From NCBI GenBank assembly GCA_017621885.1, contig JAGASD010000035.1:62001-126000 (forward strand): a stretch of DNA of 64,000 nucleotides, written 5' to 3'. This DNA is from Clostridia bacterium (GTDB lineage Bacteria > Bacillota > Clostridia > Oscillospirales > Acutalibacteraceae). Below are positions 1 to 64,000 of the stretch, one piece after another; the stretch's first letter is position 1, and each line of letters starts with the position of its first letter. A program made the position numbers and the translations under genes. The notes under the pieces were generated by a model that saw only the letters and a program-made list of their open reading frames with translations, was not told the DNA's origin and did not search any database.

Positions 1-965
1 GAAAACCCGAAACGCATAAGCTTTGAGCCGGTATCGCTCTTTTCATCTCTGTCTTTTTCTAATGCCGGTGTACAGTCCACGTTATACCATTCACCATCAA
101 TAAGAACGGTATTCCATGTGTGACCTGACTCTTTCAAATTGCGGTTTTCAAGACTGTTCTTTTCAAAGCAACGCAAACCATTTATGTTACATAAAAAAGA
201 AAACATATTCGCAAAGCCGTCGCAATTAGTTTTTTTATCCACAACAGCCTCATATAGATAATTGGTTGTTTTTTCTTTCCTTTCTACCGTTGGAGTTCCG
301 ATTACATCACCCGTATCATTAAAATACTCTAGTTCTCCGTCAATGTATTCAAATATTGCCCAGGCTTTATCCTTCTCTGTAGCGTTCTCCGGAAAATCTA
401 TTTTTATTTGCTTTAGTTTTTCAACAGCATTATAAACCTGCGCCGTGTATGTTTCTGAAAAATTATCTACGTTTATAAGAGTTCCGAAAATCTTTTTGCT
501 CACAAATTTATGCATAATTCTGGCATCAAGACTAAAATTGGTTTTACCCGATAAAACATTAAGATTCTGTTGAACAATCGGAGAATCAAGGGATAAAAAT
601 TCCAATATATTTATAACATTCCGTTCTTCTTCAATAACCATTCTGTCATCAACATAAATATATGTATAATTGTTATCCAAGGCATATTCAAAAGCGTTAT
701 AAATCAATTTCTCATCTTTATTCAGTTTTTCGTAATAAATACCGCTGTTGTACACATCGTTGACAGGCTTATAATTTTCAAGTTCTTCTTTTAAGAGCCA
801 GCCATCTTCTTTAAATTCATCTGCATTGTTTGAAAAAGCAAACGAGACTTCTTCCCGCCATGCGGCAATTTGTTTTTCCTGTTCTTTACGATAAAAATAT
901 CCGCCCGTCATAAGCACAGCAACAATAACTACAATTGAAACCAGCTGTAAAACACTTTTTTTCAT
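1..965 (-). CDS. Membrane-anchored transglutaminase-like protein (3' end outside window)
   Basis: The gene reads leftward and runs off the window, so its C-terminus is missing; about 321 codons are present. It begins MKKSVLQLVSIVVIVAVLM, a single N-terminal hydrophobic segment followed by KR-type charges, which suggests a signal anchor or signal peptide. Near the cut end (about residues 255-310) lies a transglutaminase-like core: a Cys in NCDGFANMFSF, a His in SGHTWNTVLIDG and an Asp in WYNVDCTPA, in the Cys-His-Asp order of bacterial transglutaminase-core proteins. The start has an AGGAG ribosome site 8 nt upstream. Known relatives are extracellular proteases or cross-linking enzymes; which one applies here cannot be told. 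It is divergent from the GH4 gene at 1176. Confidence 0.75.
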   Translation of the reverse strand, partial: MKKSVLQLVSIVVIVAVLMTGGYFYRKEQEKQIAAWREEVSFAFSNNADEFKEDGWLLKEELENYKPVNDVYNSGIYYEKLNKDEKLIYNAFEYALDNNYTYIYVDDRMVIEEERNVINILEFLSLDSPIVQQNLNVLSGKTNFSLDARIMHKFVSKKIFGTLINVDNFSETYTAQVYNAVEKLKQIKIDFPENATEKDKAWAIFEYIDGELEYFNDTGDVIGTPTVERKEKTTNYLYEAVVDKKTNCDGFANMFSFLCNINGLRCFEKNSLENRNLKESGHTWNTVLIDGEWYNVDCTPALEKDRDEKSDTGSKLMRFGF

Positions 966-1082
966 CCCCGTAACTCCTCTTTGTAATACTGATTCTCTTT
1001 CTTATAATTCTAACACATTTTAAAAATGAATTTAACCGCCAAAACCAACAAAAAGAGCCTCGTTTTTTTGTGATTTGTTTTT

Positions 1083-1122
1083 TTGCAACAATCTTGAATT
1101 CCCGTTTAAAATACTTTATCAT
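1083..1122 (+). promoter_or_regulatory. Candidate promoter of the GH4 gene
   Basis: Two overlapping sigma-A-like solutions are visible: TTGCAA (1083-1088) with TAAAAT (1107-1112, spacer 18), or TTGAAT (1094-1099) with TATCAT (1117-1122, spacer 17). Both lie upstream of the AAAGGA ribosome site before 1176. The sequence alone does not decide between them. Confidence 0.4.
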
Positions 1123-1175
1123 TAAAGTAACAGAAACATACTGTAAATTTCTCTCCGAAAGGATGAATATGTTTT

Positions 1176-2495
1176 ATGAAAATTACATTTATGGGTGCAG
1201 GAAGCACCGTTTTTGCCCGCAATGTTATTGGTGACTGTATGTGCACGGAAGCCCTTCGCGACAGCGTTTTTGCTCTTTACGACATAGACGGTCAGCGTCT
1301 TGAAGAAAGCCGCACAATTATTGAGGCTATCCGTCAGTCAAAGGGCGGCTACGGTAAAATTGAATGCTACCTTGGTGTTGAAAACCGTAAAGAGGCTCTT
1401 CGCGGTGCAACCTTTGTTGTTGATGCCATTCAGGTCGGTCTTTATGACCCCTGCACAATAATAGACTTTGAAGTTCCGAAAAAATACGGTCTTCGTCAGA
1501 CAATCGGTGATACTCTCGGCATTGGCGGTATTATGCGTGCTTTGCGTACAATCCCCGTTCTTGAAGACTTCGCCCGTGATATGGAAGAGGTATGCCCCGA
1601 TGCGCTTTTCCTTAACTACACAAACCCCATGGCTATGCTTTCGGGTTATATGCAGAGATATACAGGTGTTAATACCCTCGGTCTTTGCCACAGCGTTCAG
1701 ACCTGCTCATCCGACCTTTTCCATCAGCTTGGTATGGAAGACAAGCTGGAAGGCAGAAAAGAGCTTATTGCAGGTATCAACCATATGGCGTGGCTTCTTG
1801 AAATCAAGGATAAAAACGGAAACGACCTTTATCCCGAAATCAAATCTAAAATTGATGAAAAGCTTGCTGACCCCGATTTCAGCAACAAGGTTCGTCTTGA
1901 ATACATCAAAAACTTTGGCTACTACTGCACAGAATCAAGCGAGCATAATGCTGAATACAATATGTTCTACATCAAGAGCAAATATCCCGAGCTTATTGAA
2001 AAATACAACATACCTCTTGACGAATACCCCAGACGCTGTGTAAACCAGATAGAAAACTGGAAGAAAGAATATGCTGAAATGCTTGAAAAAGGTGTTAAAG
2101 AGCATAACCGTTCAAACGAATACGCCTCACACATTATGGAATCAATTGTTACAAGCAAGCCCTACCAGATTGGCGGTAATGTACTGAACTCAAACCACCT
2201 TATTACCAACTTGCCCGCAGAGGCTTGTGTTGAAGTTCCCTGCCTTATTAACGGCAACGGCGTTCATCCCTGCTACGTTGGTGCTTTGCCCGTACAGTGT
2301 GCGGCAATGAATATGACTAACATCAATGTTCAGCTTCTTACAATTGAAGCCGCAAGAACCAAAAAGCTGGAGCATATTTATCAGGCTGCAATGCTTGACC
2401 CCCACACAGGCAGCGAGCTTGACATTGACACCATCAAAAAGATGGTTGACGACCTTATTGTTGCTCACGGTGATTTCTTACCCAAGTATCATTAA
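1176..2495 (+). CDS. melA: GH4 family alpha-galactosidase (MelA-like)
   Basis: This 439-residue protein is the usual length for glycoside hydrolase family 4, whose members use NAD+ and a divalent metal and cleave by a redox-elimination route in the cytoplasm. It opens with the nucleotide-binding motif GAGSTVFARNVIGD. The conserved blocks IGDTLGIGGIMRALRTIPV, NYTNPMAM, CHSVQ (metal-ligand Cys) and GINHMAW (metal-ligand His) follow in order. The CHSVQ form matches alpha-galactosidase members of GH4 rather than alpha-glucosidases or phospho-glycosidases, but the assignment within the family is inference. An AAAGGA site precedes the ATG by about 12 nt. A strong terminator follows, so it is probably monocistronic, beside a transporter gene and a galactoside cluster. 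Confidence 0.88.
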   Translation: MKITFMGAGSTVFARNVIGDCMCTEALRDSVFALYDIDGQRLEESRTIIEAIRQSKGGYGKIECYLGVENRKEALRGATFVVDAIQVGLYDPCTIIDFEVPKKYGLRQTIGDTLGIGGIMRALRTIPVLEDFARDMEEVCPDALFLNYTNPMAMLSGYMQRYTGVNTLGLCHSVQTCSSDLFHQLGMEDKLEGRKELIAGINHMAWLLEIKDKNGNDLYPEIKSKIDEKLADPDFSNKVRLEYIKNFGYYCTESSEHNAEYNMFYIKSKYPELIEKYNIPLDEYPRRCVNQIENWKKEYAEMLEKGVKEHNRSNEYASHIMESIVTSKPYQIGGNVLNSNHLITNLPAEACVEVPCLINGNGVHPCYVGALPVQCAAMNMTNINVQLLTIEAARTKKLEHIYQAAMLDPHTGSELDIDTIKKMVDDLIVAHGDFLPKYH

Positions 2496-2510
2496 CCTCA
2501 AGCAATAAAA

Positions 2511-2548
2511 AGAATGTTGGATTTTTCCCAATCCAACATTCTTTTTTG
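2511..2548 (+). terminator. Rho-independent terminator after GH4 gene
   Basis: A 12-bp perfect stem (AGAATGTTGGAT, 2511-2522, with ATCCAACATTCT, 2531-2542) is followed by a T tract. It separates the GH4 gene from the symporter gene. Confidence 0.9.
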
Positions 2549-2621
2549 TTGTTTTATACTTGTATTTTTAAATTTTTTGTGTAATAATATTGCGGTATTT
2601 TATATATTAAAGGGGTTTATT

Positions 2622-3977
2622 ATGGCTGAAAAAAGAAGTAGCTTTTCGGGTAAGCTGGGATTTGTCCTTGCAACCGCAGGCTCTGCAGTTGGTCTCGGTA
2701 ACATCTGGCGTTTCCCATATCTTGCCGCAAAGCATGGTGGCGGTATTTTCTTATTAGTTTATCTTGTACTTGCATTAACCTTTGGTTTTGCACTTATGTG
2801 TGCTGAAATTGCTATAGGCAGAAAAACAGGTGTAAGTGCAATCGGCGCTTATAGAAAGCTTGATAAACGATTTTCATTTGTAGGCATTCTTGCCTCAATT
2901 GTTCCGATGATTATTCTTCCGTATTATTCCGTAATAGGCGGATGGATTATTAAATATCTTTCGGTGTTTTTAACAGGCAGTATGGCAAAGGCTACTACGG
3001 ATGGCTTCTTTGATAGTTTTATCAGCTCACCTATGGAGCCCGTTGGTTGGTTCTTGATTTATCTTGCAATTACTGCGTTGGTTGTTCTTTTGGGTGTCGA
3101 AAAGGGTGTTGAAAAGGTCAGCAAGATAATGATGCCCGTGCTTGTTGTTTTAACTGTCTTTATTGCGGTGTATTCATTATTTATGCCGGGTGCAATTGAT
3201 GGTCTTCTTTATTACATCACACCTGATTTCAGCAAATTCTCAGGCACAACCGTTCTTGCGGCAATGGGACAGTTATTCTACTCAATGTCCCTTGCAATGG
3301 GTATTATGATTACCTATGGCTCATATATGAAAAAGGATGTTAACCTTGAATCTTCCGTTAAGCAGATTGAGCTTTTCGACACAGGTATTGCATTCTTTGC
3401 TGGTCTTATGATTATACCTGCTGTTTTCTCCTTCTCAGGCGGTGATGAAGCGGCTCTCGGCAAGGGTCCCGGACTTATGTTCGTAACCCTTCCTAAGGTT
3501 TTCGAGAGTATGCCGGCAGGCTCGGTTATCGGTATCGTGTTCTTCATCCTTGTTCTTTTTGCCGCACTTACGTCTTCAATTTCACTTATGGAAACCGTTG
3601 TTTCTATATTTATGGACAAATTCAAATGGAACAGAAAAACAACCTGCATCATTGTTTTTGTTGGCTGCGTTGCTTTAGGTCTTCCCTCTTGCCTTGGTTA
3701 CGGTGTTTTGGCAGACGTAAAGGTTATTGGAATGGCATTCCTTGATTTCTTTGATTTCATCAGCAACAGCGTGCTTATGCCCCTTGTAGCACTTGTTACT
3801 TGTATTCTTGTTGGCTACGTAATAAAGCCAAAGACTCTTATTGATGAAATTGAGCTTGGCGGAAAATTCAAACGCAAAACATTATTTACAGTTGTAATAA
3901 AATATATCGCCCCTGTTTGCATTGTTGCTATTCTTATTTTTTCAATCCTTGAAGCAACAGGCGTTATATCAGTTTAA
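2622..3977 (+). CDS. Sodium-dependent symporter, neurotransmitter/amino-acid (SNF) family
   Basis: This is a polytopic membrane protein of 451 residues, the typical size of bacterial SNF transporters (LeuT/MhsT type), which import amino acids or related solutes with Na+. The family signature GSAVGLGNIWRFPYLAAKHG lies at residues 18-37, in the unwound TM1 region that binds Na+ and substrate. About eleven to twelve hydrophobic segments follow. I chose the ATG at 2622 because AAAGGGG lies just upstream and the family begins with a short basic N-terminus (MAEKRSSFSGKLG). A longer in-frame reading from 2514 would start inside the preceding terminator. Substrate is not predictable from sequence. 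Its position beside galactosidase genes does not by itself suggest a sugar substrate. Confidence 0.9.
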   Translation: MAEKRSSFSGKLGFVLATAGSAVGLGNIWRFPYLAAKHGGGIFLLVYLVLALTFGFALMCAEIAIGRKTGVSAIGAYRKLDKRFSFVGILASIVPMIILPYYSVIGGWIIKYLSVFLTGSMAKATTDGFFDSFISSPMEPVGWFLIYLAITALVVLLGVEKGVEKVSKIMMPVLVVLTVFIAVYSLFMPGAIDGLLYYITPDFSKFSGTTVLAAMGQLFYSMSLAMGIMITYGSYMKKDVNLESSVKQIELFDTGIAFFAGLMIIPAVFSFSGGDEAALGKGPGLMFVTLPKVFESMPAGSVIGIVFFILVLFAALTSSISLMETVVSIFMDKFKWNRKTTCIIVFVGCVALGLPSCLGYGVLADVKVIGMAFLDFFDFISNSVLMPLVALVTCILVGYVIKPKTLIDEIELGGKFKRKTLFTVVIKYIAPVCIVAILIFSILEATGVISV

Positions 3978-3995
3978 AACTTACCGATTTTAAGC

Positions 3996-4036
3996 AAAAA
4001 ACATCTCAGATTCAAAAGAACCTGAGATGTTTTCTT
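3996..4036. terminator. Bidirectional terminator between SNF symporter and GH36 gene
   Basis: The stem ACATCTCAG (4001-4009) pairs with CTGAGATGT (4022-4030). It is flanked by A and T tracts on both sides, so it can serve both converging genes. Confidence 0.85.
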
Positions 4037-4039
4037 TTA

Positions 4040-5746
4040 TTAAAGCACTTCGTAAATGTTGCTTTCACCTGTCTGAAGATTAAATGTAAGGCTCTTTTCT
4101 TCGCCGTTTTCCGTGAAATCAAGGCGGATATCATCTTTACCCACAAATTCCGCAAGGTTAACCTTGTAATCCTTATTTTTAAAGAACTCTTTAAGGTAAC
4201 CTATTCTTTCTTCGTCAAAATCACCTGCGTTGTCGGAAACAAAAAGCACATTACCGCAAACAGAGTTGATTTTGCCGTGAAGAAGCTTCTGCTCCATAGT
4301 GTAATTGATGTTGATATCGCGAAGGAAGAAAACATCGGGGTCATTACAGAATGCTCTGCCGTCAAGGTGATTACGGAAGATTGTATTTATAATAGCATTC
4401 TGTGATGAGGGATTTTCACAGTTTATTCTTATGGAGCTTACAAGAGAGTTAACACTGAAATTACCCTTAATAGTGAATCTCCAGTTTTTGCTTGCGTCAC
4501 AGCTGATACGGCAAGCATCAAATATACCCATACAAGCACCAATCGGAACACCGCAACCGAGAATCCATTTATCACCGCAAGCCTCACGAAGAAGGTCAAC
4601 GCCGTCGCACATAATTTCGCCGCGGGTTTTGCCGTTTCTGGGTTCAATGCACTGGCTGTAAAGGAAGTCGAGCTTAACCATATCAAAGCCCCACTCGTTA
4701 AGAACCACGTCAAAAACCTTAAAAATATATTCTCTTGCCTCGGGATTGTAAATATCAATGGTATATGCACCGCCCCAGCCCTGACAACCGAGCATTTTTT
4801 TGCCGTTGCGGTTGTGTCTTAATAACCAATCGGGGTGCTCCTTTGCAATTTTGGATGAAACCTGAGCGCTGAAGGGAGCAAGCCATATACCTGCTTTGTA
4901 GCCTTTTTTGTGAATTTCATCAGCAATATATTTCATTCCGTTGGGGAATTTTGCCGTATCAGTAAGGAGCCAGTCACCAACCGCCTGCTGATAACCGTCA
5001 TCCACCTGGAAAATGTTAACCTCTTCACTTGCTCTGTCGAGTCCGTTAAGGTCACGCATAATAATATCTTCGTTAATATCCTGGAAATAGTTATACCAGG
5101 ATGTATAGCCTGAAAGATGCTCAATAGACGGCTTCTTACAACCCACAAAATCGAAGAAATATTTATCCATTACATCATCCATATCGCCTTTGATGATTGC
5201 AATGTCAAAAATCTCGTATTCCTGACCTGCCGCGAGTCTGAGACCTTCAACGTCTTTTCTGATGATGAATTTTTCATCCTTCATATCAACGGCAAAAATT
5301 GTGAAGCCGTTGCGCTCACTTTTGGAGCCGTAAAGCTTAATTTCTTTTTCGCCCTTTTCACGGAAATAACAGTATGTATATGCGTGAAACTTACCTTCCT
5401 CGCCATAGCTTTCAAAATGATAGTCACCTGAAAGACCTGCAAAATGCTTTAAAAATTTATTGATATTTGCGGCTTTAATAAGTCCGTCAAATTTATCGTG
5501 CTTTGAAAATTCACGCGTTGTTGTCCACGCCTGATATCCGTTGGCAAAGAACAAATCATCGTCGTCAAAATCCTTTTCACCCTGTATTTCAAAGGATTTC
5601 ATTTCAAGATTACATTTAGCTTTAAGCACGCATTTTATTGAATCTTTTGTTTGTTTAAGGTCAAGTGTAAAGCCTCTGCCGTCAAGAGCATTCTGTTTTA
5701 CTGCAACCTTACCCAATAAAAATTCTGATCTGATTTTTTCAAACAT
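4040..5746 (-). CDS. GH36-type alpha-galactosidase
   Basis: This 568-residue enzyme lacks a signal peptide and is probably cytoplasmic. The (beta/alpha)8 core of clan GH-D is visible: FQVDDGYQQAVGDWL, KGYKAGIWLAPF, then MVKLDFLYSQC, whose KxD Asp matches the GH36 nucleophile. ISCDASKNWRF holds the candidate acid/base Asp. It is shorter than the roughly 700-residue GH36 enzymes because the N-terminal beta-supersandwich is reduced, as in shorter subgroups. GGAGG lies before the ATG. The gene follows galT by 16 nt in the same direction, so the pair is likely one operon: the enzyme releases galactose and GalT handles galactose-1-phosphate. Exact linkage specificity is unknown. Confidence 0.85.
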   Translation of the reverse strand: MFEKIRSEFLLGKVAVKQNALDGRGFTLDLKQTKDSIKCVLKAKCNLEMKSFEIQGEKDFDDDDLFFANGYQAWTTTREFSKHDKFDGLIKAANINKFLKHFAGLSGDYHFESYGEEGKFHAYTYCYFREKGEKEIKLYGSKSERNGFTIFAVDMKDEKFIIRKDVEGLRLAAGQEYEIFDIAIIKGDMDDVMDKYFFDFVGCKKPSIEHLSGYTSWYNYFQDINEDIIMRDLNGLDRASEEVNIFQVDDGYQQAVGDWLLTDTAKFPNGMKYIADEIHKKGYKAGIWLAPFSAQVSSKIAKEHPDWLLRHNRNGKKMLGCQGWGGAYTIDIYNPEAREYIFKVFDVVLNEWGFDMVKLDFLYSQCIEPRNGKTRGEIMCDGVDLLREACGDKWILGCGVPIGACMGIFDACRISCDASKNWRFTIKGNFSVNSLVSSIRINCENPSSQNAIINTIFRNHLDGRAFCNDPDVFFLRDININYTMEQKLLHGKINSVCGNVLFVSDNAGDFDEERIGYLKEFFKNKDYKVNLAEFVGKDDIRLDFTENGEEKSLTFNLQTGESNIYEVL

Positions 5747-5762
5747 ATTTTTATCCTCCGAT

Positions 5763-7259
5763 TCAATTATTTACAACTTCAATAAACTTAAAGAATTGCT
5801 TTTTGCCTTCTTCGGTTCTGTCAAACACACCGCACTGACGAAGAATATCTGCAAAAACCTTACCGATTTCATCACGCAAAACTTCTTCGCAATTTTCAGC
5901 AGTAATATTGATTCTTGATTTAATTTCATTCACCCAGTCAAGGTGCTTTGCAATTTTTTCATCCTTACTGATATCCGCACCGCTGACAACGGCTTTTTCA
6001 AGAAGGGACATTTCTTCCTTTAACCTTGCCGGCAGAACTGCAAGTCCCATAACCTCAATAAGACCGATATTCTCTTTTTTAATATGATGGTGCTCAGGAT
6101 GTGGGTGATAAACACCATCGGGATATTGTTCAGTTGTAAGATTATTTCTCAAAACAAGGTCAAGCTCATATTTGCCGTCTCTGAAACGGGCAATAGGCGT
6201 AATTGTGTTATGAGGCACACCGTCTGTTTCAGCGAAAATGAATGCCTCTTCATCAGTATAAGCTCTCCATTTTGCAAGAATCTTGCCTGCAAGGGTGCAC
6301 ATTTTATCGTAATCCTCACACTTTAAACGGAGCACCGACATCGGCCACTTAACAATACCTGCCTCAATTTCGGGGAAATCTTTGAATTCAACAGGAGCTT
6401 CAATTTCAGCCTTTGTCATTGCAAAGGTGTAGTTACCGCCTTGAAAATGGTCATGAGTGAGAACCGAGCCGCCGACAATCGGTAAATCTGCATTTGAGCC
6501 TACAAAATAGTGGGGGAATTTTTCAACAAATGCAAACAGTCTTCTGAAGCCTGCTTCACTTATTGCCATTGGAACGTGCTTGGAATTGAACACAATACTA
6601 TGCTCGTTATAATAAACATAAGGTGAATACTGCAAGCACCATTCTTCTCCGTTCAAATCAAGGGGGATTATGCGGTGATTCTGCCGTGCAGGGTGATTTA
6701 CTCTGCCTGCATAGCCCTCGTTTTCGGGGCAAAGCATACAAAGCGGATATGAGCTCTGCTTCATTTTTAGTGCTGCCGCAATAGCTTTGGGGTCTTTTTC
6801 CGGTTTAGAAAGGTTTATTGTAATATCAATATCACCGTATTCTGTGCTTGTTACCCATTTAATATCGTTTTTAATTCTGTATTCTCTTATATAATCAGAT
6901 TTTCTTGAAATATGGTAATAATATTCCGTTGCTTTTTCAGGTGACTCCTCATAAAGAGCATTAAATTTTGAAACGACCTCAGAGGGTCTGGGTGTAAGGG
7001 CACCCATTATTTTTGTATCAAGTAAATCTCTGTAAACAACAGAATTTTCGCAAAATCCTTCTCGGCAGGCATAATCGAGCATTGTTTTAAGGATATCTTC
7101 CAAAGACGCATCTTCAACAATTGCATCTTCAGTTTCGATGCTGTCCAATTCAAGAATCTCAAGTATTCTGTTAATTGCCCATTTTTTATCAAGAGACGTA
7201 ATAAGCCCCTCTTTTTCTGCATAATTTACAAGTGATTTAATTGCAGAACTGATTGTCAT
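5763..7259 (-). CDS. galT: UDP-glucose--hexose-1-phosphate uridylyltransferase, type 2 (GalT)
   Basis: At 498 residues this matches the longer Firmicutes (type 2) GalT rather than the roughly 350-residue HIT-like enterobacterial form. GalT swaps UMP between UDP-glucose and galactose-1-phosphate in the Leloir pathway. Visible family blocks include NHPARQNHRIIPL, EEWCLQYSPYVYYNEH, the histidine-rich GGSVLTHDHFQGGNYTFAM and TDGVPHNTITPIARFR, followed by a His cluster HPHPEHHHIKKENIGLIEVM. It heads an operon with the GH36 gene downstream. The promoter probably lies between 7260 and 7365. No galactokinase or epimerase gene is in the window, so the rest of the pathway must be elsewhere. Confidence 0.92.
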   Translation of the reverse strand: MTISSAIKSLVNYAEKEGLITSLDKKWAINRILEILELDSIETEDAIVEDASLEDILKTMLDYACREGFCENSVVYRDLLDTKIMGALTPRPSEVVSKFNALYEESPEKATEYYYHISRKSDYIREYRIKNDIKWVTSTEYGDIDITINLSKPEKDPKAIAAALKMKQSSYPLCMLCPENEGYAGRVNHPARQNHRIIPLDLNGEEWCLQYSPYVYYNEHSIVFNSKHVPMAISEAGFRRLFAFVEKFPHYFVGSNADLPIVGGSVLTHDHFQGGNYTFAMTKAEIEAPVEFKDFPEIEAGIVKWPMSVLRLKCEDYDKMCTLAGKILAKWRAYTDEEAFIFAETDGVPHNTITPIARFRDGKYELDLVLRNNLTTEQYPDGVYHPHPEHHHIKKENIGLIEVMGLAVLPARLKEEMSLLEKAVVSGADISKDEKIAKHLDWVNEIKSRINITAENCEEVLRDEIGKVFADILRQCGVFDRTEEGKKQFFKFIEVVNN

Positions 7260-7365
7260 TATTTTTCCCCCACAGTATCATAAGTTTATCCAATATAATT
7301 ATATTATTTTTTCTCTGTGTTTCAAGTTAAATATCAAAAAAACTCTTAATTATTTTATAAAAATG

Positions 7366-7393
7366 CCCGTTGCCGTGATATTTCGGCAACGGG
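7366..7393 (-). terminator. Terminator after GH35 gene
   Basis: A 10-bp perfect stem (CCCGTTGCCG, 7366-7375, with CGGCAACGGG, 7384-7393) is followed on the minus strand by a short T tract. It separates the GDPD-GH35 unit from the galT-GH36 unit. Confidence 0.8.
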
Positions 7394-7403
7394 ATTACTG
7401 ATT

Positions 7404-9158
7404 TTATCTGAAAATAGGTTTATCTGTAAGGGTTATGCCATTTTTGCTCGTTCCTTCAAGCTCAAGAACTACAATTTCATTTTCGTCTTTAAGCAAACAG
7501 CCCGGAAGATACAGTGTAAACTGCGGTCCGCGTTTTAAAAACCTGCCGAGATTGAAGCCGTTCACATAAACAACCGCATTTGTAAAGCCGCGCATATCAA
7601 CAAATGTGTCGTTCTTTTCCTTTGCTTTGAAATACCCCTTCATAAAGCAAGGGAACTGAGTATTCGCTGTTTTGTAAGGTATTTCGGGAGCACAGTCAAG
7701 CTCCATACAATAAACGTCCCAATCAACAATTGCCTGACCGCCAAGGTAAATTTCATCAAGACCCTTTCTGTCATAAATTCGTCTTGCATAGTTAACTCTA
7801 CCCAAAGCCTGAACAAGAATATCAACCTTCATTTCACCGTTAAAGGCTTTAACGGGCACACTGAAGCTTTCCTCATAAAGAGCCTTACCCTTAAGCTTTG
7901 TGCGGTCATAAACATATTTAAGCTCATCGTTAACGTAAACATACGCAATGTCGTGAACACCGAAAGCATTAAGCTCCGTATCACCGTAATTACCCTTTAA
8001 AACGGTACTGTAAAGAATAAGTCCGCTGTTCTGTCCGTAATGCTCCATATAATGAGGTGAATTTGATTTTTTATGAACAGCAAATTTCTTGTAAACATTC
8101 TTTAAATCTGCAAATTCGGTGAAATTCACCTTACCTATTTTTTGTGTCTTTGTGTCCTCGGGAAGCGCGGGAAGTTCTTTGCCCAACTGCTTGTGCATAC
8201 GCTCTCTTAACACAAAATATTTATCGGTATAACCACCGCATTCATTAAGAGGAGCACCGTAATCATAGCTTGTGGTTGTAGGGCAATAGCAATCATAATA
8301 ATTTGCGCCTGATGAGAAGCCAAAATTTGTGCCACCGTGGAACATATATAAATTGAAGTTAGCATCCTCTTTAAAGAAGCCGTCAAGGCTCTTACCCAAG
8401 GTTTCTTCAGCATCATCTGTGTGATGCTTTGCACCCCACCTGTCAAACCAACCGCACCAATGCTCACCGCACATAAGGGGTTTGTCGGGCTGCAGCATTT
8501 TAAGGTCATCGAATCTGTGCTCATGATAGCCACCAAAGTTTGCAACCATCCATTCCTCAGGAATACCGCCCCCTGAGAAGAAATATCTATCCTCACCGTC
8601 GGAGGTAAAAAGCTGAATATCTACGCCCAGCTCACGCATAAGGTCGCGAAGCCAATAAAGATATTTTTTATCTCTGCCGAAAGAACCGTATTCATTTTCA
8701 ACCTGCATTGCAATGATTTTACCGCCGTTTGTTTCAAGGTAAGGAAGAAGCTTGGGAATAAGCACCTTAAAGAAATCCTCTACAGCTTTTATGTACTTTT
8801 TATCCCAACAACGAAGCCTTATGCTTTTATCCTTTAAAAGCCATGCAGGAAGACCGCCAAAATCCCACTCAGCGCAAATATAGGGACCGGGACGGACAAT
8901 TACGTATAAGCCGAGCTTCTGTGCTGTTTCTACGAAATTAACAATATCAAGCATACCGTCAAAATTGAACTGCCCTTTTTTAGGCTCGTGGAAATTCCAG
9001 GGCACATAAGTTTCAACAGTATTAAGACCGGCTGCACGAAGCTTTAAAAGTCTGTCCTCCCAATACTCCTGCGGTATTCTGAAATAGTGCATTGCACCTG
9101 AATAAATATGAAACTCTTCACCGTTCATATAAAACTTTCCGTTTTTCATTTCAAGCAT
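7404..9158 (-). CDS. GH35 beta-galactosidase
   Basis: This 584-residue cytoplasmic-type enzyme shows the full GH35 core: SGAMHYFRIPQEYWEDRL, GLNTVETYVPWNFHEP, VRPGPYICAEWDFGGLPAWL, then MQVENEYGSFG with the acid/base Glu and LMCGEHWCGWFDRWG with the nucleophile Glu. The C-terminal jelly-roll part (AVVYVNGFNLGRF) is also typical. Length matches the compact bacterial GH35 enzymes that act on beta-1,3- or beta-1,4-galactosides of host or plant glycans. AAGGAG sits 8 nt before the ATG. It lies 12 nt after the GDPD-like gene and is followed by a terminator. No signal peptide was seen, so its substrate must enter the cell first. Confidence 0.92.
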   Translation of the reverse strand: MLEMKNGKFYMNGEEFHIYSGAMHYFRIPQEYWEDRLLKLRAAGLNTVETYVPWNFHEPKKGQFNFDGMLDIVNFVETAQKLGLYVIVRPGPYICAEWDFGGLPAWLLKDKSIRLRCWDKKYIKAVEDFFKVLIPKLLPYLETNGGKIIAMQVENEYGSFGRDKKYLYWLRDLMRELGVDIQLFTSDGEDRYFFSGGGIPEEWMVANFGGYHEHRFDDLKMLQPDKPLMCGEHWCGWFDRWGAKHHTDDAEETLGKSLDGFFKEDANFNLYMFHGGTNFGFSSGANYYDCYCPTTTSYDYGAPLNECGGYTDKYFVLRERMHKQLGKELPALPEDTKTQKIGKVNFTEFADLKNVYKKFAVHKKSNSPHYMEHYGQNSGLILYSTVLKGNYGDTELNAFGVHDIAYVYVNDELKYVYDRTKLKGKALYEESFSVPVKAFNGEMKVDILVQALGRVNYARRIYDRKGLDEIYLGGQAIVDWDVYCMELDCAPEIPYKTANTQFPCFMKGYFKAKEKNDTFVDMRGFTNAVVYVNGFNLGRFLKRGPQFTLYLPGCLLKDENEIVVLELEGTSKNGITLTDKPIFR

Positions 9159-9170
9159 AATAAAAGCTCC

Positions 9171-9812
9171 TTATCGTTTGAATTTATCGGGACGTCTTGT
9201 GGTTATGTTATCGGGACCGTACGATATAATTCTGCGGATACTGAAATAACCGTTTACCGTCCATATTGACACTAAGAGTCCGTTTTTGTGAAAAACCTCA
9301 ACAAGACGCTTTGTTGCACTCTTTTTATTGAAGTTTATACCGATTGCTCCGCAAAGCTTAACCTTTTCCACAAGGGAATTAAGATATTCGTCCGTTTGCT
9401 TTCTTCCGGGAAGAACCTTAACATTAAGATAATACTCAATATCGGGGCAGTTCTTTTTTACCGCAGAAACAAAATCATCATTTATCCCCGTAAAAAATAT
9501 TCTGTCCTTCACCCCTGCTTTATCAGCAGCCTCGCCTATAGTATGTATATGCTCAACGCTTTTAATGTCAACATTGACCTTTACCCCGTCATACTCTTTC
9601 ACCTTAAAAAAAGCCTTTTCAAGAGTAACCTCGTCACCTTTGGGCTCATCGTGAGACAGAACGGGGATACCGTTATGGTATCGCACATCAAATTCAACAA
9701 TCTCAGCGCCGAATTCAACACCTTTTTCAATGGAGTGAAGTGAATTTTCTTTAGTATTCATGCAACCCGTGTGGGCGGTAACTGTTATTGATTTCAAATC
9801 GTACATTTTCAT
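9171..9812 (-). CDS. Glycerophosphodiester phosphodiesterase family protein
   Basis: The protein of about 213 residues has the GDPD TIM-barrel pattern: TVTAHTGCMNTKENSLHSIE, VEFDVRYHNGIPVLSHDEP, then DRIFFTGI and a C-terminal NKNGLLVSIWTVN-like strand. These enzymes hydrolyse glycerophosphodiesters to glycerol-3-phosphate and an alcohol. Metal-ligand Glu and Asp (VEFDVR) and the second His (SHD) are present, but the usual HRG near the N-terminus is HTG, so the Arg is replaced. Activity is therefore less certain. I chose the ATG at 9812, preceded by GGAG; a second in-frame ATG at 9806 is equally possible, while longer starts lack a ribosome site. It is co-oriented with the GH35 gene, 12 nt apart. 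Confidence 0.75.
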   Translation of the reverse strand: MKMYDLKSITVTAHTGCMNTKENSLHSIEKGVEFGAEIVEFDVRYHNGIPVLSHDEPKGDEVTLEKAFFKVKEYDGVKVNVDIKSVEHIHTIGEAADKAGVKDRIFFTGINDDFVSAVKKNCPDIEYYLNVKVLPGRKQTDEYLNSLVEKVKLCGAIGINFNKKSATKRLVEVFHKNGLLVSIWTVNGYFSIRRIISYGPDNITTRRPDKFKR

Positions 9813-9881
9813 TTTGCTCCACAATTCATTTACTTGATTATAACCTTTTTCGAGCACAAAAACCACACATAAAATAAAAAA

Positions 9882-9927
9882 CGGCAACTATAACAAACAA
9901 AAAGCCTCTTATTTGTTGCAGTTGCCG
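9882..9927 (-). terminator. Terminator-like hairpin in the divergent GDPD/ECF intergenic region
   Basis: CGGCAACT (9882-9889) pairs with AGTTGCCG (9920-9927), extended by AACAAA/TTTGTT after a 2-nt mismatch. On the minus strand it is followed by TTTTTT. It lies about 70 nt upstream of the GDPD start with no minus-strand gene before it, so it may be a leader attenuator rather than an ordinary end-of-gene terminator. Confidence 0.6.
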
Positions 9928-9947
9928 AAAACCTTTTAAAAACACTA

Positions 9948-9976
9948 TTGAAACACCGATTTTTTTCTGTTAAAAT
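9948..9976 (+). promoter_or_regulatory. Promoter of ECF S component operon
   Basis: TTGAAA (9948-9953) and TAAAAT (9971-9976) are separated by 17 nt. The predicted start of transcription lies only about 15 nt before the ATG at 9997. Confidence 0.65.
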
Positions 9977-9996
9977 CTAGAAAAGGCGGTGAAGGA

Positions 9997-10560
9997 ATGA
10001 AAAACCAAAAATTAAAAACACTTTTAATAGCCTCTATGCTTTTTTGCACAGGTCTTGTTCTTCCCCTTTTAACGGGACAGATACCTCAAATAGGCAATAT
10101 GCTTTTACCTATGCATATCCCCGTATTTTTATGCGGACTTATATGTAATTGGAAATACGGAGCTGTTGTAGGCGCAACGCTTCCCCTTGTGCGATCGTTG
10201 ATTTTCGGTATGCCCGTTCTTTTCCCCACAGCTATTGCTATGGCTTTTGAGCTTGCTGCATACGGATTTTTAAGCGGTTTAATTTACGAACGCTCCCGTT
10301 GGCACTGCATAAAATCACTATACCTCTGCCTTGGTTTATCAATGCTGGGCGGCAGAATAGTCTGGGGCATTGCGCAGACATTTCTTCTCGGGTTTTCAGA
10401 AAACGGCTTCACCTTTACTTTGTTTATAACCAACGGCTTCATAAATGCAATTCCGGGAATCATACTTCAGCTTATACTTATACCCTCAATTATGCTCGCA
10501 GTTAAAAAAACACATCTTATGCCCACAAAAGAGAGAGCTAAAAACCATGAAACAAACTAA
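9997..10560 (+). CDS. ECF transporter S component (substrate unknown)
   Basis: This 187-residue protein is almost entirely hydrophobic with about six membrane segments and a charged C-terminal tail, the size and shape of the substrate-capture (S) subunit of energy-coupling-factor vitamin transporters. The block MHIPVFLCGLICNWKYGAVV is the kind of conserved stretch seen in the ECF S family near the second and third helices. No cognate ATPase or T subunit is nearby, so it probably uses the shared ECF module encoded elsewhere. Its stop overlaps the next gene by 14 nt, which implies coupling to the uridine-kinase-like protein. The substrate may therefore be a molecule phosphorylated after uptake, but that is inference. 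Confidence 0.75.
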   Translation: MKNQKLKTLLIASMLFCTGLVLPLLTGQIPQIGNMLLPMHIPVFLCGLICNWKYGAVVGATLPLVRSLIFGMPVLFPTAIAMAFELAAYGFLSGLIYERSRWHCIKSLYLCLGLSMLGGRIVWGIAQTFLLGFSENGFTFTLFITNGFINAIPGIILQLILIPSIMLAVKKTHLMPTKERAKNHETN

Positions 10561-11125
10561 TTTGACAAATGCGGTCAGTTTAATTACCTCCGCAATAAAG
10601 CAAACACCCGGCAACAATAATCTGCTTATTGCTGTTGACGGACCTTGTGCTTCGGGCAAAACAACCCTTGCAAACATCTTGAAAGAGGAAGTTGATTGCA
10701 ATGTAATCCCCGTGGATGATTTCTTCCTTCAACCGCACCAACGCACGAAAGAGCGTTTTGAAGCTGTAGGTGAAAATTTTGACAAAGAGAGATTTCTTGA
10801 AGAGGTTATTTTGCCCTTAAAAAGCGGGAAAAATTTTTCATACAGACCCTACGACTGCAAAAAAGAGGCGCTGTCTGAAGCTGTTGGAATTACCCGTAAA
10901 CCGATTACCGTTATTGAAGGTGTGTACTCCTGCCATCCTGATTTAAACAGTTTTTATGATTATCGTATTTTTGTAAAAACTGATAAAGCTACACAGTTAA
11001 GAAGACTCAAAGAAAGAAATCCTCTTTTATTAAGCCGATTTGTTTCGGAATGGATACCTTTGGAAGAAAAATATTTTTCAGCCTTTGACATTGAAAACAA
11101 ATGTGATTTGGTTATTGAATTATAG
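10547..11125 (+). CDS. Uridine kinase-like P-loop kinase
   Basis: A 192-residue P-loop kinase of the uridine kinase/phosphoribulokinase type. The Walker A motif is GPCASGKTTLA at about residue 30. It is followed by NVIPVDDFFLQPHQR (the substrate-binding DDF block of the family) and ITVIEGVYSCHPDL. It would phosphorylate a nucleoside or a similar hydroxyl substrate in the cytoplasm. I place the start at 10547, where GAGAGAG precedes the ATG; the open frame extends further upstream inside the ECF gene. The overlap with the ECF S gene suggests uptake plus trapping of one substrate. The gene abuts the convergent glmS stop with no spacer. Confidence 0.8.
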   Translation: MKQTNLTNAVSLITSAIKQTPGNNNLLIAVDGPCASGKTTLANILKEEVDCNVIPVDDFFLQPHQRTKERFEAVGENFDKERFLEEVILPLKSGKNFSYRPYDCKKEALSEAVGITRKPITVIEGVYSCHPDLNSFYDYRIFVKTDKATQLRRLKERNPLLLSRFVSEWIPLEEKYFSAFDIENKCDLVIEL

Positions 11126-12955
11126 TTATTCAACAGTAACACTTTTAGCAAGATTTTTGGGCTTATCAATATCACAGCCCTTGAGCTTTGCAGTGTAATA
11201 GCTCAAAAGCTGTAAAGGAAGTACAAGCAATGAGCTTTTAAATTCTTTTATAGTGCCTGAAACGATGATTTTTACATAATTTTCGCTTATACTTCCCGCC
11301 ATTTCTTCATCCGTAATACAAACCACTTTTGCTCCCCTTGCCTCCACTTCAGCTATATTACTTAACGTTTTATTAAAAATATCACTTTGCGATACAACGG
11401 CAACAACGGGCGTACCCTGATTTATCAAAGAAATTGTGCCGTGCTTTAATTCCCCTGCGGCATAGACCTGAGAATTTATATAACTGATTTCCTTTAATTT
11501 CAGTGAGCCTTCACAAGCTGTCGCATAATCAGAAAGTCTTCCGATATAAAAAGCATCTTGTTCTGTGAAAATTTCCCTTGCAACTGATTTTACACCCTCA
11601 TTAACTTTTTCTAATGTTTCACCGATTTTCAAGGGCAATTTTTTTAATTCATTTACGTATATCTTTTCTTTTTCAGACGTAATACAGCCCCTTTTTTGTG
11701 CAATAAAAATCCCCAAAGCATATAGCGCCGCCAGCTGAGCGCTGTATGCTTTTGTTGTTGCAACGGCAATTTCCCGCCCCGCCTTTGTTAAAATCACGTT
11801 ATCGCTTTCACGCGCCATTGTGCTGCCCGTTACGTTTACGACGCTTATTACCTTTGAACCGCATTTTTTTGAAAGGCGCAATGCAGCAAGTGTATCTGCG
11901 GTTTCACCGCTCTGACTTACAAAAATCACCAAGCTTTTACCGTTTACAAACGGTACGCTGTATCTGAATTCCGAAGCTATTTCAACACTGCAAGGAATAT
12001 TACAAAGACCTTCAACAACATATTTTGCCACAAGACCCGTATGGTAGGCAGAACCGCAAGCTACAATCACAATTTTTTCTAAATCTTTTTTCCAAAAGGA
12101 AGCCTCAATTCTAACATCGGGTAAAATTATTTTATCTTCCGATAACAAAGTATCTATGGTGTCTTTTACCGCTTGGGGCTGTTGCATAATTTCTTTTAAC
12201 ATATAATGCTCAAACCCGTCTTTTTCAGCATCGGAATTATCTGCAACAAGCTTTTCGGGCAATTTTTTTATTTCTTTTCCGTCGCAATTATAAAATTTTA
12301 TACTGTCGGTTGTGATTTCGCAGATTTCACCGTCATAAACTCCGTAAATATTTTTGATTTTATCTTTAACGGCAATAATATCCGACGCAATAAAATTCCC
12401 CGATTCACACTCTGCCACAATAAGCGGACTGAGATTTGCGGCGGCAAAAACTGTTTCGGGATAATCCTCACACAAAATACCGAAAGCATACGAGCCTTTT
12501 AAGCATCTGCAGGTATTACTTATTGCTTTTACGGGGTTCCCCTTATAATATTTCTCTAAAAGGTGTACCACCACCTCTGTATCTGTTTGCGATGAAAACA
12601 GACTGTCGCGAGGCAAAATATCTTTTTTTATATCTTCTGCATTTTCAATAATGCCGTTATGAACAAGTGCAAACACACCGTCAGGACTTAAATGAGGATG
12701 CGCATTTTCTTTAGTCGGACTGCCGTGAGTTGCCCAACGGGTGTGACCGATGCCCGCAACTCCCCAAGGCGTATTATTGTCAAGCTCCTTTTCGAGTGCA
12801 GAAATTCTGCCCGACGTTCTGCACCGTCCGATTTTATTATTGCTGATTAAAGCAACACCTGCCGAGTCATAGCCCCTGTATTCAAGGCTTTTGAGCCCGT
12901 TAATAAGATCAGGCAAAACATTGCTTATCCCGATTTTACCGATTATTCCGCACAT
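11126..12955 (-). CDS. glmS: Glutamine--fructose-6-phosphate aminotransferase
   Basis: The 609-residue enzyme makes glucosamine-6-phosphate from fructose-6-phosphate and glutamine, the first step toward UDP-GlcNAc and the cell wall. It starts MCGIIGKIG with the catalytic Cys2 of the Ntn glutaminase domain, has LEYRGYDSAGVAL and GHTRWATHGSP, and then two SIS sugar-isomerase domains (VACGSAYHTGLVAKY, FVSQSGETADTLAAL). It ends with KPKNLAKSVTVE, the conserved C-terminal tail. The spacer to the upstream gene is only 67 nt, too short for a glmS ribozyme. Instead a hairpin ends right at the start codon (see 12956-13009). Its stop codon touches the stop of the convergent kinase gene. Confidence 0.97.
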   Translation of the reverse strand: MCGIIGKIGISNVLPDLINGLKSLEYRGYDSAGVALISNNKIGRCRTSGRISALEKELDNNTPWGVAGIGHTRWATHGSPTKENAHPHLSPDGVFALVHNGIIENAEDIKKDILPRDSLFSSQTDTEVVVHLLEKYYKGNPVKAISNTCRCLKGSYAFGILCEDYPETVFAAANLSPLIVAECESGNFIASDIIAVKDKIKNIYGVYDGEICEITTDSIKFYNCDGKEIKKLPEKLVADNSDAEKDGFEHYMLKEIMQQPQAVKDTIDTLLSEDKIILPDVRIEASFWKKDLEKIVIVACGSAYHTGLVAKYVVEGLCNIPCSVEIASEFRYSVPFVNGKSLVIFVSQSGETADTLAALRLSKKCGSKVISVVNVTGSTMARESDNVILTKAGREIAVATTKAYSAQLAALYALGIFIAQKRGCITSEKEKIYVNELKKLPLKIGETLEKVNEGVKSVAREIFTEQDAFYIGRLSDYATACEGSLKLKEISYINSQVYAAGELKHGTISLINQGTPVVAVVSQSDIFNKTLSNIAEVEARGAKVVCITDEEMAGSISENYVKIIVSGTIKEFKSSLLVLPLQLLSYYTAKLKGCDIDKPKNLAKSVTVE

Positions 12956-13009
12956 AAAAAAACTCCCTTTGAAAAGATTACTTCTAATAGTTTATCTTTC
13001 TGAAGGGAG
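12956..13009 (-). terminator. Terminator-like hairpin covering the glmS ribosome site
   Basis: On the minus strand CTCCCTT (13009-13003) pairs with AAGGGAG (12969-12963); a further 6-7 bp forms above two wobble pairs and one mismatch. Seven T residues (12962-12956) then lead straight into the glmS ATG at 12955. The GGGAG in the stem is also the only ribosome site for glmS. The structure ends transcription from the upstream hydrolase gene and may also gate glmS. Confidence 0.75.
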
Positions 13010-13022
13010 ATTTATACATATT

Positions 13023-14024
13023 TTATATCAATTCAAAAAACGCCTTCCAACCCAAATCTGCATAGAACCTATGTCCTTCGGGACCGATAATATGTCGGCA
13101 TTTTTCAGGCTCACCGCTTGCTTCATAAAGCTTTTTGAGTCGGCTGAATTCTGATTTTGCAAATTCAATTGGAAAAATATTATCTTTTTCACCCGAAACA
13201 ATAACAAGAGGTCTGGGTGCAATAAGCCCTGCAATTTCTGCCATATCAAAATACTTTGCGATACCCGGAACATAATTACACTCACAATGACGGATACTGC
13301 CGATGGAATCGATAAAAGTACAAAAAGCACAGGAAGGCATAACCGCTTTTATACGCAGTTCTAAAGCCGCTGCATAAAATGATGTGGTACCACCGCCTGA
13401 GTTGCCCATTATATAAACCTTTTCCGCATTACAAACATTGCCGAAGCTCTGCTCCAAAACATCTATAAGACAAGAAACGTCAAGAACTCTGCCGCCTAAA
13501 ACCGTCCTGCCGCTGAGCATCGCCGTCAAAGACGCACTGTGGCAATCTGTATGAGGATACCCTCCTCTTTCACCAAAGCATCTTTGCTCTAAAGTTACTG
13601 CACAAAAGCCTTTTTCAACGCATTGCAATGCAAAATCTCTGTTGCCATTTGAAATCGTGTCAACATCCTCGTCAAAAATTGCTCTGCCAAGAGAAATATG
13701 CATACCCGTTGAGTGTCCCTGAAGACATATCATAACGGGCGGTTTTTCCTCATATTTGATTTTGGGAACGAGTAAATGGCAAGGAACAAATTCATTTTCT
13801 TCGCTTTGAAAAACAAAGCGCATTTCTGTGAAAGCATCGTGCTCTTTTGTGAATTCAACCGTTAATTTTCTGTCTTCTGCAGGACAGGAGACTCCGAGCA
13901 AATTTTTCAGGATTTTTCTGTTTTCTTCTTGCCAGAACCTGAAATCACTTTTTCCGTCATACGCATTTCGGGGAACAGTTTTTTTCAAAGCGTCAATTTC
14001 TATTAAATGAGCGTGTTTAATCAT
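13023..14024 (-). CDS. Alpha/beta hydrolase, acetyl-esterase-like
   Basis: A 333-residue alpha/beta hydrolase related to acetyl xylan esterase and dienelactone hydrolase-type families. Visible catalytic elements are GNSGGGTTSFYAA (nucleophile Ser), VSGEKDNIFP (acid Asp) and GPEGHRFYADLGW (His). CLQGHSTGMHISLGR earlier likely forms the oxyanion hole. No signal peptide is present, so it acts in the cytoplasm, perhaps removing acetyl or other ester groups from imported glycans. The start at 14024 (MIKHAHL) is preferred over 14054 because AAGGTG lies just upstream. It is preceded by the ileS terminator and followed by a hairpin that runs into glmS. Confidence 0.75.
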   Translation of the reverse strand: MIKHAHLIEIDALKKTVPRNAYDGKSDFRFWQEENRKILKNLLGVSCPAEDRKLTVEFTKEHDAFTEMRFVFQSEENEFVPCHLLVPKIKYEEKPPVMICLQGHSTGMHISLGRAIFDEDVDTISNGNRDFALQCVEKGFCAVTLEQRCFGERGGYPHTDCHSASLTAMLSGRTVLGGRVLDVSCLIDVLEQSFGNVCNAEKVYIMGNSGGGTTSFYAAALELRIKAVMPSCAFCTFIDSIGSIRHCECNYVPGIAKYFDMAEIAGLIAPRPLVIVSGEKDNIFPIEFAKSEFSRLKKLYEASGEPEKCRHIIGPEGHRFYADLGWKAFFELI

Positions 14025-14036
14025 ATTTTCACCTTC

Positions 14037-14073
14037 TGAAAAAAGGCACCGCAAGTAATTTTGCGATGCCTTT
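14037..14073 (-). terminator. Terminator of ileS
   Basis: AAAGGCA-CC-GCAA pairs with TTGC-GA-TGCCTTT (14042-14073), followed on the minus strand by six T residues. It lies directly after the ileS stop. Confidence 0.85.
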
Positions 14074-14082
14074 CACTATTTA

Positions 14083-17000
14083 TTATACTTTTGCTACCGA
14101 AATAACAACGCTTTCGCCGTTGATATCCCATTTCTTTGCATTTGCACCCTCTGCACCTGCAACAATAGAATCAGAAAGAACAACGTTAGAAATTGTTTCT
14201 TCGTTTTTCTTAGCAAGGTCAAAGAGCTTGTCGTTACCTGTGAGAGTTACGTTGATTCTGTCCATAACGTTGAAATCAGAATCTTTTCTCATTGTCTGAA
14301 TCTTACTGATAAGCTCTTTTACAAAGCCTTCTTCAATAAGCTCGGGAGTAAGCTCTGTATCAAGAGCAACAGTAACCCCTCTGTCAGAAACAGTGAATAC
14401 GCCCTCCTTCTGCTTTGTTTCAAGAAGAATATCTTCAGCAGTAAGCTCAACGTCACCGCTCGCAAGGTTGAGAACAAGCTTGCCGTCAGCATCAAGAGCT
14501 GCCTTTGCAGATGAATCGAGATTAGAGAGAGCTTCTCTGATTTCGCCCAACTGTTTGCCGTATTTCGGACCGAGTGTGCGAAGCTGGGGCTTAAAGATGT
14601 ATGAAACGAAGTTTGAAGCATCCTCAACGAAATCAACGTTTTTAATATTCAGCTCTTCACGGATGATGTCAATGAAATAGCCTTCAACCTTCTTATCGCA
14701 CTGAACGAACATTGTGTTCAAGGGCTGACGGTTTTTCATATTTGAACCGTTTCTTGCAGCTCTGCCGAGAACAACAATATTAACAACCTCATCCATATTC
14801 TTTTCAAGCTCAACGTCGATGTATTTTTCCTCGACCTCGGGGAACATACAAAGATGCACGCTTTCGGGCGCAGCTTTATCAACGTTGCAAACAAGGTTTC
14901 TGTAAATTGACTCTGCCATAAAGGGAATCATGGGAGCTGCTGTTTTTGCAGTTGTTACAAGTGCTGTGTAAAGGGTCATATAAGCCGCTGTTTTATCATC
15001 GGTTTCACCCTGTACCCAATAACGCTCTCTGCCGCGACGAACATACCAGTTGCTCATTTCGTCTGTGAATTCCTGAAGAGCCTTTGCAGCCTCAGGAATG
15101 CGGTAGTTTGCAAGGTTTGTATCAACTGTTTTAACCATAGAATTAAGCTTTGAAAGAAGCCATTTATCCATTACGGTGAGCTTACAGTCGTCAAGATTAT
15201 ATTTAGTGGGGTCGAATTCATCAATATTTGCATAAAGCACATAGAATGCATAAGTATTCCAGAGAGTACCCATAAACTTACGCTGACCCTCAACAACAGC
15301 CTTGCCGTGGAAACGGTTGGGAAGCCAGGGTGCAGAGTTTGTATAGAAATACCAACGGATTGCGTCAGCGCCGTAATTCTGAAGTGCATCGAAGGGGTCA
15401 ACAGCGTTACCCTTTGATTTACTCATTTTCTGTCCGTTTTCATCCTGAACGTGACCGAGAACGATAACGTTCTTATAAGGTGCTTTATTGAAAATAAGTG
15501 TTGAAATTGCAAGAAGAGAATAGAACCAACCACGGGTCTGGTCAACAGCCTCGGAAATGAAATCTGCAGGGAACTGTGACTCAAATAATTCTTTATTCTC
15601 AAAGGGATAATGATGCTGTGCAAAGGGCATTGCGCCTGAGTCAAACCAGCAGTCAATAACCTCGGGAACGCGGTGCATTTCTTTACCGCACTCGGGACAT
15701 TTGAGGGTAACCTTATCAATGTAAGGACGGTGGAGCTCAATTTCATCGGGGCAATTGCCGCTCATTGCTTTAAGCTCTTCAATTGAACCGATTGAATGGC
15801 GGTGACCGCATTCACACTCCCAGATGTTAAGGGGTGTACCCCAATAGCGGTTACGTGAAATACCCCAGTCCTGAACGTTCTGGAGCCAGTCACCGAAACG
15901 GCCCTTACCGATGCTTTCGGGAATCCAATTGATTGTGTTATTGTTCCTGATAAGGTCATCCCTTACCTCTGTCATTTTAATGAACCAGGATTCTCTTGCG
16001 TAGTAAATAAGGGGGGTATTACATCTCCAGCAATGGGGATATTCGTGCTCAAACTTGGGAGCATCAAAGAGAAGGCCTGCTTTTTCAAGGTCAATAAGAA
16101 CGAACTTGTCTGCATCCTTAACAAATGTACCTGCGTAAGGTGTGGGCTCTGACATTTCACCCTTACCGTCAACAAGCTGAACAAAGGGAAGGTCGTATCT
16201 TCTGCCGACCTTTGCGTCGTCCTCACCGAATGCGGGAGCGATATGAACAATACCTGTACCGTCTGTCATTGTAACGTAGGGGTCAGCTGTGATGAAAAAG
16301 CCTTTTTTATTTTGTTTGTCGCAGATGGGTTTAACGTAATCAAAGAGAGGCTCGTATTCCTTGTATTCAAGGTCAATACCCTTGAAGCTCCGGAGAACCT
16401 CATAAGCAGGTGCATCTTCAGCTGCAAGTCTGCCGAGAACCTTGTCAAGAAGCGCTTCTGCCATATAGTATGTCATACCGTCAGCAGCTTTAACCTTGCA
16501 GTAAACGTCGGCAGGGTTTACGCAAAGTGCAACGTTTGAGGGAAGTGTCCAGGGAGTTGTGGTCCATGCAAGGAAGTAAGCATCCTCACCAACAACCTTA
16601 AAGCGTACAACTGCTGAACGCTCTTTAACAAGCTTATAACCCTGTGCAACCTCGTGTGATGAAAGAGGTGTTCCGCAACGGGGGCAATAGGGAACTATTT
16701 TGAAGCCCTTGTAAAGAAGATTTTTATCGTAAATCTTTTTAAGTGCCCACCACTCAGATTCAATAAAATCGTTGTGATAAGTTACATAAGGCTTCTCCAT
16801 ATCAGCCCAGAAACCAACTGTAAATGAGAAATCCTCCCACATACCCTTGTATTTCCATACACTTTCTTTACAGTGGTCAATAAAGGGTTCAAGACCGTAT
16901 TCTTCAATTTGCTCTTTACCGTCAAGGCCGAGAAGCTTTTCAACCTCAAGCTCAACGGGAAGACCGTGAGTATCCCAACCTGCTTTTCTGGGAACCATAC

Positions 17001-17229
17001 AGCCCTTCATTGTGCGGTAACGGGGAATCATATCTTTGATAACACGTGTTAAAACGTGGCCGATATGAGGCTTACCGTTAGCTGTGGGGGGGCCGTCATA
17101 GAAAACGTAAGGTGTACCGTCTTTTCTTTCTTCGATACTTTTTTCAAAAATTTTCTCGTCGCGCCAGAATTTTTCAATTTTCTTTTCCTGCTCGACAAAA
17201 TTAACGTTGGGGGAAATAGGATCGTACAT
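14083..17229 (-). CDS. ileS: Isoleucyl-tRNA synthetase
   Basis: This 1048-residue class I synthetase charges tRNA-Ile. It has the HIGH-type motif GKPHIGH near residue 55 and the KMSKS-type motif GQKMSKSKGN near residue 595. The editing CP1 insertion (AWTTTPWTLPSN, MTDGTGIVHIAPAFGEDD) and a zinc-binding CPECGKEM segment are also visible. Length and the long C-terminal domain match the type 2 enzyme of many Firmicutes and eukaryotes. The start MYDPISPNVNF at 17229 has GGAGG 9 nt upstream; a longer frame reaches into repeat sequence and was not accepted. A T-box leader lies upstream, separated from the start by about 275 nt of nested repeats. Confidence 0.96.
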   Translation of the reverse strand: MYDPISPNVNFVEQEKKIEKFWRDEKIFEKSIEERKDGTPYVFYDGPPTANGKPHIGHVLTRVIKDMIPRYRTMKGCMVPRKAGWDTHGLPVELEVEKLLGLDGKEQIEEYGLEPFIDHCKESVWKYKGMWEDFSFTVGFWADMEKPYVTYHNDFIESEWWALKKIYDKNLLYKGFKIVPYCPRCGTPLSSHEVAQGYKLVKERSAVVRFKVVGEDAYFLAWTTTPWTLPSNVALCVNPADVYCKVKAADGMTYYMAEALLDKVLGRLAAEDAPAYEVLRSFKGIDLEYKEYEPLFDYVKPICDKQNKKGFFITADPYVTMTDGTGIVHIAPAFGEDDAKVGRRYDLPFVQLVDGKGEMSEPTPYAGTFVKDADKFVLIDLEKAGLLFDAPKFEHEYPHCWRCNTPLIYYARESWFIKMTEVRDDLIRNNNTINWIPESIGKGRFGDWLQNVQDWGISRNRYWGTPLNIWECECGHRHSIGSIEELKAMSGNCPDEIELHRPYIDKVTLKCPECGKEMHRVPEVIDCWFDSGAMPFAQHHYPFENKELFESQFPADFISEAVDQTRGWFYSLLAISTLIFNKAPYKNVIVLGHVQDENGQKMSKSKGNAVDPFDALQNYGADAIRWYFYTNSAPWLPNRFHGKAVVEGQRKFMGTLWNTYAFYVLYANIDEFDPTKYNLDDCKLTVMDKWLLSKLNSMVKTVDTNLANYRIPEAAKALQEFTDEMSNWYVRRGRERYWVQGETDDKTAAYMTLYTALVTTAKTAAPMIPFMAESIYRNLVCNVDKAAPESVHLCMFPEVEEKYIDVELEKNMDEVVNIVVLGRAARNGSNMKNRQPLNTMFVQCDKKVEGYFIDIIREELNIKNVDFVEDASNFVSYIFKPQLRTLGPKYGKQLGEIREALSNLDSSAKAALDADGKLVLNLASGDVELTAEDILLETKQKEGVFTVSDRGVTVALDTELTPELIEEGFVKELISKIQTMRKDSDFNVMDRINVTLTGNDKLFDLAKKNEETISNVVLSDSIVAGAEGANAKKWDINGESVVISVAKV

Positions 17230-17252
17230 TGACTTAACCTCCAAAATAATAA

Positions 17253-17493
17253 AATGGTAAGTGGCAAGTGGCAAATTAAAGGGTTGACCTGATTTATAAA
17301 TGCGTAATGCGTAATGCATAATTCGTAATTAAAGGGGCTCACGCCAATTATAACTTATCTGCAGCAATGCGAAGCCTTATAATATTCGGAAACGAAGTTT
17401 CCCCAATAATTACGCATTAAGAATTAAGAATTACGAATTGTACAAGTGCTTTGCACCCCGAAATTTGCAATTTTCAACTTGCAACTTTCAATT
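17253..17493. repeat. Nested heptad-array repeat block inside the ileS leader
   Basis: Four short arrays of 7-bp units lie here: 17253-17277 (25 nt), 17299-17330 (32 nt), 17408-17439 (32 nt) and 17462-17493 (32 nt). The first and last are of one type (AATTTGC, AACTTGC units) in opposite orientation and enclose the middle two. The middle two are another type (AATTACG, CATTACG units), also in opposite orientation. Small hairpins flank them: GGAAAC-GAA-GTTTCC (17388-17402) and GTGC-TTT-GCAC (17446-17456), each 5 nt from an array. The layout looks like one repeat inserted into another, between the T-box and ileS. Confidence 0.85.
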
Positions 17494-17504
17494 AAAATAA
17501 AATA

Positions 17505-17733
17505 GCCTTCGCCCCGTAATACGGGACAAAGACCTGCTTTGCTAACCACCCATAATACATGCGTACCATCATACGCGGTTCTTTAACGGCGAACTACCGG
17601 AGAGGCTTACTGAAGTTCAGCCCTCAGCTCAGGAGTGATTTTCGACATCTTCCCTTCATACCGGGCTTACACCGTCCCCGACTCGCTTTAAATCCGTAAA
17701 GAGCTACTGTCTCCGTCAATGCTTTTTCATACA
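17505..17733 (-). ncRNA. T-box riboswitch of ileS
   Basis: On the minus strand the leader has a Stem I region with GACAGTAGCTC (AGTA-type motif) pairing toward TGAGCT. A candidate specifier triplet ATC (Ile; complement of 17637-17639) lies in the internal loop. The T-box core GGGTGGTTAGC (17551-17541) contains UGGU, complementary to an ACCA tRNA end. A GC-rich terminator (17505-17532) is followed by a T-rich tract. T-boxes sense uncharged tRNA and allow read-through when charging fails. The specifier position is inferred by eye. Confidence 0.85.
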
Positions 17734-17739
17734 GAAGAC

Positions 17740-17768
17740 ATAATACCACTAATTTAAAAATATTGCAA
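17740..17768 (-). promoter_or_regulatory. Promoter of the ileS T-box transcript
   Basis: On the minus strand TTGCAA (17768-17763) and TATTAT (17745-17740) are 17 nt apart, directly upstream of the T-box Stem I. Confidence 0.65.
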
Positions 17769-17779
17769 GGGGTTTTTAA

Positions 17780-17828
17780 AATTCAAAATACAAAATTCAA
17801 AATTCAAAATTTTGGGGCGCAAAGCGCC
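17780..17828. repeat. 32-nt heptad array plus hairpin
   Basis: 17780-17811 is four heptads of the AATTCAA/AATACAA type plus a final AATT. After a 4-nt gap comes the hairpin GGCGC-AAA-GCGCC (17816-17828). It sits between the divergent ileS and prfB promoters. Confidence 0.8.
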
Positions 17829-17858
17829 GATATTTTATAAATAAATAAAAATAAATTC

Positions 17859-17887
17859 TTTACATATACCATTTATTAGGTTATAAT
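17859..17887 (+). promoter_or_regulatory. Promoter of prfB
   Basis: TTTACA (17859-17864) and TATAAT (17882-17887) are 17 nt apart. Transcription would start near 17894, leaving an 80-nt leader before prfB. Confidence 0.7.
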
Positions 17888-17921
17888 GATTATTTGTAAA
17901 ATTATGCAATCAGGAGTTATT

Positions 17922-17930
17922 ATGCGTTAA
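17922..17930 (+). other. Minimal leader ORF Met-Arg-stop upstream of prfB
   Basis: A well-placed AGGAG (17912-17916) lies 5 nt before ATG CGT TAA. The two-codon frame ends in TAA, a codon read by release factor 2, in the leader of the RF2 gene itself. Whether it is translated is unknown. Confidence 0.4.
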
Positions 17931-17975
17931 TAAAACATTAAACCAAAACACAATTCAACTGAAAGGAAAATATAT

Positions 17976-19085
17976 ATGCTTCAATTTGAAGAAATTAAAC
18001 TTGAACTCAGCTCTTACGAGGACAAATTAGTTGACCTTGCGGACGCTCTCGGCCTTCAGAAAATGAAAACAGAGGTTGAGGAGCTTGAAGCAGAAACTGC
18101 AAAAGACGGCTTTTGGGATGACGTTCAGCGTTCACAGAAGCTTACACAGCACATTGCTTCACTTAAAAATAAAATATCTGCTTATGATGACCTTAAAGCA
18201 TCATTTGAAGATACCCTTACACTTATTGACCTTGCAAACGAGGAAGAGGATGAAAGCCTTTTTGACGAATGCAGACAGAGTGTTGATGCATTTATCTCTG
18301 CTCTTGATGCAATGACTCTTTCAACCCTTCTCACGGGCGAATACGATAAAAACAACGCTATTCTCACCTTCCACGCAGGTGCAGGCGGAACAGAGGCACA
18401 GGACTGGGCACAGATGCTTTTCCGCATGTACAACCGCTGGGGTGAGCGCCACGGCTTTAAGGTTTCAACCCTCGACTACCTTGACGGTGACGAAGCAGGT
18501 CTTAAATCTGCCGTTATTCTTATTGAAGGCGAAAACGCTTACGGCTATATGAAGAGCGAAAGCGGAATTCACAGACTTGTTCGTGTTTCCCCCTTTGATG
18601 CTTCAGGCAGAAGACACACATCCTTTGCATCTCTTGAGGTTATGCCCGAAATTGACGACAGCATTGAGGTTGAAATTGCTCCCGAAGACATTAAAATGGA
18701 CGTTTACCGTTCATCAGGTGCAGGCGGTCAGAAGGTTAACAAAACATCTTCTGCTGTTCGTCTTACACATATTCCCACAGGTATCGTGTGCTCTTGTCAG
18801 GTTGAAAGAAGCCAGCATCAGAACCGCGAGGTTGCTATGCGAATGCTTAAATCAAAGCTCATTGAAATCAAAGAACGTGAGCATCTTGACAAAATCAGCG
18901 ATATTAAGGGTGTTCAGAAGGAAATTGCCTGGGGAAGCCAGATTCGTTCTTACGTGTTTATGCCCTACACCCTTGCAAAGGATCACAGAACAAGCTTTGA
19001 AAACGGTAATATAAACGCTGTTATGGACGGTGACTTGGACGGTTTCATCAACGCATACCTTAAAATGCAGGCAAACCGCGAATAA
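17976..19085 (+). CDS. prfB: Peptide chain release factor 2
   Basis: The 369-residue protein releases finished peptides at UAA and UGA. The stop-codon reading tripeptide SPF is present in RLVRVSPFDASGRR. The catalytic GGQ motif is in SSGAGGQKVNKTSSAV, and the N-terminal coiled domain carries GFWDDVQRSQKL. Most bacterial RF2 genes need a programmed +1 frameshift at an in-frame UGA near codon 26. Here the frame is open from the ATG through that region with no UGA, so no frameshift is needed. GAAAGG precedes the start. The malic enzyme gene follows 2 nt after the stop. Confidence 0.96.
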   Translation: MLQFEEIKLELSSYEDKLVDLADALGLQKMKTEVEELEAETAKDGFWDDVQRSQKLTQHIASLKNKISAYDDLKASFEDTLTLIDLANEEEDESLFDECRQSVDAFISALDAMTLSTLLTGEYDKNNAILTFHAGAGGTEAQDWAQMLFRMYNRWGERHGFKVSTLDYLDGDEAGLKSAVILIEGENAYGYMKSESGIHRLVRVSPFDASGRRHTSFASLEVMPEIDDSIEVEIAPEDIKMDVYRSSGAGGQKVNKTSSAVRLTHIPTGIVCSCQVERSQHQNREVAMRMLKSKLIEIKEREHLDKISDIKGVQKEIAWGSQIRSYVFMPYTLAKDHRTSFENGNINAVMDGDLDGFINAYLKMQANRE

Positions 19086-19087
19086 TT

Positions 19088-20257
19088 ATGGATATAAGAC
19101 AGGAATCTTTAAAAAAGCACTACGAGTGGAACGGGAAAATTGAGGTTATTGCCCGTTGCCCCGTTGACACAAGGGAGGATATGTCCCTTGCCTACACCCC
19201 CGGTGTTGCGGAAGCGTGTATGGTTATTAAGGATGATGTAAACAAATCCTTTGAGCTTACACGCAGAAACAATCTTGTTGCCGTTGTTACTGACGGCACG
19301 GCAGTGCTGGGTCTTGGTGATATTGGTCCTGAGGCAGGCATGCCCGTTATGGAGGGCAAATGCGCATTATTTAAAAAGTTTGCAGATGTTGATGCCTTTC
19401 CTCTTTGCATTAAATCAAAAGATGTTGATGAAATTGTAAGAACAATTTATCTTCTTTCGGGTAGCTTTGGCGGAATTAACCTTGAGGATATTGCCGCCCC
19501 CCGTTGCTTTGAAATTGAAAAAAAGCTTAAAGAATGCTGTGACATCCCCATTTTCCACGATGACCAGCACGGAACTGCAGTAGTTGTTCTTGCAGGTGTT
19601 ATTAACGCTCTTCGCGTTGTGAATAAGAGAATTGAGGATGTAAAAATTGTTGTTAACGGTCTTGGTGCCGCAGGTACGGCAATTTCAAAAATGCTCATTG
19701 CCGCAGGTGCAAAAAATATGGTGCTTGTTGACAGGCGCGGTATTATTGACGAAAACGACACTCTTTTAGGGGAAGAAAGACAGACTCTTGCAAAAATCAC
19801 AAATCCCGAAAAGCTTACGGGAGGACTCACAGAAGCTATTAAAAATGCTGATGTTTTCGTTGGTGTTTCTGCTCCGAACATTGTTTCGGAGGAAATGATA
19901 AAATCAATGAACAAGGATGCAATAGTTTTTGCAATGGCTAACCCCACACCCGAAATTATGCCCGATAAGGCAAAAAACGCAGGTGCAAGAGTTGTCGGTA
20001 CGGGACGCTCGGACTTCCCGAATCAGATTAACAACGTGCTTGTTTTCCCCGGTATTTTCCGCGGTGCTCTTGATTGCGGTGCAACGGATATAAACGAGGG
20101 AATGAAGCTTGCGGCGGCATACGCTCTTGCAAACCACATCCCCGAAAACGAGCTTAATGAAGAAAACATTATCCCCTCTGCCCTTGACAGAAGCGTTGCT
20201 TTTGAAATTGCAGAAGCCGTAAAAAAAGCCGCCATAGAAAGCGGTAATGTAAGATAA
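19088..20257 (+). CDS. NAD(P)-dependent malic enzyme
   Basis: This 389-residue enzyme has the short bacterial malic enzyme layout and converts malate to pyruvate and CO2 with reduction of NAD(P)+. Visible blocks are [37 protein letters not shown], the metal-binding [12 protein letters not shown] and the Rossmann motif [15 protein letters not shown], then [14 protein letters not shown]. No C-terminal phosphotransacetylase domain is present. It begins 2 nt after prfB and probably shares its promoter, an unusual pairing of translation and carbon metabolism. A strong terminator follows. Confidence 0.93.
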
Positions 20258-20275
20258 TTAAGCTTTTAAACAGTT

Positions 20276-20307
20276 CAAGCCCCTCTTACGAGGGGCTTGA
20301 TTTTTTT
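20276..20307 (+). terminator. Terminator after malic enzyme gene
   Basis: CAAGCCCCTC (20276-20285) pairs perfectly with GAGGGGCTTG (20290-20299), followed by a T tract. Confidence 0.92.
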
Positions 20308-20310
20308 ATA

Positions 20311-22095
20311 TTAGTATTGGAAGTTGGTATAAGATGCGTAGCAGATAATTTTACCGCTGGCTTTAACGTTACCGATACCGCCAACAAAATTCATTGAAGC
20401 GTTAACGTAACCGGGTGCCATATGAGTCATATTAACAAGCTTACCGTCGGGTGTGATTTCCGCTGTAATTGTGTAATCCTTATATACTGTGCTTGCAGTA
20501 TATGAGCTGACTAAATCCTGACGGTACAACTCACGTACATCCTCTTGCATATTATAATACATGGGGCATACACCTGCAACACCATAGTTTGTTTCCGTGG
20601 GCATACCCAAATCCTTAAATACAATCTTAACGGAATAATTTCCGCCTTTTCTTACAACCGATGCAGATTTAACCTGAGATGCGTTTGCATAGCAGTAGGG
20701 CAAATATTCCGATGCATTAGCAGTGCCTCTGTAAGGTCTTACTGTAAATGCATTCGAGTAAGGTCTGAATGCATTGCGGAACTCTTTCTGGAATTCTGAT
20801 ACAAATTCTCTGTTGCTTCCTGTGAAGTTTACACCACCGGCATTCTGCCACATTTTTGCAACGTAAGCAGGGGGACACTTATAATAATCCTTCGCGTTAG
20901 TTACAGCGCCCTTGTAGAAGTTGAAAATAACCGTGTTATTCCATGTTCCGCCCAAGGGAAGGAATTTAATTACAAGACCGTTTTTATCAAAACCGCTCTT
21001 ATAATTTCCGCTGACTGCAACAACAGTGTATCTGTAATACTGACCCCACATTGTGGTAGTGTCTTTAAATCTGTTACCTGATGTAACCTGACCCATCTGT
21101 GTCCAGGTTGTTTCACCGGCACCGCGGCGATAAATCACGTATTTTGTTGCACCCGCAACTGTTTCCCAACGGATGTAGCTACCGTCTGTGCCGTTTGCTA
21201 CTGCCTGAAGCTTGGGTGTTGCAACATACTTTATAACGGGGTTTGAAGTTGCTACAGGGCTACGTTGACCATCTTCTTCAGCTACAACAGTATAGCTGTA
21301 ATAAACACCGCTCTTTGCGGTATCATCGTAATATTCACGAGTACCGGTTACTGTTTCAAGGTATGTCCAGTATTTTTCACCTGCAGCTCTGCGGTAAACG
21401 CGGTATTTGCAGGTATTAGAAACGTTATTCCATGTAATATGAATACCCTCAGGGGTGTTTTCAATTAAAGTTATTTTAGGTGTATTAACCTGTGTAATAG
21501 AATAACCGGTTTGATTAAAAGTACTACGGTAAGCCACACCACTACATGAAATAATGGTAACTTCAAAAGTACTGCCTGCAACATTGGGCTTAACTACACA
21601 AGATGTGGCTTTTGGTGACGCAACAAAACTCCATTCTTCAGCACCCTTCACACGATAATATACACGGTAAGAATCAGCTCCCGGAACAGCATCCCATTCA
21701 ACCTTTATGCCATTACTTACAATGCTCAATTTAACGTTTGTGGGTACACTGAGGAATTTAATAAGTCTACTCTCTGCTTTTTCGCTCTCGTTGTCACCTA
21801 TTACAGCACTTACGAAATACATATAATATGTACCGCTTTCTGCACTTTCATCTGTATATATTGTTTCGGTGACATTAGCTGCAATAAGCGAGGGTTCCGA
21901 TTCCCCCCCTGCTCTGCGATAAATATTGTAGCTATCTGCGCCAACAACTTTATACCACTCAACGCAGATACCCTCTTCTGAATTTGAAATATTAGTTATG
22001 TTCACTGTAACATCACTGATATCCGCAGCATATACGGGAACGGTAATGCCTAAAAGCATAACTAAAACCAATGCCAATGATAAAACTTTTTTCAT
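20311..22095 (-). CDS. Secreted protein with fibronectin type III-like repeats
   Basis: The 594-residue protein starts with a clear signal peptide (MKKVLSLALVLVMLLGITVPVYAAD). It then carries about four repeats of roughly 90 residues, each with a core like VEWYKVVGADSYNIYRRAGG, VEWDAVPGADSYRVYYRVKG, ITWNNVSNTCKYRVYRRAAG or IRWETVAGATKYVIYRRGAG. These are typical of bacterial Fn3 domains in surface or glycan-binding proteins. The C-terminal 200 residues (from about 395, starting TWNNTVIFNFYKG) form a separate domain I do not recognise. No LPXTG or dockerin motif was seen. AAGGAGG precedes the ATG. The role may be adhesion or matrix binding. Confidence 0.8.
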   Translation of the reverse strand: MKKVLSLALVLVMLLGITVPVYAADISDVTVNITNISNSEEGICVEWYKVVGADSYNIYRRAGGESEPSLIAANVTETIYTDESAESGTYYMYFVSAVIGDNESEKAESRLIKFLSVPTNVKLSIVSNGIKVEWDAVPGADSYRVYYRVKGAEEWSFVASPKATSCVVKPNVAGSTFEVTIISCSGVAYRSTFNQTGYSITQVNTPKITLIENTPEGIHITWNNVSNTCKYRVYRRAAGEKYWTYLETVTGTREYYDDTAKSGVYYSYTVVAEEDGQRSPVATSNPVIKYVATPKLQAVANGTDGSYIRWETVAGATKYVIYRRGAGETTWTQMGQVTSGNRFKDTTTMWGQYYRYTVVAVSGNYKSGFDKNGLVIKFLPLGGTWNNTVIFNFYKGAVTNAKDYYKCPPAYVAKMWQNAGGVNFTGSNREFVSEFQKEFRNAFRPYSNAFTVRPYRGTANASEYLPYCYANASQVKSASVVRKGGNYSVKIVFKDLGMPTETNYGVAGVCPMYYNMQEDVRELYRQDLVSSYTASTVYKDYTITAEITPDGKLVNMTHMAPGYVNASMNFVGGIGNVKASGKIICYASYTNFQY

Positions 22096-22145
22096 AACAA
22101 AAATTCCTCCTTAAAATTAATGATTTAAATCCCTTTAATATTTTC

Positions 22146-22174
22146 ATTATAACCTTTAGAATCAGCTTTTTCAA
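22146..22174 (-). promoter_or_regulatory. Promoter of the Fn3-repeat protein gene
   Basis: On the minus strand TTGAAA (22174-22169) and TATAAT (22151-22146) are 17 nt apart, about 50 nt before the start codon. Confidence 0.75.
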
Positions 22175-22604
22175 TTGCTGTTTTCGCCAAAAAAGCTCAG
22201 GCGGAATTATGCAATTGTAAAACCTTCTTTTTTGTAACTATGCCTTTAAACCACTTGTGTTCACTCCCTTAAATTTCCTGTATATATTAATGACGTTTCT
22301 TGCAAAAGGTTACACATTTTTCTTTCGTTAATTGCAACAAAGTTTTTCGGGCAGCTTTGTGCATAAACACGAAGCTGCTTAAAAAGCGGTAAAATTTCAC
22401 GATAAATCCTTATATCCGTCTTCGCAAAGAGCGAGAATGAGAATATCCTTTTCTGATATTAACTCTGCATTAACACATGCTGTCAATTACAATATTTATA
22501 TTTCCCCATTTTTATTCCTTGTTCATAATCATTTAAACACATAATTTGTAGAATGTCAAGCATAATATTATGCATATTATTCTCTGTTTGCTCGTTGATA
22601 AATA
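22175..22604. other. Non-coding stretch
   Basis: No gene is supported here. The only notable site is a perfect 14-bp palindrome, GCATAATATTATGC, at 22560-22573, about 56 nt before the XRE start. It is a candidate operator for that regulator. Confidence 0.5.
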
Positions 22605-22628
22605 TTGTATCATTATTTTGGTGATATT

Positions 22629-22856
22629 ATGAAAACGATTCATAAAAAGAAATACAAATTACTTGGTCTGAATATTGCATATTACAGAAAATTATGCGGT
22701 TACACTCAAGAAAGCCTGGCTGAAAAACTGGAAATAGACAGAACTACCGTAAGTAAAATTGAATTGGCTACTTGCGGTGTCTCGTTGGATCTTCTGTTTG
22801 ATTTATCTGATGTATTAGGTGTACCGATAGATAAATTCTTCGTTTTTAGAGAATAA
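22629..22856 (+). CDS. Small XRE-family HTH regulator
   Basis: A 75-residue protein that is essentially one Cro/C1-type helix-turn-helix domain: LLGLNIAYYRKLCGYTQESLAEKLEIDRTTVSKIE followed by a short hydrophobic tail ending IDKFFVFRE. Proteins this size bind DNA as dimers and often control their own promoter. The ATG at 22629 follows GGTGAT; an upstream in-frame ATG at 22605 lacks a ribosome site. A palindrome at 22560-22573 may be its operator. The gene stands alone with a terminator behind it, so its targets are unknown. Confidence 0.8.
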   Translation: MKTIHKKKYKLLGLNIAYYRKLCGYTQESLAEKLEIDRTTVSKIELATCGVSLDLLFDLSDVLGVPIDKFFVFRE

Positions 22857-22870
22857 TCTGTAAATAAGAC

Positions 22871-22920
22871 AAAAAAATCTGTAAAGGTGTTGCATTAACC
22901 TTTACAGATTTTTTATTTTG
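22871..22920. terminator. Bidirectional terminator
   Basis: AATCTGTAAAGGT (22876-22888) pairs with ACCTTTACAGATT (22898-22910), with A and T tracts on the two sides. It can serve both the XRE gene and the convergent GH78 gene. Confidence 0.9.
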
Positions 22921-22945
22921 TAAACAGTAATAAATCAAAACCGCA

Positions 22946-25315
22946 TTATATCTCGTTAAAATACTCTACAAGATATTTAACAACCGCACCGAACATCGGG
23001 TGGCTGTGGGAGTGTGCTCCGTTCCAGTTTTCCCAGAGAGTTGTTGCACCGTGCTTTTTCATATTGTAGAAGGTATTTTCTTTTTCGGATGTAAGGAGCT
23101 TAAAGGCTAAGTCCTTATAACCGTTTTCGCAAAGGGTACGAAGAAGAATATCCGTACCGAAAATTCCGCAATCGAACTCGCCAAGCTTTTCATACTTGTC
23201 AACAATTGCTTTAAGTGTTTTCTCGTTACCTAAGCCTAAATCGTAGCCGTAAGCATCGCTTGCTTCAAGGGAGTTGCAGAAGGTTCCGCTTTTTTTGTCG
23301 TAAAACTTGTCAAGAAATGCCTTTTTAATTCTGTTATAGCGTGCGGTAAGGTCCTTTGTGCTTTCACCGATAGCCTCAGCCGCTTCAATAGCCATTTTAA
23401 GCGTTTTCAGGTAAAAATAAGTATTCACAAAGGGTATGGGGATAAGGTTTCTGTCCTCAGGTGAGCACCAGTCACCAAGACACCAACCTCCCAACTCCTC
23501 ACTCATAACAATTGAATCCACGCTGTGAGCATCGAGATAATCAAAATACATAAGCATATTGGGATAAAATTTCTTTAAAACATCTTTATCCCCATAATGC
23601 TTGTAGAAGGTATAGGGCACAATTACCATTGCACCGCCCCAACCGCCGGGACCGCCGCCACCACCGTAAAACGGTGCCGTGTGCTGAACATGACCTGTGT
23701 AAATATCCTGACAATCGGCAATGTCATTCATCCATTTGCGATACATTCCCTCAGCGTCAAACACAGTCATAACCACGTCTGCAGTAAGCTGACCGTCACC
23801 TGTATAGCCCAAGCGTTCTCTGTGAGGGCAATCCGAGGGTACACAGCCGTGAACGTTACTTTGCTGTGTTCTTATATAAGAGTCAAAAATCCATTGGAGA
23901 TTTTCATTGGAAGACTTAAATTCAACAATGGGTTTTATATCCGTATGAACAACTCTGTATTCCTTAACGTTCGCTCTTCCGAGAACATCAAAATATCTTG
24001 CACCGTGCCAGGTAAAGCGCGGATAGTATTCCTTACACTTGTCATCGTGAATAAACGTATCCTTCTGCATACGGAACTCACCGCCGGCAGAATGGAAAGC
24101 AAGTGCACCGTTTTCATCAAGCTCTTCCGCAAAGCGCAAGGTACAGCCCTCACCGACGTAAGCATCGGATATAAACTCAACAACAGGATAACCCGAAACG
24201 TTTTCTCCCACGTCGTAAATTGCGTAGTCCCCTCTTTTAAAAATACATTTGGGTTTTAAAACTCTTGTAATTTTATCAGACGGGCAGGTCTGCTCTTCCA
24301 ATAATGATATAGGAGCTGTTACAACATTCACCTTGCTCCAATTGGTAATATCTTCTGAAATATCAGAGAAATCGTAACCGCCGAGACGGGCATCGTGGTC
24401 TTCACCGTAATAAAGGTTCGCTCTTTTAACAAAGGATTTTCTGTATTTTGTGTTTTCGTTGCTTACTGCAAGAACCTTCTCGCCCTGAGTGAGTTTGAAG
24501 CAAAGCAGCAAATCACCATAGGGCTTTACGCCCTCATTGGGGCATTCGCGCTGACAGAACCAACCGCCGCCTATATGGAATGTGATTGTGTTTTTCCCTT
24601 TAACAAGAAATTTTGAAACGTCAATTCTTTCGTAAAGGATTCGTGTTGTCATAACATCAAATATGGGATACTCCATACTTGCGGTGTCAAATTTTTTATA
24701 ATTTGTCCAAGCGGGAGCGTGAACTCTGTCGCTTATTTTTTTGCCGTTGATGTAAATATCACAAAACCCGAGGCCGCTGACAACAAGCTCTGCAGGTGCT
24801 TTTTTTGAAGCCTCAAAATCCTCACGAACAATAACTGCGTGATGCTCACCGTTAAACTGCACCCACTCTGCTCCGTCAAACACAAGGTTTTCTTCGACTG
24901 TTATATATTTTTTACCGTTTTTTGTAACGGGCACACCTGTTTTGGGCATATCGTTTTTTTCGAAAAACTCCAGAGCATCAATAGGTAATTCCGCTTTAAA
25001 AACCTTTGCTCCCTGCTCTTTGCCGTATTTTTTAAGTGCATTAAGAATTTCTGTGCCGACTCCGAATTTTCGGTAATGCTTTTTAACTGCAACACCGTAA
25101 ATTTCGAACACACCGTCGGAGCTTTCAAAAACACTTCCGCAGCCTACAATGGTCTTATCTACCGGAAATGCAACATGGATGCCCGAGGAATCACGGGCAT
25201 CCTTTATATATTGTGCTTTCTCGCCACATTCATCGCAAAAAACCTCACGACGAAGGGAAAATATATCTTTAAAAGACTTATGGTCGCTGTTAATAACCAT
25301 ACTATTCAGATTCAT
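22946..25315 (-). CDS. GNAT acetyltransferase fused to GH78 alpha-L-rhamnosidase
   Basis: One 789-residue frame holds two unrelated domains. Residues 1-140 look like a GNAT acetyltransferase: SLRREVFCDECGEK, then VFEIYGVAVKKHYRKFGVG with the acetyl-CoA loop RKFGVG, and KAELPIDALEFFEKND. From about residue 165 the protein is a GH78 alpha-L-rhamnosidase: GLGFCDIYINGKKI, YERIDVSKFL, RLGGYDF, FTWHGARYFDVLG, the catalytic block DCPHRERLGYTGDGQLT and GATTLWENWNGAHSHSHPM. No signal peptide is present, so rhamnose release would be cytoplasmic. GAGGT precedes the ATG. It starts 8 nt after lacZ in the same operon. The rhamnose catabolic genes rhaA-rhaD are at 42-44 kb. Confidence 0.85.
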   Translation of the reverse strand: MNLNSMVINSDHKSFKDIFSLRREVFCDECGEKAQYIKDARDSSGIHVAFPVDKTIVGCGSVFESSDGVFEIYGVAVKKHYRKFGVGTEILNALKKYGKEQGAKVFKAELPIDALEFFEKNDMPKTGVPVTKNGKKYITVEENLVFDGAEWVQFNGEHHAVIVREDFEASKKAPAELVVSGLGFCDIYINGKKISDRVHAPAWTNYKKFDTASMEYPIFDVMTTRILYERIDVSKFLVKGKNTITFHIGGGWFCQRECPNEGVKPYGDLLLCFKLTQGEKVLAVSNENTKYRKSFVKRANLYYGEDHDARLGGYDFSDISEDITNWSKVNVVTAPISLLEEQTCPSDKITRVLKPKCIFKRGDYAIYDVGENVSGYPVVEFISDAYVGEGCTLRFAEELDENGALAFHSAGGEFRMQKDTFIHDDKCKEYYPRFTWHGARYFDVLGRANVKEYRVVHTDIKPIVEFKSSNENLQWIFDSYIRTQQSNVHGCVPSDCPHRERLGYTGDGQLTADVVMTVFDAEGMYRKWMNDIADCQDIYTGHVQHTAPFYGGGGGPGGWGGAMVIVPYTFYKHYGDKDVLKKFYPNMLMYFDYLDAHSVDSIVMSEELGGWCLGDWCSPEDRNLIPIPFVNTYFYLKTLKMAIEAAEAIGESTKDLTARYNRIKKAFLDKFYDKKSGTFCNSLEASDAYGYDLGLGNEKTLKAIVDKYEKLGEFDCGIFGTDILLRTLCENGYKDLAFKLLTSEKENTFYNMKKHGATTLWENWNGAHSHSHPMFGAVVKYLVEYFNEI

Positions 25316-25323
25316 ACTCTACC

Positions 25324-28300
25324 TCACTTATTTTTGGAAGGTGCAATTACAAAATTAAACGTAAGCTCTTTTGAAGCATCAACCGAATACTTGGGAAGTG
25401 TAGCGGGACCACAGCTTCCTGTACCCGTACCCTTTGTATATCCGTCAATAGTCACAAAGGTTGTTTTTTCATCCGTAAGGTCTTCTCTGTGACCTGCTTT
25501 ATGAAGAGAATCCTGTGTATAGTTGTGAACGTTGAAATTGAACTTTCTGTCGGAATAAATAAGGATTTCTTCGCCCTTATCACTCTTTAATTTAAGATAT
25601 GAAACGTCGGAGTGGTTTGAGTTATCCTGAGGACGGATGTAAGGCTCGTGCTCATCCTTAACCTTTGAATAATAAAGTCCCACAGGTGCGTGCATATTGA
25701 AATCGTTGTAGTTTTCCTTTTCGCCTCTGCCGAAGTATTCAATTTCGCTGAACCTTTTATCTGCTTCAAAGGTAAGTCCGAGACGGGGAATATCGTAAAG
25801 ATGCTCTTTGCTGTCCTCAGCAGGTGCAACGGCAACCTCAATATCAACAACACCGTTAGCACCGATTATATAAAGAACACTTGCGTTAAACAAAGGCTCT
25901 TTTTTACCGTAAATTGTGAAATATTCGCTGACAGATGCAACGCCTGATTTCACCTCTGCGCTGAAATCCTCAAGCTCAACTACAAGATTTGAAAGATTGT
26001 GGGATTCCCACTCTTCCATAATATGTCTGTCGTTATCCACATAAGCTCTTGTGAAATTGAGAAGGAAGCCCTTATGTGAAACGGGGTCTTTATTGAGCAC
26101 GGATACACCGTCTGCCTTGTAAGAAAGCATTTCACCCGTTTCTTCAGAAAATTCAATAGCACCGTTGGGATATTTAATGGTTATAACCTCTGCATCAGAC
26201 GTTATTGAAACCTTACCCATTTCAAGGGTCGGCTGAATAAAGCTTGCTTCAGAAAGAGTCAACTGCTCTGTTGCAATCTCAAAATCACCTTTGAGATAAA
26301 TAAGGTTGAGGTATGTATTTTTATCATAATTAACCTTAGGCAAATCAAGCTTATATACTGCTTTCTTTTCAGGCTCAATAGCCGTTGCGAATGAACCGCA
26401 GGCAACCGTTTCACCGTTTTCCCGGCATTCCCAATAAACCTCAATTCCCTCTGATGAAAGGAAACGGTTTGTGTTAACAAGGGTGAGCTTATTCCCCGAA
26501 AGGCAGCTTGCTCTCAAGGGTCTGTAAGCAACCTTCATATTATAAGCACCCGTATGAGGTGTGCGGTCGGGATAGAAAAGACCGTCAACACAGAAGCACT
26601 CGTCGTGAAGCTTTTCGCCGTGGTCGCCGCCGTAGGTGTACTCGTATTTATATTTATCATTAACCTCGTGGCGTACTGTATGGTCTGCCCACTCCCAGAT
26701 ACAACCGCCCATAAATATATCGTCAGAATAGAAAATCTGCATATATTCCTCAAGAGCTCCGGGACCGACACCCATTGCGTGGCAATATTCACAAAGGTAG
26801 AAGGGAACCTCCTTGTACTGCTTACCGCGTTTACCCTCGCGGATTTTTATTAAATCATCCTGATGTGTGTACATTTCCGAGAACACGTCATAATGGTAAC
26901 GTCTTGTTCTGCAAACACCCTCGTAATGCACGGGAATATCAGTAAGCTCTTTGAGCATTTCATAGCATTTATCGTGGCATTTGTAGCCCCAGGACTCGTT
27001 ACCAAGACTCCACATAATAATCGAAGGATGCGTACGGTCGCGGAAATACATTCTTCTTACTCTGTCCATATAACGGGGTGCCCATTTTAATTTATGGCTG
27101 ATTTCTCCGCCTTCGCATCCCAAATCCCAGATACCGTGTGTTTCAATATCCGCTTCATCAACGCAATAAAGTCCGTAATGGTCGCAAAGCTCGATGAAGA
27201 AGGGGTCGGGAGGATAGTGTGATGTACGAACACAGTTTACGTTAAATTCTTTCATAAGCTCAACGTCTTTAATAAGGTCTTCAAAGCTCATTGCATAACC
27301 CTTTGTTTCGTGGGTATCGTGGTGATTTACACCTTTAAGCTTAATTTTTTTGCCGTTGAAACAGAAAACTGCGTCTTTGATTTTAATATCCTTAAAGCCA
27401 ACGTACTGACGGATTGTCATTACCTCGCCATCTGCATTATAAAGAGTTATATAAAGCTCATAAAGGCGGGGGATTTCTGCACTCCATTCTTCAACCTGAA
27501 GGGACTTGAATGTAATTGCATTTTTCTCTGCACCGTCAACTGTTTCTTCTGCAAGAAGCTTTTCACCGTCGTAAAGCTCTGCTTTAATCTTAACGTTTTC
27601 AAGAACACCTCTAAGTTCAGCCTCAATATTGAGATTATACTTTTTGCCCTTTTTATCGGCAATAGCCTGAAAATCGTTGATGCACGTTTTTTCATAAGTG
27701 TAAAGAAGCACGTCACGGAAAATACCGTTTTCTCTGAACATATCCTGTGCTTCAAGATATGAGCCTGTGCACCATTTATAAACAACAACTACAACCTCGT
27801 TGTCGCCCTCGTTAAGGAATTTTGTAATATCAAATTCATAAGAATTGTGAGCAGCTTCACCGTAACCTACAAATGCACCGTTAACATACAAATCAACGCA
27901 GGGAACAACACCTAAGAAGGTAAGTATATAATTCTTTTCAACATCGGCAATGTTTATAATTTTACGGTAAATACCGCAGGAAAATTCCTCGGGAAGCTCA
28001 GGCGGTTTTACACCTTCGCCCTTAGGAAGACCGAATACTCTGGGGTCAAAGCTGAAAGGACAGTTGATATATACCGGATTTTCATAGCCGGTTCTTTGCC
28101 ATGTGCAGGGAACATTTACTGTATCAAACTTAACCTTCGATGTATCAAGAGTTGCAGGTAATTTTGATTTTTTCTTATAATATTTGAAATCCCATTCACC
28201 CGAAAGAACGGTTACAATATCGCTGTTGTAACGCTCGGTTTTATAATCAGCGTTTACAGCATCCGCCTTTTTGCTGTGAGGGATTGCGTAAGCTCTGGGA

Positions 28301-28365
28301 GCAAGACGTCCCTTCTCCACGGTTTTAAAATCAACGTGGTTTGTTTTATCAAGAACATACTTCAT
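25324..28365 (-). CDS. lacZ: GH2 beta-galactosidase (LacZ type)
   Basis: The 1013-residue enzyme has the five-domain layout of LacZ. The N-terminal jelly roll contains VPCTWQRTGYENPVYIN. The TIM barrel has GVNHHDTHETKGYAM, CVRTSHYPPDPFFIELCDHY, WSLGNESWG (acid/base Glu) and VPFYLCEYCHAMGVGPG (nucleophile Glu). The C-terminal domain has the lacZ small-chain pattern (VGLYYSKVKDEHEPYIRPQDN). It hydrolyses beta-galactosides such as lactose in the cytoplasm. A good GGAGG precedes the ATG. The GNAT-GH78 gene follows in the same operon, suggesting work on a glycan that carries both galactose and rhamnose. Confidence 0.94.
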   Translation of the reverse strand: MKYVLDKTNHVDFKTVEKGRLAPRAYAIPHSKKADAVNADYKTERYNSDIVTVLSGEWDFKYYKKKSKLPATLDTSKVKFDTVNVPCTWQRTGYENPVYINCPFSFDPRVFGLPKGEGVKPPELPEEFSCGIYRKIINIADVEKNYILTFLGVVPCVDLYVNGAFVGYGEAAHNSYEFDITKFLNEGDNEVVVVVYKWCTGSYLEAQDMFRENGIFRDVLLYTYEKTCINDFQAIADKKGKKYNLNIEAELRGVLENVKIKAELYDGEKLLAEETVDGAEKNAITFKSLQVEEWSAEIPRLYELYITLYNADGEVMTIRQYVGFKDIKIKDAVFCFNGKKIKLKGVNHHDTHETKGYAMSFEDLIKDVELMKEFNVNCVRTSHYPPDPFFIELCDHYGLYCVDEADIETHGIWDLGCEGGEISHKLKWAPRYMDRVRRMYFRDRTHPSIIMWSLGNESWGYKCHDKCYEMLKELTDIPVHYEGVCRTRRYHYDVFSEMYTHQDDLIKIREGKRGKQYKEVPFYLCEYCHAMGVGPGALEEYMQIFYSDDIFMGGCIWEWADHTVRHEVNDKYKYEYTYGGDHGEKLHDECFCVDGLFYPDRTPHTGAYNMKVAYRPLRASCLSGNKLTLVNTNRFLSSEGIEVYWECRENGETVACGSFATAIEPEKKAVYKLDLPKVNYDKNTYLNLIYLKGDFEIATEQLTLSEASFIQPTLEMGKVSITSDAEVITIKYPNGAIEFSEETGEMLSYKADGVSVLNKDPVSHKGFLLNFTRAYVDNDRHIMEEWESHNLSNLVVELEDFSAEVKSGVASVSEYFTIYGKKEPLFNASVLYIIGANGVVDIEVAVAPAEDSKEHLYDIPRLGLTFEADKRFSEIEYFGRGEKENYNDFNMHAPVGLYYSKVKDEHEPYIRPQDNSNHSDVSYLKLKSDKGEEILIYSDRKFNFNVHNYTQDSLHKAGHREDLTDEKTTFVTIDGYTKGTGTGSCGPATLPKYSVDASKELTFNFVIAPSKNK

Positions 28366-28518
28366 TTTACTTTCCTCCGTTCAGAGTAGATATACAATAA
28401 CATATTATCATACAGGACATAACATTTCAATTTTAAAAGTAAAAAATATGTACCAAAAATATCGCAATTATTTTTATATTGTGATACAATTACCTTATCA
28501 TTTTTATGGAGCGATATT

Positions 28519-30720
28519 ATGATTTCAGAGGAAGCAAAAATTACGGGAGTTGTCGAAGACATCACCTTTCAGAATGATACCAACGGCTTTACCGTCCTTG
28601 ATATTTCACTTGATAATGAGCTTTTAACCGCAGTAGGAGTAATGCCCGGTGTGTGTGCAGGTGAAACAGTAACACTTACGGGTACATATACAACTCACCC
28701 TTCCTTCGGAAGGCAGTTCAAGGTAACTGCCTTTTCACGCTGTATGCCCGAAACCTCAGAACAGATTTACAAATATCTTGCTTCAGGTGTAATCCGCGGT
28801 GTGGGTCCCAAAAAAGCTATGGCAATCATTGAGCATTTCGGCAGTGACACCCTTGAGATTCTTGAGAACTCACCCGAGGAGCTTGCTATAATAAAAGGCA
28901 TTTCGCAAGAGCAGGCAAAAAATATCGGTGAAGATTTCAAACGGCAATATGCTATGCGCTCCGTTATGCTTGGCCTTGAAAAATACGCCTTTACACCTGC
29001 AGAATGTATAAGAATTTTTAAAAAGTTAGGCGTTCAGGCTGTACAAAAAATTGAAGAAAATCCATACTGCCTTTGTTCTTTCGGATTGGGAATAAGCTTT
29101 GAACGAGCCGAAGAAATTGAAGAAAAGCTTGAAACAAAGCCCCTCCCCGATTTCAGAATTGGTGAAGGTATTATTCACGTAATAAGATACAATTCCGTAA
29201 ACCGCGGACACACCTGTATTCCGCGTGAAAAATTACTGAAGCCTGCCTCTGACCTGCTTGAAATAACTCAGGATGAGGTTGATATTGCAATTGACAAGCT
29301 TATTTCAACAGCGCAGCTTAAATCTGCTGAAATTGACGGCAGGGAATTTGTTTTTATTCCATCGGTTTATCTTGCCGAAAAGAAAATTTCCGAAAGAATA
29401 GGCATAATCGCAAATTTTCCTCCTCAGGGTGCTCCTCACCTTGCAGACTGGATAGACTCAATCGAAAGAAAAAACGATATTAAATATGAGGATTTACAAC
29501 GTCTTGCAATTGCCACCGCCGCTAAAAAGGGTCTGCTTGTTTTAACAGGCGGCCCCGGTACAGGTAAAACCACCACAATCAAAGGTATTATAAGCATCTT
29601 TGAAAAACAAAACCTTGACATTGCTCTTGCTGCGCCTACGGGCAGAGCCGCAAAGCGTATGAGCGAGGTAACAGGTATGGATGCAAAAACCATACACCGT
29701 CTTTTGGAGGTGGAATGGGACGAGGACGACAGACCGGTTTTCCGCAGGAATGCACACAATCCCCTTGACTGCAACGCACTTATTCTTGACGAGCTCTCAA
29801 TGATTGACATTCAGCTTTTTGCAAGTCTTCTTGATGCCCTTCCCCTAGGCTGCAGACTTATTCTTGTCGGCGACAGCGACCAATTACCCCCTGTTGGCAC
29901 GGGTAACGTATTGCAGGATTTAATATCATCCGAGATATTGCCCGTAGTATGTCTTTCTCAGGTTTTCCGTCAGGCACTTGAAAGCAAAATAATTACAAAC
30001 GCACACAAAATAGTGCAAGGTGAAACACCGGACCTGAAAAACGACGGAAAAGACTTTTTTCACCTTGAGCGACCCTCAACTCACCTCACTGCACAGACTG
30101 TTACAGAGCTTTGTGCCGAAAGACTGCCAAAGGCCTACGGATGGGACTCTTTTTCTGATATCCAGGTAATATGCCCTTCAAAAAAAGGCGAAACAGGTAC
30201 GCAAAACCTTAACAAATTACTGCAAGAAGCTTTGAATCCTTCCGAAAAGGGAAAAAGCGAGCTTACGGTTGCAGGGCGGATTTTCCGCACGGGCGACAAG
30301 GTGATGCAGATAAAGAACAATTATAATATTGAATGGAAAAGCCACTCAGAAAAGGGTGTAGGAATTTTTAACGGTGACATTGGTATTCTTACGGACATCA
30401 ATTTAAGCACAGCTATGATTACTGTTAACTTTGACGGCAGAGTTGCTCAAATTCCCGGTGAATATCTCAGTGAATTGGAATTAGCTTATGCAATCACCGT
30501 CCACAAAAGTCAGGGCAGCGAATTCAAGGCGGTTGTTATACCTGCAATTAATGTTGTTCCTAACCTTGCATACAGAAATCTTCTTTATACCGCTGTTACA
30601 AGAGCTCGTGATTTGCTTGTAACCGTAGGAAGTGCACAGACAATCGACGCCATGACGCAAAATGACCGCAAGGCAAAGCGCTACTCTGCATTACAGCATT
30701 TTTTGAGGAATGACAATTAA
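28519..30720 (+). CDS. recD2: ATP-dependent RecD2-type DNA helicase
   Basis: The 733-residue protein is a RecD2 helicase, the form found without RecBC in Firmicutes. An N-terminal OB-like part (ITGVVEDITFQNDTNGFTV) and helix-hairpin-helix repeats (GVIRGVGPKKAMAIIEHFG, IIKGISQEQAKNIG) precede the SF1B motor. The motor has Walker A GGPGTGKTTTI, Walker B LILDELSMID, motif III GDSDQLPPVGTGNVLQD and the final AYAITVHKSQGSEF. It unwinds DNA 5' to 3' and works in repair and recombination. GGAG lies before the ATG. Its stop overlaps the comF-like start (TAATG), so the two genes are coupled. Confidence 0.95.
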   Translation: MISEEAKITGVVEDITFQNDTNGFTVLDISLDNELLTAVGVMPGVCAGETVTLTGTYTTHPSFGRQFKVTAFSRCMPETSEQIYKYLASGVIRGVGPKKAMAIIEHFGSDTLEILENSPEELAIIKGISQEQAKNIGEDFKRQYAMRSVMLGLEKYAFTPAECIRIFKKLGVQAVQKIEENPYCLCSFGLGISFERAEEIEEKLETKPLPDFRIGEGIIHVIRYNSVNRGHTCIPREKLLKPASDLLEITQDEVDIAIDKLISTAQLKSAEIDGREFVFIPSVYLAEKKISERIGIIANFPPQGAPHLADWIDSIERKNDIKYEDLQRLAIATAAKKGLLVLTGGPGTGKTTTIKGIISIFEKQNLDIALAAPTGRAAKRMSEVTGMDAKTIHRLLEVEWDEDDRPVFRRNAHNPLDCNALILDELSMIDIQLFASLLDALPLGCRLILVGDSDQLPPVGTGNVLQDLISSEILPVVCLSQVFRQALESKIITNAHKIVQGETPDLKNDGKDFFHLERPSTHLTAQTVTELCAERLPKAYGWDSFSDIQVICPSKKGETGTQNLNKLLQEALNPSEKGKSELTVAGRIFRTGDKVMQIKNNYNIEWKSHSEKGVGIFNGDIGILTDINLSTAMITVNFDGRVAQIPGEYLSELELAYAITVHKSQGSEFKAVVIPAINVVPNLAYRNLLYTAVTRARDLLVTVGSAQTIDAMTQNDRKAKRYSALQHFLRNDN

Positions 30721-31424
30721 TGAACAAAAAAGATTTTATTCTTTCTCTCTTTTTTCCGAAAAGGTGTAAATTCTGCGAAAAAGTAATTGATTACAGGGAA
30801 CACATCTGCAAAGAATGTGAAGAGAGCCTTCCGATTATTGAAGGGGACGTCTGCAGTAAATGCGGTTGTGAAAAAGCTTTTTGCAACTGTGGTGAAAAAT
30901 CCAGATATTATATGAGTGTTTGTGCACCTTATTATTACAGCGGACCGCCGCGCGAAGCAATAAAACACCTTAAATTCCGCAATGCAAAGCACCTTGCAGA
31001 CGGTCTTGCAGATGATATGGTAAGCTGCTTTAATGAGAGGTACAAAGACCTTGAATTTGATTTTTGCACGTTCGTACCTGCTCACAAATCCACAATCAAA
31101 ATGAGAGGCTACAATCAAGCAGAACTGCTGTGCAGAAGCTTTTCTGAAAAAACGGGTATTCCTTTTTCAGATTTACTGCAAAAAGACTTTAAAACACCTT
31201 CACAGCACACATTGAATGAATCTACAAGAAAAGGCAATCTTCTTGGTGCATTCTCTCTTAGACACAAAATGAAAGAAAGCATACGCGATGCGCGTATACT
31301 TCTTTGCGATGATATTAAAACTACGGGATCAACCTTAGACGAATGTGCAAAAACACTTTTAATAAACGGTGCAGCAGAGGTGCGGTGCATTACCCTTTGT
31401 GTAACAAAAAATGATAAAAAATAA
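30720..31424 (+). CDS. comF: ComF-family phosphoribosyltransferase-like protein
   Basis: This 234-residue protein has the ComF/GntX layout. An N-terminal zinc-ribbon region has paired cysteines (CKFCEKVID, CKEC, CSKCGC, CNCG). A type I phosphoribosyltransferase fold follows, with FVPAHKSTIKMRGYNQAELL and the PRPP loop ILLCDDIKTTGSTLDEC. ComF is needed for DNA uptake during transformation in several Firmicutes, acting with the ComFA translocase, and is linked to handling of single-stranded DNA. Overlap with recD2 by one base suggests joint expression of DNA-processing functions. Competence in this organism is not shown by the sequence. Confidence 0.88.
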   Translation: MNKKDFILSLFFPKRCKFCEKVIDYREHICKECEESLPIIEGDVCSKCGCEKAFCNCGEKSRYYMSVCAPYYYSGPPREAIKHLKFRNAKHLADGLADDMVSCFNERYKDLEFDFCTFVPAHKSTIKMRGYNQAELLCRSFSEKTGIPFSDLLQKDFKTPSQHTLNESTRKGNLLGAFSLRHKMKESIRDARILLCDDIKTTGSTLDECAKTLLINGAAEVRCITLCVTKNDKK

Positions 31425-31464
31425 AAGCGGACTGTAAAAAACGCATTTTTTACAGTCCGTTTTT
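31423..31464. terminator. Terminator after comF
   Basis: CGGACTGTAAAAAA (31428-31441) pairs with TTTTTTACAGTCCG (31446-31459), followed by TTTTT. It also faces the convergent 3D-domain gene. Confidence 0.9.
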
Positions 31465-31466
31465 GA

Positions 31467-32759
31467 TTAAAGAACGTAAATTATAACATCACGTCTACCC
31501 CAGTTAACGCACTGTGCTTCTGAATTCATATACAAGTCAACAGTCCAGTCAACATCATTGATATAGCTGCCGGTATCAGCTGCTATACAATAACCGTAAA
31601 CGTATCTGCCGTCTGCAGAAACAATATACATTTCGGTGCCATACGGAATTTCTTTGGGGTCAACAGCAATGTAGCCTGTCTGTGCTCTCTTACCGGTTGA
31701 GGTAGTACCGCCGGGGATACAATAAGCTGTTGCTTTTGCATTGATAACCGATGAATAGTTTGTAGGAATACCGTTTGAGCCTATTGTAAGGTATGAGGGA
31801 ACCGCAAGCTCACTGATGGGTGTTCCTATGGGAAGTGTTGAGGGATATGTTTTTACGGGTGCGCTTGCAACGGGCTTAGAAGCAACCGGTTTTTCTTTTG
31901 TACCGATTTTAACAACCTCATTAACAGGCTCTAAAACAACGTCCTCTGATAAAACAGTTGAGCTGTTGAGCTCGCCGTTAACATAACGATCCTGATAAAC
32001 GATTGCCTTTGAACCGTTTACACCCTCTTTAACGACCTTTTTCTCGTTTTTGTAAATTGAACTGTCATATGAGGTTTCTGTTTCATATTCCAATTCTTCT
32101 GTTTCTGTTCTTTCTTTAACAGTAACTCTGAAAACTTCAATTTCCATGCCGTCTTTAAGTGCCGTTTCTTTCGAAGGTACTGTAAAATCCTCTTCCGAAA
32201 GAACAATACCGCTTAAAGCGAGAGCATCTGCTACTGTTTCACCTGAAATATTTTTTTCAAGTGTTTTTCCGTCTGCTTTGATTACAACATCATAGAGATC
32301 ATAAATCTCAATTACCATTCCGTCTTCAAGAAGGTCGCCTGCTGCGTAATTGAGAGCAGTGCTTCTGGGAAGTGTTATGCCGGCTGCTTTAAGAGCATCA
32401 CCGACTGTGCCTGAAGTACAAATGGTGTGTGAAGTGCCGTCGAAACTGTTGATAGTTACTTTAACACCTCGTCTGATGATAATTGCGCTGCCGTCTTCAC
32501 CTGTGAAATTTGTGAAGCTTACGCTGTCACCATACGCTTCGTTTACTGTGATTCCTGCATTTTCGAGAACCTTTGAAGCATCTGTTTCAGCAGTTGAAAC
32601 AACAACGACTGATTCACCGTCGTAAATTGTAACATCGTACATTACGGGCGGTACGGCGAAGGCTGTGACTGAAAAGAAGAACAATGCCGCCATTACCAAG
32701 AGAGTGAATCTCTTGAGGGGCGATGTCACCGCTTTTTCGCCTATTTTTCTAACTGTCAT
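31467..32759 (-). CDS. Secreted DUF348/G5/3D-domain cell-wall protein (YabE/Rpf-like)
   Basis: The 430-residue protein has a basic N-terminus and one hydrophobic segment (FTLLVMAALFFFSVTAFA), so it is exported. It carries three DUF348 (YabE) units within about residues 30-190, a G5-like stretch with VTVKERTETEELEYETE and KEGVNGSKAI, and a C-terminal 3D domain (KATAYCIPGG, GYIAVDPKEIPYGTEMYI, AADTGSYINDVDWTVDLYM). The Asp residues in the last block match the lytic-transglycosylase-like site of 3D/MltA proteins. Such proteins remodel peptidoglycan during outgrowth. The start at 32759 has AAGGAG 9 nt upstream; the in-frame ATG 21 nt earlier does not. A 170-nt structured leader precedes it. Confidence 0.88.
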   Translation of the reverse strand: MTVRKIGEKAVTSPLKRFTLLVMAALFFFSVTAFAVPPVMYDVTIYDGESVVVVSTAETDASKVLENAGITVNEAYGDSVSFTNFTGEDGSAIIIRRGVKVTINSFDGTSHTICTSGTVGDALKAAGITLPRSTALNYAAGDLLEDGMVIEIYDLYDVVIKADGKTLEKNISGETVADALALSGIVLSEEDFTVPSKETALKDGMEIEVFRVTVKERTETEELEYETETSYDSSIYKNEKKVVKEGVNGSKAIVYQDRYVNGELNSSTVLSEDVVLEPVNEVVKIGTKEKPVASKPVASAPVKTYPSTLPIGTPISELAVPSYLTIGSNGIPTNYSSVINAKATAYCIPGGTTSTGKRAQTGYIAVDPKEIPYGTEMYIVSADGRYVYGYCIAADTGSYINDVDWTVDLYMNSEAQCVNWGRRDVIIYVL

Positions 32760-32765
32760 GGTATA

Positions 32766-32930
32766 AATCTCCTTAGACAAGCAACTGAACGGATTGTTGC
32801 CCCTACATCTCCTTATTTACGAGGGAACCGAAAAGTTGCCGTTTTAGGCAGTTTTTGTCAACAATAATGCGCCGAATTGCCAAAGTTCGACACAATACTG
32901 CCGGCAAAAATGCCGCAGTTATCCTATGGC
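32766..32930 (-). promoter_or_regulatory. Structured 5' leader of the DUF348/G5/3D gene, class unknown
   Basis: The predicted transcript has TTGCCA and TGGCAA enclosing a hairpin in which ACTGC-GGCA pairs with TGCCGGCAGT. A second domain has AACTGCC/GGCAGTT-type and GCAACT/AGTTGC stems closing an inner loop with GGTTCCC and AGGGG. It does not match the ydaO/c-di-AMP motif or other riboswitches I know, although that class often precedes such genes. The regulatory role is inference. Confidence 0.45.
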
Positions 32931-32937
32931 AAATGTT

Positions 32938-32965
32938 ATTATACTCATCCGCTAAAAAAAGTCAA
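32938..32965 (-). promoter_or_regulatory. Promoter of the DUF348/G5/3D gene
   Basis: On the minus strand TTGACT (32965-32960) and TATAAT (32943-32938) are 16 nt apart. Transcription would start near 32930, which gives a long leader. Confidence 0.8.
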
Positions 32966-33162
32966 ATTCAAAAAAAAGATGATTTTGTGAACTTTTCACA
33001 AATATTGTGAACACAAAAATTAACAAAACCCTACATTTAGTGCTTTTTCTCAAAAAACCCACAACACACCCCCCTTTTCTTTTGGCAATTTTGCAGAAAT
33101 TACAAACTGTAACATTTAATAATGCACAAATAGGGGCATTTTTATCAATTTGTAATTATTTA

Positions 33163-33191
33163 TTGACACAAGTCTTTAAAAAAGCCATAAT
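33163..33191 (+). promoter_or_regulatory. Promoter of the cca gene
   Basis: TTGACA (33163-33168) and CATAAT (33186-33191) are 17 nt apart, about 30 nt before the start codon. Confidence 0.75.
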
Positions 33192-33221
33192 AAAGCTATA
33201 ATAAATAAACGGAGTAAAAAA

Positions 33222-34538
33222 ATGGAAATTATTTTACCTGAAGAGGTTATGACTATTATAGAATACCTTGAACGTGCGGGGCACAAGGCCTTTTGCGTCG
33301 GCGGTGCAGTAAGGGACAGTATTATGGGGCTGACTCCCGGTGACTGGGATATAACCACATCTGCCCTCCCCCACGAAACAACTGAAATTTTCAAGGATTT
33401 CAGAACAATTGACACAGGGCTTAAACACGGCACGCTTACTGTTATTATAAACCGCAAGCCCTTTGAGGTTACCACCTTCAGAATTGACGGTGAATACGGG
33501 GACAACAGACACCCCGAAAGCGTAGAATTTACACGAGACATAAAAAATGACCTTGCAAGAAGAGATTTCACCGTTAATGCCATTGCCTACAGCAAGGCTG
33601 ACGGAATTGTAGACTTATACGGCGGCAGAGATGATATATATAATGGTATAATAAGAACCGTGGGTAATCCTGACAAGCGCTTCCGAGAGGACGGTTTGAG
33701 AATAATGAGAGCGTTGCGTTTTTCCGCAACCCTCGGTTTTAAAATTGAAGAAACCACCGCAAAAGCGATTCACAGAAACAAAGAATTATTGAAAAATATA
33801 TCAGTTGAAAGAATTGCCGTAGAACTGACAAAACTTATCTGCGGTAAAAATGCATTTAATATTCTTATGGAATACCCCGATGTATTTTCTGTTTTCATAC
33901 CCGAGATTAAAAGCGCAGTAAGCTTTACACAATACGGTGAAAAGCACGCTTACGATGTATGGGAGCATATATGCCACACGGTTGATACAATTCCTGCAGA
34001 TAAAACTTTGCGCCTTACTATGCTTTTGCACGATTTGGGCAAGGTGCCCACACACAAGCTTAACGAAAAAGGCGACAGCACCTTTAAAAACCACGCAGCC
34101 GTAGGCGGAGAAATGGCAAAAGAAATCCTCACACGGCTTAAATTTGACAAAAAAACAATAAACCGCGTCTCTTTCCTTGTGGGTTGCCACGATTTTGAGC
34201 CCCCCGAAACAAAAACAGAGCTAAAGCACCATTTAAAGGTAAAAACTCCCGAAGACATCCGCACTCTGCTTATAATAAAGAAAAGTGACCGGGGTGCTTT
34301 AAGCGAAAAATACAGAGATATAAGCGAGGGCACGGCACAGACTCTTAAATGGTTGCAAGAAATCGAAGAAAACAATGAATGTTGTACATTAAAAGACCTT
34401 GCAGTCACAGGTAAGGATATTAACGCAGCAGGCATTACCGGGGAAGATGTAGGAAAAGCTTTAAACGTACTCCTTGATGCTGTAATTGAAGGCAAGGTTC
34501 AAAACAAAAAAAGCCATTTATTGACATACTTATTATAA
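33222..34538 (+). CDS. cca: CCA-adding tRNA nucleotidyltransferase
   Basis: The 438-residue enzyme repairs or adds the 3' CCA of tRNAs. The class II nucleotidyltransferase head has FCVGGAVRDSIMGLTPGDWDITTSA with the catalytic DxD, then HGTLTVI and RRDFTVNAIAY. The RNA-binding neck has DGLRIMRALRFSATLGF, and a C-terminal HD domain has LLHDLGKVPTH. No second tRNA-nucleotidyltransferase gene is in the window, so whether the pathway is split (separate A- and CC-adding enzymes) cannot be told. GGAG precedes the ATG. It is followed by a GH2 gene with a 42-nt gap. Confidence 0.93.
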   Translation: MEIILPEEVMTIIEYLERAGHKAFCVGGAVRDSIMGLTPGDWDITTSALPHETTEIFKDFRTIDTGLKHGTLTVIINRKPFEVTTFRIDGEYGDNRHPESVEFTRDIKNDLARRDFTVNAIAYSKADGIVDLYGGRDDIYNGIIRTVGNPDKRFREDGLRIMRALRFSATLGFKIEETTAKAIHRNKELLKNISVERIAVELTKLICGKNAFNILMEYPDVFSVFIPEIKSAVSFTQYGEKHAYDVWEHICHTVDTIPADKTLRLTMLLHDLGKVPTHKLNEKGDSTFKNHAAVGGEMAKEILTRLKFDKKTINRVSFLVGCHDFEPPETKTELKHHLKVKTPEDIRTLLIIKKSDRGALSEKYRDISEGTAQTLKWLQEIEENNECCTLKDLAVTGKDINAAGITGEDVGKALNVLLDAVIEGKVQNKKSHLLTYLL

Positions 34539-34580
34539 TAGTATAAAATAAAAGGTATAATATAAGAAAGGGTGTTACAA

Positions 34581-36941
34581 ATGCGCACAGCACATGCTCT
34601 TAACTTCGGTTGGAAATACTCCCCCGTATTTTCAGATGAAATGATAAAAAAGGATTATGACGACAGTAAATTTCAGACTGTTGACATTCCCCACGCAAAC
34701 AAAGAATTACCTTTAAACTATTTTGATGAGAAATCATACCAGTTTGTGAGCTGTTACCGTAAAGCCTTTGATTTAAAGAAAACAAAGGGCAACCGCTATA
34801 TTCTTCATTTTGAAGGCGCCGCTGTTTATTCCAAGGTTTATCTCAATGATAAATTTATCGGCGAATATAAAGGGGCATACAACCGCTTCAGCTTTGACAT
34901 TACCGACGACATCAAGTCAAAGGGAAACATTCTTGTTGTTGAGCTTGACTCGACAGAACGCAACGAAATCCCCCCCTTCGGCAATGTTGTTGACTACCTT
35001 GTTTACGGCGGTATATACCGTGAGGTATGGATTGAAGAGGTAAGTGATATTTATATTGATAACGCTTTTGTAAGAACTCTCAATGTTCTTCAACCTAAAA
35101 AGGTGCTTGATATTGACGTTACGCTTTCAGAGAGCACGAGCGGTACACTTACCTTCACCCTTTTTGACGGTGACCAAAAAATCGGAGAAAGAAGCACAGC
35201 TTTCAGCGGTAAGGTGATTAACGCAAAATGGGCTGTTTCAGACATCACTTTATGGGATATTGACAATCCCCATCTCTATACCATATATATTAAGCTTAAC
35301 GACAGCGACGAAACATCTGTACGCTTCGGCTTCAGAGAATGCCGCTTTATGAAGGATGGCTTCTATCTTAACGGCAAAAAAATTAAAATCCGCGGTCTCA
35401 ACCGTCACCAGAGCTTCCCCTACGTTGGTTACGCTATGCCGAAAAACGTTCAGAGAGCAGATGCTGACCTTCTTAAATATGAGCTCGGTTTAAACCTTGT
35501 AAGAACTTCACACTACCCCGACAGCATTCACTTCCTTGACCGCTGTGATGAAATCGGTCTTCTTGTGTTTACGGAAATGCCCTCATGGCAGTATCTCGGT
35601 GAGGGTGAATGGCGCGACATTTGTCTTGATAACGTCCGCAGAATGGTTCTTCGCGACAGAAACCACCCCTGTGTTATCCTTTGGGGTGTGCGCGTAAACG
35701 AGGGTCTTGACTGTGACGAATTTTATGAGGAAACAAACCGAGTTGCAAGAGAGCTTGACAACACCCGTCAGACGGGCGGTGTAAGAAATATGCCCTTCAG
35801 CCATCTTCTTGAAGACGTTTACACTATGAACGACTTTATTCATTCAGGCGGAGCAATTAATCTTTTACCCCCCGCGCTTGTTACAAAATCTCTTAAAGCT
35901 CCTTACCTTGTTACAGAGCATAACGGTCATATGTACCCCACAAAGAGCTTTGATAAAGAGGGCGTAAGAACAGAGCACGCTCTCAGGCACACAAGAGTTC
36001 TCAACTCCGCTTACGGTAATCCCCGCACAAGCGGTGCTATCGGCTGGTGTATGTCCGACTACAACACACATAAAGACTTCGGCAGCGGTGACAGAATCTG
36101 CTACCACGGTGTTACAGATATGTTCCGTGTGCCCAAGCTCGGTGCGGCAATTTACCGTTCACAGTGTGAGGATAAGCCCTTCCTTGAGGTTTCATCTGCT
36201 ATGGATATCGGTGAGCATCCCGGCGGAACAATCGGCGACGTTTGGGTATTTACAAACTGCGAATACGTAAAGCTTTATAAAAACGGCAAATACACAAGCA
36301 CAATTTACCCTAAGGATTCAAAATTCAAGAACCTTCCCCACCCCCCGATGATTGCATCTGACTTTATAGGTGATTCACTCACAACTGATGACGGTCTTGA
36401 TCCCAAAGCGGCAGCACTTCTTACAGATACACTTGTTGCTGCACAGACAAAGCAGTGGAAATTACCTCCCTCAAAATTCTTAAAAGCCGGGGCTGCTATG
36501 GTTGTTGGTAAAATCCCCTTTAACCGAATGTTCGATATTGTTACAAAATATATCGGCGGTTGGGGTAACGAGCAGATAACCTACGCATTCGAAGGCTACA
36601 TTAACGGTGAATGCGTTGCAACGGTTACAAGAACAGCCGTTACGGAGCTTCAGCTTGACGTCAAAGCAGACTGTGACACTCTCCGCGAGGGTGACACCTA
36701 CGATGCAACCCGTATCCAGATTATTGCCCGTGACCAGAACGGAAACCGAGTTCCCTTTGCAGACAGTGCTGTTAAGGTTACGGTTAAGGGTGCTGCTTCA
36801 ATTATCGGTCCTTCGGAATTCCCCCTTATCGGCGGCGACAGAGCATTCTGGATAAGAACAAACGGTGAAAAGGGTGCCATTTCCGTTACTATTGACGCTA
36901 AAGGCATCGGCAAGGTTAAACTTGACTTAAAGAGCGAATAA
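34581..36941 (+). CDS. GH2 family beta-glycosidase (second copy, non-LacZ type)
   Basis: The 786-residue protein has the GH2 order of sugar-binding, Ig-like and barrel domains: GAAVYSKVYLNDKFIGEYKG, YGGIYREVWIE, IRGLNRHQSFPYVGYAMP, LVRTSHYPDSIHFLDRCDE, ILWGVRVNEG (acid/base Glu after Asn) and APYLVTEHNGHMYP (nucleophile Glu). The C-terminal Ig-like region resembles those of BIG/DUF4982-type GH2 enzymes rather than LacZ. Sugar specificity (galactose, glucuronate or other) is not clear. It shares the two catalytic Glu with LacZ at 25324, but the acid/base loop WGVRVNEG is unusual against WSLGNES. I chose ATG 34581 with AAAGGG 8 nt upstream; a GTG start 9 nt earlier is possible. Confidence 0.88.
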   Translation: MRTAHALNFGWKYSPVFSDEMIKKDYDDSKFQTVDIPHANKELPLNYFDEKSYQFVSCYRKAFDLKKTKGNRYILHFEGAAVYSKVYLNDKFIGEYKGAYNRFSFDITDDIKSKGNILVVELDSTERNEIPPFGNVVDYLVYGGIYREVWIEEVSDIYIDNAFVRTLNVLQPKKVLDIDVTLSESTSGTLTFTLFDGDQKIGERSTAFSGKVINAKWAVSDITLWDIDNPHLYTIYIKLNDSDETSVRFGFRECRFMKDGFYLNGKKIKIRGLNRHQSFPYVGYAMPKNVQRADADLLKYELGLNLVRTSHYPDSIHFLDRCDEIGLLVFTEMPSWQYLGEGEWRDICLDNVRRMVLRDRNHPCVILWGVRVNEGLDCDEFYEETNRVARELDNTRQTGGVRNMPFSHLLEDVYTMNDFIHSGGAINLLPPALVTKSLKAPYLVTEHNGHMYPTKSFDKEGVRTEHALRHTRVLNSAYGNPRTSGAIGWCMSDYNTHKDFGSGDRICYHGVTDMFRVPKLGAAIYRSQCEDKPFLEVSSAMDIGEHPGGTIGDVWVFTNCEYVKLYKNGKYTSTIYPKDSKFKNLPHPPMIASDFIGDSLTTDDGLDPKAAALLTDTLVAAQTKQWKLPPSKFLKAGAAMVVGKIPFNRMFDIVTKYIGGWGNEQITYAFEGYINGECVATVTRTAVTELQLDVKADCDTLREGDTYDATRIQIIARDQNGNRVPFADSAVKVTVKGAASIIGPSEFPLIGGDRAFWIRTNGEKGAISVTIDAKGIGKVKLDLKSE

Positions 36942-36964
36942 TACTATAATAATACACCTATAAA

Positions 36965-36988
36965 CCGTCTCTCCCATTCGAGAGACGG
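36965..36988. other. Hairpin between GH2 gene and metG
   Basis: CCGTCTCTC (36965-36973) pairs perfectly with GAGAGACGG (36980-36988), but no T tract follows. It could be a weak terminator or a leader structure of metG. Confidence 0.5.
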
Positions 36989-37015
36989 TAATAAATACAG
37001 ACAGGAGACAAGAAA

Positions 37016-38944
37016 ATGAGCAAACAGCCTTATTACATTACAACTGCTATTGCGTACACTTCGCGCAAACCCCACATCGGTAACTCTTACGAAATAGTAC
37101 TTTCCGATGCATTGGCAAGGTTTAAACGAATGCAGGGCTATGACGTTTTCTTCCAGACAGGTACTGACGAGCACGGTCAGAAAATTGAGGAATACGCTGC
37201 TGCGGCAGGTGTTTCTCCCAAGGAATACGTTGACAAGGTTGCAGGGGAAATCAAGGATATCTGCGATTGCCTTAACACAACCTATGATAAATTTATCCGC
37301 ACTACTGACAAAGAACACGAAGAATCCGTACAAAAGATTTTCAAAAAGCTTATTGATAAGGGCGATGTTTACAAAAGCGAATACGAGGGCTGGTACTGTG
37401 TACCCTGTGAAAGCTTTTTCACAGACAGTCAGCTTGTTGACGGCAAATGCCCCGATTGCGGCAGAGAGGTGCGCAAAGAAAAAGAAGAAGCATATTTCTT
37501 CAAAATGAGCAAATACCAGAAACAGCTGGAAGAATACATTGAAAGCAATCCGAACTTTATTTATCCCGAAAGCCGTAAAAAAGAGATGATTAACAACTTC
37601 ATCAAGCCCGGTCTTCAGGATTTGTGTATTTCACGCTCTACTTTCAAATGGGGTATACCTTTCCCCGGTGATGAAAAGCACGTTATCTATGTTTGGGTTG
37701 ACGCACTCCTGAACTATATTACAGGTCTTGGCTATGACCCTGAAAACCAGTCAGAAATGTACAAAAAATTCTGGCCTGCAGATGTGCACATTATCGGTAA
37801 AGACATTCTTCGTTTCCACACAATTTACTGGCCCATTATGCTTATGGCATTGGGTGAGCCTCTTCCCAAGCAGGTTTTCGGTCACCCCTGGCTTCTTTCA
37901 GGCAATGACAAAATGAGCAAATCTCGCGGCAATGTTATTTACGCTGACGACCTTTGCGACCGCTTTGGTGTTGACGCTGTGCGTTATTATCTTCTTTCAG
38001 AGATGCCCCACGCACAGGATGGCACAATCACCTACGAAACAATTATTGAGCGCTTTAACTCCGACCTTGCAAACACACTCGGTAACCTTGTTAACCGTAC
38101 AATTGCAATGAACAACAAATATTTCGGCGGTGTTATTCAGGCCTCTGACGTTACAGAAGAAATTGACAACGAGCTTATTTCAATGGCTCTTGACACTCTT
38201 CCCCAGGTAACAAAGCTTCTCGACACTTACAAGGTAAGTGACGCTATTTCAAAGGTTATGGATCTTGCAAAGCGTTGCAATAAATATATTGATGAAACAA
38301 TGCCCTGGGCACTTGCAAAGGACGAAGAAAAGAAAGGCAGACTCGGTACTGTTCTTTACAATCTTCTTGAAGGAATCCGTTTTGTGGCTGTTCTTCTTAA
38401 GCCCTTTATGCCTGAAACAAGTGATAAGATTCTTGAGCAGATTGGTACAGATATCAACACACTTGACTCTCTCTCAACCTTCGGTGCTCTTAAATCAGGT
38501 GACAGCGTAGGTACTGCAGCTCCCCTTTTCTCCCGTCTTGATGCAGAAAAGACACTTGCAGAGATTGAAGCTTCACTCGCTACCCCCGAAGAGGAAGAAG
38601 AGGAAATTGTCGGTCTTGCCCAAATCAATTATGATGATTTTGCAAAGGTTGAGCTCCGCGTTTGCGAGGTTGTTGACTGCAAGCCCATTAAACGCGCAAA
38701 GAAGCTTCTTGAGCTCACCCTTAACGACGGCACAAAAACACCCCGTACAGTTGCTTCAGGTATTGCAAAATGGTACAGCCCCGAGGAGCTTATCGGCAAA
38801 AAGGTTATTGTTGTTGCAAACCTTGCACCCAGAACTCTTTGCGGTGTTGAAAGCCACGGTATGATTCTTGCAGGTGAAATTACCGAAGACGATGTTAAGG
38901 TTGCATTTGTTGAAGGCATCCCTGCAGGCACACAGTTAAGCTGA
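37016..38944 (+). CDS. metG: Methionyl-tRNA synthetase
   Basis: The 642-residue class I synthetase charges initiator and elongator tRNA-Met. The HIGH-type motif is RKPHIGNSYE near residue 18. A zinc site is in CVPCESFFTDSQLVDGKCPDCG with two CxxC pairs, and the KMSKS motif is DKMSKSRGN near residue 300. The C-terminal 110 residues form an EMAP/Trbp111-like tRNA-binding domain (FAKVELRVCEVVDCKPIKRAKKLLELTL, LAPRTLCGVESHGMIL). Length and the Zn type match Firmicutes MetG. AGGAG precedes the ATG. The tatD gene overlaps the stop by one base (TGATG). Confidence 0.97.
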   Translation: MSKQPYYITTAIAYTSRKPHIGNSYEIVLSDALARFKRMQGYDVFFQTGTDEHGQKIEEYAAAAGVSPKEYVDKVAGEIKDICDCLNTTYDKFIRTTDKEHEESVQKIFKKLIDKGDVYKSEYEGWYCVPCESFFTDSQLVDGKCPDCGREVRKEKEEAYFFKMSKYQKQLEEYIESNPNFIYPESRKKEMINNFIKPGLQDLCISRSTFKWGIPFPGDEKHVIYVWVDALLNYITGLGYDPENQSEMYKKFWPADVHIIGKDILRFHTIYWPIMLMALGEPLPKQVFGHPWLLSGNDKMSKSRGNVIYADDLCDRFGVDAVRYYLLSEMPHAQDGTITYETIIERFNSDLANTLGNLVNRTIAMNNKYFGGVIQASDVTEEIDNELISMALDTLPQVTKLLDTYKVSDAISKVMDLAKRCNKYIDETMPWALAKDEEKKGRLGTVLYNLLEGIRFVAVLLKPFMPETSDKILEQIGTDINTLDSLSTFGALKSGDSVGTAAPLFSRLDAEKTLAEIEASLATPEEEEEEIVGLAQINYDDFAKVELRVCEVVDCKPIKRAKKLLELTLNDGTKTPRTVASGIAKWYSPEELIGKKVIVVANLAPRTLCGVESHGMILAGEITEDDVKVAFVEGIPAGTQLS

Positions 38945-39708
38945 TGAATAATATATTTGATTCTCACGCACACTATACAGACAAAGCATTTAATGAAGAC
39001 CGCGAAATTATGCTCGGCTCCCTTACGGAGTCGGGCGTTTGCGGTATCATAAACTGTGGTGCGGATATAGAAAGCTCTGTTTCTTCAATTGAGCTTGCAA
39101 ATAAATACGATTATATTTATGCCGCTTGCGGAATACATCCTGAAGAAGCAGACAAAACACCTGAAAACTACATTGACATTCTCCGCGACCTTGCAAAGAA
39201 CGAAAAATGCGTTGCAATAGGTGAAATCGGTCTTGATTACTATTGGCGTCAAGACACAAAGGACCTGCAAAAAGACCTTTTTGAAAAACAGATTTTACTT
39301 GCAAAGGAATTGGATTTACCCATAATTGTTCACGACCGTGAAGCTCACGGTGACACAATGGAAATACTTAAAGAGCATTGCCCCAAAGGGGTTCTCCATT
39401 GCTTTTCGGGTAGTGCAGAAACTGCCAAAGAGGTGCTGAAATTAGGTATGTATATCGGTCTTGGCGGCGCGCTTACATTTAAAAATGCAAGAAAAGCCGT
39501 TGAGGTTGCCGAAATGCTCCCTCTTGACAGACTTTTATTGGAAACTGACTGCCCTTATATGGCGCCCGTACCTATGAGGGGTAAAAGAAACAACTCATCA
39601 TATATTTCTTTCGTAGCCCAAAAGGTAGCAGAAATAAAAGGCGTTGACCCGCAGACTGTTCTTGATGTTACGATGGAGAATACGAGGAAGTTATTTAATA
39701 TTAAATAA
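38944..39708 (+). CDS. tatD: TatD-family metal-dependent deoxyribonuclease
   Basis: The 254-residue protein is a TatD-type amidohydrolase-fold nuclease. It has the N-terminal metal site DSHAHYTDKAF, the central GEIGLDYYW, LPIIVHDREAH and HCFSGSAETAKEVL blocks, and the C-terminal ETDCPYMAP. These residues hold two metal ions in the family. TatD proteins have 3'-5' exonuclease activity on DNA. It begins inside the metG stop codon, the usual metG-tatD gene order in Firmicutes, and is followed by a strong terminator. Confidence 0.93.
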   Translation: MNNIFDSHAHYTDKAFNEDREIMLGSLTESGVCGIINCGADIESSVSSIELANKYDYIYAACGIHPEEADKTPENYIDILRDLAKNEKCVAIGEIGLDYYWRQDTKDLQKDLFEKQILLAKELDLPIIVHDREAHGDTMEILKEHCPKGVLHCFSGSAETAKEVLKLGMYIGLGGALTFKNARKAVEVAEMLPLDRLLLETDCPYMAPVPMRGKRNNSSYISFVAQKVAEIKGVDPQTVLDVTMENTRKLFNIK

Positions 39709-39713
39709 GCAGT

Positions 39714-39757
39714 AAAAGAGTTGCTTTAACAGGAATGTTAAGGCAACTCTTTTTTGT
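39714..39757 (+). terminator. Terminator of metG-tatD
   Basis: AAAAGAGTTGC with TTAACA pairs with TGTTAAGGCAACTCTTTT, followed by TTTTTTG. Confidence 0.9.
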
Positions 39758-39817
39758 TTGATTGTAGTTTGTATAGGAAACAAGGTTTATAGTACGAAAA
39801 AGTGGTTATTTCAAAGG

Positions 39818-40097
39818 CTACCTCTCTGCGCAAGGAGAGAGGGGGACCGTCATATCACAAGCTTGTTGTAAAAATATAGTTATAAGTGTAACGAAAAGCA
39901 TTTGTTTATAATAAAGTTTTTCGGACGGTGGAGAGTCCACATAGCCAATTGTAAAAAACAACTCAGTTAGGACCTTCCACCACTCCGCTGAACTATATCA
40001 TAAATCATACATTACGGCTCGTTTGAAAATATGTCATAGAATAAAATTTATTACAAGGTGGTCCCCCTTCCTCCTCGCGAGCGGCAAGGAGGATAGG
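39818..40097. mobile_element. Non-coding nested inverted-repeat element 1 (280 bp)
   Basis: Outer ends are hairpins that point inward and finish in GGGGGACC: 39818-39848 (CTACCTCTC...) and 40060-40097 on the other strand (CCTATCCTCC...). Inner inverted repeats lie at 39922-39938 (CGGACGGTGGAGAGTCC) and 39970-39987 (reverse CGGAGTGGTGGAAGGTCC). The arms between outer and inner repeats are 73 and 72 nt. The payload between inner repeats is only about 31 nt. The same plan occurs in the next element and in the DUF559 element at 57050. Confidence 0.8.
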
Positions 40098-40126
40098 CTT
40101 TGCTAACATACGCTTTTTCGTTCTTC

Positions 40127-40146
40127 GGGATGCATAGATGCATCCC
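40127..40146. repeat. Perfect hairpin between elements 1 and 2
   Basis: GGGATGCAT (40127-40135) and ATGCATCCC (40138-40146) flank a 2-nt loop. It lies between the two composite elements, in sequence with no gene. Confidence 0.7.
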
Positions 40147-40178
40147 CTACGGGTTGGTGGATATAGTTGCGGTTTTGT

Positions 40179-40575
40179 CTACCTCTCTGGCCTAAGAGAG
40201 GGGGACCATCATTTTGTCAAGCGGATGTTTGATTCAAGTTTTAAACGCGTGATTACGTTCTTTTAAAATCCAAGTTTGTCGGATGGTGGAGAGTTCCCGA
40301 TGCGTCAGCATCGTGGAAGCACAGCTTCCATTGACATAAAGTTTCTGTTATCGAGTTTTGATTTTTTTAGTGATAGCTTTATTGTTCTGATTTGTTTCAA
40401 CGGTAAGGTAAATTTATTACAATTGAATCTTACGATTCAACAACGCTTACGCGTTGGGAACTCTCCACCGCTCCGTCATACTGTATTTTTCAATATAATT
40501 TTGGGTGCGCTTGATACATATTGTAAAAGGGAAATTATTATACGGCGGTCCCCCTCTCTTAAACCGGAGAGGTAG
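40179..40575. mobile_element. Non-coding nested inverted-repeat element 2 (397 bp)
   Basis: Outer hairpins ending in GGGGGACC are at 40179-40207 and 40547-40575 (opposite strand), both beginning CTACCTCTC. Inner inverted repeats are at 40280-40298 (CGGATGGTGGAGAGTTCCC) and 40456-40475 (reverse CGGAGCGGTGGAGAGTTCCC). Arms are 72 and 71 nt. The payload of about 157 nt holds four small hairpins: 40298-40313, 40314-40330, 40423-40440 and 40442-40455. An open frame across this stretch (40276-40575) is an artefact of the repeats. Confidence 0.8.
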
Positions 40576-40734
40576 AACAAACACCTGCTTTTTCGTTCTA
40601 ATTTAATTATACATTTCAATTAAAACTTTTCCTTAAAAAATACAAAATGCAAGAAAAACACGCTGAATTGCAAGAAATTCAAGCTTTTTTAAATTTCGTT
40701 GTAATCGAGCAGAATCTAACCCTATAAAAAATAT
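40576..40734. other. Non-coding stretch
   Basis: AT-rich sequence with no supported gene or RNA between the repeat island and the operator-like dyad of the XRE gene. Confidence 0.5.
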
Positions 40735-40774
40735 AAACCATTTCGGTTTATATGTCAATATACCAAAATGGTTT
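40735..40774 (+). promoter_or_regulatory. Operator-like dyad upstream of XRE gene
   Basis: AAACCATTTCGG (40735-40746) and CCAAAATGGTTT (40763-40774) form an inverted repeat with 11 of 12 positions matching. A TATAAT at 40778-40783 lies just downstream. This fits autoregulation by the XRE protein, which is inference. Confidence 0.55.
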
Positions 40775-40815
40775 GTTTATAATATCACTAACAAAGCTTT
40801 ATCGGAGTTGATGAT

Positions 40816-41028
40816 ATGTATAATCGGATAAGAGAGATGCGTGAAGACTCTGATTTATTACAAAAAGACCTTGCAGATTATTTGTGCTGCACCCAGGTTT
40901 GCTATTCCCGTTATGAATTAGGTATGCGCGATATCCCAACAGAAATCCTTATAAAACTTGCCAAATATTATGATATCAGCATAGATTATCTTCTTGGCAT
41001 TACAGACGAAAAAAGATCATATAAATAA
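40816..41028 (+). CDS. Small XRE-family HTH regulator
   Basis: A 70-residue single-domain Cro/C1-type regulator: IREMREDSDLLQKDLADYLCCTQVCYSRYELGMRDIP carries the helix-turn-helix, and IDYLLGITDEKRSYK ends the protein. A dyad 40 nt upstream is a likely operator. It lies next to the repeat island and is convergent with a P-loop ATPase gene. Targets are unknown. Confidence 0.85.
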   Translation: MYNRIREMREDSDLLQKDLADYLCCTQVCYSRYELGMRDIPTEILIKLAKYYDISIDYLLGITDEKRSYK

Positions 41029-41070
41029 ACCCCTTTGCTTTGAGATTTTCAAAAGCAAAGGGTTTGTTTT
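41027..41070. terminator. Bidirectional terminator between XRE and ATPase genes
   Basis: AAACCCCTTTGCTTT pairs with AAAGCAAAGGGTTT and is followed by TTTTAT on the plus strand. The ATPase stop lies within its right arm. Confidence 0.8.
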
Positions 41071-42151
41071 ATATGTTTTTAATTATCTTCTCACTTATCT
41101 CATTTATCACATCAAAATCCGTTGCGTTCACATAGTACGCTTCAAGCTTATCGTGAATATCCTTTGCAAGGGAAACCTTTTTCACCGCTTCTTCGATAAC
41201 CTCTTTTTTTGCTTTTTTGAGAAATGCAAGCTTCTCTTTATTCTCAGCAAAAATATTCTTGTCATAAAATCTTGCGGCATTTACTGCTTTACCGCCATCA
41301 GCAATTGAAAAATGATACGAGTTTTCGGTGAATAGTGCTATTTTAAGCTCAGGTATTATAATATGCTCCATTTTAAATTTCGGGAATAATGGGCAATAGC
41401 AAGCATACACATCATAACCCTTTTCCACCGCACAATTGCACACGTATGATGTAATATATGGTGAAACAGTGCCGTATTCGTCCCTTATGGTAATAATTTC
41501 TTCCGAAAGGGCAACAATAGTATCGTGCTGTACAACTACCCCGTCAGGTGAAACACCGGATAAAAATCTTTTGTGTATTTGCCCCTTCACATTTGATTTT
41601 TTATTTGGCAAAATTCTGTTAGCAAGGCGCAAGGTGAACCGTTCAAGCTTTTCTTCATCAATAAACTTACCGCTTATTATAGCACTTTGCGTATCTAACT
41701 GTGCGCCTATATGCATAAATTCCGCTGTTTTATTATGAAGCTGTCTGTTTGTTCGGGTTAAATCACCGATAGCACTTATGTTTTCTTTTAAAATTTCTCT
41801 GTTCCACGCAACACCCAAATCAACAATATGCTCACTTACACCGGGCATAACAGGCTCAACAATATGGGGTAAGGTTGCATCAAAAATTGAAAATTTAATT
41901 TCAGGAGCATACACAACATCCAAGGATGACGGGTCTGCGCTGCAATAGCCACGCTCAATAAAATAGCCGTTTTTCTCTAACTTTTCCGCAACACGCTTCA
42001 TAAGAGTTGATTTCCCCGTACCGGGACCGCCTTTTAAAACAATATGATTACCCTTTTCATAGGGATTATATAATTCATCGTATAAAGAGCTGTATTTAAT
42101 TTTATTGTTTGCACCAAAGAAAAAAGAAACAGGCAAAATTGTTTTTGTCAT
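41069..42151 (-). CDS. P-loop ATPase of unknown function (PRK06851-like)
   Basis: This 360-residue protein has Walker A GGPGTGKSTLMKRVAEKL near residue 40 and a region ERGYCSADPSSLDVVYAPE that looks like a nucleotide-domain strand-loop. The middle has a long helical part (LERFTLRLANRILPNKKS), and a second SVTP-like block (KRFLSGVSPDGVVVQHDT) follows. This resembles clostridial hypothetical ATPases with two P-loop-like halves, of which the second half here is degenerate. No transmembrane segment or DNA-binding motif was seen. AAGGGG precedes the start. It stands alone, facing an XRE gene and divergent from rhaA. Function is unknown. Confidence 0.7.
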   Translation of the reverse strand: MTKTILPVSFFFGANNKIKYSSLYDELYNPYEKGNHIVLKGGPGTGKSTLMKRVAEKLEKNGYFIERGYCSADPSSLDVVYAPEIKFSIFDATLPHIVEPVMPGVSEHIVDLGVAWNREILKENISAIGDLTRTNRQLHNKTAEFMHIGAQLDTQSAIISGKFIDEEKLERFTLRLANRILPNKKSNVKGQIHKRFLSGVSPDGVVVQHDTIVALSEEIITIRDEYGTVSPYITSYVCNCAVEKGYDVYACYCPLFPKFKMEHIIIPELKIALFTENSYHFSIADGGKAVNAARFYDKNIFAENKEKLAFLKKAKKEVIEEAVKKVSLAKDIHDKLEAYYVNATDFDVINEISEKIIKNI

Positions 42152-42222
42152 AGCATATTCCCCTTATTTATCTTTTTATAGAACATACTATGTTTTTTTT
42201 GTTTTTTTGTTACTTTGTTTCA

Positions 42223-42251
42223 TTGACTTTTCTGTAAATGAAAGTTATACT
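42223..42251 (+). promoter_or_regulatory. Promoter of rhaA-rhaD
   Basis: TTGACT (42223-42228) and TATACT (42246-42251) are 17 nt apart, about 38 nt before the rhaA start. Confidence 0.8.
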
Positions 42252-42289
42252 AATTTTGATTGTATTACAAACAGAAATGAGGTCAGCGT

Positions 42290-43531
42290 ATGTCACGATA
42301 CGAGGAAGCCAAAAAAATCTATGCATCTATGGGTGTTGATACTGAAGACGCAATCAATAAGCTTAAAGATGTAACAATTTCAATTCATTGCTGGCAGGGT
42401 GATGACGTTACGGGCTTTGACAGCCGTGCAAGCCTTTCAGGCGGTATTCAGACAACGGGTAACTATCCCGGCAAGGCAAGCTCTCCCGAGGAGCTTATGG
42501 CTGATATTGATAAAGCCTTTTCGCTTATTCCCGGTAAAAAGAAGCTTAATCTTCACGCCAGCTACGCTATTTTTGAAGACGGTGAGTTTGCCGATAGAAA
42601 CGCGCTCGAGTCCAAGCACTTTAAAAAATGGGTTGATTTTGCAAAAGAGCGCAATATGGGTATCGACTTTAACCCCACATATTTTTCACACGCAATGGTT
42701 AAGGACAACCTTACCCTTTCATCTCCCGATGAAGAAGTGCGCAAATTCTGGGTTGAGCACGGTATTCAGTGCCTTAAAATCAGCGAATATTTTGCTAACG
42801 AAACAGGTGTTCCTTGTGTTATGAACATCTGGATTCCTGATGGCTACAAGGATATTCCTGCCGACAGAGTTTCACCCCGTGCACGATTTAAAAAATCTCT
42901 TGATGAAATTCTTTCTACACCTTACGACAAATCAAAGGTATATGTAACACTTGAGTCAAAGGTTTTCGGAATAGGTCTTGAAAGCTATACGGTAGGCTCT
43001 GCGGAATTCTGCCTTTCTTATTCAACTAAAAACGGCATTACTCCCCTTATGGACAACGGTCACTATCACCCCACAGAGCTTGTTTCAGATAAAATTTCAT
43101 CATTGCTTCTCTTTAACGAGAAAATTGCCCTTCACGTTACACGCGGTGTGCGTTGGGACTCTGACCACGTTGTTTTATTTGACGATGAAACAAAGGAAAT
43201 TGCAAAAGAAATCGTTTGCAACGATGCTCTCGACAGAGTTTTCATTGCAACCGACTATTTTGATGCATCAATAAACCGTATTTCTGCCTGGGTAACAGGC
43301 GTAAGAAATGTGCAGAAAGCACTTCTTAACGCTCTGCTTTTACCTGCAAAGGAGCTTAAAAAGCTCCAGGAGGAAAACGAATTCACAGCACTTATGTGCC
43401 TTCAGGAAGAAACAAAAACTGCACCTTTCGGTGATATCTGGGCAGAATATCTTGTAAGAGAAGGTGTAGAAAACGCTTATCTGCCCCAAATTAAAGAATA
43501 TGAAGAAAAGGTTTTGGTGAAAAGAGTATGA
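42290..43531 (+). CDS. rhaA: L-rhamnose isomerase
   Basis: The 413-residue enzyme converts L-rhamnose to L-rhamnulose. It begins YEEAKKIYASMGVDTEDAI and has the family block ISIHCWQGDDVTGFD. NLHASYAIFED, GIDFNPTYFSH and PLMDNGHYHPTE carry metal and substrate ligands, and LHVTRGVRWDSDHVV follows. Length is typical (about 415-420). GAGG precedes the ATG. Its stop overlaps the rhaD start by 4 nt (ATGA). Free rhamnose would come from the GH78 domain protein encoded at 22946. No rhamnulokinase gene is present in between, so that step must be encoded elsewhere. Confidence 0.95.
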   Translation: MSRYEEAKKIYASMGVDTEDAINKLKDVTISIHCWQGDDVTGFDSRASLSGGIQTTGNYPGKASSPEELMADIDKAFSLIPGKKKLNLHASYAIFEDGEFADRNALESKHFKKWVDFAKERNMGIDFNPTYFSHAMVKDNLTLSSPDEEVRKFWVEHGIQCLKISEYFANETGVPCVMNIWIPDGYKDIPADRVSPRARFKKSLDEILSTPYDKSKVYVTLESKVFGIGLESYTVGSAEFCLSYSTKNGITPLMDNGHYHPTELVSDKISSLLLFNEKIALHVTRGVRWDSDHVVLFDDETKEIAKEIVCNDALDRVFIATDYFDASINRISAWVTGVRNVQKALLNALLLPAKELKKLQEENEFTALMCLQEETKTAPFGDIWAEYLVREGVENAYLPQIKEYEEKVLVKRV

Positions 43532-44352
43532 AAAACATTTTAAATGCACCCTTTGTGGACGAAATGAAAAAAGCAACCGCTAATATGTACCGCCTCGGCT
43601 GGGACGAAAGAAACGGCGGTAACATCAGCTATATGCTTGAAGAAGATCAGGTTGCTGAATATCTTGACCTTAACAATGTTATCCGCGAAATCCCCACAGG
43701 CTTTGATGCAACAGAGCTTATCGGCAAAATATTCATTGTTACAGGTACAGGCAAATATTTCAAAAACGTTGAATTTGACCCCGAAAACAACCTCGGTATC
43801 ATCCGTATTGCAAAAGACGGTACAACTGCAGAGCTTCTTTGGGGCTACGCAGACGGCGGAAAATTCACATCCGAGCTTCCTGCACACCTTATGAGCCACA
43901 TTGCAAGACTCAGAGTTAACCCCAACAACAGAGTTGTTATGCACTCACACCCCACCTACACACTCGCAATGAACCACATCCACGAGCTTGACGAAAAGAA
44001 ATTCACACATACTCTCTGGGAAATGTGCACAGAATGTATTGTTGTTTTCCCCGATGGTATCGGTGTTCTTCCCTGGATGGTATGCGGTAACAATGCAATC
44101 GGTGAAGCAACTGCAGAAAAAATGAACGAATATCGTCTTGTTATCTGGGGTCTTCACGGTATCTACGGTGCAGGTAACGATATGGACGAAACCTTCGGTC
44201 TTATTGAAACTGTTGAAAAAGCCGCACAGCTTTATATGCTTGCAACTGCAAGCGGTAAGAGAATCAACACAATTACTGACGAAAATCTTTGGGCAATTGT
44301 TGAAAGATTTTCTCTTCAGGAGCAGTGCAAAAAAGAATTTCTTGATTTATAA
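43528..44352 (+). CDS. rhaD: Rhamnulose-1-phosphate aldolase
   Basis: The 274-residue class II aldolase splits L-rhamnulose-1-phosphate into DHAP and L-lactaldehyde. Visible features are GWDERNGGNISYML near residue 25, the phosphate-binding TGTGKYFKN, the zinc site HSHPTYTLAMNH and a later His in WGLHGIYGAG. Length matches the family. It is coupled to rhaA by a 4-nt overlap and followed by a strong terminator. The L-lactaldehyde could be reduced to propanediol, though no such gene is in the window. Confidence 0.95.
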   Translation: MKNILNAPFVDEMKKATANMYRLGWDERNGGNISYMLEEDQVAEYLDLNNVIREIPTGFDATELIGKIFIVTGTGKYFKNVEFDPENNLGIIRIAKDGTTAELLWGYADGGKFTSELPAHLMSHIARLRVNPNNRVVMHSHPTYTLAMNHIHELDEKKFTHTLWEMCTECIVVFPDGIGVLPWMVCGNNAIGEATAEKMNEYRLVIWGLHGIYGAGNDMDETFGLIETVEKAAQLYMLATASGKRINTITDENLWAIVERFSLQEQCKKEFLDL

Positions 44353-44360
44353 TTCATAAA

Positions 44361-44405
44361 AAATATCGGTCTGAGCATTCAAAAGATGTTCAGACCGATT
44401 TTTTA
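44361..44405. terminator. Terminator after rhaAD
   Basis: ATCGGTCTGA (44365-44374) pairs with TCAGACCGAT (44390-44399), followed by TTTTTT. It also serves the convergent nucleotidyltransferase gene. Confidence 0.88.
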
Positions 44406-45611
44406 TTCTTTAAACAACTTAATTTCTTCATAAAGACTGTTCCTTGTTTGGGTACGGTCTTTAAGGTTTTTCACGCTGATTTTAGGTCTCTTTCCCATAA
44501 GGGAACGAATAATATATCTTCCACCGAAAAACAACCAGCCAATAGGCAGTAAAATTTTAAACTTTTTTGTAAATCCCCAATAAAAATAAACAATTGCATT
44601 TACAGATGATATAAAATTCCCGATAAACGATTTTTTTGTATCAGAGCGTACCAGCACACTCTCTTGCACCCTTGCGGCATTTTTTTGACCGAGATTTCCG
44701 CTTTTAAAGATTTCAGCAGTAAAATCATTTATTATATCTCTGTCATATTCCCCTGCAAAAGAACGCTCGGGAAGACCTAAGCACTCAGTACATACCTGAG
44801 TAAGAACCTGCGCAAAACGCCACAATCCCACGTCTTTTAATTTTTCTTCAAACAACCCGCAGAACTTGTTATCGGAAAAGCTTGAAACAAAAGCTGCCCA
44901 GTCGCAAAGCTGACGAAGGCCTATACCCTCACTTGTAAGATGACTGCAGGTATGAAGCAGAATCACAAGCCCGTGATGAAAATCTGACGGCACATAAATT
45001 TTGCCGAAAGCCGTATTGTGCATACGTGACTCTTTAAGTATATCCTTAAGAAGCCTTCTTACCTTTTCGCCTTCATCCCCTTTCGGAACACCTGCAGGGA
45101 CAACGTGCATTTCAAAATTGCCCTCATCATCAAAATAAACGATATGCTTTTCGTGTTCCTTAGGATTTCTTGTTAATCCGTTTTCTTCCAATACGCTACA
45201 AGCTTTTTCAATATCAGCCTCAGCCACCAGAAAATCCACGTCACCCATTGCCCTTAAAAGAGGATCTTTATAATAAGCGGCAGATGCGGCACCCTTTAAA
45301 ATCACATAGGGTATACCTGCATTTGTCATAATACGGTGAAGTCTTATGTGCTGCTTATTTACCTGAATAACCCTTATAACGTCGTCCTTCAGCTTTTCGC
45401 GTATATTCGTAAGAAGGGGTTCACTGCAGTTTTCGGGGGCTTCACCGCTGAATGCAAGAAGAGACACAGCCTGCATATATGCTTCATGCCATACTAACGG
45501 CCATTTTGCGGACGTGCAATCTATAGAGCGGTTTGCATTGAACAGGGAATTTGCCAGCAACTCAAGAAGTATCTTTTCAATTTCAGAAGTGTTGTTCTCC
45601 GTTACTGCCAT
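44403..45611 (-). CDS. Uncharacterised nucleotidyltransferase-fold protein (NTP_transf_5-like)
   Basis: The 402-residue protein has the pattern of the uncharacterised nucleotidyltransferase family PF14907. GIPYVILKGAASAAYYKDPLLRAMGDVDFLV carries the GD-x-D metal motif around residue 135. EMHVVPAGVPKGDEG and HHGLVILLHTCSHLTSEGIGLRQLCDW follow. Members often sit in exopolysaccharide loci and in RiPP clusters with PqqD and HprK-like genes, all of which occur within 16 kb here. It is the last gene of the CpsB-BY-kinase operon, 20 nt after the first BY-kinase. Substrate is unknown. A weakly hydrophobic stretch near the C-terminus (FKILLPIGWLFFGGRYII) may contact the membrane. Confidence 0.8.
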   Translation of the reverse strand: MAVTENNTSEIEKILLELLANSLFNANRSIDCTSAKWPLVWHEAYMQAVSLLAFSGEAPENCSEPLLTNIREKLKDDVIRVIQVNKQHIRLHRIMTNAGIPYVILKGAASAAYYKDPLLRAMGDVDFLVAEADIEKACSVLEENGLTRNPKEHEKHIVYFDDEGNFEMHVVPAGVPKGDEGEKVRRLLKDILKESRMHNTAFGKIYVPSDFHHGLVILLHTCSHLTSEGIGLRQLCDWAAFVSSFSDNKFCGLFEEKLKDVGLWRFAQVLTQVCTECLGLPERSFAGEYDRDIINDFTAEIFKSGNLGQKNAARVQESVLVRSDTKKSFIGNFISSVNAIVYFYWGFTKKFKILLPIGWLFFGGRYIIRSLMGKRPKISVKNLKDRTQTRNSLYEEIKLFKE

Positions 45612-45631
45612 ATTCCCCCGCCTTTCAAAAA

Positions 45632-47128
45632 TTATCTTCTGCGTCTGCCTTTGCCCGATTCACCGTAACCGTAACCGTAGCCATAGCCATATTTACCGTA
45701 TGATTTGTAGCCGTAACCATAGCCGTAGCCGTAACCGTAGCCACCGCCGTAGCCATAACCTGAAATACCTTCTTTAGCACCGTTGATAAGGCAACCAAGC
45801 ATTTTTACGTTCGTTGACATAAGTCCGTCAAGACCGCTTCTGATTTTCTGAATACGCACGTGATCCTGATAAACAACGTAAATAGCCGCATCGGAAGCCT
45901 GTGCAACATACATTGTATCGGAAACGAGTCCGCAAGGCGGCGTATCAACAAACACGTAATCATAAGCGTTACGAACAGAGTTTAGAATGCTTTTTATTTC
46001 TTTTGAGTTCATATACTTATGGTAATCTTTATCTGCTTTGATTCTCATAAATGAAATCTTGTAATCATCAAGCTTATAAATTACATATTTTTCAGTTTCC
46101 CTTACAACCTCAAGACTGTCAAAATCATTAATTTTGAGCGTCTTTGAAACGCTGGGATTTCTGATATCTGCGTCAACAAGAAGCACGTTTTTACCGTAAG
46201 CACCCATTGAAAGAGCAAGGTTAGTAACAATTGTTGTTTTGCCCTCGTGGGGAGCAGTGCTTGTAACCATAAGCACCTTTTCGTTCTCTTCAAGGGAGTT
46301 TACAACAAGGCTTCTTAGCACACGGAAGGATTCAAGGAATCCCTTACCAACGTTTGAGTTGGTGAAAAGAATATCGCTTTCAATTCTCTTTGAATGCTTT
46401 TTAAAATTAACAGCCGGAATAACACCGAGAGCTTCGCTGTTGAGTTGTGTCTGAATTTCTTTTTTGATTTTGATTGTTTTGCGCTGTAATGCGTAAAGAA
46501 GCACCCAGAAAAGACCTATAACCACACCTATAATCGCACCGTTTAATGCTTGCTTGAGTGCGTCGGAGCTGTTAGAGGGTTCAGTTGCCACGTGGGGAGT
46601 TGTAATCATTTTGAGCTTAACGTTACCCACAACGTATTTTGCGGCAGCCGGGTAATTCTCAACCGCCGAAAGCAGCACGTTGTATGTCATCTGAGGGTCC
46701 TTTCCCGTTGCAATAAGTGTAAACATATTAGAGCCGGTATCTGATGAAACCTTTAAATCAACAGGAATCGACGGAATATCCAAATCCTCGCATATTGAGT
46801 CACGTAAAACGTTACTGCCCATAATATAAGGGAAGGTTTTAACAAGCTGATTCACCGTTGCAGAATCATAAAAGAATGAATAAGCAGAAATGCCGTTAAC
46901 GGAGGATGTGCTTGTTTGTGTGCTGACCGTAAAGGTTGCTTTTGACGTATAAAGAGGCACATAGCTTCTTCTGGCATCAATAAATTTAAAACCGCCAACA
47001 ATGATTGCACAAACGATAAGTACCCACCAGAACTTTTTAAAGCCCTTTAAAAAGTCACTGAAATAAACAAATATTTTCGTACCGCTTGAAGCTTCGGAGT
47101 TTCGTTTTTTACTTTGTGTCTGACTCAT
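45632..47128 (-). CDS. BY-kinase (Wzz-CpsD fusion) with Gly-Tyr repeat tail
   Basis: The 498-residue membrane protein joins a Wzz-like chain-length part to a bacterial tyrosine kinase domain. Two membrane segments bracket an outside loop (FWWVLIVCAIIVGGF near residue 35; GAIIGVVIGLFWVLLYAL near 200). The kinase has Walker A APHEGKTT, where the usual Gly is His, Walker A' LLVDADIRNPS and a Walker B-like YDYVFVDTPP. The last 45 residues are a GY-rich tail with about 14 tyrosines, then GRRRR. Tyr-rich tails are the autophosphorylation site of BY-kinases, but a near-perfect GY repeat is unusual. It starts right at the stop of the paralogue upstream. Confidence 0.88.
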   Translation of the reverse strand: MSQTQSKKRNSEASSGTKIFVYFSDFLKGFKKFWWVLIVCAIIVGGFKFIDARRSYVPLYTSKATFTVSTQTSTSSVNGISAYSFFYDSATVNQLVKTFPYIMGSNVLRDSICEDLDIPSIPVDLKVSSDTGSNMFTLIATGKDPQMTYNVLLSAVENYPAAAKYVVGNVKLKMITTPHVATEPSNSSDALKQALNGAIIGVVIGLFWVLLYALQRKTIKIKKEIQTQLNSEALGVIPAVNFKKHSKRIESDILFTNSNVGKGFLESFRVLRSLVVNSLEENEKVLMVTSTAPHEGKTTIVTNLALSMGAYGKNVLLVDADIRNPSVSKTLKINDFDSLEVVRETEKYVIYKLDDYKISFMRIKADKDYHKYMNSKEIKSILNSVRNAYDYVFVDTPPCGLVSDTMYVAQASDAAIYVVYQDHVRIQKIRSGLDGLMSTNVKMLGCLINGAKEGISGYGYGGGYGYGYGYGYGYKSYGKYGYGYGYGYGESGKGRRRR

Positions 47129-48604
47129 TTATCTCACTCCCTCCGATTCATCATAGTTATCATCAACAGGCACATCAGAATATTTGCCGTAGCTGTTGTA
47201 GGATTTGCCGTAGCCCTTCTTACTGAAATAATAGCCACCGTTATCCTCAGAGCCTGCAACACCGAAGAAAGCAAAATCGGGATAAACGTCGTTAAGAATA
47301 CAGCCTGCAAGACTGCCGCCAACCTCACCGATAGTAAGAATAGCATCATTTATTGAGGTTGAGCTTACCGTGTCGGTTCTTACAACAAGCATTGTCTGGT
47401 CAACAAATTTTGAAATGTCCGTAACGGTTGAGTCAACCGAAAGGGGCGCAGTATCAATAATAATATAATCCACCTTAGGTTTAAGGGCATTTATAACATC
47501 CTTTGCAACACCGCTTTCAATCCACAAATGGTTGTCGGGGTAAGCGTTAACGTTTATAGCAAGGGAAAGAGACGTTCTTTTATATCTTCTGAGTCTGAAT
47601 TCATTGCGCTTTATTTCACCGTTGAAAAGCTTACCCAGTTCAGCTTGCTCAACGTATTTCATTCCAAAGATTTTATAAAGAGCGGGTTTTTTACCGTCAA
47701 GGTCAACAATAACGACCTTATTACCCTTTCTTGCAAGGGAAATTGCAATATTTGAAGCAACGGTTGATTTACCTTCATTTTCCGCAACACTTGTAATTGC
47801 AAAAACCTTATCACCGTTTCTTGATTTCATATATTCAAGCTTTGCGGCAATTTTGTGGAAGGTTTCGGCAAATCTGAGGCTGATATAAGGGTTACCGTCA
47901 ATAAAAAGACCTTTTTCTTTCCGTTTAACGTGATCCTTCACAGATTTCTTTTTAATTTCGTGGGGGATTGCCGCAATAAGCTTTGCATCAATTTTATTGT
48001 TAAAAATCTCTTCGTTTTTAACAGTGTCTCTTAATACGGAGATAACAACAATTGCCACAAGAGCTGCCGCTGCACAAGCTGCCACAACAAGATTTCTGTT
48101 TTCTAAGGGCAAGGAGTTTGACGGAGCTTTAGGCATTGAAGGACTTTTAATAACGTTGATAACCGCATTTTCAAAAATACTTGCAGACAAATCGGGATAC
48201 ACCTCAAGGACTGCTTTAAGATGCTCATAGGCAGCCTGGGGAGTGTCGCTAGTCACCTTTAATTCCACAAAGTTTGTGTCAGTCAAAACCTTTGCATCAA
48301 TTGAGCCGTTAAAGCTTTCGTGACCAAGGTGAGCCGCAGCCTTTTCTTTCATTGTAGGATCAACAAATACCTTTGAAAAAATCTCCGCCATTTCAACGGA
48401 AACACCGTAAAGGGAGCTTGAAGAATTACCCTTTGCATTAACAACAATAGTAGCAGTTGACGTGTATTCCGGTGTATAAATACTGCTTGTTACAATAAAT
48501 ATACCCATTAAGCCTATAAGAGCAGACAGTATTACAACCCAGAAATTTTTTGCAATATCCTTCAGTATACTATGCCACTCAAACGTAATTTTGTTTTCTT
48601 CCAT
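47129..48604 (-). CDS. BY-kinase (Wzz-CpsD fusion), second copy
   Basis: The 491-residue paralogue of the protein at 45632 has the same layout. Membrane segments are near residue 30 (FWVVILSALIGLMGIFIV) and 175 (LVVAACAAAALVAIVVISVL). The kinase domain has AENEGKSTVASNIA (Walker A, with Asn for the usual Gly), VVIVDLDGKKPAL (Walker A') and VDYIIIDTAPL. Its tail has about eight Tyr, of mixed rather than repeated pattern (KKGYGKSYNSYGKYSD). The start at 48604 has AGGTGA 8 nt upstream; an ATG 12 nt earlier overlaps that site. The two kinases probably work as a pair on polysaccharide assembly, with the CpsB-like phosphatase at 49449 removing phosphates. Confidence 0.88.
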   Translation of the reverse strand: MEENKITFEWHSILKDIAKNFWVVILSALIGLMGIFIVTSSIYTPEYTSTATIVVNAKGNSSSSLYGVSVEMAEIFSKVFVDPTMKEKAAAHLGHESFNGSIDAKVLTDTNFVELKVTSDTPQAAYEHLKAVLEVYPDLSASIFENAVINVIKSPSMPKAPSNSLPLENRNLVVAACAAAALVAIVVISVLRDTVKNEEIFNNKIDAKLIAAIPHEIKKKSVKDHVKRKEKGLFIDGNPYISLRFAETFHKIAAKLEYMKSRNGDKVFAITSVAENEGKSTVASNIAISLARKGNKVVIVDLDGKKPALYKIFGMKYVEQAELGKLFNGEIKRNEFRLRRYKRTSLSLAINVNAYPDNHLWIESGVAKDVINALKPKVDYIIIDTAPLSVDSTVTDISKFVDQTMLVVRTDTVSSTSINDAILTIGEVGGSLAGCILNDVYPDFAFFGVAGSEDNGGYYFSKKGYGKSYNSYGKYSDVPVDDNYDESEGVR

Positions 48605-48608
48605 AATC

Positions 48609-49427
48609 TCATTCACCTATAATAACAGTTAATACACTGTGACCCACATAATCATTTTTATCTGTAGCGTAATAATGAACTGTGTACGTACCGCTTTTGT
48701 TAAAATCAATGTTTGTTTCGATTGTAACCTCGCCTTTAAGGTCTTCGCCGTGTTTGTCCTCAGCACCTACAAGGTAGCTTTTATAATTCAGCTTCTGTCC
48801 CGGTTTTAAATAAACAAGATAATCTTTAAGCTCAATTTCCGGAGCAGAAAGGTTACGGTCTTCAACAATCAACGGCACGGTGATAACGGATGTATCGCCT
48901 TTTTGGTTAGTAACCGTTGCCTGGATATTAAAAACACCCTCAATAGAGCTCGTGTAATCTTCAGAAGAAATGACAATATTATCGGAAATATCACCCTCAA
49001 TGCAGTCAATGGCACTTATTGCCTCGGCAACATCAAGTTTTTCGTATATTGAGTAGCACAAATCCTCAGACAATTTAAATTTAGGCGACTCATAGCCCTT
49101 ATATTTGATTTTTCTTGTTGCAGTTGCCACGTGGCTGTTGCTGTCACACACTGCGTAGGTAACGCGGCAGATACCCGGCTCGCTGAAGTTTGAAACAGAC
49201 TCAACAATAACCTGATTTGTTAAATCACCGTCTTTTTCATCGTAAGCGGTAACACCCTTGAGCAAATCCTCAGTGGTGGAGTCTATTGCAACCTCAAGAA
49301 GCTCCGATTCAATTTTAATTTGCGGTATGGTTTCGTCGCTTTTAATCTTTTCCGTTACAAGAAAATAGGCGTAAAGTGCCGTTGTAACCACAAACAACAA
49401 CGAAATAACTGCCCTCAGAATTCTCAT
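48609..49427 (-). CDS. Membrane-anchored Ig-like (DUF5011-type) protein
   Basis: The 272-residue protein has one N-terminal membrane segment (AVISLLFVVTTALYAYFLV) and then about three Ig-like units of the DUF5011/HYR kind. Typical strings are VTAYDEKDGDLTNQVIVESVSNFSEPGICRVTYAV, IDCIEGDISDNIVISS and AEDKHGEDLKGEVTIETNIDFNKSGTYTVHYYATD, shown here only as short landmarks of one repeat each. It lies between the CpsB-like gene and the BY-kinase pair, overlapping neither but 4 nt from the next start. This suggests a cell-surface scaffold role in the same pathway. No catalytic residues were seen. Confidence 0.75.
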   Translation of the reverse strand: MRILRAVISLLFVVTTALYAYFLVTEKIKSDETIPQIKIESELLEVAIDSTTEDLLKGVTAYDEKDGDLTNQVIVESVSNFSEPGICRVTYAVCDSNSHVATATRKIKYKGYESPKFKLSEDLCYSIYEKLDVAEAISAIDCIEGDISDNIVISSEDYTSSIEGVFNIQATVTNQKGDTSVITVPLIVEDRNLSAPEIELKDYLVYLKPGQKLNYKSYLVGAEDKHGEDLKGEVTIETNIDFNKSGTYTVHYYATDKNDYVGHSVLTVIIGE

Positions 49428-49448
49428 TTCATCAATCTCCCAAATTTT

Positions 49449-50171
49449 TTAAATCTTTTTATTTTGAATAATAGCCTTAGGATTACGGCTCAAAAGTCTT
49501 TCGGCATAATCTGTTGAATATTTTTCACTTATATGCTCGTGAGCATCCGCAAGAAACGGTGTGCGCATAAAGGGACTGTGTGCATCACTTGCAACAACGT
49601 CTGCCATTCTCATACCGAGTATTTTTTCAGAAATAATTTTAGCAGTATGCCCGAAAACACCTTTAAAGCTTCCCATATTAACCTGCACAAGGCACCCTAT
49701 TTTTTTCAACTCCGTAAGGGAGTCAAAACTTTCTGAAACAAAGGTGTAACGCTCGGGATGAGCAATAACGGGAGTAAAGCCTTCCGCAATAAGCTGTTGC
49801 ATTTTTTCCAGAACATATTTACTGCGTACCGTAAACGGGAACTCAATCAACGGATAACGGGAGCCGTTTATTGTAATAAGCTCGCCTGAAAGAAGATGCT
49901 CGACAAACTCACCCCTGCCGAAAATTTCCTGCCCGGGGAAAAGCTTTATACCCAAATGCCGTTCATCAACCTCTTTTTGCAGATTTAAAAAGCGATTTTT
50001 CATATCTGCATCCCAGAAATTAAGCTCCGTAGGGGTAGCGTAGCTATGAGGTGTAACAACAATACCCTTTGTACCGCCGTCACGGGCAATTTCTGCCATC
50101 TCTAAAGCCTCAGAGACAGTATCAGCGCCATCATCTACGCCATATAATATATGACAATGCAAATCGTACAC
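49449..50171 (-). CDS. CpsB/CapC-like PHP-family tyrosine phosphatase
   Basis: The 240-residue protein has the PHP metal-binding layout of CpsB: DLHCHILYGVDDGAD at the start with the HxH motif, VVTPHSYATPTEL, LFPGQEIFGRGE, FTPVIAHPERYTF and ASDAHSPFMRTPFLADA. CpsB dephosphorylates the tyrosine tails of BY-kinases in Gram-positive capsule systems. The start codon is GTG, preceded by a strong AAGGAGG. It heads the operon whose later genes are an Ig-like protein, two BY-kinases and a nucleotidyltransferase. No polymerase, flippase or glycosyltransferase gene is in the window. Confidence 0.92.
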   Translation of the reverse strand: MYDLHCHILYGVDDGADTVSEALEMAEIARDGGTKGIVVTPHSYATPTELNFWDADMKNRFLNLQKEVDERHLGIKLFPGQEIFGRGEFVEHLLSGELITINGSRYPLIEFPFTVRSKYVLEKMQQLIAEGFTPVIAHPERYTFVSESFDSLTELKKIGCLVQVNMGSFKGVFGHTAKIISEKILGMRMADVVASDAHSPFMRTPFLADAHEHISEKYSTDYAERLLSRNPKAIIQNKKI

Positions 50172-50254
50172 ACCAATACCTCCTTTAAGCTTTTAACCCT
50201 ATTACCCCTTATAATATTACATTGTATATAATACTACATAAGGTGTGGTAAGTC

Positions 50255-50565
50255 AATTCAAAATGCAAAATTCAAAATGCAAAATTTTGGAACGCTGACG
50301 CGTTGATTGTAATGCGAAATGCGAAGAGGGAAGTGCGAAATGAAGTTGTCAGCTGTCAGGGGTCAGGGGTCAGAATACAGTTTCTGTGGTGCGAAGCTAT
50401 ACCTCCCTCCGGGCTGAAGCTCGCAAGGAGGACAGGCTTCGCTTCACTGCAACTTTATTTATTAATCGCAACGCAGTTCCGAAATTTTGCATTTTGCATT
50501 TTGAATTCACAAAATCAACGCGCAGCGTTCCGAAATTCCTAATTCCTCACTCCTAATTCCTAATT
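50255..50565. repeat. Composite heptad-array and hairpin block upstream of the cpsB-like gene
   Basis: Five arrays of 7-bp units are packed here: 50255-50286 (AATTCAA/AATGCAA), 50311-50342 (AATGCGA/AGTGCGA), 50344-50375 (GGGGTCA), 50483-50507 (CATTTTG, 25 nt) and 50534-50565 (AATTCCT/CACTCCT). All but the fourth are exactly 32 nt. The first and fourth are the same type in opposite orientation. Hairpins AACGC-TGAC-GCGTT (50291-50304) and AACGCGCAGCGTT (50517-50529) sit 4 nt from an array. A degenerate CAACGCAGTTCC (50469-50480) precedes the fourth array. No gene is supported. Confidence 0.85.
50391..50442. repeat. Solo palindromic unit related to the DUF559-element ends
   Basis: This 52-bp palindrome starts GCGAAGC and ends GCTTCGC with CCTCC and GGAGG inside. 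It matches the outer arms of the element at 57050-57728 except that GGGGGACC is absent. The sequence after it (AATCGCAACGCAGTTCC near 50465) is also shared with 57740-57760. It could be a relic or an empty site. Confidence 0.75.
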
Positions 50566-50566
50566 T

Positions 50567-50602
50567 AAAAACCGCCTGACCTTTCGGTCAAGCGGTTTTT
50601 TC
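50567..50602 (-). terminator. Terminator of the VWA-peptide operon
   Basis: AACCGC-TGACC pairs with GGTCA-GCGGTT, with an A and a T tract on the two sides. It lies directly after the 77-residue peptide gene. Confidence 0.88.
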
Positions 50603-50604
50603 AA

Positions 50605-50838
50605 TCAGCTTGTTAAAATTTTCATTGAGCCGTTTTCTACTGCGGTAAATTTGCAGTAGTTTTCCATATCATACTGGTCTTCGCAAGCTTCGTTTACTGA
50701 AAATGCATTTGTCATATCAGTAATTCCGAGGATTTCTTTGATCAAGTCGATATCCTCTCTTGAAGTTGAACAAGATACGCCCATACTACCTGTTCCGGAG
50801 GCAGTAATAAACATTGCGCCGGGTTTAATATAATTCAA
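50605..50838 (-). CDS. 77-residue Cys-containing peptide, candidate modified-peptide precursor
   Basis: The peptide starts from TTG at 50838, directly after the stop of the large VWA gene. The ribosome site GGGGAGG spans the last codons of that gene and lies 8 nt before the TTG, so the two are coupled. A first in-frame ATG is 9 codons in. Residues 1-26 are Gly/Ser/Thr-rich (ASGTGSMGVSCSTS), residues 28-47 form an amphipathic helix-like stretch (EDIDLIKEILGIT), and the C-terminal part has two Cys (NEACEDQYDMENYCKFTAV). No signal peptide and no relative I recognise. A radical SAM, HprK-like and PqqD-like triad lies 7-10 kb upstream. Confidence 0.6.
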   Translation of the reverse strand: MNYIKPGAMFITASGTGSMGVSCSTSREDIDLIKEILGITDMTNAFSVNEACEDQYDMENYCKFTAVENGSMKILTS

Positions 50839-53800
50839 TTACATAACCTCCCCTACAGGTAAAAATGTGAAAACCTGACTAAGAATTTCAAAAAGTTTAG
50901 CAAGGAGCTCCTGAACGAACGAAGGTGCATTACCTATAACGTCGCCACCGGGAATACTTGTGTTACCGTCATCGGGCTCAGTTGCATCATCGGTAACGGG
51001 TGTAACAACACCGTTTACAACGTTTGCTCTTACGGGTGAGGATGCCATCATCATTGCAGCATACTCTAACTCGCTTTCTTCGATTGTTGCAATTGCTGCT
51101 TCGCCCGTAACCTTAATATTATTAACCGCAAGAACTGTATCGCCGGTGTTCTGTATTGTAACGGTTGCTGTACCGCCCCCTACTTTTGTTAAATATTGTG
51201 TAATATCATAGTACATTTCTGTTGCAGTGTTGATTTCAAATTCTGTTGAAGGCTCAATAACATCTGTATTAGGATCATCAAAACCGATTTTTACTTTTGC
51301 GGTACCTGTTACAGCTCTGAGACCTAACTGAACTCTCGAATCGGGTGTGTTAAGTGATACCTTGAATGCAAGACCGTCTGTAGCACCGTTTTTGAGATAG
51401 AACTCATTCTGAGGACCGATATTCTGATAGTTACCGAATGAAAGTGCGGGTATTGAACCATCTTCACCGGCGGTGAAATCATTTATAACGTAAGCAATAT
51501 CACCTAATTTGAGATCTGCATCTGTTACTCCGCTATTCTGCAGGTGCTCGATTACGTTGTAATATACAGCACCCTTTTCTGAAGACTTATACAATGAAGA
51601 GTCATCATTAAGAGGGTTATAAACACGGAAGCCGTCAAGATAGCAATCAAGAGATGTGGTTGTTGAACCGTCTCTTGCTGTGCGAACATTGCCTTTTGCA
51701 CCTGTACCGCCGTTGAGGATTGAGTTATCGTCAAACCAAACGAGTTCAACATCTGCGCTTGCGATATCTTCCATACCAACCTGTGCAAGAAGTTCTGCAA
51801 CGTCTGCATCGTTTACGGGAACACCGGTTGTACCGCTGAGCTTGCCGTTTGCAAGTGAGGAATTTGTAATGCTCTTTGTAACAGCACCTGCACTTGAAAG
51901 GTAAGCGGCAGTTGCTTCAACTGTATATGTACCGTAATCACCTCTGAAGCTTACGATGGGTGTCTGGTAAACAAATTCTCCGACAGCATAATCACCGCCA
52001 TAGTAAGTATCAACAATGTAAACCTTAGGAGAGGTAAGATTTCCACCGCTGATTTTAACGATCATAATACCCGTGTTTTCACCGCAAGCGGAAATAAGGT
52101 CAATACCCTTACCAACAAAATCAAAGGTCTTTGTTGCGCTGCGTTTTGTGTTTGTTGAAACAGTTACTTTGTCAGCACTGCCGTAGGAATGAGCGTTCAC
52201 ACCGGTAGCATAAACATCATCATAACCGTAAACATCAGTGTTGTTATTCGTAGGTGTCTGGTAATCGGATTTTGTTTCACCGTCTTTTGACCATGCAGCA
52301 CCGGTAGAACCTGATTTGTTTTCAATATAATTTTCTTCGAAAAGAACGTTTGAAGCAGGAACAACCTTGATTTCGAACCAGTCATAAGTGCCGTCTTCAC
52401 GCTGAATCAAGCAATAGCCTGAGTCAGCAAAGTTTGTGGGAGTTGACTTATAAATAAGATCAAGCTTATCTTCTGTAATTTCAACAAGACCGTTTTCGGA
52501 TTCGCTTCTATACTGAAGAGTACCGTCTGCGTTGCGAGGTATTGCAGAAAGGTCACTTTCAACCGATTTAAGTATACCGTTAACGTCAGAGTCATACATA
52601 GAAATACCGTAGTCAAGAACGTATGTATACTCGGGGATGTTAAAGTAAGCAGTGGGTAAGTTTCTGAAAAGTTTACCGTCTTCTTTGTAAATACCCGTAG
52701 TATCAAGCTTATTAATTGAGGTATTTCTAATATCTGCAGTTTCGTCGGCAAGAAGACCGCTGATTGTAACTCTCAGCTTTCTGCCTTCTTCCTGTCTGTT
52801 TTTAGCGATATATTCCTTCGCATAATCGTATCCCGTAACTGTAAGGGTTTTAGTTTGGGTATTAACATCTGTAGCGCTCTTGATTGCATTCGCATCAATT
52901 TCATTAGCCGATTTATTAGCTTCATTGAAGGAGAAACGACCAATTTCGTCATATTCACCTGTTATAAGCTCAACAGCTACGTCTCTGTCTTTATTAAAAT
53001 CAGCAGGGAATTTAAATGCATCGTTAAGCTGCTGAAGAAGGTAGGATCTATCATCAAGGTTGTCAAGACCAACAGCTGAGTTGGTTTTTACTTCCTCGGT
53101 TGTAATAGCACCGAAGTCGAGGAAGTTGTTGATTGTTGTAGATGCCAAGCTTATTGAGTAGTTAACACCGTCAACACTCATACCGCCGAGTTTATCCAAA
53201 CTCTCAGCAGCAGCGTATTTACTTGAAACGCCGTCAATGTAGTTCTTTTTATTAAATCCGCTTACTTCGTTATTACCGAGAAGTGCGGTGTAAACGAATG
53301 CACCGTTATTTTTAGCTGTCAAAGCCTGCCCGATAACTGCGTCTGCTGCAGCTTTTGCGGAGCCACCGTCATCCTGACCGGGAATACCGTCAGTAACGAA
53401 GATAATTGCAACGTTTCTGTCACCGCCGGCTTTATAGTTAACGCCTGAGTTGTTTATAATACTGTTAGCATACTGCAATTCAATACCGTTGTTATTAGTC
53501 TGAGCACTTGTGCCGAGAGCACTAACCTTAGCCTGAAGACCCGAAGCGTCACCTGCACTCCAGAAGGCATCCGTAAAGCCTGTGTTTACAAGGTTGCCGC
53601 TTGTGTTATAGTAACCGCTTGAAGTATCGGCACCGTACTGAACAAGAGCAATTCTGTTGTCGCCGTTCTGTGCGGCAATATCACCGATAAGGTCATTAAC
53701 TGTTGTTTTTAACGTATCAAGACGAACGTGCTCATAATTGTATTTATCACCGGCTTCATCGAAACGGTAGTGAAGACCCTGATAAACATCTTCTTTTTTT

Positions 53801-56800
53801 CTATCACTATTATTCTTTTTTGTTGAATAGTCGGATTCATTCTCACCGCTGTCAACCCAGGCTTTCCATTCAGAATATGTTCTGCCTTCGGGATTAACCG
53901 CGTGATCCTGAATACAGTAATACAGACCGTCGTCAGCAATGTAATATGCGTAATATTTTTGTCGTATATTTGTGATCATACCGATAAATTTATCAAGCTC
54001 TGTTGTATTAACAGCCATATAAACTTTGTAATACTTGCCATCAGTATGTTTGAGATAAATATCCTCGTCGGGGTTAGAGAAACCGTAACCGTTAACTCCC
54101 TTACCGTTATCGTCAGAGGTGTTTGCATCAACGCTCAATGATGAAACTGAAAGACTGCCGTTGAATTCGGCAATACCCGTACTACCGGTTGAAGCCATTG
54201 AGGAAGAGGTATCTGCTACGATAATGTAGTCTGTGGGTCTTTCACCAACATACTGATAGTGGTTGGGTGAAATTGCGTAAGTTTCAAGAGTAACCTTGTA
54301 AGTACCGTCCTCCTGAAGCTCGGCATCAAGGTCTGTGTAAACACGGCTTTCATAGGTAGAAGCAACCGAGTCAACAACACGGCGATAGATGTTAAACAAA
54401 CCGTCCTCATAGAAGGTATCCGCACCTGTTAAAACGGGGATGCCGATAATATTATTTTGGGTTAAGTTAAGGGCATCGCAGTGGAAGGTACCGGGAGTTT
54501 CAGAAAGACCTGAACAAATCGGTATGCTGCCACTACTCTTAATGTAGTGGGAGTTAATTCTGGTATTATATAATTCGGTTGTACCGTCGTTACACCAGAG
54601 GAAATATGTTTCAGCGTTAGAAATCCAAAAGCCGCCCTTACCGTCGCCGGATTCCTGAATAGACATATTGTTAAGAACACCTGTATTACCCGGTGCCATT
54701 GAGATTTTGCTCTCGTCAAAATACAAATAGTTACAGTTTGCAAAATATGTTTCGGCATTTTTGAATCTGTATCTCTGATTAGCGGTTTTTGTAAGCTCCC
54801 AACGTACTGCTTCAACATCGTCCTTTTCAGGCTCTTCAAGGTAGAGAATTTCTTTATCGCCTATTTTATCAAAGGAATAGTAGCTGATGGGGTGGCCTAT
54901 CATACCGTTGTAGCCCTTGATAGCATCAGCGGTGCTCTTTGAAAGCTTATAATCCTTAAAGTTACCGTCAGCGTTAAGAGCGTAAAGGTAGTTTTTCTGT
55001 GTAACGGGGTCTTTTCTGTCAGATTCGTGAACGATAATGTATTCTTCACCGTCTTTGATTTCACTAAGAGAATTAACCTTTTCATAATAAATACTTGCTT
55101 CGGGCTCAACAACGGTTGTTTCCATAAGCTCGTAGGGATCAAGCTGCCAGATAACGTCAACGGGCTTTTCGCAGTTACCTATTGAAGTAAGACCTGTACT
55201 TTCGTTCTTATACTTGTTGGAGGCACCCTCAAAGGTGATGAAAATGTTACCTTCAATAACGCAAAGACCCTCGGACATAGGCATCATATTGTAGTCGGTA
55301 TAGTCAGCTATATTATGAGCCATAACTGTTTTATCTTTAGAGCCTGTGCTTGTGGTACTGATTGTAACGGGAACAGTACCGGGCTGTGAAAGGTCGATAT
55401 CGGCAACAGTGAGCTTACTTGTGTCACCGAAACCGAAGTTGATGGAGTTACCTGCACCTGAACCGTAGGAACGGCTGAGGTAAAGCTTACCGTTATCAAC
55501 GGTTGCATACTGAACGTCCTTAAGAGTGTTGTCAAGAGCGAGAGCATAAGAGGGCGCACCTGCATAGCCTTCATCGTGAACACTTTCGGCATTTGCGTAG
55601 GTATTCGCCTGAGAAACCTTGATATCGGTAATAGCAAATTCTCTTGTTTCGCCTGCCTGAATAGCATCCTGGTCGAAACGAACCGTATATGTACCTGTGT
55701 AAGAACCATCTGTGCTCTGGGTTGTGGGCCAGCCACTATCTGCACCTGCGGGCTTAAGACCTGCGGTAAAGTTCATTTTGTAGTGATATCTGCCGTCATC
55801 AAGCTGAGTGATTTTGGACTGAGTTGATTGTTTTACGTTACAGTGCGTTCCCACAGGTGACCACATATACATATCGGTGCTTCTGTTTGTTGATGTAAAC
55901 TCAATTGTGTAGTTAACACCCTCAGTTAAATTAAATGAACCGAAATCGTTACCTATAAGTTCACCAACGTAAGCTGTAGGAGCTGTAATTGTACCGGCAA
56001 CACCAACACCACCAATGTTCTGGTAAGCGTTCCAAGTCATATTAGCACCGTTTGAACTGGCAGTACCGGAATCTGTAGCTACGTTAAAAAGGTTTCTGAA
56101 TTTACCCTTAAGGTGATCCCACTCCTCCGCGGAGGAGTTACCTGCAAGCTTGTAGCCGAAAACCATTGAGTTGTACTGGTCGTTCGAGGGAGCATTATAG
56201 TCAGCCGCCGCAATGGTAATACCAGCGAGCTTAGCACCCATATCATAGAAGTTACCCATCCAGAGAACGCCCTGGTCGTAGCAAACGTAAGCTGTATAAG
56301 CTGTTTTGCCATCATACTCAATTGAACCAACCTCAACAAAGTCGATTGAATCAACAAGCTGAATCTTTGTGTGCTCATATAAAGGAGCATTTTCAAGAGC
56401 GGAAAGGGGTGCGTAAGCAATTTTTCTGTCTTTATCACCGCAGGAATAGTAGATATTGTTTTCTGAAACCGCAATACCGCCGCCGTGGTCCATATTATCT
56501 GAACCGTCGGTGTTAATGAATGAGAACATTGCTACGAAATCACCTGTTTTTGCATCAAGGGCAAAAACCTTACTTGAAGCATTTCCGTCACTATGGTATG
56601 CAGTAACGAGCATCCAGTCCCTCCCGGGATAGTATGTCATACCCTGTACAACATAGTCACCCGGGTCATCCTGGTTTGTTGTTTTATCGGTGTATTTCGC
56701 ATTTAAACCCGGGATAACAATGTTAGTGGGCACACTTGCACCGTTAAGGTACTGTGCCGCGTAGTTATCGTAGGTTGTTTTGTAAGCGTCGTTGTCTTTT

Positions 56801-56970
56801 TGAACAACACGCGCCTGAGAAACGCCGTCGATTATAATGTTTCCGTTTGCATCATACTGAACCGTTCCGGCTTCAGTATCAATTTTAAGAGACGGAAAAC
56901 CGACAGCAAACGATGTCATAACCATTATAGCTGTAAGCACTAATGAAATGACTCTTTTTGAAGTTTTCAT
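50839..56970 (-). CDS. Giant secreted protein with von Willebrand factor A domain
   Basis: At 2043 residues this is the largest gene in the window. It has a signal peptide (KTSKRVISLVLTAIMVMTSF). The first 900 residues have beta-rich repeats (GMTYYPGRDWMLVTAY, FALDAKTGDF), perhaps a propeller, followed by carbohydrate-binding-like stretches. A VWA domain begins near residue 920 with the MIDAS motif DTSSS in YIIVADTSSSMA; the VWA strand IFVTDGIPGQDDGG lies near residue 1190. About eight hundred residues of repeats follow, then a hydrophobic C-terminus (FVQELLAKLFEILSQVF). The start at 56970 has GGAGG upstream; an ATG 15 nt earlier overlaps it. Surface adhesion is the likely role. The small peptide gene is coupled to its end. 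Confidence 0.85.
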   Translation of the reverse strand: MKTSKRVISLVLTAIMVMTSFAVGFPSLKIDTEAGTVQYDANGNIIIDGVSQARVVQKDNDAYKTTYDNYAAQYLNGASVPTNIVIPGLNAKYTDKTTNQDDPGDYVVQGMTYYPGRDWMLVTAYHSDGNASSKVFALDAKTGDFVAMFSFINTDGSDNMDHGGGIAVSENNIYYSCGDKDRKIAYAPLSALENAPLYEHTKIQLVDSIDFVEVGSIEYDGKTAYTAYVCYDQGVLWMGNFYDMGAKLAGITIAAADYNAPSNDQYNSMVFGYKLAGNSSAEEWDHLKGKFRNLFNVATDSGTASSNGANMTWNAYQNIGGVGVAGTITAPTAYVGELIGNDFGSFNLTEGVNYTIEFTSTNRSTDMYMWSPVGTHCNVKQSTQSKITQLDDGRYHYKMNFTAGLKPAGADSGWPTTQSTDGSYTGTYTVRFDQDAIQAGETREFAITDIKVSQANTYANAESVHDEGYAGAPSYALALDNTLKDVQYATVDNGKLYLSRSYGSGAGNSINFGFGDTSKLTVADIDLSQPGTVPVTISTTSTGSKDKTVMAHNIADYTDYNMMPMSEGLCVIEGNIFITFEGASNKYKNESTGLTSIGNCEKPVDVIWQLDPYELMETTVVEPEASIYYEKVNSLSEIKDGEEYIIVHESDRKDPVTQKNYLYALNADGNFKDYKLSKSTADAIKGYNGMIGHPISYYSFDKIGDKEILYLEEPEKDDVEAVRWELTKTANQRYRFKNAETYFANCNYLYFDESKISMAPGNTGVLNNMSIQESGDGKGGFWISNAETYFLWCNDGTTELYNTRINSHYIKSSGSIPICSGLSETPGTFHCDALNLTQNNIIGIPVLTGADTFYEDGLFNIYRRVVDSVASTYESRVYTDLDAELQEDGTYKVTLETYAISPNHYQYVGERPTDYIIVADTSSSMASTGSTGIAEFNGSLSVSSLSVDANTSDDNGKGVNGYGFSNPDEDIYLKHTDGKYYKVYMAVNTTELDKFIGMITNIRQKYYAYYIADDGLYYCIQDHAVNPEGRTYSEWKAWVDSGENESDYSTKKNNSDRKKEDVYQGLHYRFDEAGDKYNYEHVRLDTLKTTVNDLIGDIAAQNGDNRIALVQYGADTSSGYYNTSGNLVNTGFTDAFWSAGDASGLQAKVSALGTSAQTNNNGIELQYANSIINNSGVNYKAGGDRNVAIIFVTDGIPGQDDGGSAKAAADAVIGQALTAKNNGAFVYTALLGNNEVSGFNKKNYIDGVSSKYAAAESLDKLGGMSVDGVNYSISLASTTINNFLDFGAITTEEVKTNSAVGLDNLDDRSYLLQQLNDAFKFPADFNKDRDVAVELITGEYDEIGRFSFNEANKSANEIDANAIKSATDVNTQTKTLTVTGYDYAKEYIAKNRQEEGRKLRVTISGLLADETADIRNTSINKLDTTGIYKEDGKLFRNLPTAYFNIPEYTYVLDYGISMYDSDVNGILKSVESDLSAIPRNADGTLQYRSESENGLVEITEDKLDLIYKSTPTNFADSGYCLIQREDGTYDWFEIKVVPASNVLFEENYIENKSGSTGAAWSKDGETKSDYQTPTNNNTDVYGYDDVYATGVNAHSYGSADKVTVSTNTKRSATKTFDFVGKGIDLISACGENTGIMIVKISGGNLTSPKVYIVDTYYGGDYAVGEFVYQTPIVSFRGDYGTYTVEATAAYLSSAGAVTKSITNSSLANGKLSGTTGVPVNDADVAELLAQVGMEDIASADVELVWFDDNSILNGGTGAKGNVRTARDGSTTTSLDCYLDGFRVYNPLNDDSSLYKSSEKGAVYYNVIEHLQNSGVTDADLKLGDIAYVINDFTAGEDGSIPALSFGNYQNIGPQNEFYLKNGATDGLAFKVSLNTPDSRVQLGLRAVTGTAKVKIGFDDPNTDVIEPSTEFEINTATEMYYDITQYLTKVGGGTATVTIQNTGDTVLAVNNIKVTGEAAIATIEESELEYAAMMMASSPVRANVVNGVVTPVTDDATEPDDGNTSIPGGDVIGNAPSFVQELLAKLFEILSQVFTFLPVGEVM

Positions 56971-57049
56971 CTTTTCGACCTCCATTGAAAATTTGAAATT
57001 ATATAAAAATTTAAATTAATAAATTTTTGATACCGATATTTTAATAGTT

Positions 57050-57728
57050 GCGAATCCTATCCTCCTTGCGAGCTCTGCTCGGAGGGAGGGGGACCATTCT
57101 CCGAAATAATTGTTGTTTTCAGTACATTTATCACGGGACTCAAACTATGTTTATAATATATGTTCGGGCGGAATGGTGGAAGGTGTAACAATGTAAGCAC
57201 ACTATTTTACAAACAACATTTCTACATCGACACCAAGCTCGCATACACGTTCTTCGCACACACCGCGAACTGTTTGTTCAACATTTTTTATTTTTCTATT
57301 TATATCACTATTGTAAAAACGTAATATTCTATATCCTTCGTTTTCAAGAAATCTTGTACGATTTCGTTCGTATTTTTCGTTTTCCGCAAGGTAATGCTGT
57401 TCACCGTCTATTTCTATTATCAACTTCAGTTTTGGACAATAAAAATCAACAATGTAGTTACCTATAACATGTTGCCTTAAAAATCGTGGTTTCATTCTTT
57501 TTAAAAGAATGTGCCATATTTTATTCTCTTCAACCGTTGGTTCTTTTCGCATTTTTTGAGCTCTGTTGCGTAAATCTTGTTCTCGCATTTTTGCACCTTC
57601 CACCACCCCGATAAAACTTTATTGTAAAATATACCAAGTGTCACGCACTTCAAAAAATTTCACATTTAAAATTTTCAAGGGCGGTCCCCCTCCCTCCGAG
57701 CAGAGCTCGCAAGGAGGATAGGCTTCGC
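57050..57728. mobile_element. DUF559 nuclease element with nested inverted repeats (679 bp)
   Basis: Outer arms at 57050-57095 and 57683-57728 are inverted copies, with 45 of 46 positions matching and 40 consecutive identical bases. Each is a hairpin (CCTCCTTGCGAGC with GCTCGGAGGGAGG) that ends in GGGGGACC. Inner inverted repeats are at 57169-57185 and 57594-57610, with 11 bp perfect (GGTGGAAGGTG). The outer-to-inner arms are 73 and 72 nt. Between the inner repeats is the DUF559 gene. The two non-coding elements at 39818 and 40179 share this plan. Confidence 0.85.
57202..57588 (-). CDS. DUF559 endonuclease-like protein (Vsr/PD-(D/E)XK-related)
   Basis: The 128-residue protein has the DUF559 core: NRAQKMRKEPTVEENKIWH, the strand PRFLRQHVIGNYIVDFYC, then LKLIIEIDGEQHYLAENEKYE and LENEGYRILRFYNSDI. 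The Asp in IVDF and the Glu in IEIDGEQH correspond to the nuclease-fold catalytic positions of the Vsr-like family. The start ATG at 57588 has GGAAGGTG 5 nt upstream, and this ribosome site is part of the inner inverted repeat of its element. A GTG-start reading 18 nt longer is possible. The gene is the payload of a nested inverted-repeat element. Confidence 0.88.
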   Translation of the reverse strand: MREQDLRNRAQKMRKEPTVEENKIWHILLKRMKPRFLRQHVIGNYIVDFYCPKLKLIIEIDGEQHYLAENEKYERNRTRFLENEGYRILRFYNSDINRKIKNVEQTVRGVCEERVCELGVDVEMLFVK

Positions 57729-57795
57729 ACCACCGAACTTATTCATAATCGCCAACGCAGTTCCTACATTTTCAACTTTTACTTAATCTATAATC

Positions 57796-57845
57796 AACGC
57801 GCAAGCGTTCCGAAATTCCTCATTCCTCATTCCTCATTCCTAACT
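57796..57845. repeat. Hairpin plus 32-nt heptad array at the 3' end of the radical SAM gene
   Basis: The hairpin AACGCGCAAGCGTT (57796-57809) is 4 nt from an array of four heptads (AATTCCT then three CATTCCT) and AACT at 57814-57845. The array overlaps the radical SAM coding end (stop at 57827). A degenerate copy of the hairpin sequence lies near 57747. Confidence 0.85.
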
Positions 57846-58945
57846 TTTAAAAAAGCTTGACACAGCCGATTGTATTCCTTAGCTTTCTTACAGGCATAGG
57901 TCGGTACGCCGTCGTACTTCCCGGTTTCCGCGAATGTTACTGCGGCGCATACATCACAGATTTTACGCAAGCTGCAGCTTTTACATTCGGCAGGAAGCAT
58001 TATATTTCCTCGCTCGGCGCGGATATATTGCCACGCGGCGTTGAAATCCTTAATTTCCACCGATGGAGTTACCATCATTCCGCAGGGAGTCATTTTACCG
58101 TCCCAGGTTACCCAGAAAACAGTTGACCCTGCCCTGCAGTTGATTTTTTCTCCGGTTTTGTCAACGCAAATCTCACCGAATTCTTCGGGGGATTCACCCA
58201 TTTTTATGTGATTAAGATATTTAACCATATCATCATCACCGAGGTGATGATGTTGCCAATCGAAGTGCGCCTGTGCCGCACTTTCGGCTGATAATCTCAC
58301 CGCGTCACCCTCGCAGGATGCCCGAAGGGGCGGGAACATATAGCTGACAGGCTGAATGTGTAAATCCAGAGCCTTTGCTATATCATACGCTTTAAGCATA
58401 TCATCCTTGTTATAAGGGTTAATTGAATAATTGAGCTTTATATTAACGCCGGCTTCTTTAAGAGCTTTTATGGCGTAAATAACTTTTTTGAAAGCACCCT
58501 TGTCACCGCAGAGGTTGCCGTAGGTTTCCTCGGACGTACCGTAAAGGGTGATGTTAAGCTTCTGCGGCGGATTCTCCGCAAAGAACTTAACCTTTTTATC
58601 GTCAATGAGTGTTCCGTTGGTATTCACCGACACCAGAAAACCCATTTTGCGACATTCAAGATAAATCTCTTCAAAGTCGCTCCTTAAAAGAGGTTCACCG
58701 CCCGTTAAAAGTAACAGAAGCATTCCCTCTTTGCGAGCTTCCCTCGCTAAATTCAGCCACCATTCCGTAGGCTTTTCTCTTTCGATAGCCTCGCAGGAGT
58801 TGGGGCTACGGTGTATATAACACATTTTGCAATTAAGAGTACACCTTGGGGTTAGTTCAAACGTACCCGAAAGAGGCGTCCCCTTTTCAGTACCCTTTGC
58901 AAAAAGGTGGTTAATAAAGAAATCGTAATTGAGTGAATTTGTCAT
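57827..58945 (-). CDS. Radical SAM protein with SPASM-like C-terminus
   Basis: The 372-residue protein has the radical SAM cluster motif CTLNCKMCYIH (CxxxCxxC) near residue 35 and the GGEPLL motif near residue 80. A SPASM-like region follows, with CRAGSTVFWVTWDGKMTPCGM and a Cys set CKSC, CDVCAAV and YACKK. SPASM enzymes modify peptides, or activate sulfatases, with extra Fe-S clusters. The last residues KVRNEE and the stop lie inside a heptad array. The start at 58945 has no ribosome site, because another heptad array occupies 58949-58980; a short out-of-frame uORF ends on the start codon. HprK-like and PqqD-like genes lie upstream. Confidence 0.88.
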   Translation of the reverse strand: MTNSLNYDFFINHLFAKGTEKGTPLSGTFELTPRCTLNCKMCYIHRSPNSCEAIEREKPTEWWLNLAREARKEGMLLLLLTGGEPLLRSDFEEIYLECRKMGFLVSVNTNGTLIDDKKVKFFAENPPQKLNITLYGTSEETYGNLCGDKGAFKKVIYAIKALKEAGVNIKLNYSINPYNKDDMLKAYDIAKALDLHIQPVSYMFPPLRASCEGDAVRLSAESAAQAHFDWQHHHLGDDDMVKYLNHIKMGESPEEFGEICVDKTGEKINCRAGSTVFWVTWDGKMTPCGMMVTPSVEIKDFNAAWQYIRAERGNIMLPAECKSCSLRKICDVCAAVTFAETGKYDGVPTYACKKAKEYNRLCQAFLKVRNEE

Positions 58946-58948
58946 AAT

Positions 58949-59057
58949 AATTCGTAATTCATAATTCGTAATGCGTAATTATCGGAACGCTACGCGTTGA
59001 TTATAATGCCGACCGCAGGTCCCTTAACTCCTAATTCCTAATTCCTCATTCCTAATT
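58949..59057. repeat. Two 32-nt heptad arrays with a hairpin between HprK-like and radical SAM genes
   Basis: Array 58949-58980 has AATTCGT/AATGCGT units. The hairpin AACGC-TAC-GCGTT (58986-58998) lies 5 nt after it. Array 59026-59057 has AACTCCT/AATTCCT/CATTCCT units and overlaps the end of the HprK-like gene (stop at 59038). This block replaces the expected ribosome site of the radical SAM gene. Confidence 0.85.
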
Positions 59058-59889
59058 TTTCCGCCAGGCACTTCACCGCACTTTCATCCGGTGTGCACTG
59101 AAGGTGATAGACAGGAACCTTTGAAAGAAGGTCAATGAGAGCATCAACACACTGCTGTGTTTCACCGGGGGCAACAAAGTCAAGGTAAATATTACCCATA
59201 AGGCTTTGTATTGCACTTATACCCGTAACACGATTTATTTTGTTTTCGGGAGCCTGACTTAAAAGAACTATCGCTTTAAGCGGCAGGGTTTTGTTTTTAC
59301 AAATTCCGCTTGTTCCGCAAAAAGGAAGACCGTGAGCGAAAACACTGTTTTCTTCAACAGATACACCGGCCTTGTCACCGTTAATTACCTCTGCGCCCAT
59401 ATACTTTCGCCAGAGCTCCGCCTGTGTGCTTTTACCTACACCGCATTGAGCTGTGAACAATACCGCGCCGCCATCTGTTGAAATATATGAAGAGTGAAAC
59501 AAAAGTATTTTAAAAGGCAAAAACAACTGACTTAGCGACACCGAATTCCACATATAGCGGAAATCCGACATAACGCCGTAGCTTTGATTTGTAAAATACA
59601 CCTGACTCTCAGATGTGTCGGTGACTCTGTAGCAAGAAAGTGCACCCTCAGCCACACCCATAGGGTTATGACGGAAAACCTTCTCGCCTTCCCACGAAAC
59701 AAACGCGCCGATGGGAGTTTTTTTTGTATTAACGGGAGTTTCGGGGAGCTTTTCAGCCACATTGTAGGTTATTTTAATATCTGTTTCACCCTCATTAACC
59801 GCGAAAATACTGAAGTTTTCGTGCTCGGTTAAAGGCAATGGAGATTCAATTAAAATCCGCTTACCGCAGATAGCATAATTCTGCTTCAT
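59038..59889 (-). CDS. HprK-like/PEPCK-fold kinase-like protein
   Basis: The 283-residue protein has a P-loop VLFTAQCGVGKSTQAELW near residue 165, followed by an HPr-kinase-like pattern (AEVINGDKAGVSVEENSVF, then GLPFCGTSGICKN). Such HprK-related proteins without the HPr-binding tail are found with PqqD and radical SAM genes. AGGTG precedes the start at 59889; a longer start 15 nt up has none. The last residues KLGMRN and the stop lie in a heptad array, so the native C-terminus may have been altered. A sigma-A-like promoter lies upstream. It is divergent from the PqqD-like gene. Confidence 0.8.
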   Translation of the reverse strand: MKQNYAICGKRILIESPLPLTEHENFSIFAVNEGETDIKITYNVAEKLPETPVNTKKTPIGAFVSWEGEKVFRHNPMGVAEGALSCYRVTDTSESQVYFTNQSYGVMSDFRYMWNSVSLSQLFLPFKILLFHSSYISTDGGAVLFTAQCGVGKSTQAELWRKYMGAEVINGDKAGVSVEENSVFAHGLPFCGTSGICKNKTLPLKAIVLLSQAPENKINRVTGISAIQSLMGNIYLDFVAPGETQQCVDALIDLLSKVPVYHLQCTPDESAVKCLAEKLGMRN

Positions 59890-59922
59890 TAAACACCTAC
59901 CCACTATCCCATTATTATGAGT

Positions 59923-59951
59923 ATAGTACTACAAACACACAAAAAAGTCAA
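59923..59951 (-). promoter_or_regulatory. Promoter of the HprK-like/radical SAM unit
   Basis: On the minus strand TTGACT (59951-59946) and TACTAT (59928-59923) are 17 nt apart, about 30 nt before the HprK-like start. Confidence 0.7.
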
Positions 59952-60037
59952 CAAAATCAAGACTTTTTTTTGGCTTTTCAAGGGATTTTTTTCATAAAAT
60001 TGTGTCGTATTTTTCTTGCACCACAATTTATTGTGTA

Positions 60038-60065
60038 TTGAATTTTTTATTCAGTATGGTATACT
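60038..60065 (+). promoter_or_regulatory. Promoter of the PqqD-like gene
   Basis: TTGAAT (60038-60043) and TATACT (60060-60065) are 16 nt apart with an extended -10 TGG. Transcription would start near 60072, about 30 nt before the ATG. Confidence 0.75.
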
Positions 60066-60100
60066 ATAAATTGTAGAAAAAATTCGGAGTGTGTAAATAT

Positions 60101-60373
60101 ATGGATAATAAAACTTATCGTTTAAAGCCCGGCTACGTTTTGCGTGAGATTGCCGGTGAGCACCTTGCAATCCCCGTTACTGCAGAAAACTCCTCTGACA
60201 TCGTTGTACTCAACCCCGTCAGCGCAATTTTGTGGAATGAGCTTGAAACGCCAAAAACCATTGACGAATTAGCAGACAGAATTTGCAGCAGCTTTGATAT
60301 AAGCCGAGAGGAGGCAACGGCGGATATTAAGGAGTTTGTTGAGACGCTTGTTGCTGCAGGAGTAATAGAATAA
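60101..60373 (+). CDS. PqqD-like peptide-binding chaperone protein
   Basis: The 90-residue protein has the PqqD/RRE-like winged-helix pattern: KPGYVLREIAGEHLAIPV, then DIVVLNPVSAILWNELETPKTIDELADRICSSFDI and a final EFVETLVAAGVIE, given here as landmarks. Stand-alone PqqD proteins hold the leader of a RiPP precursor for a radical SAM enzyme. GGAG lies before ATG 60101; an ATG 12 nt earlier overlaps that site. The partner genes at 57827 and 59038 are divergent from it. No precursor gene lies next to it, though a candidate sits at 50605. Confidence 0.88.
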   Translation: MDNKTYRLKPGYVLREIAGEHLAIPVTAENSSDIVVLNPVSAILWNELETPKTIDELADRICSSFDISREEATADIKEFVETLVAAGVIE

Positions 60374-60397
60374 GTTACAATTGGCAAGTTTTCGGTA

Positions 60398-60419
60398 ATG
60401 ATTTGTGCAGCAAATCATT
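60398..60419. repeat. Hairpin downstream of the PqqD-like gene
   Basis: ATGATTTG pairs with CAAATCAT around a short loop. No T tract follows, so it is probably not a terminator by itself. Confidence 0.5.
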
Positions 60420-60439
60420 TTTAATTTAAAATTATAATC

Positions 60440-60481
60440 AACGCGTAGCGTTCCGAAATTTTGCATTTTTAATTTTGAATT
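60440..60481. repeat. Hairpin plus 25-nt heptad array
   Basis: The hairpin AACGCGTAGCGTT (60440-60452) lies 4 nt from an array of three heptads (AATTTTG/CATTTTT) and AATT at 60457-60481. It lies between the PqqD-like gene and the terminator of the GPH symporter. Confidence 0.8.
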
Positions 60482-60485
60482 TAAA

Positions 60486-60535
60486 AAGATATTCCCCCGA
60501 AACTCTTACGTTTCGGGGGAATGAATTTTTATATC
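60486..60535. terminator. Bidirectional terminator between PqqD-like and symporter genes
   Basis: ATTCCCCCGAAAC (60491-60503) and GTTTCGGGGGAAT (60510-60522) form a 13-bp perfect stem. T-rich tracts lie on both sides. Confidence 0.9.
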
Positions 60536-62083
60536 TTATTTATTTTTTCTTGCTGCGATTTCGTCTACCATTTCCTTCTGACGTTTTTCTGTAATTGTAT
60601 AGAAGAACATAGGTACTGCGCAAGCAAACATACTGATTACACCTGAGAGAACAAGCATATTCCAGAGTGTATCTTTACCTGCCTGAGTAATGAAGCCTGT
60701 TTCAGAGTTAATCTTTGCAGCACTGAAGGAGATAACACCGATGAATGCACCGACTGCCATACCGATTTTGTTAATAAGTGTCTGCATAGCGAAGCAGATA
60801 CCCTCACCGCGTTCGCCTGTTTTCCATTCAAGGTAATCAACAGTGTCACCAATCATAGCGTAAGTGATGATGTTATTAACACCCTGGGGAATACCGAGAA
60901 GAACAAGGGCGATAGCCGCAACAACAAGCTTCCAGGGAGCATCGTAACCAACAAAGTACATAATTGCCATTACAACGCCACCGAAGAGATGAACTGCAAT
61001 ATATGCCCATTTCTTTGTGAATTTCTTTGACATCCAGGGAACAAGGAGAGATGCAACGAGACCGCCGGGCACAACAAGAAGCGTTATAAGGCTGTACATA
61101 CCTTCATTCTGAAGAACGTACTTTGCGAAATAAAGACCGCCCGTGTATGTATAAACCATTCTTGCACCACCGAGAATACCCGAAAGAACGATAAGAAGAA
61201 GCTCTTTGTTCTTAAAGAGGAGCTTGAGGTTGTGACCAAGGCTGGGGGGATTATCAACAGCTGTAAAGCGCTCTTTTGTGTGCTTGAAGCCATAGAAGAA
61301 CATAGGAACTGCAGCAACTACAAGAACAACCGCACAAATGAAATATGTCATTTTAAGAGTGTCTGCATTTGCTTCTTCCATACCCTTGATAACTGTACCT
61401 ACAAAGCCTTTTGCTGCTTCTGCGTCAACGCCTTTATCAGCCATAATTTTAGCAATATCAGCATCTGTATATCTGAATTTTGCTGTTACACCGTTTGTAA
61501 TAATAGGAACAAAAACAGTAACGATACCTGCACCCAATGTGCAAAGAAGACGTGTGATTGTAAGCATATTACCGCGGACAACGGTGTCGTTTGTCATACA
61601 GGTTGAAAGGCCCCAATAGGGAACGTCAGCAACTGTATAAACAACACTCCATATAACGTAAACAATAGCAATGATTATGAAAGAGCTTGTAGCCTTTGCC
61701 CGGAAAACAGGAAGGAAGCAAACAATTGTCATAATTGCAATGGGAACAGCCATCCATTTAAGATAGGGACGGCATTTACCCCACTTTGTACGAGTTCTGT
61801 CAACAATTGAACCCATAATCGGGTCGTTGAATGCGTCGAAAATACGAGTGCCCAACATAAGATATGCAACCGCCATTGAACCGGTTACCGCACCGATGGT
61901 AACACCATCAGCACCAAAAAGAAGTGCGTCCGTAAGGAAGATTGTAAGATACGAACCGATAATGGTGCAGATAAAGTTCTGACCGAAGCCGGCAATACCG
62001 TATGCAAGAGCTTCCTTAGGCTGTAAGCCGTCGCCGCCAGGTGTTGTGCCGTACAGCTTGTGTAACAAATCGTTGATCTTCAT
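60536..62083 (-). CDS. GPH-family sugar:cation symporter (MelB-like)
   Basis: The 515-residue protein has about twelve membrane segments and the family blocks of the glycoside-pentoside-hexuronide symporters. The N-terminal SYLTIFLTDALLFGA region, the motif AFNDPIMGSIVDRTRTKWGKCRPYLKW after TM2-TM3, and VNNIITYAMIGDTVDYLEWKTGERG in the second half are present as landmarks. The family imports melibiose, lactose or other glycosides with Na+ or H+. This fits the galactosidases in this window, though specificity is not fixed by sequence. AAGGTG precedes the start. It is the last gene of a unit with the cyclophilin and dockerin-like genes (gap 25 nt). Confidence 0.9.
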   Translation of the reverse strand: MKINDLLHKLYGTTPGGDGLQPKEALAYGIAGFGQNFICTIIGSYLTIFLTDALLFGADGVTIGAVTGSMAVAYLMLGTRIFDAFNDPIMGSIVDRTRTKWGKCRPYLKWMAVPIAIMTIVCFLPVFRAKATSSFIIIAIVYVIWSVVYTVADVPYWGLSTCMTNDTVVRGNMLTITRLLCTLGAGIVTVFVPIITNGVTAKFRYTDADIAKIMADKGVDAEAAKGFVGTVIKGMEEANADTLKMTYFICAVVLVVAAVPMFFYGFKHTKERFTAVDNPPSLGHNLKLLFKNKELLLIVLSGILGGARMVYTYTGGLYFAKYVLQNEGMYSLITLLVVPGGLVASLLVPWMSKKFTKKWAYIAVHLFGGVVMAIMYFVGYDAPWKLVVAAIALVLLGIPQGVNNIITYAMIGDTVDYLEWKTGERGEGICFAMQTLINKIGMAVGAFIGVISFSAAKINSETGFITQAGKDTLWNMLVLSGVISMFACAVPMFFYTITEKRQKEMVDEIAARKNK

Positions 62084-62108
62084 TTTCTCACCTTATATCT
62101 TTCAATTT

Positions 62109-62603
62109 TTATTCAACAATTTCAACAGTTTTCATAACGATGGGCTCAACGGGTGTTGAACGCTCACCGCCGAAGCTCATTCTGCGGTCGATTTTAAGGA
62201 AATCATCAACTGTTTCCATACCCTCGACAACCTTGCCGAATGCGGCATACTGACCGTCAAGGAAGTTGCAGTTACCGTAGCAGATAAAGAACTGACTGCT
62301 TGCGGAATCGGGATGCCGGGAACGAGCCATTGAAACAACACCGCGGGTGTGTGAAAGTGTGTTCATAACACCGTTCATTGCAAACTCACCTTTGATATTC
62401 TTACCGCTGCCGCCACAACCTGTTCCCTCAGGGTCACCGCCCTGAGCCATAAAATCATCAATTACTCTGTGGAAACCGAGTCCGTTATAAAATCCGTCTT
62501 TTACAAGACTCAAAAAATTTTCACAAGTGATGGGGGCTTGTTCGGGACAAAGCTCAATCACAAAGGTCTGCCCGTTTTCCATAGTTACTTTTACTTTTGA
62601 CAT
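62109..62603 (-). CDS. Cyclophilin-type peptidyl-prolyl isomerase
   Basis: The 164-residue protein is a single-domain cyclophilin: APITCENFLSLVKDGFYNGLGFHRVIDDFMAQGGDPEGTG holds the catalytic Arg in FHRV and Phe in DDFMAQGGDP, then SMARSRHPDSASSQFFICYG and FLDGQYAAFGKVVEGM follow. Cited strings are the landmarks of the family rather than a full domain. No signal peptide is present, so it is cytosolic. Its start is 4 nt after the stop of the dockerin-like gene and the symporter gene follows 25 nt downstream. Confidence 0.93.
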   Translation of the reverse strand: MSKVKVTMENGQTFVIELCPEQAPITCENFLSLVKDGFYNGLGFHRVIDDFMAQGGDPEGTGCGGSGKNIKGEFAMNGVMNTLSHTRGVVSMARSRHPDSASSQFFICYGNCNFLDGQYAAFGKVVEGMETVDDFLKIDRRMSFGGERSTPVEPIVMKTVEIVE

Positions 62604-62607
62604 ATTA

Positions 62608-63666
62608 TTACACCGTTACCCTGTTCATTACGTAGTTTTCGTTTGCGTTTGTTGTTGTTACGGTTTTCATAACAAGATCAGAATCCTTTTGAGGAGCAGC
62701 CGTTATATCAACCACATAGTTATACGTATAATCTGCATAAAGGCTGTCACCCGTGCGGTAATCCTGCTTGTAAATAATTGTACCGTTGCTGAAGGAAACC
62801 TTGTTAACGGTTGAACCGTCGCTTTCGTCAAAAGCAGGAATATTAAAGATTTTTCCGTAAGGAAGAGCCTGCCTTTTTGAGAAGCCCGCAGCACCCGTGG
62901 GATATTCATCACCGACATAGGTAACATCATTCATTTTAATTGTATAAACAATGCTGCCGCTTTCAACGGTGCAGGTAATAGACTTAATATCAGCCAACGT
63001 AAGTCTGCTTGACCAGCCGAGATTGTTTACGGGGAAATATGTATAATGGCTGTTTGAAGCCTTGGCAACTGTTTTGGCTGTTATCTGAGGCTCATAAGCC
63101 TCCTGTGCTTCAACACGCATTTGTTCAAGCTGAGCCTTCATTTCCGCATCGAGAGCCACATTATAAGGGAAAGTGTTCATCAATTTTATGATTTTTTCAA
63201 CATACTCATCAAATTCAAGATTCGTTACGTTCATACTTGAAATGGGAGCATTCATTGTTGTTACCTTGATTGAAGGGCAAACCATTGTTGCAGTCTTTTC
63301 AAAACCGGGTCTTTTGGTTTTAACCGAGTTAATGCCTTCATTGAAGAGCGCAAGTGCCTCCTCCTGATTTACGGGTGAATCAACGCCTGCGACAACGCGA
63401 AGCACCTTTTGCGCGTCAACTACCGAAACCACACCGTCCGCATCGTAGTCATAATCATTTGCGTCGCCCTCGACAATGCCTGCGGCAACTTTGAGATACT
63501 GTGAAGCATCTGCAGTTGTGAGCGAGCCGTTTCCGTCCGCATCGATTTTCTGAAGCTTCGCCATAGCACTTTCTGCCATTTCGGTGTCACTTGCAGCTGA
63601 TGCGTTAACGCTGAAAATACCGACAGCTATACACAACACAAGCAAAAACGATAATAATTTTTTCAA
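62608..63666 (-). CDS. Secreted protein with N-terminal dockerin-like EF-hand pair
   Basis: The 352-residue protein has a signal peptide (KKLLSFLLVLCIAVGIFSVN) followed by two calcium-binding repeats of the dockerin type I kind: DADGNGSLTTADASQYLKVA and DYDADGVVSVVDAQKVLRVV. The remaining 250 residues (MVCPSIKVTTMNAPISS onward) are of unknown fold. Dockerins dock enzymes to cohesins, but in cellulosomes they lie mostly at the C-terminus. Here they are N-terminal and no cohesin gene is in the window. I chose TTG 63666 because AAGGTG lies 6 nt upstream; a GTG start 9 nt earlier overlaps that site. The cyclophilin gene follows directly. Confidence 0.78.
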   Translation of the reverse strand: MKKLLSFLLVLCIAVGIFSVNASAASDTEMAESAMAKLQKIDADGNGSLTTADASQYLKVAAGIVEGDANDYDYDADGVVSVVDAQKVLRVVAGVDSPVNQEEALALFNEGINSVKTKRPGFEKTATMVCPSIKVTTMNAPISSMNVTNLEFDEYVEKIIKLMNTFPYNVALDAEMKAQLEQMRVEAQEAYEPQITAKTVAKASNSHYTYFPVNNLGWSSRLTLADIKSITCTVESGSIVYTIKMNDVTYVGDEYPTGAAGFSKRQALPYGKIFNIPAFDESDGSTVNKVSFSNGTIIYKQDYRTGDSLYADYTYNYVVDITAAPQKDSDLVMKTVTTTNANENYVMNRVTV

Positions 63667-63697
63667 AACAATCACCTTTCCTTAGAAATAAGAGAAT

Positions 63698-64000
63698 TTA
63701 TTTAAAGTTAAACGCGGCCTTCAAGAAGAGCAATGTTTGCTCAACTATCATATCATCACTTTCATCTGCCTGTTTACCTGTGTAGATGAAAAACCTCTCC
63801 TTATAATAAGGACAAGCCGTAGAAAACTGCAGCATCATAAAAACACTGTGCAGTAAATATGCAAAAAATGCGGGATTTGCATCTGCACGTACATCACCCG
63901 TTTCCTGGGCAACGCTGATTGTGCGTGTATAAACAGATGCCGATACTGCTTCAATCCGTTGCGAAAGCTCGTTTAAAAACTCTGAATTCTCACCGGTTGT
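63698..64000 (-). CDS. TetR/AcrR-like regulator, C-terminal part (5' end outside window)
   Basis: Only the last 100 codons are present; the gene continues beyond the window edge. The helical sequence LNELSQRIEAVSASVYTRTI, DVRADANPAFFAYLLHSVFMML and VEQTLLFLKAAFNFK looks like the ligand-binding, dimer-forming C-terminal domain of TetR regulators. The HTH would be outside the window, so the family is inferred. The dockerin-like gene starts 32 nt downstream. Confidence 0.6.
   Translation of the reverse strand, partial: TTGENSEFLNELSQRIEAVSASVYTRTISVAQETGDVRADANPAFFAYLLHSVFMMLQFSTACPYYKERFFIYTGKQADESDDMIVEQTLLFLKAAFNFK

Follow-up and report, generated by a model that had tools for sequence, protein, structure and literature searches.

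The window, the whole 64,000-nt stretch of DNA analysed, carries a 681-nt element composed of an arm, a DUF559 nuclease gene and a second, inverted arm. The initial annotation described this gene as nested within inner and outer inverted repeats, and a computed repeat search reproduces that nesting in coordinates and spacings alike. The outer repeats (57049–57095 and 57683–57729; 47 nt, 98% complementary) are separated by 73 and 72 nt from the inner ones, which begin at 57169 and finish at 57610. Alignment reveals that the whole arms are akin over ~140 nt, beyond these two named repeat stretches. The ORF containing the gene spans 57202–57606 on the reverse strand, and GGTGGAAGG, inside the right inner repeat, sits immediately 5′ of the DUF559 ATG; the earlier observation that the ribosome site forms part of the inner repeat holds, and this is where such a site is expected. 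The features, with the evidence for each in brackets, are:

57049–57184, forward strand: left arm, a two-hairpin REP-like unit consisting of H1, H2 with a ~75-nt loop and the purine tail GGTGGAAGGT (repeat search, alignment, fold)
57061–57089, forward strand: left H1 hairpin; the stem includes a G x G mismatch as well as a T.G pair (single-strand DNA fold; alignment of 17 copies)
57093–57177, forward strand: left H2, stem of 57093–57105 with 57163–57177, core ACCATTC/GAATGGT (centroid fold; H2 covariation in related short-loop units)
57169–57185, forward strand: left inner repeat, which closes the left arm and mirrors the start region of the gene (repeat search)
57202–57588, reverse strand: DUF559 (PF04480) nuclease gene, 128 aa from the ATG at 57588, frame open from a GTG at 57606 (ORF, Pfam, structure model)
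57594–57610, reverse strand: right inner repeat, with the purine tail GGTGGAAGG at the expected ribosome site (repeat search)
57594–57729, reverse strand: right arm, a second two-hairpin unit, inverted, with H2 stem ACCGCCC/GGGGTGGT and a ~72-nt loop (repeat search, alignment)
57689–57717, reverse strand: right H1 hairpin (single-strand DNA fold)
40060–40102, reverse strand: copy of the terminal hairpin without a gene (repeat family search, same 64-kb window)
50402–50442, reverse strand: degenerate copy of the terminal hairpin (repeat family search, same 64-kb window)

The element lies beside a radical SAM gene (57827–58945), on the downstream side of that gene. Radical SAM, HPr kinase-like and PqqD-like genes, named by reading their translations, lie near one another at 57827–60373 and look like a peptide-modification cluster. 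A second small hairpin repeat (GGAACGC..GCGTTGATTATAAATTAAGTTGC or GGTACGCATCTATGCGTACC) often adjoins the H1 end, both at 57730–57860 in the window and in many copy flanks; it could serve as a target or represent one more nested repeat. An Rfam scan of 56900–57900 gives a single match, whose 16.8 bits fall short of the cut-off of 60, hence no known RNA family or intron.

The 128-residue protein read from the ATG at 57588 is confirmed as a member of DUF559 (Pfam E 4.7e-30), one of four DUF559 matches in its own genome, and it is little more than a catalytic domain. The best PDB matches of its AlphaFold2 model (pLDDT 88.5) are NGO0050 (3hrl) and the homing endonuclease I-Bth0305I (3r3p; Foldseek E 1.6e-4); Vsr (1vsr) resembles the fold weakly (E 0.16). 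D54, E65 and H71 are invariant in an alignment of 22 DUF559 proteins, and the protein is predicted to adopt the EDxHD homing endonuclease catalytic fold. YcjD was assigned to the PD-(D/E)XK superfamily already by 2005 (PMC1189080). I-Bth0305I is also the closest protein of solved structure whose function has been described (PMC3943268), which lends some weight to a homing-type role, in which DUF559 would cut empty alleles and these would be repaired from filled ones by gene conversion, with no true excision or insertion. The small repeat that many copies adjoin, as a possible target, fits such a role as well. It is nonetheless an unlikely explanation: copies lie in many places with unrelated wider flanks, and gene-less units lack the very nuclease that homing would spread. 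The element resembles I-Bth0305I in the modelled fold of its catalytic domain; unlike it, there is no Rfam intron match, the gene is bounded by dispersed palindromes, and related elements stand at different places.

The arms are a dispersed repeat. The left arm, put forward in the initial annotation as the query for further copies, has 46 matches at E ≤ 1 in its own genome, its own two ends counted. Comparison of copies gives the unit order H1 (CCTCC..GGAGG), GGGGGACC, H2 and tail GGTGGAAGGT. The H2 loop measures ~75 nt in left arms and ~72 nt in right ones, and is a few nt long in short units. Within 190,533 nt of the own genome, sequence chosen round matches, 54 H1 ends occur (24 left-type, 11 right-type, 11 short-H2, 5 other and 3 cut). 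Fifteen of the 54 lie <300 nt from contig ends, and some may be one copy seen twice; nine score <25 bits and represent divergent kin or stubs. Most copies in this sample are single. Facing pairs without DUF559 measure 289, 309 and 470 nt, those of a divergent sister family 292 and 294 nt, and the two with DUF559 681 nt (window) and 697 nt (contig C21). A 632-nt facing pair on contig C2, which probably consists of a truncated pair and a neighbouring short unit, was left out of the count. Adjoining the second DUF559 element, at C21:87136–87162 (G000, L104), is a 27-nt terminal hairpin stub, perhaps a scar.

The two-hairpin structure is borne out by folding and covariation. Three whole units form two hairpins when folded as single-stranded DNA (z -3.2 to -3.4); H1 alone, also as single-stranded DNA, gives z of -2.7 and -2.2, and one short piece lacking a bulge only -1.0. 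For H2, 51 of the 77 distinct units (159 rows) were usable, the other 26 having too short an insert; 200 of their 204 stem positions pair, against 55% expected after reshuffling of partners and 66% in the best of 1000 shuffles; counted by distinct inserts, 180 of 184 stem positions pair in 46 of 65. A simple consensus pattern with mismatches was dropped, since it gave 9 true against 7 control matches.

The arrangement extends to other DUF559 loci. An inverted repeat of ≥40 bits spans the gene in 44 of 111 DUF559 loci; none of 769 windows taken from these loci has one, and among 48 isolated ORFs 2 do (Fisher 1e-6 for loci against ORFs). The 111 loci comprise 80 named ones, the best 80 of at least 567 relatives (at least 587 stretches), and 31 unnamed ones; 31 of 46 unnamed DUF559 matches entered, 32 having loci and L064, a fused frame, being dropped. 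Because some named loci repeat unnamed ones (e.g. L116 and L070), the count was also made by clusters at 90% identity, and 40 of 100 clusters carry an inverted repeat at the ≥40-bit level. At 40 bits, direct repeats occur in 29 of 111 loci, 6 of 769 windows and 4 of 48 isolated ORFs. At 35 bits in either direction, 67 of the 111 loci are reached and 44 have neither kind. Seven of the 18 named loci judged by title to lie outside Firmicutes reach 35 bits in either direction (L124, L131, L140, L148, L153, L187 and L191), with inverted repeats only in L148 and L191. A phylum sample, outside the 111-locus count, holds DUF559 in 5 of 199 genomes at E ≤ 1e-15, the own genome included.

These counts bear on a chance or static arrangement, that is, terminators or assembly repeats standing round an ordinary gene. 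Hairpins near genes are common, 15 of the 54 copies are near contig ends, and isolated ORFs, too, have some 40-bit repeats (inverted 2/48, direct 4/48). Even so, such an arrangement is highly improbable: the 46 left-arm matches, together with the 44 of 111 loci against none of 769 windows, argue that this is not chance, the share among isolated ORFs is far below that of DUF559 loci, the paired arms measure 140–198 nt in several loci, and elements are present or absent between species.

At the species level, elements come and go. The junction between the radical SAM gene and a big ORF is filled in the own genome and holds no element in two sister species, G013 and G007, whose radical SAM proteins are 85 and 87% identical. 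Upstream of the radical SAM gene, other DUF559 genes with their own repeats are found in G013 and G003, and no DUF559 element in the own genome or G007. The comparison of orthologous loci proposed in the initial annotation thus yields an empty junction in two species; it is empty at the level of the locus rather than base-exact, the flanks there having diverged and containing other small repeats. Since gene-less copies are dispersed and the element is absent at this locus in two sister species, its description as a mobile unit is well supported. Two patterns had been named as contrary to that description. Repeats always at fixed orthologous loci are not what is seen, elements standing at differing loci; and no same-clade orthologue without repeats appears among the eight loci examined of the window's clade (clade A), all of which have flanking inverted repeats of 61–229 bits (a 71-aa fragment in G006 lies outside this set).

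Gene and repeat also form cognate pairs. Two DUF559 clades of the own genome carry two different repeat families: the protein at C21:87363, 87% identical to that of the window, has arms of the window's family, and a paralogue on contig C51, 47% identical, has a different arm family. The C51 arm has 44 matches in its own genome, fragments counted, and 0, 2, 6, 7 and 8 in five sister genomes. A gene-less arm pair of the C51-cognate family lies in the window at 40186–40567, close to the A-type hairpin at 40060–40102. Across 263 cross-genome pairs from 24 same-genus loci, protein identity correlates with arm similarity (Spearman 0.35), a value reached in 0 of 2000 permutations with no correction for phylogeny.

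Presence and absence follow the same line. Eight of 40 genomes, the own one included, have ≥5 units of the window's type (tail-A), a cut chosen after the counts were seen; the window's DUF559 clade (≥57% identity) is present in six of these eight and in none of the other 32 (Fisher 7e-6; 4e-4 within the 22 genomes of the genus). In G005 and G017, whose assemblies are 81 and 84% complete, 12 and 7 tail-A units occur and no clade-A gene was found; G004 has three tail-B units with no DUF559 found. A Y1_Tnp (PF01797) profile search of the own genome, which is 94% complete, gives no match, and Y1_Tnp matches are present in 13 of the 40 genomes. The view that the element fits neither classical IS nor intron types agrees with these results, as there is no Rfam intron and no Y1 transposase, Y1 being the transposase type searched.

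A further possibility is that another enzyme, a transposase or recombinase, mobilises the repeats in trans and that DUF559 is a passenger gaining from its ride between two copies. Solo and paired copies carry no gene, those 13 relatives do have Y1_Tnp, and some sister-species tails read GGTAG (L047, L065). The nearest report in the literature rather fits this possibility too: in Legionella pneumophila, DUF559 occurs in three copies of a larger repeated, recombining segment that also holds a transposase (PMC12308824). The window's element differs from that segment in having no transposase, and palindromic units are not mentioned for Legionella in the accessible text. Three results make a passenger rather improbable. 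The own genome has no Y1_Tnp match although its repeat family is dispersed (Y1_Tnp being the sole trans-acting enzyme searched), protein and arm co-diverge between genomes, and two DUF559 clades with two repeat families in one genome would be needless for a passenger.

The closest known plan is that of REP/REPIN sequences and their RAYT (TnpA-REP, "REPtron"). Its features, as two sources give them, are many short palindromes, inverted doublets with a spacer, a stem mismatch, a cognate gene flanked by its own repeat, and several gene–repeat pairs per genome (PMC3116915, PMC8266576). The family described here shares the many-copy palindromes, the inverted doublets, the gene between its own repeats, the several pairs and the stem mismatch, and the order arm–DUF559–inverted arm parallels the REPIN order arm–spacer–inverted arm. 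Unlike RAYT, the enzyme is a DUF559 protein of the PD-(D/E)XK kind, not an HUH/Y1 transposase; unlike REP, there is no conserved GTAG before the hairpin (only 1 of 54 H1 ends has one within the 12 nt before H1), and a second hairpin and a purine tail are present. The element would work like REP/RAYT without being a RAYT, a Vsr-like nuclease standing in the transposase's place.

Other systems are less close. Terminal inverted repeats and gene-less copies are shared with MITEs and classical IS; unlike in those, the ends are hairpin units in their own right, which occur alone as well. Vsr and Caulobacter VsrA belong to the same nuclease superfamily; VsrA contains a DUF559 domain, and a function in mismatch repair has been proposed for it (PMC12907096). 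Unlike Vsr and VsrA, DUF559 here goes with hairpin repeats. The T.G pair in the H1 stem recalls the T:G mismatch nicking of Vsr, a likeness that is suggestive only.

A family of small mobile DNAs with a REP-like two-hairpin unit, on whose hairpins DUF559 would act in a REP/RAYT-like life style, is the explanation we consider moderately probable. The DUF559 protein, a Vsr/I-Bth0305I-like nuclease, would recognise the hairpin unit, composed of the mismatched H1, H2 and the purine tail, in its extruded or single-stranded form, as on the lagging strand for instance, and would cut at or beside it. Cellular repair and recombination might then copy a single unit, a pair or a gene-bearing pair to new places; copies lacking the gene would be moved in trans. 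A hydrolytic nuclease would thereby replace the tyrosine transposase in a REP/RAYT-like life style. Movement by the element's own nuclease, as the initial annotation supposed, is our best guess; we infer it from sequence comparison, where the cognate pairing and the lack of a Y1 transposase in the own genome favour it. Counting against it are the 44 of 111 DUF559 loci without a repeat at 35 bits, the tail-A units of G005 and G017 without a clade-A gene, the tail-B units of G004 without DUF559, and the mismatch-repair role proposed for Caulobacter VsrA.

Small nucleases or ORFs are tied to dispersed repeats in the haloarchaeal palindrome-associated elements and in the case of the Neisseria GIY-YIG nuclease Ssn; a literature search for Neisseria Ssn found no paper on Ssn with repeats. 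Among the literature on DUF559 with repeats, mobility or transposition, no link to palindromic repeats was found, most subscription journals and bioRxiv lying outside the search. Literature on REP with other nucleases gave no DUF559 link, and PMC8049555 yielded nothing on other nucleases.

Taken as a whole, the data point to mobile DNA of a kind that has received little notice, driven by a nuclease of the repair type. Many bacterial genomes contain short palindromic repeats for which no mover is known. If the explanation is true, a domain of unknown function gains a role in moving palindromic repeats, and a second fold beside the HUH transposase runs REP-like DNA. The question can be tested in E. 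coli K-12, since ycjD belongs to the DUF559 family and adjoins such repeats.

Distant cases bear on a broader and more doubtful proposal, which we hold only tentatively: that DUF559 (YcjD) is a RAYT-independent class of enzyme, a hydrolytic Vsr-like nuclease acting on two-hairpin ssDNA units, which spreads palindromic repeats in bacteria as far apart as gut Clostridia (CCTCC..GGAGG), Acinetobacter, N. gonorrhoeae (NGO0050) and E. coli (ycjD). It would account for many repeats that lack a RAYT. At locus L217, the gonococcal gene is NGO0050 of structure 3hrl (E 6e-65). Both this gene and E. coli ycjD adjoin CCCTCTCCC-type repeats, for ycjD on the downstream side only; the E. coli repeats read CCCTCTCCC..GGGTTAGGGTGAGGGG, also given as CCCTCTCCC..GGGTGAGGG. 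Read by eye at the sequence level, the distant repeats seem to share a plan of a C-rich/G-rich palindrome followed by a purine tail. Of 5426 E. coli genomes, 3365 have a match to ycjD. In one E. coli chromosome, the tail of the repeat is matched 13 times at ≤3 mismatches, against 0 for the control.

Between gntP and fimH of E. coli, three alleles have an 83-nt repeat-bearing stretch and three have 14 nt (alleles compared: L221 1400–1660 and L232–L236); no target duplication is seen, and the difference is a replacement, which agrees with the homing-type role considered above. The ycjD locus is a replacement and not a clean empty site. E. coli strains without ycjD are reported to have the eefRABCD operon in that place (PMC12817139), and a sequence search finds fabI without ycjD in such strains. 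The tkt–ypfG repeat alternates with a different repeat and likewise offers no clean empty site. In one E. coli locus (L216, 3273–3342 and 3379–3447), the 3′ end of ycjD and its adjoining repeat occur twice in tandem before fabI.
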